A DNA stretch of 33,274 nt, from assembly GCA_003402285.1 (NCBI GenBank), contig QFXG01000003.1, positions 1 to 33,274 on the forward strand, given 5' to 3'. The DNA comes from Candidatus Nitrotoga sp. SPKER. GTDB taxonomy: Bacteria > Pseudomonadota > Gammaproteobacteria > Burkholderiales > Gallionellaceae. The notes under the pieces are model-generated. The model worked only from the letters and a program-made list of their open reading frames with translations. It ran no database searches and was not told the origin of the DNA. Positions 1 through 33,274 of this stretch are shown in pieces. Each line of letters begins with the position of its first letter. Positions within the stretch are counted from its first letter, which is position 1. The translations under genes were made by a program, and so were the position numbers.

Positions 1-165
1 AGCACCCATGTCCTCATCTGAACAAATGACGCTCAGCACGGAGCCAGCTGCGTGAACTTTGGCGGATGCGATCAAAGCCAAAAGTAGCAGGGAAATTAAG
101 TAAACGGATTTCCTGGTCACGACATAGGTGAATAACGCCGCGCCGAATATGACGTGCATATACAT
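1..165 (-). CDS. Exported protein of unknown function (N-terminal part, cut by window edge)
   Basis: The frame is open from an ATG at 165 to the window edge, giving 55 residues. A GGAG sequence lies seven bases before this ATG (171-176 region), which supports the start; a second ATG two codons in is possible. The visible part has a basic n-region (TRKS near residue 17-20), a hydrophobic stretch of about 13 residues (VYLISLLLLALIA) and an AxA-type site near SAKVHAA, so it reads as a Sec signal peptide. The mature part shows only SVLSVICSDED. It starts 51 bases after the stop of the neighbouring DUF2946-like gene on the same strand, so the two are probably one transcript. Too little is visible to assign a family. 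Confidence 0.55.
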   Translation of the reverse strand, partial: MYMHVIFGAALFTYVVTRKSVYLISLLLLALIASAKVHAAGSVLSVICSDEDMGA

Positions 166-216
166 AGTAATTCTCCAAAAATAAATGACACAGCCCCGCG
201 TTATAGCGAAGCAGTC

Positions 217-540
217 TTATGCAATTTCTTGGAGAAAATCAGGCGGGCCGCGCGCAACGGCGACAAGAGGTTGATTGGAACGGAATGTAGTGGTGCTAAA
301 CCGCACCGTTCCGCTCGGGATGGCGGTAACTGCAAAGGAAGGGGCAGAGCTGCCAAGCACGCCCCCCAGCTGTGTATAAGCCGCACAATACCCACACGCG
401 GATGAATGCGGTGTGTGCTTATCATGCTGCTGACCCTGCTCTGCAAGAGCATGCTGCAAAGCATGCATAGCTCCGCCTTGCTGAGCAAAAAACAACAGCA
501 AGATAAGGCATAGTGAAAAAAATACACGGGAAAATTGCAT
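217..540 (-). CDS. DUF2946-like small exported protein with His-rich region and CxxC
   Basis: 107 residues from an ATG at 540; the frame also extends upstream to an ATG at 624, but only the 540 start puts a hydrophobic signal peptide (FFSLCLILLLFFAQQG) at the N-terminus. After it come several histidines (HALQHAL, QQHDKHTPH), a CGYC pair, and near the end an ARGPP motif. A signal peptide, a CxxC-type motif and a terminal ARGPP/RAPP are typical of the DUF2946 family, whose members often sit beside TonB-dependent receptor genes; the broken receptor starts just across the divergent gap here. Metal binding by the His/Cys residues is inference. The 541-758 gap between this gene and the receptor remnant shows no convincing further gene. 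Confidence 0.6.
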   Translation of the reverse strand: MQFSRVFFSLCLILLLFFAQQGGAMHALQHALAEQGQQHDKHTPHSSACGYCAAYTQLGGVLGSSAPSFAVTAIPSGTVRFSTTTFRSNQPLVAVARGPPDFLQEIA

Positions 541-758
541 GATGAGTCCAACCTTAACAAAGATTGAAAGATGGTGCAAGACACGGATGATCTCAGTCGA
601 AGCTTGACCTACGAGTGCGAGCAACTATTCTATATAAGTAACCCAATTTGAGGATACGGTCGGTCAAGTACATAAGTTGCCCAGTAACGAGGTAGAAACC
701 CTCAAGGCTGAATTAAGCGCCGTGCCACTACACGTACCGCTCCCGTTGCAGCTCCTAA

Positions 759-1661
759 AACCACAGCCATCACCTACTCACACGGGACTTCCTCTGCTCC
801 GGCCTGCTGACCGGCAATCTCGGTAGCCAGGATACCATCCGCTACGACAACGTCGGCTCCTTCGACAACCTGGGCTTGTACCGCTTGACAAACATCACGC
901 AGAAGACCGTCTTCGCTAGCGACCGTATCGAGCTAACCGACCGCTGGTCGGTGCTCGCTGGCCTGCGCTTAAATAAGTTCGAAAAGATGGACTGGAATAG
1001 CGCCGGCGTTGCCAACGCCCCATACAAGAAAAACGGTACCGTGACGCCAACTGTGGTACTGATGTTCAAGATAGCGAACGACACCCTCGCCTACGCCAGC
1101 TATGTGGAATCACTGCAGCAAGGTGCCATTATCTCCAGTCTCCTAATCTATACCAACGTCCACGAGATGCTGAATCCGTTGAAAAGCAAGCAGTGGGAAC
1201 TGGGTATCAAAAAGGACGGCACCAGATGGTCCAGCACAGCCACCCTGTTCAGGATGGCGAAGACCACGGAATACGATCGCAGCTGCGGCGCGGACTGCCT
1301 GATCAAGGTACAGAACGGAGAGTCAGTTTTCCAAGATTTGGAACTTGGTGCCACTGCCCGTCTGACCAATTCGTGGAGCTTGGGCGGCAACCTGATGTTG
1401 CTCGATGCCGGGTATGCGTCGGGTGATACAGCAATCGTGAACAATCGGATAGAGGACAAGTACTGGGCCTACACCACGCACCGCGACCCGGTACTGACCA
1501 TGGGCGCAGCCTTTCGGGTGCCTTTGCCCAAGGATCCGTCTTTAAAGAATCATATCCACGACGATGTGACCATTAATCTACGCTCTGGTGCCTTGGTGCC
1601 TGACAACGCGCTAAAGATCGGCAGCCGCTGGTTTTACCCGATGCATTTCAGTCTAAACTGA
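759..1661 (+). pseudogene. TonB-dependent siderophore receptor, C-terminal remnant
   Basis: The frame is open from just after a stop at 756-758 and recognisable from about 780, then runs to a TGA at 1659-1661. It encodes beta-barrel strands of a TonB-dependent receptor: RYDNVGSFDNLGLY, then TNITQKTVFASDRIELTDRW, SVLAGLRLNKFEK, YASYVESLQQG, KSKQWELGIK, and GGNLMLLDAGY. These match the barrel of ferric-siderophore receptors. There is no plug domain, TonB box or signal peptide upstream, so roughly the first half or more of a normal 700-800 residue receptor is missing. The last strands with the usual aromatic C-terminus are also missing: the frame ends FYPMHFSLN and abuts the PepSY remnant with no spacer. 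It is a dead gene lacking both ends. Confidence 0.8.
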
Positions 1662-2859
1662 GTGTGGAAAGATGTCGGCTACTGGACCGTTGGCCTGGCT
1701 GGCTTCACCATGCTAGTGGCGCTAGTCACCAAGGTGATCATGCACCGCAAAAATTTCCGCGAGTTCTTTACTTTCCGGCCACGCAAGCACACCCTGCGTA
1801 GCATGCTGGATCTGCACAACCTCATCGGTGTGGTGGCTCTGCCCTTCCACTTCTTCTTCGCTTTCACCGGGCTGTTAATCTTCCTAGCAACTTTTACTTC
1901 CCTGTCAACCACACGCTGCTCAAGCCATTGCACCAGCAGCATGAGGTGATGGAAGCCAAGACCACCGGCCTGCCGCACGAATGCTCAGGCCGAGCCGCCC
2001 CGCTGGCTTTGGTGGACGTAACGAGGTCAAGCGCCGCTGGGCCGCACGCGACATGGCCGGCGAGGTGTGCTTCCTGACGGCGATGTATGTGGGCGACGCG
2101 AACAGCTACGTCAGTAGCTTCCGCGCTGGCAGCGACCGCGTAGCGCTAGTGGGTTAAGGCATCCATTTTAAGGCAGCACCGGCGAAGTGCTGCGCGAGGA
2201 TTCCCTGCGCAGCGTGATCTCCGACATCAACGAGTTCCTCAACGGTCTGCACTTGCAGCATTTCGAGCACTGGATGCTGCGCTGGCTACGTTCTGGGCAG
2301 GCTGCTAGGCTGCCTGTGCATTGTTGCCACTGGCTTCGTTTTGTTCGTGGAGAAGCGCAGACAGCAGCATGCCAAAGCGGGGGAGCAAGGCAGCCGGGTG
2401 GTAGATGCATTGACGGTGACCACGGTCACCGGCATGGTGATCGCGGCCATCGGCATGCTAGTAATCAATCGGATGTTGCCGACCGATCTAGCGGACAAAG
2501 AAGACTGGGAGCAATTAGGCTTCTGGGGCATCTGGGTGCTGGCAATGCTGCACGCCATCGTACGCAGCGCGCCGGTAGCTCAGGCTCGCATGAGTCCAGC
2601 CTGGTGCGAGCAGTGTTGGGTCATTGCCGCGCTGGCTATGACCGCGGTGGCGCTAAATATGCTGACCACTGGGGATCACTTGATCAAAACAGTATTCACC
2701 GACACCTACTGGCCCGTGGTCGGTGTGGATTTAAGCTTGCTGGTCAGCGCGGGCATTGCTATCTGGGCAGCGCGCAAATTGGCACTGAACGAGCGAGGCG
2801 GCACCAAGGTACCGATCGTGCGTCAAACAACCGATGCGACGGCGGTGGGGCATGTCTGA
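1662..2859 (+). pseudogene. PepSY-associated TM protein (iron-uptake locus), multiply broken
   Basis: Three frames must be joined to read one protein. Frame one (1662-1890) gives VGLAGFTMLVALVTKVIMHRK, REFFTFRPRKHTLRSMLDLHN and LPFHFFFAFTGLLIF, typical of the PepSY_TM family that accompanies TonB receptors. A one-base loss near 1889 shifts to NFYFPVNHTLLKPLHQQHE. Another shift before about 2011 leads to RNEVKRRWAARDMAGEV, ending at an in-frame TAA at 2155-2157. The reading resumes at GEVLREDSLRSVISDINEFLNGLHL (from about 2172), shifts again near 2289, and continues through four or five membrane spans to a stop at 2857-2859. The N-terminal first span and PepSY region are absent. Function in the family is thought to be reduction or handling of imported iron complexes; this copy cannot work. 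Confidence 0.8.
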
Positions 2860-3029
2860 GGCGCTGTGGCTGTGACGATGGCCTTAGCTCGCAAACCAAA
2901 TTTGCGGCAAATACTATGCCAGATATCGCAAATTAAAATACGATCCTAAGTTCAACAAATGCCTAATTTAAAATGAAACTATGATGGCTGAACGAATATC
3001 AACAATAAACCACATACTCTAAGAAAACA

Positions 3030-5372
3030 TTATTTATTGGCAACATTTTTCAGCGCTTCAGCCAAATCATTCAGGCGGAACGGCTTCGAAATGTAATTAT
3101 CCATTCCCGCAGCAAGACATTTTTCACGATCACCCACTAAAGCGTGAGCGGTCATCCCTATAATGGGAACTGGAGTTTTCCTTGCAGTAATTTCTTCTTG
3201 TCGAATTGTTTTAGTAGCTTCTAATCCATTAATACCAGGCATTTGAACATCCATAATAATAGCTAGATAACTGTTATCACGTGCCTTGATTATCGCCTCA
3301 TTACCATTAGAAGCTGTATCAATTTGATATCCCAATTCCTCAAGTAATGTTGAGGCCACCAGAACGTTCGGAGCGTGGTCTTCAACTAACAATAATTTGG
3401 GCTTATCTACATGCGGCATTAAAAGAGATGCTTCCTCTGAGTGAGATTCTTTCTGACCCAAATTTCCACTAACCGCCAACGGAAGAGATAAAGTAAAGGT
3501 TGAACCTTTATCTATCTCACTAAACACAGTAATTTGCCCGCCCATCGCTTCAGCAAGCGTTTTAGAAATTGCAAGACCTAACCCAGTTCCTCCAAATTTC
3601 CGATTGATACTTGCATCGGCTTGCATAAATTTTTGGAAAATAAAATCCTGTTTATCCGCTGGAATACCAATTCCTGTATCGCTTACGATAATGTCGATAT
3701 AATTTTTGCCAAACCGTTCTTGCTTTAGAGCTGAAATCTTAACATGACCCCGCTCCGTAAATTTTAGAGCATTACCACATAGATTAGTAACAATTTGACT
3801 AATCTTCGTAGAATCACCGATAAAATTTAACTCTTTAATTTCATCTAATTCTGTTAATAGAGATATGTTTTTCTCGTTTGCTTTTGCTTGCATAATTATT
3901 ACGACGTCAAGCAAAAGATTATAAAAACTGAAACTTATTTTTTCAGTATTCAGGTTACCAGATTCAATTTTTGAGATGTCGAGGAGATCGTTGATGAGCG
4001 ACATAAGAGAGTCTGCGCTCGTCTTCAGAGTATTGATAAATTCAATTTGCTTCGAGGTAAGATTATCTGATTTTGATAAAATATTCGTTAGGCCAATAAC
4101 AACATTCATGGGTGTACGAATTTCATGACTCATATTTGCCAGAAAATCTGATTTAGCATTATTAGCATTTTCAGCAATAATTTTAGCTGCCTCAGCTTCT
4201 TTGGCGGATTTTTCTAATTCGATCGCGGCGTTATGACGGAGAGTGATATCACGGGAAAGCACAAGAATTTGTACGGGAAAACCTTCAGCACCTTTAATCA
4301 GTGTAAGGGAGACTTCCCACCATTTGGGAATGCCTTTTATTGCTTCACCATATCCCTCAAAAGAAGAAGTTTCACCTCGTTTAATTTTGGCTAATGCATC
4401 AATCGCCTTTTGATGCTCTTCGCCTTTCCAGAAACTAGTCCACGGCTGTAATTCACACGCGGTAAAGTCTTCCATTCCCATGATTTCAAGACCCGCTCGA
4501 TTCATTGAAATCATTCGACCTTGCAAATCCAAAACTTTTATACAATCCGGACTACTATCCAAAACTGATTTTAGAAAAATTTCTCTTTCCCGTACTTGTG
4601 AAATGTCTGTTACCGTCCCGTACCATCGACGAAGTATTTTACTTTCATCAAATACTGGGACTACACGACTAAGCATCCAATTGTAACTTCCATCCGGTTG
4701 CTTCAGTCGATATTCAATTTCAAAAGGATTTTCGCTTTGAAATCCTTCTGCCCGAGCTTTAGTAACATGTTGTGCATCTTCTGGATGAACTAGTATCTGC
4801 CATCTTTCCGTCATCAATTTGTAATCATTTCCTATGAGATCCCGAACCCGATGATTATAAAAATCAGGTTGGCCATTAGGTGGGGCACTCCAAACCATTT
4901 GAGGCATGGAATTCGCCAATTCAAGCAATCTTTCTTCATTATCTTTAGTTAATTTATGAACCTTCTCTTCTGCCTCTCGCATACGTAACATGGCATTAAT
5001 TGTCGCCAGTAATTCTGCACTTTCCAGCGGTTGCGTCAAATAAGCATCTGCACCTTTTTCAAGACCAAAAATCTTATCTTTTGCGGCAATATAATTGGCA
5101 GAAAACTGCACAATAATTACCGATGAGAGCTCAGGCATTTGCCTTAATTTTTGACAAACTTCAAAACCATTTATGTCGGGAAGATTAATATCCAGCACAA
5201 TAAGTGCTGGTTTATGGTTTTTTGCAAGATCAAGAGCTTCTTGTCCCGTAGTTGCCTCAATAACGTTATGGCCGCCACGTTTTAAAATATGGGTAATCGT
5301 ATATCTCTTGGCGTCTTCATCATCAACTACCAGAATTAATTGTGATGAAGAAACCGCGTTCTTGGAAATCAT
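3030..5372 (-). CDS. Hybrid histidine kinase REC-PAS-PAS-HisKA-HATPase-REC
   Basis: 780 residues. In order: receiver domain (about 11-128, phospho-acceptor Asp61 in VLDINLPD), PAS/PAC (about 145-260), second PAS (about 265-378), short helical linker, HisKA with MSHEIRTP (His416), HATPase_c (N box near NLCGNALKF, G boxes DTGIGI and GGTGLGLAIS), and C-terminal receiver (about 657-778, Asp708 in IIMDVQMPG). No membrane span, so cytoplasmic. In the first receiver the usual lysine of the KP pair is Gln114 (YLTQPLES), while the second has KPF. The start ATG overlaps the stop of the upstream kinase by four bases (ATGA), so translation is coupled. As last gene of the stressosome operon it is a likely output or phosphorelay partner; neither DNA-binding domain nor HPt is present, so the final target lies elsewhere. 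Confidence 0.88.
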   Translation of the reverse strand: MISKNAVSSSQLILVVDDEDAKRYTITHILKRGGHNVIEATTGQEALDLAKNHKPALIVLDINLPDINGFEVCQKLRQMPELSSVIIVQFSANYIAAKDKIFGLEKGADAYLTQPLESAELLATINAMLRMREAEEKVHKLTKDNEERLLELANSMPQMVWSAPPNGQPDFYNHRVRDLIGNDYKLMTERWQILVHPEDAQHVTKARAEGFQSENPFEIEYRLKQPDGSYNWMLSRVVPVFDESKILRRWYGTVTDISQVREREIFLKSVLDSSPDCIKVLDLQGRMISMNRAGLEIMGMEDFTACELQPWTSFWKGEEHQKAIDALAKIKRGETSSFEGYGEAIKGIPKWWEVSLTLIKGAEGFPVQILVLSRDITLRHNAAIELEKSAKEAEAAKIIAENANNAKSDFLANMSHEIRTPMNVVIGLTNILSKSDNLTSKQIEFINTLKTSADSLMSLINDLLDISKIESGNLNTEKISFSFYNLLLDVVIIMQAKANEKNISLLTELDEIKELNFIGDSTKISQIVTNLCGNALKFTERGHVKISALKQERFGKNYIDIIVSDTGIGIPADKQDFIFQKFMQADASINRKFGGTGLGLAISKTLAEAMGGQITVFSEIDKGSTFTLSLPLAVSGNLGQKESHSEEASLLMPHVDKPKLLLVEDHAPNVLVASTLLEELGYQIDTASNGNEAIIKARDNSYLAIIMDVQMPGINGLEATKTIRQEEITARKTPVPIIGMTAHALVGDREKCLAAGMDNYISKPFRLNDLAEALKNVANK

Positions 5373-7153
5373 GCCATAGCCTTTGCTTTTAAAATTCGCG
5401 TTGGAAGACTAGCAATATAGATTTTCAAGTTAGCGGCAGATATATTTTTAGGTAGTATGTCAGTACAACTCTTCAAAAGGGCTAACTTCTCAGCACCACT
5501 TAAAACTTTGGAGGTATGGATAATTACCGGAATACTTTGAGTATCTGCATCATTACGGAGAGCCTTCAATACAGTTTCGCCGTCAGCTTCAGGCATTTGA
5601 AGATCCAGAAAAACCAAATCTGGCCGTTCATTCTTTACAAAATCAACCGCGACATCGCTATCAGCTGTTTCTACAATTTCATGACCAGCTTCAATCATTT
5701 GACGCTTCAAGGCATAGTATGAAGTTTCTTCATCATCAACGATCACGACGCGCAAACTTCGTTGAATAATTTTATCCTGAGAAGCTTTCTGCTTTTTCGC
5801 TGGCACAGCTCCAGGTAAATTAACGGGGACGATAAGTGTAAAGGTCGAACCTTTGTCTTGCTCACTTTCTAATGTAATATAGCCGCCAAGCAACGCAGCC
5901 AATTTTTTCGATAGTGGTAAACCGAGACCAGTACCTTTGTATTTCTTTTGTAATGTATGCGTAATTTGGCTAAATTCCTCAAATATTTTTTCATGATTTT
6001 CTTCAGCAATACCGATCCCATTATCCGAAACCTTAAAAATTACATTTTCAGATTTATTATCAAAAGATGAAGAAACTGTGACTTCACCTTGCTCCGTAAA
6101 TTTGAGTGCGTTGGATATTAAGTTTCGCAAAATTTGCGATACCTTCCCTTCGTCTGTGTAAAGCTCCGGAATATCACTTGTAGATGTAAAATTCAAAACT
6201 ACATTAGGGTTAATAACAAGCGGCCTGAACATACCTCTCAAACCTACGATAATTTCTTCTACAGTAAAACTTTCAGGTTCAACTGTAATTTTCCCAGCTT
6301 GTATTTTTGATAAATCCAGAAGGTCATTAGTCAGCTGAGACAACGTGTCCATAGATTTTCTAATAAGTGAAACCTGCTTTTCTTGCTCAGACGTTAAATC
6401 CCCATCCGTGCGATCCAGTAAAAACTGTGAAATATTTATGACAGAGTTTACTGGTGTTCTAAATTCATGAGACATGTAAGATAGAAAACGCGTCTTGATT
6501 TCGTCAGCTAGCTTAAGCTGTTCAGCCCGCTCGTCTAATTCAGCGTAGAGTGCAACAACACCTTTATTAGTTTCCTCAAGCTCTATGTTTAATTCGTTAA
6601 GTCTTTCTTGTTTTTTTTCTAATTCTTGAAGCGCAAGCAAAAGTTCGCGATTTTGATGCTGGACTTCAGACACAGAGGCATCTGGCATTTCTTGAAAAAT
6701 AGAACTGGTAATCTTCTTTATATCATCCGGCGTAAGAGATTTGTTTCTCGGAATGAATTTCTCGATTGTTATTGTTGTTCCATCTGATGAAGTTTGGATG
6801 TCAAACCGATCCATTAAACGTTTAGTACCAATCAAACCCAGACCCATACCAGTTTTAGACTGATAACGTCCATCCATAATCTCGCCAAGATTTTCAATTC
6901 CATTCCCTTTATCAGAAATTCGTACAATTAGGTTTTGGGAAGGCTTTTCTCTTTTGTGAAACAAAAATTCTACTTTGCCCTCGCGCGCATAACGTAAGGC
7001 GTTTCTGGCAATTTCGGATACAGCCGTAGCGATACGCGTTTGCTCAACGCCTTCAAAGCCTAAAAGTCCGGTGATTTGTCTAGTACGCTGACGAACAAAC
7101 ACAATATCTTGTTCTTGACAAATAGGAGTAGAAAAGATTGGAAGTTCACTCAT
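5369..7153 (-). CDS. RsbT-like ATPase fused to hybrid histidine kinase (HATPase-HisKA-HATPase-REC)
   Basis: 594 residues. The N-terminus (about 1-135) is an RsbT/RsbW-type ATPase domain: SEIARNALRY (N box, Glu47/Asn51), DKGNGI, and GMGLGLIGTKRLMDRFDI, closely resembling the RsbT encoded upstream. A coiled-coil-like Glu/Leu-rich linker follows (about 165-215), then HisKA with MSHEFRTP (His229), a second, kinase-type HATPase_c (NLISNALKF, DNGIGI, GTGLGLPLS), and a C-terminal receiver (about 467-585, Asp517 in VFLDLQMPE; Lys569 in the PK position). It is soluble. Its start overlaps the phosphatase fusion gene by eight bases and its end overlaps the next kinase by four. The layout suggests that the stressosome controls the kinase directly through the N-terminal domain; this is inference. 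Confidence 0.85.
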   Translation of the reverse strand: MSELPIFSTPICQEQDIVFVRQRTRQITGLLGFEGVEQTRIATAVSEIARNALRYAREGKVEFLFHKREKPSQNLIVRISDKGNGIENLGEIMDGRYQSKTGMGLGLIGTKRLMDRFDIQTSSDGTTITIEKFIPRNKSLTPDDIKKITSSIFQEMPDASVSEVQHQNRELLLALQELEKKQERLNELNIELEETNKGVVALYAELDERAEQLKLADEIKTRFLSYMSHEFRTPVNSVINISQFLLDRTDGDLTSEQEKQVSLIRKSMDTLSQLTNDLLDLSKIQAGKITVEPESFTVEEIIVGLRGMFRPLVINPNVVLNFTSTSDIPELYTDEGKVSQILRNLISNALKFTEQGEVTVSSSFDNKSENVIFKVSDNGIGIAEENHEKIFEEFSQITHTLQKKYKGTGLGLPLSKKLAALLGGYITLESEQDKGSTFTLIVPVNLPGAVPAKKQKASQDKIIQRSLRVVIVDDEETSYYALKRQMIEAGHEIVETADSDVAVDFVKNERPDLVFLDLQMPEADGETVLKALRNDADTQSIPVIIHTSKVLSGAEKLALLKSCTDILPKNISAANLKIYIASLPTRILKAKAMA

Positions 7154-8153
7154 TTCCCCCCCGCTTAACGACCATTATAGTTGTGTCATCACGCCCTCGT
7201 GAGAAGTCTCTATATAAAATACTTGCGATCATGATAGGCCGTCTCCGTCTTAAACCCGGATAATCATTTAAGCTCCATCGAGTCTGCAAGCCATCACTAC
7301 TCATAATTAGAATTGAATCCTCATGTGCGGCATAGTTCATATTTTGAAACTTATTTGCACTATGACCTAACGTGCCGTTAAAGGAAATCAGCTGCTTATC
7401 TTGCACGCCAATCAGAACACCCGCTATATTTCCTACGCCTAAAAAGGACAGATTATTTTGTTCGAAATCTAAAATTGCAATTGCACCGGCCGCTCCTCGA
7501 GTACTTTTTAAGCCACGATGTATATTCTGCATAATAATTACAGGGTTAGTGTCTTGACGCTCTTGAAATATGCGTGCCGCATTTAAAGAAGCGTCATGCG
7601 CTAATTGCCCATGACCCAAACCATCAGTAACCAAAGCATATAAAACACCGTTTTCAATAAAATATGACCAAATGTCTCCACAAACAGATTCTTTCGTCAT
7701 TTTAATCGATAAGCCACCCACATCAAATTTGGATGGCTTAAACGTTTTTTCTTTAAAAACACGTCCCCAAATAACTGTGCCTTTATCGACCATGCTGTAA
7801 ATATCAAAAAAATCTGATTGTCTTTGCATAGCGCCAAGGCCGGTGCCTGCGCTGCCATAAGTTGAAAAACCATCTTGTAAACATTCTTGAATATTTTCCA
7901 TGCCTTTCCCTTTATCCAGGGAAATAACATCGATAAAATTATTCTCGTTATTGTTACAAGCTTGAATGATTATCTCGCCGTTACCGGCGTGCTTTATGAG
8001 ATTGGTTGCTGCTTCGGAAGCGATGATTGCCAGTTTTTCTGTTCGGACTTCATCAAAACCAGCTTCTTCAGCCATCATTTGAGCTTTTCTTCTCACGGGC
8101 GCAACTTCTGAAATTTCGCCAACGTGCATAATGGCTGTTTGTGCTATGTCCAT
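7146..8153 (-). CDS. RsbT-like ATPase fused to SpoIIE/RsbX-type PP2C phosphatase
   Basis: 335 residues in two domains. Residues 1-135 form an RsbT/RsbW-type ATPase with IIASEAATNLIKHA (Glu47/Asn51) and GSAGTGLGAMQRQSDFFDIYS. Residues about 145-335 form a SpoIIE-like PP2C phosphatase with the metal-binding motifs in order: CGD (158-160), DGLGHG (177-182), SSDGLQ (Asp287) and RDDTTIMV (322-329). In Bacillus, RsbX removes the phosphates that RsbT places on RsbR and RsbS and so resets the stressosome; here the phosphatase is physically tied to an RsbT-like domain. The gene overlaps rsbT by ten bases and the following kinase by eight. Whether the ATPase half is an active kinase or only a docking domain cannot be decided by reading. 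Confidence 0.87.
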   Translation of the reverse strand: MDIAQTAIMHVGEISEVAPVRRKAQMMAEEAGFDEVRTEKLAIIASEAATNLIKHAGNGEIIIQACNNNENNFIDVISLDKGKGMENIQECLQDGFSTYGSAGTGLGAMQRQSDFFDIYSMVDKGTVIWGRVFKEKTFKPSKFDVGGLSIKMTKESVCGDIWSYFIENGVLYALVTDGLGHGQLAHDASLNAARIFQERQDTNPVIIMQNIHRGLKSTRGAAGAIAILDFEQNNLSFLGVGNIAGVLIGVQDKQLISFNGTLGHSANKFQNMNYAAHEDSILIMSSDGLQTRWSLNDYPGLRRRRPIMIASILYRDFSRGRDDTTIMVVKRGGNE

Positions 8154-8554
8154 TGAATTATACTTATCCGGGTTCCCTTACCTACTTCAGTCCATAAATC
8201 GAATTCATTTACAAGGCGTTTGGCACCTGTAAGACCCAGCCCCAGGCCCTTGCCTGTGGTATATCCGTCTGTCATTGCAAGCTGAATATTGTCTATTCCC
8301 GGCCCTTGATCTTCGAAAACGAGTTTAAGGCCCTTTTTATTCCCATTAATAAGTTCTTCAAATGTTAGATAACCACCGCCGCCATAATCTAAAGTATTAC
8401 GGGCCAGTTCAGATGCGGCAGTAATAAATTTAGTTTGATTAACCACGTTGAAACCAGCCTTAATGGCTAGTTCTCGCACTTTTTGTCGCGCTATAACGAT
8501 ATCTTCTGATGATTGGATGGGGAGAACCAGTGCCACATTTGTCATGCTGCTCAC
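8144..8554 (-). CDS. rsbT: RsbT-type serine/threonine kinase of the stressosome
   Basis: 136 residues, the usual length of RsbT, made of a single GHKL ATPase domain: TAASELARNTLDYGG (Glu49/Asn53), EDQGPGI, and GLGLGLTGAKRLVNEFDL. In the known system RsbT is held on the RsbR:RsbS complex, phosphorylates conserved Ser/Thr of the STAS domains upon stress, and is released to act on an output protein. The start shown is a GTG overlapping the rsbS stop by four bases (GTGA); an ATG three codons further in (8545) is the alternative. It lies immediately after rsbS, as expected for the rsbR-S-T core. Confidence 0.9.
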   Translation of the reverse strand: MSSMTNVALVLPIQSSEDIVIARQKVRELAIKAGFNVVNQTKFITAASELARNTLDYGGGGYLTFEELINGNKKGLKLVFEDQGPGIDNIQLAMTDGYTTGKGLGLGLTGAKRLVNEFDLWTEVGKGTRISIIQWT

Positions 8555-8910
8555 CGCTTTAATGCAGTGCGGAGAATATCAAGGCCTTTTTCAACATTGA
8601 GAGCAGTACGTACGCCATCAAGCGTCAATCCCAGTTCAACAAGGGTGATCGCCACAGCGGGGCGCATACCAACAACGACTGTCTGTGCATCTAAAATGCG
8701 CGATAAGCCAGCAATATTACTTATCATACGACCAATAAAAGAATCAACAATTTCTAAAGCTGAGATGTCAATCAGTACGGCCTTTGCTTTATATTTGGCA
8801 ATTTGATTAGTAAGGTCGTCTTGTAAATTTAAAGCAATCTGGTCATGCATATCCACTTGGATCGTCACCAGCAGATGCTCGCCCATTTTTAAAATTGGTA
8901 TTCTATCCAT
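8551..8910 (-). CDS. rsbS: RsbS, STAS-domain stressosome scaffold protein
   Basis: 119 residues, a single STAS domain with no other region, as in Bacillus RsbS. It opens IPILKMGEHLLVTIQVDMHDQ and contains LIDISALEIVDSFIGRMI and VVVGMRPAVAITLVELG. The phosphorylatable serine corresponding to Bacillus Ser59 is Ser57 in VDSF. RsbS forms the stressosome core with RsbR and holds RsbT until phosphorylated. The gene starts 18 bases after the rsbR stop, with an AGAGAG-like ribosome site, and its stop overlaps rsbT. Confidence 0.92.
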   Translation of the reverse strand: MDRIPILKMGEHLLVTIQVDMHDQIALNLQDDLTNQIAKYKAKAVLIDISALEIVDSFIGRMISNIAGLSRILDAQTVVVGMRPAVAITLVELGLTLDGVRTALNVEKGLDILRTALKR

Positions 8911-8928
8911 GCGAAAACTCTCTATAAA

Positions 8929-9789
8929 CTAGACTGCCACTTTGACAATTTTTTGCTTTGTGCGCTCCAGTGCGACAAGGAATGCATCGGCCAAAGTTGC
9001 TTTAGTAATGACGCTAGTTAGATCAACACCAAGATGCACAATCGTTTGGGCAATTTGTGGGCGGATACCGCTGATAATGCAATCTGCACCCATTAATCTC
9101 GCTGCAGCCACAGTTTTAAGCAAATGTTGTGCTACCAACGTATCGACCGTAGGCACGCCAGTGATATCAAGAATGGCAATCGTAGCGCCTGTATCCACAA
9201 TCTCTTGCAGGAGGCTTTCCATTACAACTTGTGTGCGTGATGAATCCAATGTGCCTATCATTGGCAATGCCAGTATACCTTCCCAAAGTTGAACAACAGG
9301 TGTTGAAAGTTCCAACATCTCCTGTTGCTGACGGGAAATAATTTCTTCACGGCCTTTTTGATAAACCTCTGTGGTGTACAGGCCCAATTTATCAAGAATA
9401 ACTGTGATGTTCCACAATACTTCCGCAAGAATTGCTATATCTTTAAAATTCTCACGAGCAATATTAAATAATGGTTGCTTAAGAGAGAAAATAAAAGTTG
9501 CAGTATCAGAAGGTGAAAAACCTTTTTTAGCACGGCTCAGAGAAACATCAGCCAGTAAGACGCGTACATCGTCCCACTCATTTCCCGTAAGTTTATCGTT
9601 TTTATTATTTTGTAGGGCGCCAGAAAAAAGTTGTAAAAACTTTCTGGATTCTTGTTTAACCTCATTTTCTGAGATTAAATCACGACGCATGGTGAAGCTA
9701 GAAAGCTGATAACTACCCCATTGTTCAAGAATAATTTTCTCGTCTTTTTGGATTACTTGTGCAATTTGATCGCAGCCGACATTGGTCAT
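8929..9789 (-). CDS. rsbR: RsbR-type stressosome sensor (RsbRD-like N domain + STAS)
   Basis: 286 residues. The N-terminal half (about 1-150) resembles the RsbRD-type N domain: helical, with LEQWGSYQLSSF, LADVSLSRAKKGFSPSD and a long helix leading into QQQEMLELSTPVVQLWEGI. The C-terminal STAS domain (about 160-280) carries GTLDSSR, LDITGVPTVDTLVAQHLL and GIRPQIAQTIVHLG. Thr217 (VDT) corresponds to Bacillus RsbRA Thr205; the Thr171 position is Ser183. No histidine occurs before residue 222, so the sensor domain cannot supply a haem ligand of the kind described for Vibrio RsbR. It is the first gene of the six-gene operon; AAGGCG five bases before the ATG serves as ribosome site. Confidence 0.9.
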   Translation of the reverse strand: MTNVGCDQIAQVIQKDEKIILEQWGSYQLSSFTMRRDLISENEVKQESRKFLQLFSGALQNNKNDKLTGNEWDDVRVLLADVSLSRAKKGFSPSDTATFIFSLKQPLFNIARENFKDIAILAEVLWNITVILDKLGLYTTEVYQKGREEIISRQQQEMLELSTPVVQLWEGILALPMIGTLDSSRTQVVMESLLQEIVDTGATIAILDITGVPTVDTLVAQHLLKTVAAARLMGADCIISGIRPQIAQTIVHLGVDLTSVITKATLADAFLVALERTKQKIVKVAV

Positions 9790-10253
9790 AACTTCGCCTT
9801 TATTTTTGAGGAATAGTATTAATAAGTTATTGATATATTATTTACAATATAATTGTATATGCATAGTTAAACGGCTTAAAAGATTTTCAGCATCACAAGT
9901 TGTATTATGAAAGCATGGACAAGGTTACCACCCTGTTGTTCTCGCTGTTCGGTTTGGCTACAACCCACACACGGTTCGTTCTGAAAATAGAATTAAAGAA
10001 AATGAGTCGACGATCACTGCGGCACATATCAAAAGCAACCCTCTCCCACCAAAACTTCAAATTCACTCAAACATCTTTGGTAAGGTGTGTTATTCAACAT
10101 TTCCCTAGCATCTGCGAAGTAAAACGCAGTATGAGTGTATAATAGTTACTTAGTGTAGCCTGAATTGAGTCATGCAAACAGCCACGGCTCTACGCAGATG
10201 GCGAAAATGACAAATCCATTTTAGATAATACGATCTGAGCAATATCTAGGTAC
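9790..10253. other. Intergenic region between divergent rsbR and mlaA
   Basis: About 460 bases between divergent genes with no convincing gene. The part next to rsbR (9790-9870) is very AT-rich and must hold the stressosome promoter; TTGTAA and TATTAA boxes spaced 17 bases apart can be found on the minus strand, but in such AT-rich sequence this is weak. It includes a dyad, TACAAT-ATA-ATTGTA at 9843-9857. The central part (about 9910-10080) has normal base composition and an open frame of 80 codons (TTG start at 9900) that resembles no family I know and lacks a ribosome site; it may be a gene relic. Confidence 0.4.
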
Positions 10254-10281
10254 TTGCGGCTATTGGTATTGCGACTATAAT
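10254..10281 (+). promoter_or_regulatory. Candidate sigma-70 promoter of mlaA
   Basis: A perfect TATAAT lies at 10276-10281 with TTGCGG (first three bases match consensus) at 10254-10259, spacer 16 bases. A start of transcription near 10288 would give a short leader to the ATG at 10305. The ten bases TATAATTGTA here also occur at 9848-9857 near rsbR, possibly by chance in AT-rich promoter DNA. Confidence 0.45.
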
Positions 10282-10304
10282 TGTACAAAATAAACTCACT
10301 TTCA

Positions 10305-11264
10305 ATGATTTTCATGTCCTCAACTAGAATTTATTTATTGCTTGTCAGTCTTGCGTTAGGTGGCTGTGCTTCAACTCAGGGGGCAAGAAATCCGCAAGAC
10401 CCACTGGAATCATTTAACCGGAGTATGTATACATTTAACGATACGGTGGACAGGACTGTATTGAAACCGGTAGCGAAAGGCTATAACACTATCATCCCGG
10501 AACCCGGAAAAATTATGGTGACAAATTTTTTCTCAAATCTGGATGACATCATTGTCACTATAAATGACCTGCTACAATTAAAATTTGCTCAAGCTGCATC
10601 CGATGGCACACGAGTATTATTCAACTCAACATTTGGCATTTTGGGCTTGTTTAACATTACCGATCGGCTTGAAAAACACAATGAAGACTTTGGTCAGACT
10701 TTAGGCTACTGGGGCGTCAGCAGTGGGCCTTACGTCGTCCTCCCGTTCTTTGGCCCCAGAACTGTTCGTGATAGCGTCGGCTTATATGCAGATAGTTATG
10801 CCAGTCCCATTCGCCTTATTCCTGATATACCTACACGCAACGTGATGTATGTAACACGAACGGTCAATCTTCGAGCTGGCCTGCTGGATCAGGAAAAAAT
10901 ATTGGAAGAAGCCGCAATTGATCGTTATGCCTTTATCCGTGATGCCTATCTACAACAACGTCAAAGCTTAGTCTATGACGGCAATCCGCCTCGTGAAAAA
11001 TTCGATGACGAAGAAAATAGTGATATGCCGGATAAAACTTTAATCGATGATAAACAAGAAAATTCACAGCCAGCCGCAGGGGATACACCTAAACCAGAAG
11101 AAATAATTGACACATCTGTTTCCAACAGCATGGAATCACCGACACAACAATCATCCAATGATGCTGCGTCCAGTTCGCAGGGAATGGCTGCTGATACATC
11201 TTTTAACCCCTATAGAATGGAGCAACCAATGCCCACAACAACAGAAAATACCGTACTAAATTAA
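10305..11264 (+). CDS. mlaA: MlaA (VacJ) outer-membrane lipoprotein of phospholipid retrograde transport
   Basis: About 319 residues. A short lipoprotein signal ends in LALGGC; the following Cys is the lipidation site. The MlaA domain is clear: DPLESFNRSMYTFNDTVD, LKPVAKGYNTIIP, VLFNSTFGILGLFN, EDFGQTLGYWGVSSGPYVVLPFFGP and RTVRDSVG. MlaA sits in the outer membrane with porins and removes phospholipids from the outer leaflet, passing them to the Mla pathway; no other mla gene is in this window. I prefer ATG 10305 (or 10314, three codons later); the longer TTG frame from 10281 overlaps the -10 box. After about residue 230 there is a tail of roughly 90 residues rich in Asp, Glu, Ser, Pro and Gln, longer than in typical MlaA of about 250 residues. 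Confidence 0.9.
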   Translation: MIFMSSTRIYLLLVSLALGGCASTQGARNPQDPLESFNRSMYTFNDTVDRTVLKPVAKGYNTIIPEPGKIMVTNFFSNLDDIIVTINDLLQLKFAQAASDGTRVLFNSTFGILGLFNITDRLEKHNEDFGQTLGYWGVSSGPYVVLPFFGPRTVRDSVGLYADSYASPIRLIPDIPTRNVMYVTRTVNLRAGLLDQEKILEEAAIDRYAFIRDAYLQQRQSLVYDGNPPREKFDDEENSDMPDKTLIDDKQENSQPAAGDTPKPEEIIDTSVSNSMESPTQQSSNDAASSSQGMAADTSFNPYRMEQPMPTTTENTVLN

Positions 11265-11339
11265 AAAATCATTCTGACATTGATCTAATACTAAGCTCCG
11301 TAATCAGTCCTCCGGTAAGCTGCGAAAAATAAAGTTAGC

Positions 11340-12215
11340 TTAACGTCCTGCGCGTAATGCCTCAATCCGTTCATCAAGAGATGGATGCGTACTAAATAAT
11401 TTAGCGAACCCTCCTCCACCCGCAATACCAAATGCGGCCATCTGTTCGGGCAGAGTAGCCTGTTCGTGATTAATTTTCAGTTTCTCCAATGCAGCAATCA
11501 TCTTGTTACGTCCTGCCAGATTTGCCCCGCCTGCATCGGCACGAAATTCGCGCTGGCGCGAAAACCACATAACGATAATGCTGGCAAGAATACCCAATAC
11601 CATTTGTGCAATGATGTTGGTAATCCAATAAGCTGGACCATACCCACGCTCAGTTTTAAACACCAAACGATCCACCAAATGGCCAATGATTCTGGAGAAG
11701 AAGATTACAAAGGTGTTGACTACTCCTTGTATAAGCGCCAGCGTTATCATGTCACCATTAGCAACATGGCTGATCTCGTGCGCTAACACAGCTTCCGCCT
11801 CATCCCGGCTCATGTTATGCAGCAAGCCGGTACTTACCGCCACTAGCGCATTATTGCGATTCCAGCCGGTAGCAAAAGCATTTACGTCTGGTGCTTCATA
11901 GATCGCCACTTCAGGCATACCGATTCCCGCAGATTGCGCCTGCTTGCGTACTGTTTCCATCAGCCAGCGCTCAGTAGGATCAATCGGATTAGAAATAATC
12001 TGTGCTCCAACCATCCGCTTGGCCGACCATTTAGACAGGAACAACGAGACTATCGAGCCAGCAAACCCCATCACCGCCGACATAGCCAAGAGAGCATTGA
12101 AATTAATGCCGCCACTATCATTCAATACCTTGTCAATACCTAGCAAGCGTAAAGTAATACTAATGACAAAAAGTACAGCCAGATTGGTCAAGATAAACAG
12201 AAAAATTCGTTTCAT
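11340..12215 (-). CDS. htpX: HtpX, membrane-bound zinc metalloprotease
   Basis: 291 residues. Two N-terminal membrane spans (about 3-20 and 40-60), a cytoplasmic protease domain with the zinc motif HEISH (His146, Glu147, His150), two further spans (about 155-175 and 190-215), and the third-ligand region [10 protein letters not shown]. The C-terminus has the family's [13 protein letters not shown]. HtpX degrades misfolded or damaged inner-membrane proteins together with FtsH and is heat-inducible in other proteobacteria. The ATG at 12215 has AAGGA about eight bases upstream; the frame continues 11 codons further upstream, but without a ribosome site or hydrophobic N-terminus. It converges on mlaA with 75 bases between stops and no clear terminator. 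Confidence 0.93.
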
Positions 12216-12282
12216 ATATATGTCCTTCTTAAACTGAAAATTATGCAATGCGATTTTTTGTATTTACATTTCGTAGTGCTTA

Positions 12283-12310
12283 ATGTTGGGGTAGTACGCC
12301 GTATTTCAAG
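12283..12310 (-). promoter_or_regulatory. Sigma-32 (RpoH) type heat-shock promoter of htpX
   Basis: Read on the minus strand: CTTGAAA (12310-12304, preceded by CC), a 12-base spacer, then CCCCAACAT (12291-12283). The RpoH consensus is CTTGAAA, 11-16 bases, CCCCATNT. The predicted transcript start is about 60 bases before the htpX ATG. The match to both boxes and the identity of the gene support each other. Confidence 0.78.
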
Positions 12311-12403
12311 GGTACCCACCAATACAAATTATTATAGAATGTAAATTATTATTGTAAGTAGACCTAAACGCAGGCAAATAAATTCCCAGAGTGAGGATAA
12401 AAA

Positions 12404-12454
12404 ATGTCATTAGAAACTAATAGAATTGTGTGTATAAAATGCAAGAATTGCTAG
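12404..12454 (+). CDS. Candidate short upstream open frame (16 codons) before membrane-protein gene
   Basis: ATG at 12404 preceded by GAGG with seven bases between; encodes MSLETNRIVCIKCKNC and stops inside the next gene, overlapping its ATG (12439) in another frame. It has the better ribosome site of the two. It could be a leader peptide with translational coupling, or the true N-terminus of the next gene displaced by one frameshift. No homology can be judged at this length. Confidence 0.25.
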   Translation: MSLETNRIVCIKCKNC

Positions 12455-13254
12455 ATCATCCCGCCGTACAGGGCGGTCTCGCTCCTTTCGTTATTGCACT
12501 GATAGTGGCAGAATTATTACAGCGCTTACGTTTAAGCGGTTTAGCAATTATTGCCGGGTTTGCTGTCACTGTTTACCTGGTGAGTGGTTTCTCTTTTGAG
12601 CCACTCACCTCTACGCGCAAAATCGTGCTGCTGGGCTTACTCTCTGCACTACTTGCTCTAATACTATTACGATTTAATTGGCGTCCATTACGCTTGATTC
12701 TTGCGATAGCAGGCGGTATTGCGACAGTGTGGATGGCGTTGCGCATCATACAACAGCAGGATATGACACATATGTTGCTGTGGGGTGGCGGGTGTGCTTT
12801 GTATGTCGGCTGGTTGATATTCTGGATGGATACGCTACATGAATCCCCAGTACGAGCAGGAAGTGCAGGCATGGCATTGGGACTGGGCACAGGTGGGTCT
12901 GCACTGCTAGGCGCATCCGCCCTGCTCGGCCAGTTCGGTTTAGCTCTGGGTGCGGCGGCAAGTGCTTACCTGCTACTTCAAGCAATATTTAACAGCCGAT
13001 TACCATGCGGGCGTACCTTTACCCTGCCCTTGTCACTCATCGCCGGATTGACTGCCTGTCTCGCAGTGCTGACCGCACAATTGCCATGGTATGCTTTAAC
13101 TGTGCTGGCAGGAATCCCACTAGCTGCAAAAATTCCGGTCTCCGAAAAAATGGGGCTATGGTTGCAATCATTATTACTCTCAATTGCCCCCTTAGCCTGC
13201 GCGGCAGGTGCTGTATACATAACTTGGCATGTGGCAGGTGCACCGCCTTTTTAA
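12439..13254 (+). CDS. Integral membrane protein of unknown function
   Basis: 271 residues from the ATG at 12439 (a GTG at 12430 in frame is possible). Nearly all of it is hydrophobic: about eight or nine membrane spans, for example residues 14-24, GLAIIAGFAVTVYLVSG, IVLLGLLSALLALILL, LILAIAGGIATVWMAL, MLLWGGGCALYVGWLIFW, a Gly/Ala-rich pair (GMALGLGTGGSALLGASALLG and FGLALGAAASAYLLL), LIAGLTACLAVL and a final span near PLACAAGAVYITW. There is no recognisable motif, and I cannot name the family. It is divergent from htpX and convergent with the efflux operon. Its own ribosome site is poor. Confidence 0.7.
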   Translation: MQELLDHPAVQGGLAPFVIALIVAELLQRLRLSGLAIIAGFAVTVYLVSGFSFEPLTSTRKIVLLGLLSALLALILLRFNWRPLRLILAIAGGIATVWMALRIIQQQDMTHMLLWGGGCALYVGWLIFWMDTLHESPVRAGSAGMALGLGTGGSALLGASALLGQFGLALGAAASAYLLLQAIFNSRLPCGRTFTLPLSLIAGLTACLAVLTAQLPWYALTVLAGIPLAAKIPVSEKMGLWLQSLLLSIAPLACAAGAVYITWHVAGAPPF

Positions 13255-13257
13255 TCA

Positions 13258-13275
13258 GAATTTTGTACAAAATTC
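13258..13275. repeat. Perfect 18-base palindrome between convergent genes
   Basis: GAATTTTGTACAAAATTC reads the same on both strands. It lies four bases after the stop of the membrane-protein gene and ten bases from the stop of the RND pump gene. The arms are AT-rich with no GC stem, so it is a poor intrinsic terminator; it could be a protein-binding dyad. Confidence 0.6.
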
Positions 13276-13285
13276 GATCTCTGAG

Positions 13286-16200
13286 CTATACATCAGATTT
13301 TTTTTGAAAAGAACTGGTTTCTTCCGCAAATATGGAGAACAACAAGGGCAGTAATAACAAGGTGAACAGAGTAGCAGAAACAATCCCGCCAACAATCACC
13401 ACTGCAAAAGGACGTTGCGTTTCCGAACCTATACCATGAGAAAGCGCGGCGGGTAACAGGCCAATACCGGCCATCAGCGCGGTCATCAGGATAGGACGTA
13501 GGCGTGCAACCGCGCCTTCCAGCACACTCTCATATATATCCTTACCATTACGTAAGCCTTCCATAAATTGCTCTACCATGATTACACCATTTTGAACTGA
13601 GATGCCTGCCACGGCAATGAACCCGACAGCGGCTGAAACGGACAGATGTAGCCCCGCGAATCCAAGTCCGGCAATCCCACCAATCAGTGTGAAAGGTACC
13701 ATCAAGATCACCAAAAGTGCTTTACGCATGGAACGAAATGCCCAGAACAACAATATAAAAATCATCAGTATTGACAACGGTACGATGATTTTCAAACGTT
13801 TGATTGCACGTTGCTGATTTTCAAATTGCCCACCCCAAGTCATGCTATAGCCAGGCGGAAGTTTCACCTGTGCATTCACTTTTGCCATCGCTTCATCAAC
13901 AAAGCTACCTTGATCGCGCCCAAGCAAATTGGCTTTTACTGCGACTAATCGTCCACCTGCTTCACGCCCGACCCGAGCTGCTCCCTGCCGCACGGTAATT
14001 TCAGCAATTGAGCCCAAGGGTAACGTTCCTCCAGCAGGTAATGTTATCGGTAAATCGGCCAGATCATCTACTGCGTCCCGATATGGCTTATCCAGACGCA
14101 GGGTTACATCGAAACGTCGGCTTTCTTCGTAAAAAATGTTGACTGTACTACCGGCCATAGCGATTTTTATGGTGTTATTTACATCATTGACATTGATGCC
14201 ATAACGCGCCATCCGATTGCGATCAAGCGTAATATTTAATTCGGTTTGTCCGCCGACTTTAATTGCTGCTACGTCAGCCGCTCCACGAATGCCATTAAGA
14301 ATATGGGCAACTTGCTCCGATTTATCTTCAAGAATTTCTAAATCAGAACCAAAAATCTTAACCGAGATTTCACCCTTTACACCCGATAACGCTTCCTCCA
14401 CATTATCTTGGATGACTTGAGAAAAATTCGTCGGAACGCCGGGAATAGCGCGAATTTTTTTGGTCATGTCCGCAATTAATGCTTCTTTATCGACGAAATG
14501 CCAGGTGTCATGCGGGTTAAGATCAGCCATAATTTCCAGATTGTTCGGCCCTTTCGGATCAGTACCATCATCGGGGCGCCCCACCTGAGTGGTGACATTA
14601 TTTACCTCAGGATAGGAATTCAGAATAGCGCGCACCTGACGTTCAACATCCTTGGTTTTGTCTAAGGCAGTCGCTGGCGGCAAGCTGATAGTCAGCCAGA
14701 TATTACCTTCGTCCAGCTTGGGTAGAAATTCACTCCCCAGAAAAGGGACTACCATAAGTGTGATCGCAAGCAGACAGGTGGAAGCGACTACAATGCTTTT
14801 ACGACGATTACCTGCCCACAGCAGCAAGTTTCGATAATGCCCTTGCAGTTTGTGCATCCAGTCACTGTGCTTTTCAGCAAGATCTTTATTTTTTACCGCA
14901 TAGCTTAATAACGTAGGCAATAATGTCAAAGTCAACAAAATTGCACCTAGAAGAGCGAACGTCAGGGTAAGCGCAACGGGCGTAAAAATTTTTCCTTCTA
15001 CGCGCTGAAAAGTGAATATCGGCAAGAAAGCCAATATAATTATTGCCTTGGAGAACAAGATGGGGTGTCCCATCTCAATGCAGGTTTGCTTAATGAGATG
15101 TAAACGCCAGCCATAAGTGTGGTGCTGCGGCAATGCATCCGCCTTGGCTAAAGCAAGCTTGACCATCAGCGCCTCAATCAAAACGACTGCACTATCAATT
15201 ATGATTCCAAAGTCCACCGCGCCGAGCGAAATCAAGTTAGCGGACACGCCTCCGTGATCCAGCAAGATAAATGCAAACAACATTGCCAGCGGAATAATCA
15301 CCGCTACGGCAAACGCCGCATACCAGTTTCGCAAAAATAATATCAGGATGGCTATAACTAATATCGCCCCAACAATAAGATTTTCGCTCACCGTACGAAC
15401 TGCGTGGCGAACCAGGTCAGTTCTGTCATAGTAAGGGACTATTTTCACCCCAGGTGGCAATTTGGGTGTGAGTTCTGCAATACGAATTTTGAGGGCTTGC
15501 ACGATCCGAGTGGCATTTTGCCCTTTGGTCATCTGCACGATACCTTGCACTACATTGTCGTAATCATTAAAAGCCACAATACCGGAACGTGGCCGTTCAC
15601 CAATCGCTACCTCACCAACATCACTAACCAGTACGGTCTTGCCATCCTTGGCCATAATCACGACACGCGCAATGTCACCTGTCGTTTTAAATAAGCCAAT
15701 ACTGCGCACCACCAATGCCTCGTCACCTCGCTTCAACACACCGCCGCCACCATTGTTACTATTGTTACTCAGGGCTTGAGCTACTTGATCAAGCGTTACA
15801 TTAAATTTACGCAAAAGAAAGGGATTAATATGAATTTGATATTCTTTCACCGTACCACCAAAACTGACTACATCTGCTACACCCGGAACTTGACGTAACG
15901 CGGGGCGTAGAACCCAATCCTGTAGTGCGCGTACTTCATTGGGCGACATGTCTTTAGGCACTTCCAGCACATAACGATATACCTCTCCTACCGCGTTCGT
16001 GAGCGGAGCCAGGCTGGGTTGTACGCCAGGAGGCAAACTGATGTTCTGTAGTTTTTCCAATACTTGGTGACGGGCAAAATAATCATCGGTGCGGTCAGAG
16101 AAAGTAAGCGTAATGACTGACAAACCCGTAATCGATACAGAACGCAATTGTGTCATGCGTGGAACACCACTCATTTCACGCTCAATTGGTAACGTTATAC

Positions 16201-16390
16201 TACGCTCTACCTCCTCGGGAGCTTGGCCCAAAGCTTGAGTAACAATCTGTACCTGGACATCCTGGACATCAGGAAATGCTTCAATCGGCAGATTTTCGAT
16301 GGCCTGCCAACCGGCAATCATCAGTACACATGTGCCAGCCAGCACAAACATGCGTTGTTGCAATGCAAATGTAATTAACTTTTCTAACAT
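13286..16390 (-). CDS. Heavy-metal RND efflux pump (CzcA/CusA family)
   Basis: 1034 residues, full length for the HME-RND family. N-terminal span (about 14-31) then porter domain (FPDVQDVQVQIVTQALGQAP), spans 4-6 around 335-500, second porter half and C-terminal spans. Span 4 carries DFGIIIDSAVVLIEA with Asp393, Asp399 and Glu406, the D-x5-D-x6-E pattern of proton relay in CzcA-type (Co/Zn/Cd) pumps. The later AGISVQNGVIMVEQF is also typical. It exports a divalent or monovalent metal from periplasm or cytoplasm using the proton gradient. It is the third gene of an outer membrane factor-adaptor-pump operon, starting 31 bases after the adaptor stop. No metal regulator lies nearby, so the exact ion is unassigned; I withhold a gene symbol. 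Confidence 0.88.
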   Translation of the reverse strand: MLEKLITFALQQRMFVLAGTCVLMIAGWQAIENLPIEAFPDVQDVQVQIVTQALGQAPEEVERSITLPIEREMSGVPRMTQLRSVSITGLSVITLTFSDRTDDYFARHQVLEKLQNISLPPGVQPSLAPLTNAVGEVYRYVLEVPKDMSPNEVRALQDWVLRPALRQVPGVADVVSFGGTVKEYQIHINPFLLRKFNVTLDQVAQALSNNSNNGGGGVLKRGDEALVVRSIGLFKTTGDIARVVIMAKDGKTVLVSDVGEVAIGERPRSGIVAFNDYDNVVQGIVQMTKGQNATRIVQALKIRIAELTPKLPPGVKIVPYYDRTDLVRHAVRTVSENLIVGAILVIAILILFLRNWYAAFAVAVIIPLAMLFAFILLDHGGVSANLISLGAVDFGIIIDSAVVLIEALMVKLALAKADALPQHHTYGWRLHLIKQTCIEMGHPILFSKAIIILAFLPIFTFQRVEGKIFTPVALTLTFALLGAILLTLTLLPTLLSYAVKNKDLAEKHSDWMHKLQGHYRNLLLWAGNRRKSIVVASTCLLAITLMVVPFLGSEFLPKLDEGNIWLTISLPPATALDKTKDVERQVRAILNSYPEVNNVTTQVGRPDDGTDPKGPNNLEIMADLNPHDTWHFVDKEALIADMTKKIRAIPGVPTNFSQVIQDNVEEALSGVKGEISVKIFGSDLEILEDKSEQVAHILNGIRGAADVAAIKVGGQTELNITLDRNRMARYGINVNDVNNTIKIAMAGSTVNIFYEESRRFDVTLRLDKPYRDAVDDLADLPITLPAGGTLPLGSIAEITVRQGAARVGREAGGRLVAVKANLLGRDQGSFVDEAMAKVNAQVKLPPGYSMTWGGQFENQQRAIKRLKIIVPLSILMIFILLFWAFRSMRKALLVILMVPFTLIGGIAGLGFAGLHLSVSAAVGFIAVAGISVQNGVIMVEQFMEGLRNGKDIYESVLEGAVARLRPILMTALMAGIGLLPAALSHGIGSETQRPFAVVIVGGIVSATLFTLLLLPLLFSIFAEETSSFQKKSDV

Positions 16391-16421
16391 TGCTTCTCTA
16401 ATATTTGATTAGAAACGACAT

Positions 16422-17597
16422 TTAGTTATGAGCCGCATCACTCGCTATTCCCAGCTCAGAATTAAGTAACAATGCTCCACTTGTGACCACACGCTCACCT
16501 GCCTGCAAACCTTCTTTGACATAGGCATACTCGCTTCCCTGTAGACTGAGCGTAACCCGACGTCGTTGCAATACACCGGGAGACTGCTCAATAAATATGT
16601 AGCTAAACAAACCTTGGGTGACTATCGATGCGTTTGGCACGCGGGGTAATTTCGCTTTCCCATTTGCAATGGGAATGACGCGTGCAAACATTTCTGGCTT
16701 TAATTTCAGCTGCGGGTTATCCAGTTCGCAGCGCACTTGGATGCGTCGGGTGAGCGGATCCAATGCACCACCGATGACAGTCACTTTCCCTTGAAAAGTT
16801 TCGCCAGGGTAAGCATCTACTTCAACAGAAACTAGATCGCCAAGATTTATCTTATCGAGCTGCCGTTCAGGTAGATCAATTTGCACCCAAAGATGAAGTG
16901 GGTCGGTAATGACAAACAATGGATTGACGGCATCCGACCTAACCTCACTACCAGCATTGACCTGACGTTCGCTGATAACCCCATCTATTGGCGCACGTAA
17001 AATGAATTGCCCCGCTAAAGTGGGCACATCGGCATTCAAATTTTTCATTCGTGCCTTAGCTCGCCGGTATTCTGCTTGTGCTTGTTGCCAATCAGCCACA
17101 GCAGCCTCTACCTCCTTGCGAGCAATTCCCTTGACTTGATATAACTGCTTAGTTCGCTCATAAATTTCTTGTTTACGTAATAGGTCTGCAGTTGCCTTTG
17201 CGTTATCGGCTATTGCCATAGCAAAATCAGGTGAATCCAGCACTAACAGCTGGTCACCTTTTTTTATTTTCATCCCTACTTCGACCGGTATTTTTACAAC
17301 ACGGCCGACAAGTGGAGAAAAAACACGAGCAGTATGATTATCATTGTAAACAATACGCCCGTTTAGGGGCTCCACCAAAGGTTCAGGAAATGCGTCAATC
17401 ACTTTTATTTTCAAAAATGATAACTGTGGCGCATTCGCAGCAAACCGCAGCTGGTCAGAAGCTGTAGCGATAGAAGTTTTTTCTGTAGGAGGGACTACAC
17501 TGGAAGCACTAAATTTATTCCATCCCCAATAGCCTGCAACAATCACCAAGGTAATGACAAAAAGAAATAGCAAAAAATTTTTATTTAATTTGATCAT
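16422..17597 (-). CDS. Periplasmic adaptor of RND efflux system (CzcB/CusB-like, HlyD family)
   Basis: 391 residues. One N-terminal membrane anchor (FLLFLFVITLVIVAGYWGW), then the adaptor layout: barrel-sandwich/lipoyl half (SPLVGRVVKIPVEVGMKIKKGDQLLVLDSPDF), alpha-helical hairpin (about 130-185, KQEIYERTKQLYQVKGIARKEVEAA), second lipoyl half (FILRAPIDGVISERQVNAGSEV), beta-barrel (LWVQIDLPERQLDKINLGDLVSV) and membrane-proximal domain. Such proteins bridge the inner-membrane pump and the outer-membrane channel. There is no His-rich N-terminal metal-binding extension as in CzcB and no clear Met motif as in CusB, so the ion is not indicated. It lies 42 bases after the outer-membrane factor gene. 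Confidence 0.88.
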   Translation of the reverse strand: MIKLNKNFLLFLFVITLVIVAGYWGWNKFSASSVVPPTEKTSIATASDQLRFAANAPQLSFLKIKVIDAFPEPLVEPLNGRIVYNDNHTARVFSPLVGRVVKIPVEVGMKIKKGDQLLVLDSPDFAMAIADNAKATADLLRKQEIYERTKQLYQVKGIARKEVEAAVADWQQAQAEYRRAKARMKNLNADVPTLAGQFILRAPIDGVISERQVNAGSEVRSDAVNPLFVITDPLHLWVQIDLPERQLDKINLGDLVSVEVDAYPGETFQGKVTVIGGALDPLTRRIQVRCELDNPQLKLKPEMFARVIPIANGKAKLPRVPNASIVTQGLFSYIFIEQSPGVLQRRRVTLSLQGSEYAYVKEGLQAGERVVTSGALLLNSELGIASDAAHN

Positions 17598-17639
17598 AGA
17601 GCGGATTTTTCACTTTGTAGGGCTGGCGACGTGATTAAA

Positions 17640-19223
17640 TTAATACTTACTCGTAACATCGGAACGATTCCACCATCCTCCCCCAAGCGCTTGGTACAAA
17701 GCTGCCGCATCGCCAAAACGATTGGTTTGAGCCTGAATCAGATTAATTAATGATTGCTGATGACTTTGTTCAGCTATCACCACGATTTGATAACTGACAT
17801 AGCCCAACTTATATTGCTTGCGGGTAATATCAGCGGTTACTTTCAAAGCTTGTTCAGATCGTGCCGCAGCTTTCAAATAATCAGCATCTGACTGGATGGC
17901 ATGTAGCGTATCAGCCACATTCTGGAAAGCAGTAATCACTACATTTTGATAATCCGCACTGGCCTGAACCAGATGCTCTCTTGCAGCGCGCTCTTTAGCT
18001 TTTAAGGTTCCGCCATCGAATAGTGTTTTAGAAATATTACCGAGCAACGAAAAAAAAGGGCCTCCTGTCTGGAACAACCAAGATGGGGTTGATGCCATTC
18101 CTCCAATCGCAGCGGTAATTGAAAACTGCGGGAGCCGACTGGCAATGGCCACGCCCACTTCCGCACTGGCTGCATGTAATTGTTCTTGTGCAGCTCGAAT
18201 ATCAGGGCGCTGTTCAACGAGCTGTGAGGGAAGGCTTAATGGCAACTCCTCCGGTAAATGAAGCGACGCAAGCTCGAATTTTTCTGGCACATCCTCATTA
18301 GGCAAATTACCCGCAAGAGCGCGAATCAAATCGCGAGTTTGTTCAAGTTGCTTTTTCATTGGGATGAGCGCTTGCTCTGCCTGTGCCTTTACTGATTCTT
18401 GAGACGCCACATCAAGCTCAGCAATAAATCCAAGCTTCAGTTGTTTGCGCATAATCTCGAGATTTTCATTGTAAGCGTTGATGATTTTTTGCATCACAGC
18501 TATTTGGCTACGTAGCGACGCTTCCTGCAAGGCAGCCGCTACGACATTTGAAGCAAGTGTAATGTAGGTAGCTTCCAATTGAAAACGCTGCGCATTTAAT
18601 TGAGCTTGAAGAGACTCAACCTGCCGACGGTTAACACCGAATATATCCGGCACGTAACCAACCGTTAATTGCGCAATATGATAATTGTAATAAGCTGGTC
18701 CGACAAAAATTGGTCCTGCAGGATTTGAAACGGTTTGGATATTCCGACCATTCCCCTGTAAGCCTAATGCGTTACCCCCATTGTTACCACTCAATTTGTT
18801 ACGCGATGGCGAATAATTGGCGCCTATGGTGGGATAAAAAAATCCCTCTTGCGCAATAACGTTCTGCTGCGACTGGCGCAATGCTGCTTGTGCAGACTGA
18901 ATTGTCGGGTTGTTCTTGAAAGCTCGGTCAATTAATGAATTAATTTGCGGGGAATGAAACATCGTCCACCAGTCAAAAGGAATAGCTGCTGTTGCATTAT
19001 ATTTTTGCAACTCCCCAACTTGACCTGGTTCCACAGTAATTTTTTGATGCAATGGTTGAGGAGCATAACTGGTAGCAAGAGGCGCTTCAGGTTTTTTGAA
19101 ATCAGGCCCCATAGCACAGCCAGTCAGCAATGCCAAAAACGCTAACGAAACCGAATAAAATGAACTCTTCGCTAAGAGCTCTCTAGTTGCTCGCCTAATT
19201 ATTATGTGCTGCTTAATTGCCAA
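17640..19223 (-). CDS. Outer-membrane efflux factor, NodT/CusC-type lipoprotein
   Basis: 527 residues. A long basic N-terminus and hydrophobic stretch lead to a lipobox, ALLTGC (Cys36), followed by AMGPDFKKPEAP, the hallmark start of NodT-family outer-membrane factors. Two OEP repeats follow with the usual elements NPTIQSAQAALRQSQQN, YVPDIFGVNRR and RPDIRAAQEQLHAASAEVGVA. It forms the trimeric channel of the tripartite pump encoded downstream. The only reasonable start is TTG at 19223 with AGG six bases before it; no ATG lies between it and the lipobox. It is the first gene of the operon. Confidence 0.88.
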   Translation of the reverse strand: MAIKQHIIIRRATRELLAKSSFYSVSLAFLALLTGCAMGPDFKKPEAPLATSYAPQPLHQKITVEPGQVGELQKYNATAAIPFDWWTMFHSPQINSLIDRAFKNNPTIQSAQAALRQSQQNVIAQEGFFYPTIGANYSPSRNKLSGNNGGNALGLQGNGRNIQTVSNPAGPIFVGPAYYNYHIAQLTVGYVPDIFGVNRRQVESLQAQLNAQRFQLEATYITLASNVVAAALQEASLRSQIAVMQKIINAYNENLEIMRKQLKLGFIAELDVASQESVKAQAEQALIPMKKQLEQTRDLIRALAGNLPNEDVPEKFELASLHLPEELPLSLPSQLVEQRPDIRAAQEQLHAASAEVGVAIASRLPQFSITAAIGGMASTPSWLFQTGGPFFSLLGNISKTLFDGGTLKAKERAAREHLVQASADYQNVVITAFQNVADTLHAIQSDADYLKAAARSEQALKVTADITRKQYKLGYVSYQIVVIAEQSHQQSLINLIQAQTNRFGDAAALYQALGGGWWNRSDVTSKY

Positions 19224-19259
19224 GGTCAGCCTGAATTAAATATGGTAATTAACAATAAT

Positions 19260-19273
19260 CTAGAATGTTCTAG
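19260..19273 (-). promoter_or_regulatory. Dyad upstream of efflux operon, candidate operator
   Basis: CTAGAA-TG-TTCTAG, six-base arms with two bases between, ends 37 bases before the TTG start of the outer-membrane factor gene. The place fits an operator of a metal-responsive regulator, but no regulator gene is adjacent and the promoter boxes are not clear. Confidence 0.3.
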
Positions 19274-19479
19274 GCATCCCGAAGAAAATCAGATCCAATT
19301 TACTTTCTATGAAATAGCAATAAGCAATCAATTTTCAATCTCCGGCAGAAAAATAAATCCATTTATTCTCCCAGATGCTCAAAATAAATAGATTTTAGTT
19401 GGCTGTCTCTTGTTATTCATCGTGCACTTAAACGAAAAATTATAGCTACGAATCCCATAGAGCCGTCAAATTTATACAT

Positions 19480-19515
19480 CTAATTTTCTAATTTAAACAT
19501 TATAGTCGAAAGCAC
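19480..19515 (-). CDS. Candidate tiny open frame (11 codons), weak
   Basis: GTG start at 19515 with AAGAGG five bases before it; encodes MLSTIMFKLEN. It lies on the same strand and about 50 bases downstream of the better supported 17-codon frame. By itself it would not be reported; it is recorded because of the tandem arrangement. Confidence 0.12.
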   Translation of the reverse strand: MLSTIMFKLEN

Positions 19516-19563
19516 ATTTTCCTCTTTACATAAATTCATAACAAATTAAACAGTTGTAGATTG

Positions 19564-19617
19564 TTACGAACTAAATGCGGCATTCATCATTGAAAGTGGG
19601 TCGAACCTACTCAGCAT
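19564..19617 (-). CDS. Candidate 17-residue small protein with perfect Shine-Dalgarno
   Basis: ATG at 19617 is preceded by AAGGAGGT, with five bases between AGGAGG and ATG, the strongest ribosome site seen in the window. It encodes MLSRFDPLSMMNAAFSS and ends in TAA at 19564-19566. A TATAAC box lies roughly 20 bases upstream of the SD on the same strand. I know no family of this sequence. It could be a small protein, a leader peptide of the efflux operon (about 340 bases downstream), or a chance match. Confidence 0.4.
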   Translation of the reverse strand: MLSRFDPLSMMNAAFSS

Positions 19618-19761
19618 ATTTACCTCCTTACATTAGAGGTTATACGCATTTACTTTTCTTCTCTTTCAGAGCGTGAAATACACCATAAAACCCGCTTTAT
19701 TCATCGGGCTGTATTTTTCCAGATTGTTGATAATCGTTATAGCTCAGTGGAGTAATCAGTT

Positions 19762-20913
19762 ATGTCAGACGATAGCGATCTCGAAAAAACGGAAGAACCC
19801 TCACAGCGACGCCTGGATCAGGCGCGAGAAGAAGGTCAGGCAGCGCGTTCGCGCGAATTATCAACTTTTTCCGTGCTATTTGCAGGAGGAGCCGGGCTAT
19901 GGTTGATGGGTTCCGCGCTGTCTACACAACTAATCAAGCTGTTACGTGATGGCCTCACTCTTAATGCCACACTGGCTTTCAATGACGACTTGTTATTGCC
20001 CCGCTTGTATACCCTGTCGCTAGAAGTTCTAGTGGCATTTCTACCTTTTTTATTGTTGCTGCTTGTTACTGCCGCGCTTTCTCCTTTATTGCTTAATGGC
20101 TGGATATTCAGCATGAAGCCACTACAACCTAACCTTGCAAAACTCAATCCGATCACAGGTATAGGCCGCATGTTCTCAATAAATAGCCTGGTCGAATTGG
20201 GTAAGGCGATCGCCAAATCACTATTAGTAGGTGGAATAGGCGCATGGGCTATCTGGCACTACAAGGATTCAGTGATGATGTTGATAGTGGAGCCGTTAAC
20301 AATTGCCTTGCCTCATTTAGGTAATCTTTTATGGATGAGCTTCCTAACAATTATGGGTGGCTTGTTTCTAATTGCGGCCGTGGATGTCCCCTTCCAGTTA
20401 TGGGAACACAATAAAAAATTGAAGATGACCAAAGAAGAAGTACGTAAGGAAGCAAGAGAATCCGAGGGGGATCCACAGGTTAAAGGACGCATTCGCAGCA
20501 TGCAACGTGAAATGGCTCGCCGTCGCATGATGGCAAACATTCCAACAGCAGACGTGGTGGTAACCAATCCTACGCACTATGCCGTAGCATTGAGTTACAG
20601 CGAAAAAGGTATGGGTGCACCTGTCGTGGTAGCCAAAGGTTCCCACCTACTGGCTGCACGTATCCGTGAAATTGCCCTAGAGAATAATGTACCTATCCTT
20701 GAAGCCCCTCCACTAGCGCGCGCTTTGCACAAACATACCGACTTAGGACAGGCCATCCCTGAAGCTTTATACAACGCCGTAGCGGAAGTATTGGCCTATG
20801 TATATCAATTGCGCCGTTATCGGCAGGGAGACGGAGTCATGCCCGATACCCCACATGATTTACCAGTACCGCCACAACTTGATCCCGCATCGGATGAGAA
20901 AGAATCACTATGA
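19762..20913 (+). CDS. flhB: FlhB, flagellar export apparatus switch protein
   Basis: 383 residues. The N-terminus DLEKTEEPSQRRLDQAREEG and RSRELSTF is characteristic. Four membrane spans (about 38-58, 88-110, 145-168, 185-208) are followed by the cytoplasmic domain with the autocleavage site NPTH (269-272) in VVVTNPTHYAVAL. FlhB sits in the basal-body export gate and switches substrate from hook to filament proteins after self-cleavage at Asn-Pro. GGAG lies before the ATG at 19762. The stop overlaps the flhA ATG by four bases. The C-terminal tail beyond about residue 350 (DTPHDLPVPPQLDPASDEKE) is acidic and Pro-rich, as is common. Confidence 0.95.
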   Translation: MSDDSDLEKTEEPSQRRLDQAREEGQAARSRELSTFSVLFAGGAGLWLMGSALSTQLIKLLRDGLTLNATLAFNDDLLLPRLYTLSLEVLVAFLPFLLLLLVTAALSPLLLNGWIFSMKPLQPNLAKLNPITGIGRMFSINSLVELGKAIAKSLLVGGIGAWAIWHYKDSVMMLIVEPLTIALPHLGNLLWMSFLTIMGGLFLIAAVDVPFQLWEHNKKLKMTKEEVRKEARESEGDPQVKGRIRSMQREMARRRMMANIPTADVVVTNPTHYAVALSYSEKGMGAPVVVAKGSHLLAARIREIALENNVPILEAPPLARALHKHTDLGQAIPEALYNAVAEVLAYVYQLRRYRQGDGVMPDTPHDLPVPPQLDPASDEKESL

Positions 20914-22994
20914 CTGACTTATTAACCATACAAAATTTAATCAAGCGTATTGGTTTGCGCAGCATGGCTGGACCAGCCCTGATTGTGATGATTCTAGCGA
21001 TGATGGTGTTGCCATTGCCGCCAATTCTGCTTGATATTTTGTTCACCTTCAATATTGCAATCGCTGTTATGGTCTTGCTGGTAAGCATGCATACCGTCAA
21101 AATTCTGGACTTCGCTGTATTCCCAACCGTTCTCCTGGTTACCACACTGCTACGCCTTTCACTCAACGTGGCTTCCACTCGTGTGGTGCTGCTGGAAGGC
21201 CATACTGGACCTGGCGCTGCTGGCAAGGTGATCGAAGCGTTCGGTCATTTCCTGGTGGGCGGCAATTACGCCGTCGGCATAGTTGTGTTCATTATTCTGG
21301 TGGTGATTAACTTTGTGGTAATTACCAAAGGTGCAGGACGTATCGCTGAAGTGGGGGCACGCTTCACATTGGATGCGATGCCGGGCAAGCAGATGGCGAT
21401 CGACGCCGATTTGAATGCCGGATTGATTGGCGAAGAAGAAGCACGGCGACGGCGTGCGGTTATTTCGCAAGAGGCAGATTTCTATGGCTCTATGGATGGA
21501 GCCAGCAAATTCGTGCGAGGCGATGCAGTAGCGGGTATTATCATCATTTTTATCAATGTCATCGGCGGATTGGTCATTGGCGTATTTCAACACAACCTGG
21601 ACATCGCTACTGCTGCCAATAATTACACCCTACTAGCCATCGGCGATGGCTTGGTGGCGCAAATTCCGGCACTGGTTATCTCCACTGCGGCCGGCATGAT
21701 GGTGAGCCGTGTATCAACGGAAGAAAATATCAGCCAGCAAATCGTGGGGCAATTATTTAGCCAACCACAAGTGCTGGTTTTAACAGCCGGCATCATCGGG
21801 ATGCTGGGTCTTATCCCTAACATGCCGCACTTCTCTTTCCTGTTACTGGCTGGCGCTCTAGGCGGCATAGCATATTTCATCATCCAACGAAGCAAAACAG
21901 TCGAGCAAAAACCTGAGGCGGTAAATGTTGAGATACCCCCAATGGAAACTAATGAAGCGAGCTGGGAAGATGTGTCACAAGTGGACATACTGGGACTGGA
22001 AGTTGGATATCGCCTTATCGCACTGGTTGATAAAGCGCAAGACGGTGATCTATTGCGGCGCATCAAAGGGATACGCAAGAAATTTACTCATGACGTCGGG
22101 TTTTTACCACCTGCAGTGCATATCCGCGACAATCTTGACCTGCGCCCAAATACTTACCGCATTACTCTGAAAGGTGTGGAAATTGGTACAGGCGACGCCT
22201 TTCCCAATATGCATCTGGCCATTAACCCGGGCAGCGTCAGCGGTGTATTGCCCGGTACCCAGACACATGACCCGGCATTCGGCCTACCTGCTATCTGGAT
22301 AGAAACAGCGATGCGCGACCAGGCACAGTCTATGGGCTATACGGTAGTTGATGCCAGCACGGTTATCGCCACCCATCTAAGTCATCTTATCCATACTCAC
22401 TCCGCTGAACTACTAGGCAGACAGGAGTTACAGCAATTATTCGATCATTTAAGCAAACTGTCACCCAAGTTGACCGAGGATCTTATTCCTAAATTACTGT
22501 CGCTTTCTACAGTACAGAAGGTGATGCAAAACTTGCTCGACGAAGGGATGCATATCCGTGACATGCGCACCATATTGGAAACATTGGCCGAGTGTGCCCC
22601 TCAAACACAGGACGCGCACCATCTTACCGCCTTAGTGCGTGTCGCGCTGGGTCCGGCCATCGTGCAGCAATTCTACCCTGCGGCACAGGAATTGCAGGTT
22701 ATCGGCATGGACAAAGAGCTGGAATATATTTTGATGCAAGCCATGCAGACGGGCGGCAACAATTTGGCTATCGAACCGGGATTAGCCGATACGCTCCTAC
22801 GTGAAGCGCGAACTGCCGCACAACAGCAAGAACAATTAGGGCTGCCCACGGTGCTGTTGGTACCTGGACAGTTGCGCGATTTGCTGGCACGTTTTTTAAA
22901 ACGTGCATTACCACAACTGAAAGTTATTTCGCATGACGAAGTGCCCGGCTTCAAAGCAGTACGGGTAACCTCAATGGTAGGAGGAAGAGCATGA
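20910..22994 (+). CDS. flhA: FlhA, flagellar export gate protein
   Basis: 694 residues, normal length. Eight N-terminal membrane spans (about 18-320) with the FHIPEP signature region (FPTVLLVTTLLRLSLNVASTR) and the conserved cytoplasmic loop GRIAEVGARFTLDAMPGKQM..IDADLNAGLIGEEEARRRR. The large C-terminal domain (about 345-694) binds chaperone-substrate complexes (IKGIRKKFTHDVGFLPPAVHIRDN, LLGRQELQQLFDHL). FlhA forms the nonameric export gate driven by proton motive force. It overlaps flhB and flhF by four bases at each side (ATGA), so the three are translationally coupled. Confidence 0.96.
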   Translation: MTDLLTIQNLIKRIGLRSMAGPALIVMILAMMVLPLPPILLDILFTFNIAIAVMVLLVSMHTVKILDFAVFPTVLLVTTLLRLSLNVASTRVVLLEGHTGPGAAGKVIEAFGHFLVGGNYAVGIVVFIILVVINFVVITKGAGRIAEVGARFTLDAMPGKQMAIDADLNAGLIGEEEARRRRAVISQEADFYGSMDGASKFVRGDAVAGIIIIFINVIGGLVIGVFQHNLDIATAANNYTLLAIGDGLVAQIPALVISTAAGMMVSRVSTEENISQQIVGQLFSQPQVLVLTAGIIGMLGLIPNMPHFSFLLLAGALGGIAYFIIQRSKTVEQKPEAVNVEIPPMETNEASWEDVSQVDILGLEVGYRLIALVDKAQDGDLLRRIKGIRKKFTHDVGFLPPAVHIRDNLDLRPNTYRITLKGVEIGTGDAFPNMHLAINPGSVSGVLPGTQTHDPAFGLPAIWIETAMRDQAQSMGYTVVDASTVIATHLSHLIHTHSAELLGRQELQQLFDHLSKLSPKLTEDLIPKLLSLSTVQKVMQNLLDEGMHIRDMRTILETLAECAPQTQDAHHLTALVRVALGPAIVQQFYPAAQELQVIGMDKELEYILMQAMQTGGNNLAIEPGLADTLLREARTAAQQQEQLGLPTVLLVPGQLRDLLARFLKRALPQLKVISHDEVPGFKAVRVTSMVGGRA

Positions 22995-24205
22995 ACATGA
23001 AAAAATTTGTGGCGGCAACTTCGCGCGAAGCATTACGGCTGATACGCATTGAAATAGGCGCTGATGCAGTTATTCTCTCCAATCGTAAAGTAGACGGTGG
23101 GGTCGAGATTATGGCACTGGCCAGCGCGGAATTTGCCCAGTTGACACATGAATCCAGGCAACCTGCTCCCGTATCAACTCGACCGGTGATCACTACGCAA
23201 GAACGCGCACCTGTCGCAGTTATAGCCGAGCCTGCAATACCATCCATATCAACCATGCAAATGGAGCAGCAAGGCATTCTCAATGAAATCAAGTTCATGC
23301 GCAATATGATGCAAGAACAAATGGATTGCCTATCATGGTCAGACAGGCAGCAGCGCGACCCTCAACGCACTCGTATGTTACGCGATCTACTGAATGCCGG
23401 ATTTAGCCCAGCCCTGTCGCGTCAAATGATTGACAAAATGCCTGCTAAAGCCAATATGGAATGGATCCGTCAGGTGCTAGCTAACAACTTACGCATCGCC
23501 ACGAAACAAGAGGATTTAATCGTGCGCGGTGGCGTGGTTGCATTGATAGGCCCTACCGGCGTTGGAAAAACCACCACCACGGCCAAACTGGCGGCACGTG
23601 CGGTGGTTCGTTATGGTGCGGACAAGGTGGCATTACTCACCACTGACAGCTACCGGATTGGTGCACATGAACAATTACGCATCTATGGAAAAATACTGGG
23701 TGTGGCAGTACATACAGTGCGTGACACCGAAGATTTACGTTTCACCTTATCCGGCCTGAAGCAAAAACATTTGGTGCTGATTGATACTATCGGCATGGGG
23801 CAACGTGATAGCCGCATGGCAGCGCAAGCGGAAATGTTTAATGCGACCGGCGTGCGACGACTGTTGTTACTTAATGCCACCAGTAGTGGCGACACGCTAA
23901 ATGATGTGGTGTGCATGTATAACGGTGCAGGGGTAATAGGTTGCATCCCCACAAAGCTGGACGAAGCCGTAACCTTCGGAACGGTGCTGGATGTAGCCGT
24001 ACGTCACAAACTAACATTACACTACATCGCCAATGGACAACGCGTGCCAGAAGACTTGCACGAAGTGAACATGGAATATTTATTGCATCGTGCCTTCAAA
24101 CAATCTGCTAAAACAACACCATTCGCTTTGCATGAACTGGAATTCCCTGCGCTGATGGCAGGGGTAGGTGCAGCACCTGTAATACGGGAGGCATATGCAA
24201 ATTGA
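22991..24205 (+). CDS. flhF: FlhF, SRP-type GTPase for flagellar placement
   Basis: 404 residues. A basic N-terminal B domain (KKFVAATSREALRLIRIEIGADAVILSNRKV), a low-complexity Pro/Thr linker (about 55-90), N domain, then the SRP-type G domain: GPTGVGKTTTTAKLAARAV (P-loop 187-194), TTDSYRIGAHEQLRIYGKIL, LIDTIGMGQRD and TKLDEA. FlhF marks the polar site and number of flagella in cooperation with FlhG. The start overlaps flhA by four bases; an in-frame ATG two codons later is equally good. The stop overlaps flhG by 11 bases. Confidence 0.94.
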   Translation: MNMKKFVAATSREALRLIRIEIGADAVILSNRKVDGGVEIMALASAEFAQLTHESRQPAPVSTRPVITTQERAPVAVIAEPAIPSISTMQMEQQGILNEIKFMRNMMQEQMDCLSWSDRQQRDPQRTRMLRDLLNAGFSPALSRQMIDKMPAKANMEWIRQVLANNLRIATKQEDLIVRGGVVALIGPTGVGKTTTTAKLAARAVVRYGADKVALLTTDSYRIGAHEQLRIYGKILGVAVHTVRDTEDLRFTLSGLKQKHLVLIDTIGMGQRDSRMAAQAEMFNATGVRRLLLLNATSSGDTLNDVVCMYNGAGVIGCIPTKLDEAVTFGTVLDVAVRHKLTLHYIANGQRVPEDLHEVNMEYLLHRAFKQSAKTTPFALHELEFPALMAGVGAAPVIREAYAN

Positions 24206-25088
24206 ACGCGTAACTGATCAAGCTGAGGGATTGCGCCGTCTGTTGGTGCGTGCTTCCACACGTGTGATCACGGTGGCCGCTGCCCGCACGGGCTTCGGAG
24301 CGACCAGTATCGTGGTGAATCTGGCTACGGCCTTGGCGCAAGCAGGCAAAGAGGTGCTTATACTGGACGAAAGCCCGTCACACGACAATGTAAGTAACAT
24401 GCTTGCGCTTAAGCCGCATCATGACTTGTTGCACGCTGTACAACACGGAAAGACGATACGCGACATTATGCTGCATGATGGCCCACAGAATATACGCATA
24501 CTACCCGTAGCACGTGCCATTCAAGCATTGCCAAAATTGTGTATACAAAAACGCGAACATTTACTGGAAAATTTGGCGGAAGCGTCCTGTGATGTTGATG
24601 TTGTGCTGATCGATGCAACAACCTATAGGGAACCTGATATTACGGGTAGCCTGGCACCCAATCAGCCGCTACTACTCGTACTGAACGCTACTCCCTCTGC
24701 CATTACTGAAAGTTATGCCTTGATCAAGCGCATGGCCTTGCAGGATGGGCGCCAAAACTTTGGGATTATTGTGAATAAGGCCTGTAATGAGCAGGCCGCA
24801 CGTCTCATATTTAATAACGTAGCACAGGTGGCACGTCAACATTTGCAGGTATGCGTGGAATATCTAGGTTATATTCCGTTTGATGACAAGCTTAAACGTG
24901 CGACACAGTTATGCCGTCCCGTGCTTGATGCATTCCCAACTGCACGATCTGCGCTGGCCTTTGGTGAGCTGGGACGCAACCTGATGTTGCTGCCGACGAC
25001 AGAGAGAGAAGAGGCAGAAAGTTTGCCCAGTATTATGCAGCGCCTGATTCGGCAAGTAAGTACGGAATTAAGGCACACGCAAATATAG
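24195..25088 (+). CDS. flhG: FlhG (FleN) MinD-like flagellar number regulator with degenerate P-loop
   Basis: 297 residues, ParA/MinD fold. The N-terminus has DQAEGLRRLL (8-17), the DQAxxLR motif by which FlhG stimulates FlhF GTPase. The deviant Walker A is not intact: where MinD-like proteins have KGGVGKT, this reads RTGFGAT (31-37), so both lysines are gone. The switch I region reads LILDESPSHDNV (56-65) and switch II reads VLIDATTYREPD (137-148) instead of the DxxxG type. The rest aligns in pattern (NLATALAQAGKEVLILDE, LLLVLNATPSAITESYALIK, FGIIVNKA). A ribosome site, GGGAGG, lies just before the ATG. It probably binds ATP weakly or not at all; a structural or FlhF-activating role may remain. 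Confidence 0.9.
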   Translation: MQIERVTDQAEGLRRLLVRASTRVITVAAARTGFGATSIVVNLATALAQAGKEVLILDESPSHDNVSNMLALKPHHDLLHAVQHGKTIRDIMLHDGPQNIRILPVARAIQALPKLCIQKREHLLENLAEASCDVDVVLIDATTYREPDITGSLAPNQPLLLVLNATPSAITESYALIKRMALQDGRQNFGIIVNKACNEQAARLIFNNVAQVARQHLQVCVEYLGYIPFDDKLKRATQLCRPVLDAFPTARSALAFGELGRNLMLLPTTEREEAESLPSIMQRLIRQVSTELRHTQI

Positions 25089-25362
25089 TTAGATATCTCT
25101 TATACATCAAATCAATTTTGATATAACATTGTTTAAAAACATTTAAAAAATAAATATAGAGCACTAAAATCTTAAAGTAAGTCATATTTACTTAATCTAG
25201 TCATTTCCGCAACAATAGGAGTTCGTAAACTTTAAATAAAGCATTTTAAACTTTTGACTTTCGTTTCACCCACGCTACTCTGTGTTGAGCTTAATAAAAC
25301 AAGAATAATGGTTGCTACAATTACACTTTCCATAATCAATATAAATCTCAATAACAAATATT
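25089..25362. other. AT-rich gap between flhG and fliA
   Basis: 274 bases, strongly AT-rich, no gene. It contains AAGTAA-N7-TTACTT at 25175-25193 and ATCAAA-N5-TTTGAT near 25108-25124. No TGGC/TTGC sigma-54 pair was found. Because the rest of the cluster is overlapping or nearly so, this gap probably contains a separate promoter for fliA-motC-motD. Confidence 0.4.
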
Positions 25363-26073
25363 ATGTACACAGCAAGCGGATTAAGCGACAAGGAACAGTG
25401 CATCAAAGAATATGCGCCGCTCGTAAAGCGTATCGCACATCATTTGATGGTGCGGTTACCTAGTAGCATAGTAGTAGATGACCTTATACAGGCTGGCATG
25501 ATGGGTCTGTTGGAGGCAGCTGGACGCTATGATGAATTGCGTGGCGCCCAGTTTGAAACATATGCCTCGCAACGCATCCGCGGTTCAATGCTGGATGAAC
25601 TACGCCAGGCCGATTGGATGCCACGCAGCTTGCGTCGTGATATGCGCCGAATTGAGGCGGCTATCAATAAACTACAGCAACGTCTGGGTAAACCACCCAG
25701 CGAAACGGAACTTGCTCAGGAACTAGGCATGCCGCTAACTGAATATCAACAAATGTTATTTACGTCACGTGGTGCGCAATTAGTTTATTACGAGGATTTT
25801 CACAGCGAAGGGGAGGAGGATTTTTTCGAACGTTATGATTTTGATAACGATGCCAATCCGCTCGAAATATTAAAAGATGAACGTTTTCGCGGTGCCTTGA
25901 TCAATGCCATCGCAAATTTACCGGAACGTGAGCGCATGTTGATGGGTATGCATTATGAGCAAGATATGAATTTGCGCGAAATCGGTGAGGTAATGGGCGT
26001 AAGCGAATCGCGGGTATGCCAGTTGCACAGCCAAGCGGTAGCGCGTTTACGCAGTTCATTGAAAGGGCATTAA
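25363..26073 (+). CDS. fliA: FliA, flagellar sigma factor (sigma-28)
   Basis: 236 residues. Region 2 reads EYAPLVKRIAHHLMVRLPSS and VDDLIQAGMMGLLEAAGRYD, then FETYASQRIRGSMLDELRQADWMPRSLRR; region 3 includes LQQRLGKPPSETELAQELGM; region 4 has LPERERMLMGMHYEQDMNLREIGEVMGVSESRVCQLHSQAV with the helix-turn-helix. This is the standard FliA layout. It directs late flagellar and chemotaxis genes, probably including motC and motD or promoters elsewhere. The stop TAA shares one base with the motC ATG (TAATG), so coupling is likely. Confidence 0.96.
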   Translation: MYTASGLSDKEQCIKEYAPLVKRIAHHLMVRLPSSIVVDDLIQAGMMGLLEAAGRYDELRGAQFETYASQRIRGSMLDELRQADWMPRSLRRDMRRIEAAINKLQQRLGKPPSETELAQELGMPLTEYQQMLFTSRGAQLVYYEDFHSEGEEDFFERYDFDNDANPLEILKDERFRGALINAIANLPERERMLMGMHYEQDMNLREIGEVMGVSESRVCQLHSQAVARLRSSLKGH

Positions 26074-26813
26074 TGGATAGGCTTAGCTTAGCCGGTCTTT
26101 TACTTGGCCTGGGCGGTATTTTAGGCGGGCAATTACTTGAAGGCGGTGAGCTATCCATTCTTTTTCAGGGCGCGGCTTTTCTCATTGTGTTCGGCGGTAC
26201 GCTGGGCGCGGTGATGCTTCAAAGCCCACTCAATGTTTTTTTGGCTGGAATCAAAATGAGTCGTTGGGTATTCGTTACCCCCAAGTTATCCCCGCAGAAA
26301 TTAATCTATCAGATTACCTCCTGGAGCAAACAGGCACGCACGGACGGCATACTTACTCTAGAACCACAGATTGCCAGGAACAGCGATTTATTTGTGAGAA
26401 AAGGACTTCAACTGTTAGTGGATGGCCACAGTGCGGAAAAAATTCGAGAGGTACTGGAAGTCGACAATCATACATATGAACAATTACGATTCCAGTCTGC
26501 GCGTATTTGGGAATCAGCAGCAGGGTATGCGCCAACTATCGGCATTCTGGGTGCTGTGCTTGGATTGATACACGTTATGCAGAGTCTTGGCGAACCATCA
26601 AAACTGGGGGCAGGTATTGCGGTTGCATTTATTTCTACCATATACGGCGTGGGACTTGCGAATCTGGTTTTTTTGCCTATGGCCAACAAATTGAAAATGT
26701 TAATCCTTCAACAGGTAATGATGCGTGAAATATTGGTAGATGGACTATCAGCCATCGCCAGTGGCGAAAATTCACGTTTCATCGAAAGTAAGTTGCAGGG
26801 ATTTATTCCTTAA
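26073..26813 (+). CDS. motC: MotC, MotA-family flagellar stator subunit
   Basis: 246 residues from the ATG at 26073; the frame is open upstream but that part lies inside fliA. Four membrane spans: about 4-20, 27-45, 145-168 and 175-200. The MotA/TolQ/ExbB signature GYAPTIGILGAVLGLIHVMQSL and KLGAGIAVAFISTIYGVGLANLVFLP are present. With the next protein it forms the ion-conducting stator. Length, position after fliA and pairing with a MotD-type partner fit the MotC/MotD pair of Pseudomonas and betaproteobacteria rather than MotA/MotB. Confidence 0.9.
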   Translation: MDRLSLAGLLLGLGGILGGQLLEGGELSILFQGAAFLIVFGGTLGAVMLQSPLNVFLAGIKMSRWVFVTPKLSPQKLIYQITSWSKQARTDGILTLEPQIARNSDLFVRKGLQLLVDGHSAEKIREVLEVDNHTYEQLRFQSARIWESAAGYAPTIGILGAVLGLIHVMQSLGEPSKLGAGIAVAFISTIYGVGLANLVFLPMANKLKMLILQQVMMREILVDGLSAIASGENSRFIESKLQGFIP

Positions 26814-26816
26814 GCC

Positions 26817-27584
26817 ATGGCACGCCGGGTAAGACATAAAGAGCACGACAACCATGATCGCTGGCTAATCTCATACGCCGATTTCATCACACTGTTATTT
26901 GCTTTTTTTGTGGTGATGTATGCACTCTCTTCAGTCAATGAAAATAAATATCAAATGTTCAGTGCCTCATTGACTTCCGCATTTGGTAAACAAATAGCCA
27001 AACCCGAAACAATTACTCCAGCCAACGAACAAGACTTATTGCTGAAATCCCTGGTAGACAGGCGCAACGCCAAGCTAGCCGAACAGCAGCAGGAAGCCAT
27101 GCAGGACATTGCCAAAAAAATCAATCAAGTTATGAGCGTATTGGTTAAAAATGGCGAGGTCAGTGTAATGCAAACCAATCGCGGTGTGGCCGTGGAAATC
27201 AATGCTAGCGCGCTATTCAATCAAGGGGATGCAGTATTGCAAGGCGGTGCAATCAATACGCTGGCCGAAGTGGCAAAAGTGCTGGAGCAGGTAGATCTGG
27301 CCATTGAGGTCGAAGGACATACCGATAATATCCCCATTAACACCCAGCAGTTTCCATCCAATTGGGAATTATCTTCGGCACGTGCCAGCAGCGTAGTGCG
27401 CTTATTTATCGGACATGGGCTAAGGCCACAATACCTGAAAGCGATCGGCTCCGCCGCCAACTATCCAGTCACATCCAACGATACGGTAGAAGGACGGGCG
27501 CGAAATCGCCGCATAACAGTAACCATATTATCTCCTTCAGTTGAACGAACAGCCCCAGCGTCTAAAGAATCAGCCATCAAATAG
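26817..27584 (+). CDS. motD: MotD, MotB-family flagellar stator subunit
   Basis: 255 residues. A short basic N-terminus, one membrane span with the ion-binding aspartate Asp22 (YADFITLLFAFFVVMYALSS), a plug/linker, and a C-terminal OmpA-like peptidoglycan-binding domain (VEGHTDNIPINTQQFPSNWELSSARA, VEGRARNRRITVTIL). It anchors the stator to the cell wall. The start is three bases after the motC stop, and the cluster ends here; the 138 bases to the next gene hold nothing recognisable. Confidence 0.92.
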   Translation: MARRVRHKEHDNHDRWLISYADFITLLFAFFVVMYALSSVNENKYQMFSASLTSAFGKQIAKPETITPANEQDLLLKSLVDRRNAKLAEQQQEAMQDIAKKINQVMSVLVKNGEVSVMQTNRGVAVEINASALFNQGDAVLQGGAINTLAEVAKVLEQVDLAIEVEGHTDNIPINTQQFPSNWELSSARASSVVRLFIGHGLRPQYLKAIGSAANYPVTSNDTVEGRARNRRITVTILSPSVERTAPASKESAIK

Positions 27585-27722
27585 TATTTCAGTCTCTCCC
27601 GCAAATCCGGAATTGCAAGCCTAGTTTGTCGATATATTCTTGATCTACCTTCAATACCAAGTTCAGGTAACATTGAGACTGCAAAACAATGAGCACCATT
27701 TACCTGGCTTCCAAAATTACAT

Positions 27723-28778
27723 ATGAATTCCTCTGAGCTTCAGAAAAAAACATTTTTACTTTTATTAACGATCGTTTCCATTGCATTTGGTTGGATCGTG
27801 TGGCCATTTTTCGGGGCGGTTTTTTGGGGTGCCGTCCTTGCCATATTATTTACACCACTCTATCGCCGTTTGCTCGTTGCAACAGGCGGCAGGCAGAATC
27901 TGACTGCGCTCGCCACTCTGATACTTTGTTTGGTGATCGTTATTCTTCCGCTGATATTTATTACCGCTTCACTCGTGCAAGAAGGCATCAATCTTTACCA
28001 AAAACTTCAATCGGGAGAGCTGCATTTCGGCACATATTTTCAACAAATCATTAACGCCTTACCGCGATGGTTGGTCGATCTAATGGATCGTTTTGGATTT
28101 GCAAACATCTCCGCGTTGCAAGACAAAATATCTACCGGTGTGATGGAAGGCAGCAAATTCATTGCGACTCAGGCTTTAACTATCGGTCAAAATACTTTTG
28201 ATTTCATAATCAGTTTCGGAATCATGCTGTATTTGCTGTTCTTTCTGCTACGTGAAGGCTCTGATTTATCAGGACGAATCAAGCAAGCAATTCCATTAAG
28301 CATGGAGCACAAACGTCATTTACTCAGCAAATTCATCACAGTCATTCGGGCAACGGTAAAAGGCAACCTCGCTGTGGCCGCTATGCAAGGTGGTTTAGGT
28401 GGTTTAATCTTTTGGATTCTCGGTATTCAAGGGCCGCTGTTATGGGGCGTTCTGATGGCATTCCTTTCACTTTTGCCAATGGGCGCAGCAATAGTATGGG
28501 CACCGGTCGCAATTTATTTTCTTTTCACAGGTCAAATTTGGAGTGGCGTAATCTTGCTCGCATTCGGCGTGTTTGTAATCGGACTGATCGATAATATTGT
28601 TCGCCCAGTACTCGTTGGTAAAGACACACAAATGCCAGACTACGTAGTACTTATTTCAACGCTTGGCGGCATGGCACTTTTTGGCCTCAACGGTTTTATC
28701 ATCGGCCCGGTGGTTGCTGCCATGTTCATTGCGGTATGGGATCTCTTTTCCTTGTCGAAAGAAGCAGATAAAGAGTAA
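27723..28778 (+). CDS. AI-2E family (PerM-like) transporter
   Basis: 351 residues, about seven or eight membrane spans. The pattern is that of PF01594: FGWIVWPFFGAVFWGAVLAILFTPLYRRL near the N-terminus, a soluble insert (about 85-145, SLVQEGINLYQKLQSG), then FIISFGIMLYLLFFLLREG, MQGGLGGLIFWILGI, LLWGVLMAFLSLLPMGAAIVWAP, GLIDNIVRPVLVGKDTQMPDYVVLISTLGGMALFGLNGFIIGPVVAA. Members export various small solutes and, in some, sodium ions; autoinducer-2 export is only one proposed role, so no substrate is assigned. The ATG at 27723 has no clear ribosome site. Confidence 0.88.
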   Translation: MNSSELQKKTFLLLLTIVSIAFGWIVWPFFGAVFWGAVLAILFTPLYRRLLVATGGRQNLTALATLILCLVIVILPLIFITASLVQEGINLYQKLQSGELHFGTYFQQIINALPRWLVDLMDRFGFANISALQDKISTGVMEGSKFIATQALTIGQNTFDFIISFGIMLYLLFFLLREGSDLSGRIKQAIPLSMEHKRHLLSKFITVIRATVKGNLAVAAMQGGLGGLIFWILGIQGPLLWGVLMAFLSLLPMGAAIVWAPVAIYFLFTGQIWSGVILLAFGVFVIGLIDNIVRPVLVGKDTQMPDYVVLISTLGGMALFGLNGFIIGPVVAAMFIAVWDLFSLSKEADKE

Positions 28779-28872
28779 ATATCATACGTGTATAATTTTA
28801 AAAATCGTGCCAAATTTAATTGGCCATCAAAATAAAATTTCTCTGTGAGAAGCTGTAAATGAAGGGGTTGTT

Positions 28873-29772
28873 ATGAAATGGGCACTGGTCTCGATTTATG
28901 TGATCTCAATTTTTATCGTACATTTTCGAGGTAAGGTTCGTCTTCCCTTTTTTCGTCAGATATTCGATCACTCATCCATCGTAGCGCCAATGAATCTTTT
29001 TATGTACCTGTTTTCGGGGGTTCCTTACACAGCCTATTTTTCTGTCAATATATTTCAAGGTTTGGAATTGCTGGAAAAAAACTGGGAATTAATCAAAGAT
29101 GAAGCACTTAATTTACAAGCCTTGGAAAAAATCAAAGCTGCACAAAAAAATGATGATGCGGGTTTTAATTCGTTTTTTAAAAATGGATGGAAACGCTTTT
29201 ATTTAAAATGGTATGACGCCAGCCATCCGTCAGCTGAAATCTATTGTCCTAAAACAGTTGCACTTTTACGGGCTATTCCGTGCGTAAAAGCCGCTATGTT
29301 TGCAGAATTAGCACCTGGTGGAAAACTCAATGAGCATCGCGATCCTTTCGCAGGATCACTGCGTTATCACCTTGGTCTGGTAACACCTAATAATGATCGC
29401 TGCTTTATAGAAGTTGATGGTCAACGTTATAGTTGGCGAGATGGGCAGGCCGTTGTATTTGATGAAACTTATATTCATTGGGCTCAAAATGGATGTGACA
29501 CCAATCGGATTATCCTGTTTTGTGACATTGAACGCCCCATGCGCTACCACTGGGCGCAAGTGATTAACAAATGGCTGGGCAGGACAATTATGACCGCAGC
29601 AAGCTCACCCAATGAAACCGGGGATCAAACCGGCGGTATCAACAAGCTATTTCGTTTTGTATGGCTGGCTGGTCAGTACCGTCGAAAATTGAAAGCATGG
29701 AATCGATCTTTGTATTACGTAATCAAAGGAGGATTAATTCTGGCGGTAGGAATTTTTATTATTTGGATATAA
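28873..29772 (+). CDS. lpxO: LpxO-like Fe(II)/2-oxoglutarate beta-hydroxylase (aspartyl/asparaginyl hydroxylase family)
   Basis: 299 residues. A membrane span at the N-terminus (about 2-17), the hydroxylase domain (about 115-222) and a C-terminal span (about 283-298). The iron site is visible as HRD (His155, Asp157) in GGKLNEHRDPFAGSLRYHLGL and the distal His202 in DETYIHWAQN; Arg212 in TNRIILFCDIERP fits 2-oxoglutarate binding. LpxO adds a 2-hydroxyl group to a secondary acyl chain of lipid A at the inner membrane and uses O2 and Fe(II). AAGGGG precedes the ATG. Membrane anchors at both ends and the domain make LpxO the best match, though a peptide-hydroxylase role cannot be excluded. Confidence 0.78.
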   Translation: MKWALVSIYVISIFIVHFRGKVRLPFFRQIFDHSSIVAPMNLFMYLFSGVPYTAYFSVNIFQGLELLEKNWELIKDEALNLQALEKIKAAQKNDDAGFNSFFKNGWKRFYLKWYDASHPSAEIYCPKTVALLRAIPCVKAAMFAELAPGGKLNEHRDPFAGSLRYHLGLVTPNNDRCFIEVDGQRYSWRDGQAVVFDETYIHWAQNGCDTNRIILFCDIERPMRYHWAQVINKWLGRTIMTAASSPNETGDQTGGINKLFRFVWLAGQYRRKLKAWNRSLYYVIKGGLILAVGIFIIWI

Positions 29773-29995
29773 TTATTCAGAAGTCAGTTGTTCCTCAAAT
29801 TCCGAAATGGAGTTATGAAGGTTAGTCGTATCCGGAATTTACCAGTACCTATTCCACCTCGTGGATGAGACAGATATTCTTAAGCATATCAAGTTTGTCT
29901 CTACTTTTTCATTACAGATTTAACAAACTCCCAAAATTTTAAGCCTTGGGGTAAGCTTACATACCTAATCAATTATTCAATACAAAATAGACACT

Positions 29996-31660
29996 ATGGC
30001 CCAATATGTTTTTACCATGAACCGCGTAGGCAAGATCGTTCCGCCCAAACGCCAAATTCTCAAGGATATTTCCCTTAGCTTTTTCCCTGGTGCCAAAATC
30101 GGCCTGCTAGGACTAAATGGCTCGGGCAAATCTACTGTGCTGAAGATCATGGCTGGGGTGGACAAGGATTTCGAAGGCGAAGCCATTCCGATGCCAAGCT
30201 TGAATATCGGCTATCTGCCACAAGAACCACAACTTAGCCCGGAACAGACCGTGCGCGAGGCGGTGCAAGAGGGACTGGGCGAAGTATTCAGTGCGCAGAA
30301 AAAACTGGATGAAGTGTATGCCGCCTACGCTGATCCTGATACCGATTTTGACGCGCTGGCCGCCGAGCAGGCGCGACTTGAAGCCATCATCGCTGCCAGT
30401 GACGGAAATGCGGATCAACAAATGGAAATTGCTGCCGATGCATTACGTCTGCCCGAGTGGGATGCCATTATCAAAAATCTCTCTGGTGGTGAAAAGCGTC
30501 GTGTTGCGCTGTGTAAGTTGCTGCTGTCCAAGCCAGACATGCTGCTGCTGGATGAACCGACCAACCATCTGGATGCTGAGTCAGTAGAATGGCTGGAGCA
30601 ATTTCTTTTACGCTTTCCTGGCACCGTGGTGGCGGTGACGCATGATCGCTACTTCCTTGACAATGCCGCCGAGTGGATTTTAGAACTCGATCGTGGCCAC
30701 GGCATTCCGTGGAAAGGAAACTATTCAAGTTGGCTGGAACAAAAAGGAGCCAGACTCAAGCAAGAAGAGTCCTCCGAGTCCGCACGCCAGAAGGCGCTAA
30801 GCAAAGAGCTGGAATGGGTGCGCCAGAATCCCAAAGGACGGCAGGCGAAATCAAAGGCACGTATCGCCCGCTTTGAAGAATTAAATTCACAGGAATACCA
30901 GAAACGCAATGAGACCCAGGAAATTTTTATTCCTATAGCAGACAGACTGGGTAATGAAGTTATCGAATTTAACAATGTTTCTAAAGCATATGGCGACCGC
31001 CTGCTGATTGATAATCTCAGTCTAAAAATTCCGCCCGGCGCTATCGTTGGTATCATTGGCCCCAACGGTGCAGGAAAGTCGACCTTGTTCCGTATGCTGA
31101 CTGAAAAAGAAAAACCGGATTCTGGTGACATAAAAATCGGATCAACGGTTAAAATCTCGCATGTAGACCAATCGCGCGATACGCTGGAAAGTGATAAGAC
31201 CGTGTTCGATGTTATTTCCGGCGGTAATGACATCCTCACCGTGGGCAAATTTGAAACGCCTTCGCGCGCTTACATTGGCCGCTTTAACTTCAAGGGTGCA
31301 GATCAACAAAAACTGGTCGGTAATCTTTCAGGTGGCGAACGCGGACGTCTGCATTTGGCGAAAACCCTTATTTCGGGAGGCAATGTTTTATTGCTGGATG
31401 AACCCTCCAACGACCTCGACGTAGAAACCTTGCGTGCGCTTGAAGACGCGCTACTGGAATTCGCCGGGTGTGTACTGGTTATCTCGCATGATCGCTGGTT
31501 TTTGGATCGCATCGCTACTCATATTATTGCCTTTGAAGGCAACTCACAGGTCACCTTTTTCGATGGAAACTATCAGGAATACGAAGCGGATAAAAAGAAA
31601 CGTTTAGGTGAAGAAGGTGCGAAGCCGAAACGAATTCGCTATAAACCGATTAGTCGGTGA
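29996..31660 (+). CDS. ettA: EttA, energy-dependent translational throttle (ABC-F ATPase)
   Basis: 554 residues, the usual EttA length. Two ABC domains: first with GLNGSGKST (39-47), LSGGEKRRVALCKLLL and LLLDEPTNHLDAESVEWLE; second with GPNGAGKST, LSGGERGRLHLAKTL and LLLDEPSNDLDVETLRALE. Between them lie the arm and the P-site tRNA-interaction linker (WLEQKGARLKQEESSESARQKALSKELEWVRQNPKGRQAKSKAR in pattern). No membrane domain. EttA binds the ribosomal E site and gates entry into elongation according to the ATP/ADP ratio. The ATG at 29996 starts the typical MAQYVFTMNRVGKIVPPKR. No strong ribosome site; the preceding 29773-29995 has no gene. Confidence 0.95.
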   Translation: MAQYVFTMNRVGKIVPPKRQILKDISLSFFPGAKIGLLGLNGSGKSTVLKIMAGVDKDFEGEAIPMPSLNIGYLPQEPQLSPEQTVREAVQEGLGEVFSAQKKLDEVYAAYADPDTDFDALAAEQARLEAIIAASDGNADQQMEIAADALRLPEWDAIIKNLSGGEKRRVALCKLLLSKPDMLLLDEPTNHLDAESVEWLEQFLLRFPGTVVAVTHDRYFLDNAAEWILELDRGHGIPWKGNYSSWLEQKGARLKQEESSESARQKALSKELEWVRQNPKGRQAKSKARIARFEELNSQEYQKRNETQEIFIPIADRLGNEVIEFNNVSKAYGDRLLIDNLSLKIPPGAIVGIIGPNGAGKSTLFRMLTEKEKPDSGDIKIGSTVKISHVDQSRDTLESDKTVFDVISGGNDILTVGKFETPSRAYIGRFNFKGADQQKLVGNLSGGERGRLHLAKTLISGGNVLLLDEPSNDLDVETLRALEDALLEFAGCVLVISHDRWFLDRIATHIIAFEGNSQVTFFDGNYQEYEADKKKRLGEEGAKPKRIRYKPISR

Positions 31661-31778
31661 GTTTTGTTGGCTAGAATGAATCAAACCCAACTAGCTTTTA
31701 TTGTGATGTCGATTGCCTTAAGGGCAGTTATTCAACTGTAATTTTGAACCACTTGAAACTTAAATTAAGGAGAACTAA

Positions 31779-32357
31779 ATGGAACATACTTTACCTGCAC
31801 TACCTTATGCGATGGATGCACTGATTCCGCACATTTCAAAGGAAACACTGGAATATCACTATGGCAAACATCACCAAACTTATGTGACTAATCTCAATAA
31901 CCTGATTAAAGGTACTGAGTTTGAGAACGCTACACTGGAAGAAATTGTCAAAAAATCGAGCGGCGGTATTTTCAACAATGCGGCTCAAGTGTGGAACCAT
32001 ACCTTTTACTGGAATGGCATGAAGCCTAACGGTGGCGGTATGCCAACCGGAGCTCTGATGGAAGGTATCAACAAAAAATGGGGTAGCTTCGAAGACTTTA
32101 AAAAAACATTCTCTGCGTCTTGCGTGGGTAATTTTGGCTCTGGCTGGACCTGGCTGGTGAGGAAATCCGATGGCTCGCTCGACATCGTTAACACCAGCAA
32201 TGCCGCCACCCCCCTGTCCGGCACTGACAAACCGTTATTGACCTGTGATGTGTGGGAACACGCCTACTATATTGACTATCGCAACGCCCGCGCCAAATAT
32301 GTTGAAAGCTTCTGGGGCTTGGTTAACTGGGATTTCGCATCGAAGAACTACGCGTAA
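31779..32357 (+). CDS. sodB: Iron superoxide dismutase
   Basis: 192 residues, full length. Metal ligands His27 ([11 protein letters not shown]), His74 ([11 protein letters not shown]), Asp157 and His161 ([13 protein letters not shown]). Gln70 in NNAAQVWNH is the active-site glutamine at the place typical of Fe-type enzymes, supporting FeSOD. It dismutates superoxide in the cytoplasm. AAGGAG lies seven bases before the ATG. It is a single-gene unit closed by a strong terminator. Confidence 0.96.
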
Positions 32358-32378
32358 CTTTTAAAGTTTAAGCAAAAT

Positions 32379-32408
32379 AAAAAATCCCGGGGCTCGCCGG
32401 GATTTTTT
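32379..32408 (+). terminator. Intrinsic terminator of sodB
   Basis: ATCCCGG (32384-32390) pairs with CCGGGAT (32397-32403) around a six-base loop, followed by six T; an A-run precedes the stem, so it can work in both directions. It starts 22 bases after the sodB stop. Confidence 0.92.
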
Positions 32409-32441
32409 ATGGCAATTTGAAGGCGCGCGCTCTAAATCTAA

Positions 32442-32473
32442 GTGCAACATTCTTTCATGAAAGAATGTTGCAC
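32442..32473. repeat. Perfect 32-base palindrome at the edge of an IS30-type remnant
   Basis: Two 16-base arms without loop: GTGCAACATTCTTTCA followed by its exact reverse complement. It covers the start codon (32457-32459) and first codons of the transposase remnant. It may derive from the insertion-sequence end or be an abutted inverted pair of ends. Confidence 0.85.
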
Positions 32474-32738
32474 TACGAAAAATTACAAGCACAACACATT
32501 GGATGATCGTACGTTGATTCAAACTCAACTCCAGCAAGGATTCAAACCTGCCGCCATGCGACGGGTATGGGCCGTCCTCGTTCTTATATCGACACGCGAA
32601 CTTGCTCGCAATGGATGAAAAACAGCTTCTGTCACGCGATTATTTGGACAGCCAACTGTTGCAGGCGGCTATTCTTTCAGTCGAGCCAACTGGCGAGCAC
32701 GAAGACTTGCACTTGAATATTGGAACCACCACCAATAA
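32457..32738 (+). pseudogene. IS30-family transposase, N-terminal remnant
   Basis: Starts ATGAAAGAATGTTGC and reads HNTLDDRTLIQTQLQQGFKP, an IS30-type helix-turn-helix start. A compensating pair of frame changes near 32547-32590 hides GMGRPRS, which is readable in the next frame; then RELARNG is followed by TGA (32616-32618) where IS30 proteins usually have Trp. The frame continues with PTVAGGYSFSRANWRARR, again IS30-like, and ends at TAA 32736-32738. The catalytic DDE domain is absent. It is a dead fragment of about 94 codons inserted between the sodB terminator and the porin gene. Confidence 0.65.
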
Positions 32739-32743
32739 TTTCA

Positions 32744-33274
32744 TCAGAAACTGACAGCCAATGCAGTCGTCACAAAAGCATTATTATTAACGACATTATT
32801 ATGCTTTGTGAAAATAGTGTCGTTGCTACTCAATGCCCTGGCTTCCACTCTCCACAACATATTATTTGTAATGTGATAGTCAAAATTGGTTGAAAAGCCC
32901 CATGTTTTAAAGCCATGAGGTGTGCCAGTTGCGATGATGACTCCATTTTTATCATCATAATATTCAGCTCTTATTGCAATAGCAGTTTTTGCTGTTGGCG
33001 TATATTTCACGATAATCGTGGGGTTGAACCACGTGTTCATGGCTGAAGAGCCTTTATTTTTTTGTTCGGCACCGATATCAAAACCCAGTATTGCGGCAAA
33101 CTGATTATTCAGCTGAAAAATCCCATAAAAATTATGGAAATAACGCATTTTCGTATCACTATCAGGCTGGTCGTTGCCAATAAATGTACTACTATTTAAG
33201 GTGAGTTTGGGAGATGGCTTATAAGTAATCTGCGTACCAAATGAAGGGGAGGGGTTCCCTTCAACGCGTTGAAT
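32744..33274 (-). CDS. Outer-membrane beta-barrel porin (BBP2/OmpL-like), C-terminal part cut by window edge
   Basis: The frame is open from the window edge to TGA at 32744-32746, 176 residues visible; an internal ATG at 33148 is not the start. Alternating polar/hydrophobic strands fit a barrel: SPSFGTQITYKPSPKLTLNSS, RYFHNFYGIFQLNNQFAAILGFDIG, NPTIIVKYTPTAKTAIAIRAEYYDD, FSTNFDYHITNNMLWRVEAR and the end TTALAVSF. A terminal phenylalanine is the sorting signal of outer-membrane proteins. The pattern of a strand containing FDY followed by WRVEAR resembles the putative beta-barrel porin-2 family. It probably allows diffusion of small solutes; substrate unknown. The stop lies only six bases from the IS30 remnant. 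Confidence 0.72.
   Translation of the reverse strand: MQRVEGNPSPSFGTQITYKPSPKLTLNSSTFIGNDQPDSDTKMRYFHNFYGIFQLNNQFAAILGFDIGAEQKNKGSSAMNTWFNPTIIVKYTPTAKTAIAIRAEYYDDKNGVIIATGTPHGFKTWGFSTNFDYHITNNMLWRVEARALSSNDTIFTKHNNVVNNNAFVTTALAVSF

Follow-up and report, generated by a model that had tools for sequence, protein, structure and literature searches.

The sigB stressosome of Bacillus subtilis and Listeria is built with RsbR, RsbS, RsbT and RsbX, and its operon also encodes RsbU, RsbV, RsbW and SigB. According to the sections on Vibrio in two reports (PMC9237108, PMC10014275), the RSTX module of Vibrio vulnificus encodes RsbR, RsbS, RsbT and RsbX followed by two-component genes, without SigB or RsbU; its RsbR is globin-coupled, its RsbX is a single-domain protein placed after RsbT, no RsbT domain is described for D1, and the D1/D2 output is thought to be cyclic-di-GMP. 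Other stressosome operons encode histidine kinases with an N-terminal RsbU_N domain and a helical linker for stressosome control, which bind RsbT in trans, as the relevant parts of PMC9237108 and PMC12143880 describe them. The route from Gram-negative stressosomes to kinases was called open in PMC9237108, where most such kinases are said to lack RsbU_N and where the section concerned found no binding of RsbT in Vibrio. A Deinococcus copy of the operon described below was already noted in 2001 (Makarova 2001, cited in PMC6501615). In the passages on these genes, co-regulation of DR_B0028 and DR_B0029 with an antisigma-factor operon is presumed, with reference to Makarova 2001, and DR_B0028 is said to be up after vacuum exposure (PMC6501615); DR_B0029 is reported to be up after low Earth orbit exposure (PMC7597052).

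The window, the whole stretch of 33,274 nucleotides analysed here, carries six genes, all on the minus strand between 3030 and 9789, which by open reading frame coordinates and Pfam encode RsbR, RsbS, RsbT, the fusion protein TX and the kinases T-HK and HK2 (Table 1). A gap of 18 bases separates rsbR from rsbS, and the remaining junctions overlap by 4 (S-T), 10 (T-TX), 8 (TX-T-HK) and 4 bases (T-HK-HK2), exactly the arrangement given in the initial annotation. Because the same six-gene order recurs in 73 of 80 relatives, the layout cannot be put down to chance. Promoter and terminator predictions (20 and 5, versus 20.1 and 6.1 in shuffled sequence) were uninformative. Among the matches listed, no NCBIfam model exceeded its cut-off for the six proteins, the two kinases being represented by their best 25 matches. 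A reading as a defence system was dropped: PADLOC returned weak kinase and REC matches for T-HK and none for RsbR, RsbS, RsbT or TX.

Table 1. Features of the window (coordinates in nucleotides of the window).
Feature	Position	Strand	Description
rsbR	8929..9789	-	286 aa; RsbRD_N sensor domain + STAS; Pfam PF14361 5.6e-25
rsbS	8551..8910	-	119 aa; one STAS domain (Pfam)
rsbT	8144..8554	-	136 aa, GTG start; GHKL-type switch kinase; HATPase_c 1.1e-9
TX	7146..8153	-	335 aa; RsbW/SpoIIAB-like ATPase domain + RsbX-like phosphatase; HATPase_c_2 1.1e-9, SpoIIE 6.7e-6
T-HK	5369..7153	-	594 aa; RsbT-like domain, helical linker, HisKA, HATPase, REC
HK2	3030..5372	-	780 aa; REC-PAS-PAS-HisKA-HATPase-REC hybrid kinase (Pfam)
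Insertion versus the two nearest same-genus genomes	583..10105		holds the operon plus TonB-dependent receptor and PepSY-TM gene fragments

The first three genes are adjacent and encode the expected set of a sensor-STAS protein, a STAS protein and a GHKL kinase. RsbR matches Vibrio RsbR (7o0i) at 1.4e-32 and RsbS matches Listeria RsbS (6qcm) at 8e-29. The identities proposed earlier for these proteins, and for the kinase genes at the end of the operon, are borne out. In an alignment of 101 rows, which still holds a few regions twice, the predicted phosphosites are conserved: Ser183 of RsbR is serine in 100 rows, Thr217 is invariant (101/101), and Ser57 of RsbS is serine in 100. We take these positions to be equivalent to T175 and T209 of Listeria RsbR and S59 of RsbS. 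Free RsbT keeps its ATP-site residues in 120-121 of 121 RsbT rows. Compared with the homologous proteins of Bacillus and Listeria, the locus has an RsbRD_N sensor, where Vibrio RsbR has a globin, and a serine rather than a threonine at the first RsbR site, and none of RsbU, RsbV, RsbW or SigB is encoded within the operon. Its assignment as an RsbRST stress module with putative kinase outputs is thus supported at the level of sequence.

TX matches RsbX (3w40) at 4e-11 and SpoIIAB (1l0o) at 8.8e-4. The phosphatase fusion proposed initially is real (HATPase_c_2 plus SpoIIE), but its N-terminal domain resembles RsbW/SpoIIAB more closely than RsbT. The X component, free-standing in Vibrio, is here joined to an RsbW-like domain.

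T-HK combines an RsbT-like domain (about residues 1-135), a linker bearing the motif ETNxGVVALYAEL, a HisKA domain with His229, which is present in all 83 gene-5 rows, and a REC domain with Asp517; Pfam reports HATPase_c_2, HisKA, HATPase_c and Response_reg. In the AlphaFold2 model a single helix spans residues 160-247, and the N-terminal domain (pLDDT 91) finds its best PDB matches in SpoIIAB bound to SpoIIAA and RsbW bound to RsbV. It shares 41.8% identity with Listeria RsbT, on par with the RsbT of the window (41.0%). All 13 T-HK domains compared score higher with the RsbT profile than with the TX (RsbX-fusion) profile, and the SExxRN motif occurs in 13 of 13. The fusion suggested earlier is therefore real, and by profile scores and motif the N-terminal domain is assigned to the RsbT type. 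A tree of 61 of the 179 domain rows, rooted on one long RsbW branch, joined the T-HK domains to RsbT; a second tree, also rooted on one long RsbW branch, grouped RsbT with TX, left the T-HKs outside and did not recover them as one clade, although a single clade was not rejected (p-AU 0.43). A sister relationship of T-HK and RsbT is weakened by this second tree, and the profile scores replace the tree argument. RsbU_N was absent from the Pfam matches of T-HK, HK2 and four gene-5 kinases without an RsbT domain; unlike the RsbU_N kinases, T-HK has its RsbT-like partner fused. At four loci (L138, L139, L143, L181) this RsbT-like domain precedes a kinase core that is only distantly related.

This kind of operon is not peculiar to the window genome. 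The 73 loci with the order R-S-T-TX-HK-HK2, among 80 fetched, come from many phyla, and a contig end cuts five of the other seven. All six genes recur in identical order on plasmid MP1 of D. radiodurans R1 (DR_RS15570-15595, L136; tags matched to DR_B0028 and DR_B0029 by gene order), including a kinase with RsbT-like domain, HisKA, HATPase and REC; its HK2 is shorter, a REC-HK protein without PAS and C-terminal REC. The synteny that the initial annotation had called for is thus present. In 72 of 80 relatives the gene-5 kinase lacks the RsbT domain and presumably still works; the domain is therefore not a general requirement. Among 14 orphan T-HKs, a lone RsbR adjoins four and the other 10 have no adjoining RsbR; those adjoining RsbR form one clade, hence one event, in a kinase tree that took 31 of the 72 kinases without the domain.

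In the window genome the operon lies in an insertion of about 9.5 kb: the sequences corresponding to positions 2-582(593) and 10106 onward are separated by 159 bases in G006 and by 258 bases in G007, the two nearest genomes of the same genus. An RsbRD_N search found the operon in none of 59 genomes of the same genus or family; one RsbRD_N hit (G000:C16, L090), weak and lying in a separate kinase, was set aside. Truncated TonB and PepSY genes adjoin the operon. A plasmid DNA search with 583-3000 revealed no mobile element, the matches being PepSY and TonB genes.

ATP-site residues have been lost selectively among relatives. At least two of five are missing in 37 of 67 T-HK domains and in 35 of 53 operon copies, a count that leaves out 10 loci, namely eight second copies (L187-L192, L150, L210) and the non-duplicates L152 and L199. 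Of these 35 pocket-less domains, 32 come from one genus and one from its sister row, the others being L011 and L014, which indicates about three independent losses. In all 35, the helix-face residues 16-52 and Arg112/Asp115 are fixed, and Arg21, Ser46, Glu47 and Arg50 are kept in 67 of 67. According to the passages on SpoIIAB in PMC10345196, Arg20, Ser45 and Thr49 lie near the antagonist site, and the catalytic base is the counterpart of Glu47. With these residues mapped by alignment, the kept T-HK face matches the SpoIIAB antagonist contacts, and its conservation fits docking on STAS proteins. The window domain keeps Asn51, Asp81, Gly83, Gly85, Gly104 and Gly106 and may therefore also be a kinase; orphan copies, too, mostly keep the site.

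As described initially, the last two genes are hybrid kinases, and Pfam reports no DNA-binding domain in either. HK2 has two Response_reg domains, PAS folds, HisKA and HATPase_c; in its REC1 a glutamine replaces the usual lysine, which is absent from all 82 aligned REC1 domains. A conserved response regulator after gene 6 was sought at the 76 loci with room and rejected: no gene is conserved there, the largest group of similar neighbours comprising 6 proteins. The window genome, 2.98 Mb in 32 contigs and given as 100% complete, was searched for missing partners. Its sole SpoIIE-family match is TX, so RsbU was not seen. Of 6 STAS matches, two are RsbR and RsbS, and another two belong to long frames (555-563 aa); the remaining pair, both small, consists of MlaB and a chemotaxis STAS adjoining CheA, leaving no RsbV among them. 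The 9 further HATPase_c_2 matches sit in open frames of 372-929 aa and hence reveal no stand-alone RsbW, although a divergent one could escape a model that missed RsbT itself. The absence of RsbU, RsbV and RsbW noted for the operon thus extends to what these genome-wide searches detect, while that of sigma-B applies to the operon. The orphan HPt gene anticipated by the initial annotation was not found: all 9 Pfam Hpt matches lie in frames of 581-1376 aa.

We propose, with a probability of roughly 0.6, that the RsbT-like domain of T-HK is a stressosome-docking domain that places the kinase directly under RsbR:RsbS control. RsbR, with its RsbRD_N sensor, and RsbS would build the STAS core; upon stress, RsbT would phosphorylate RsbR at Ser183 and Thr217 and RsbS at Ser57, and TX, recruited through its RsbW-like domain, would dephosphorylate both proteins. 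If the T-HK domain binds the same STAS surface as RsbT, as we infer, the unstressed core would hold the kinase, and STAS phosphorylation would free or re-orient it. The change would travel through the continuous helix into HisKA, leading to phosphorylation of His229, from which phosphate may pass to Asp517 of the T-HK REC and/or to HK2. Of the route from stress through stressosome and RsbT-like domain to a phosphorelay that had been suggested, the module with its kinases, the RsbT-type domain and a docking-compatible conservation stand; the orphan HPt does not. A fuller version, in which T-HK forms part of the stressosome shell itself, RsbR/RsbS phosphorylation switches the kinase by direct contact and requires neither RsbU nor free RsbT nor a sigma factor, and the docking domain is a pseudokinase in several lineages, is tentative and falls short of even odds.

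Free RsbT could instead reach the downstream kinases in trans, binding or transiently phosphorylating them, while the fused domain would mainly form dimers or pair with RsbT or TX. The dimeric state of SpoIIAB and RsbW and the prevalence of gene-5 kinases without the domain would fit this reading. This Vibrio-like output has been proposed for kinases lacking RsbU_N (in the section concerned of PMC9237108); it leaves unexplained why an antagonist-site face is kept after loss of the ATP site, and we regard it as rather unlikely. That the T-HK domain is an active serine/threonine kinase on STAS proteins, the histidine kinase being co-located or reporting, would agree with the ATP sites kept in the window and most orphans and with the invariant Glu47; we nevertheless hold this to be unlikely, given that the pocket is lost and the face kept in most operon copies and that each operon already has RsbT.

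Still less probable is that the kinases are independent sensors with only a transcript in common with the stressosome. The two PAS domains of HK2 and the lack of a conserved downstream regulator would fit, but gene order is conserved across phyla, T-HK occurs with RsbR alone in one clade and, as the deletion results in PMC10014275 describe, removal of the upstream or the downstream module in Vibrio gave similar phenotypes. The insertion, absent from all 59 same-genus or same-family genomes searched, and the adjoining gene fragments could also mark a recently acquired, non-functional passenger; with six open frames and the checked catalytic and phosphosite residues intact, this seems very improbable.

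Under the docking proposal, the fused RsbT-like domain offers a direct, testable answer to how Gram-negative stressosomes may reach kinases. The pocket-less T-HK copies would be natural separation-of-function variants, with the contact face kept and the ATP site gone. The operon is widely conserved yet little studied, and its presence in the laboratory strain D. radiodurans R1 makes the docking idea accessible to experiment.

Six ORFs were found on the minus strand at 9789-3030, in the layout and with the overlaps between genes that the initial annotation had given, and encode RsbR, RsbS, RsbT, TX, T-HK and HK2 in that order. The window is the whole of its contig (C3) in a genome of 2.98 Mb in 32 contigs.

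Features of the window and of compared loci (window positions unless a locus is named; domains of the six genes are from Pfam)
Feature	Position	Domains or content	Closest PDB sequence match
RsbR	8929-9789	RsbRD_N + STAS	Vibrio RsbR, 1.4e-32
RsbS		STAS	Listeria RsbS, 8e-29
RsbT		HATPase_c	
TX		HATPase_c_2 + SpoIIE	RsbX, 4e-11 (first domain: SpoIIAB, 8.8e-4)
T-HK		HATPase_c_2 + HisKA + HATPase_c + REC	
HK2	3030-5372	REC + PAS folds + HisKA + HATPase_c + REC	
Insertion	583-10105	about 9.5 kb	
Insertion, left part	583-3029	fragments of TonB-dependent receptor and PepSY-TM gene	
L138	6001-7872	RsbT-like domain, distant kinase core	
L139	5989-7659	RsbT-like domain, distant kinase core	
L143	5989-7005	RsbT-like domain, distant kinase core	
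L181		RsbT-like domain, distant kinase core	
L090 (G000:C16)	1495-2619	histidine kinase, weak RsbRD_N-like N-terminal domain (7.5e-4)	
L142	4833-10561	PAS-STAS, RsbS, RsbT, RsbX-like, large PAS protein, consecutively	

The N-terminal domain of T-HK is RsbT-like in sequence. The motif SExxRN occurs in 13/13 T-HK domains and 80/80 RsbT rows; the TX domain mostly carries SExxTN, as in RsbW. In all 13 T-HK domains the RsbT profile outscores the TX profile; on average they are 32.9% identical to RsbT rows and 23.7% to TX rows. The window's own domain shares 41.8% identity with Listeria RsbT and 20.6% with Listeria RsbW. An AlphaFold2 model of the domain (pLDDT 91) has its best PDB matches in SpoIIAB with SpoIIAA and RsbW with RsbV. 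The full-length model (mean pLDDT 81.8, pTM 0.44) predicts a single helix at residues 160-247, which spans the linker and continues as the HisKA helix bearing His229.

A first domain tree, rooted on a single long RsbW branch, grouped 14 T-HK rows in one clade (100/99) and placed T-HK, RsbT and Listeria RsbT in a common set (100/98), with TX outside. When orphan T-HKs, encoded away from the operon, were added, RsbT and TX shared a starred set with the T-HKs outside; the latter did not form one clade, a one-clade constraint not being rejected (p-AU 0.43). The RsbT, TX and T-HK domains are distinct types; the two trees disagree and do not fix the order in which these types branched.

Natural variants separate the ATP pocket from the putative contact face. 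Across 67 T-HK domains (53 operon, 14 orphan), Arg21, Ser46, Glu47 and Arg50 are unchanged, Thr43 is kept in 65 and Arg112 in 66. Of the five ATP-site residues (Asn51, Asp81, Gly83, Gly104, Gly106), two or more are altered in 37/67, namely 35/53 operon copies and two orphans. All are intact in the window copy, and RsbT genes from that set retain them in 120-121 of 121 rows. Fixed positions in the 35 pocket-less operon copies cluster chiefly in the first two helices (residues 16-52) and also at Arg112 to Asp115. In SpoIIAB, according to PMC10345196, Arg20, Ser45 and Thr49 lie near the antagonist site, Glu46 is the catalytic base and Asn50 a magnesium ligand; by alignment these correspond to Arg21, Ser46, Arg50, Glu47 and Asn51 of T-HK. 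One genus supplies 32 of the 35 pocket-less copies, and its sister row in the kinase tree a further one; L011 and L014 stand apart, so the ATP site was lost about three times independently. With putative contact positions fixed and the ATP site altered, the alignments fit retention of the domain for binding, not catalysis.

Searching 84,980 species genomes with T-HK gave 455 relatives, from which 80 loci were kept, in Pseudomonadota, Acidobacteriota, Gemmatimonadota, Planctomycetota and Cyanobacteriota. All six genes stand in the order R-S-T-TX-gene5-gene6 in 73; a contig end cuts the operon in five (L012, L014, L033, L036, L041), RST is divergent from the remaining genes in L008 (Hydrococcus), and T was not recognised in L073. 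Gene 5 carries the RsbT-like domain in 8/80 loci and begins at the coiled linker in the other 72. A kinase-core tree, which took 31 of these 72 T-less kinases and gave long-branch warnings, united them in one group (100/100); a single loss of the domain in T-less gene-5 kinases would fit. Further operon copies with the domain occur in plasmid records of Deinococcus, Sphingomonas and Paraburkholderia. Of 399 genomes drawn from the taxonomic order of the window, 11 matched across domain and linker, as did 56/62 genomes of one genus of that order. Separately, the haloarchaeal plasmid region L142 (Halanaeroarchaeum) holds an archaeal RSTX-like module. The plasmid entry L137 (NZ_CP030101.1) looks like a Listeria chromosome, since it is 2.9 Mb long and has a sigB operon.

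Orphan T-HKs, distant from S, T and TX, were found in 14 regions. In four (L175, L176, L228, L231) a divergent RsbR gene adjoins the kinase gene, these forming one clade (100/97); the other ten have no RsbR neighbour. The four hold a lone RsbR and T-HK without RsbS, RsbT or RsbX nearby, possibly a two-gene reduced stressosome-kinase pair. In L138, L139, L143 and L181 the kinase cores differ greatly from the usual one, pointing to a transfer of the domain between kinases or a replacement of the core.

RsbRD_N was detected in 3/100 genomes searched, the window's own and 2/40 from other families of the order; it was found in 0/18 same-genus and 0/41 same-family genomes. In the two nearest same-genus genomes, window positions 2-582(593) and 10106 onward lie only 159 and 258 bases apart, so the intervening stretch is extra in the window. 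Its right part, the operon, has a G+C content of 39.7%, below the 45.8% of the backbone; the left part reaches 55.4%. The operon region was probably gained in the window's lineage, loss in all its kin being less simple. Elsewhere in this genome lies the kinase gene of L090.

Phosphosites predicted by alignment are Ser183 and Thr217 in RsbR and Ser57 in RsbS. Among 101 rows each, including the window and Listeria, with a few regions present twice, the first RsbR site is Ser in 100 (Thr in Listeria), the second Thr in 101 and the RsbS site Ser in 100. His229 of T-HK is conserved in 83/83 gene-5 rows. The first receiver of HK2 keeps its aspartate in 82/82 gene-6 rows; since the usual lysine is missing in all 82 (His 72, Gln 3, the window among them, Glu 3, Arg 2, Ser 1, Ala 1), it is possibly an atypical receiver or a pseudo-receiver.

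RsbRST(X) modules with two-component outputs were reportedly described by Pane-Farre in 2005. They are known from PMC9237108, PMC10014275 and PMC3360785, and D. radiodurans kinases were linked to an antisigma operon by Makarova 2001, as cited in PMC6501615. No description of an RsbT-histidine kinase fusion was found in the literature searched, partly available as excerpts, although Pane-Farre 2005 and 2017 may mention one.

Of the route proposed initially, from stressosome through an RsbT-like domain to a phosphorelay, we infer T-HK binding to RsbR:RsbS, the direction of control and phosphotransfer. A linker mechanism is plausible for T-HK, given that RsbT switches on RsbU through conversion of linkers to a coiled coil; exchangeable modules, histidine kinases included, were proposed by the same authors (PMC12143880). 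In the favoured reading, its own RsbT-like domain would tie T-HK to the RsbR:RsbS core.
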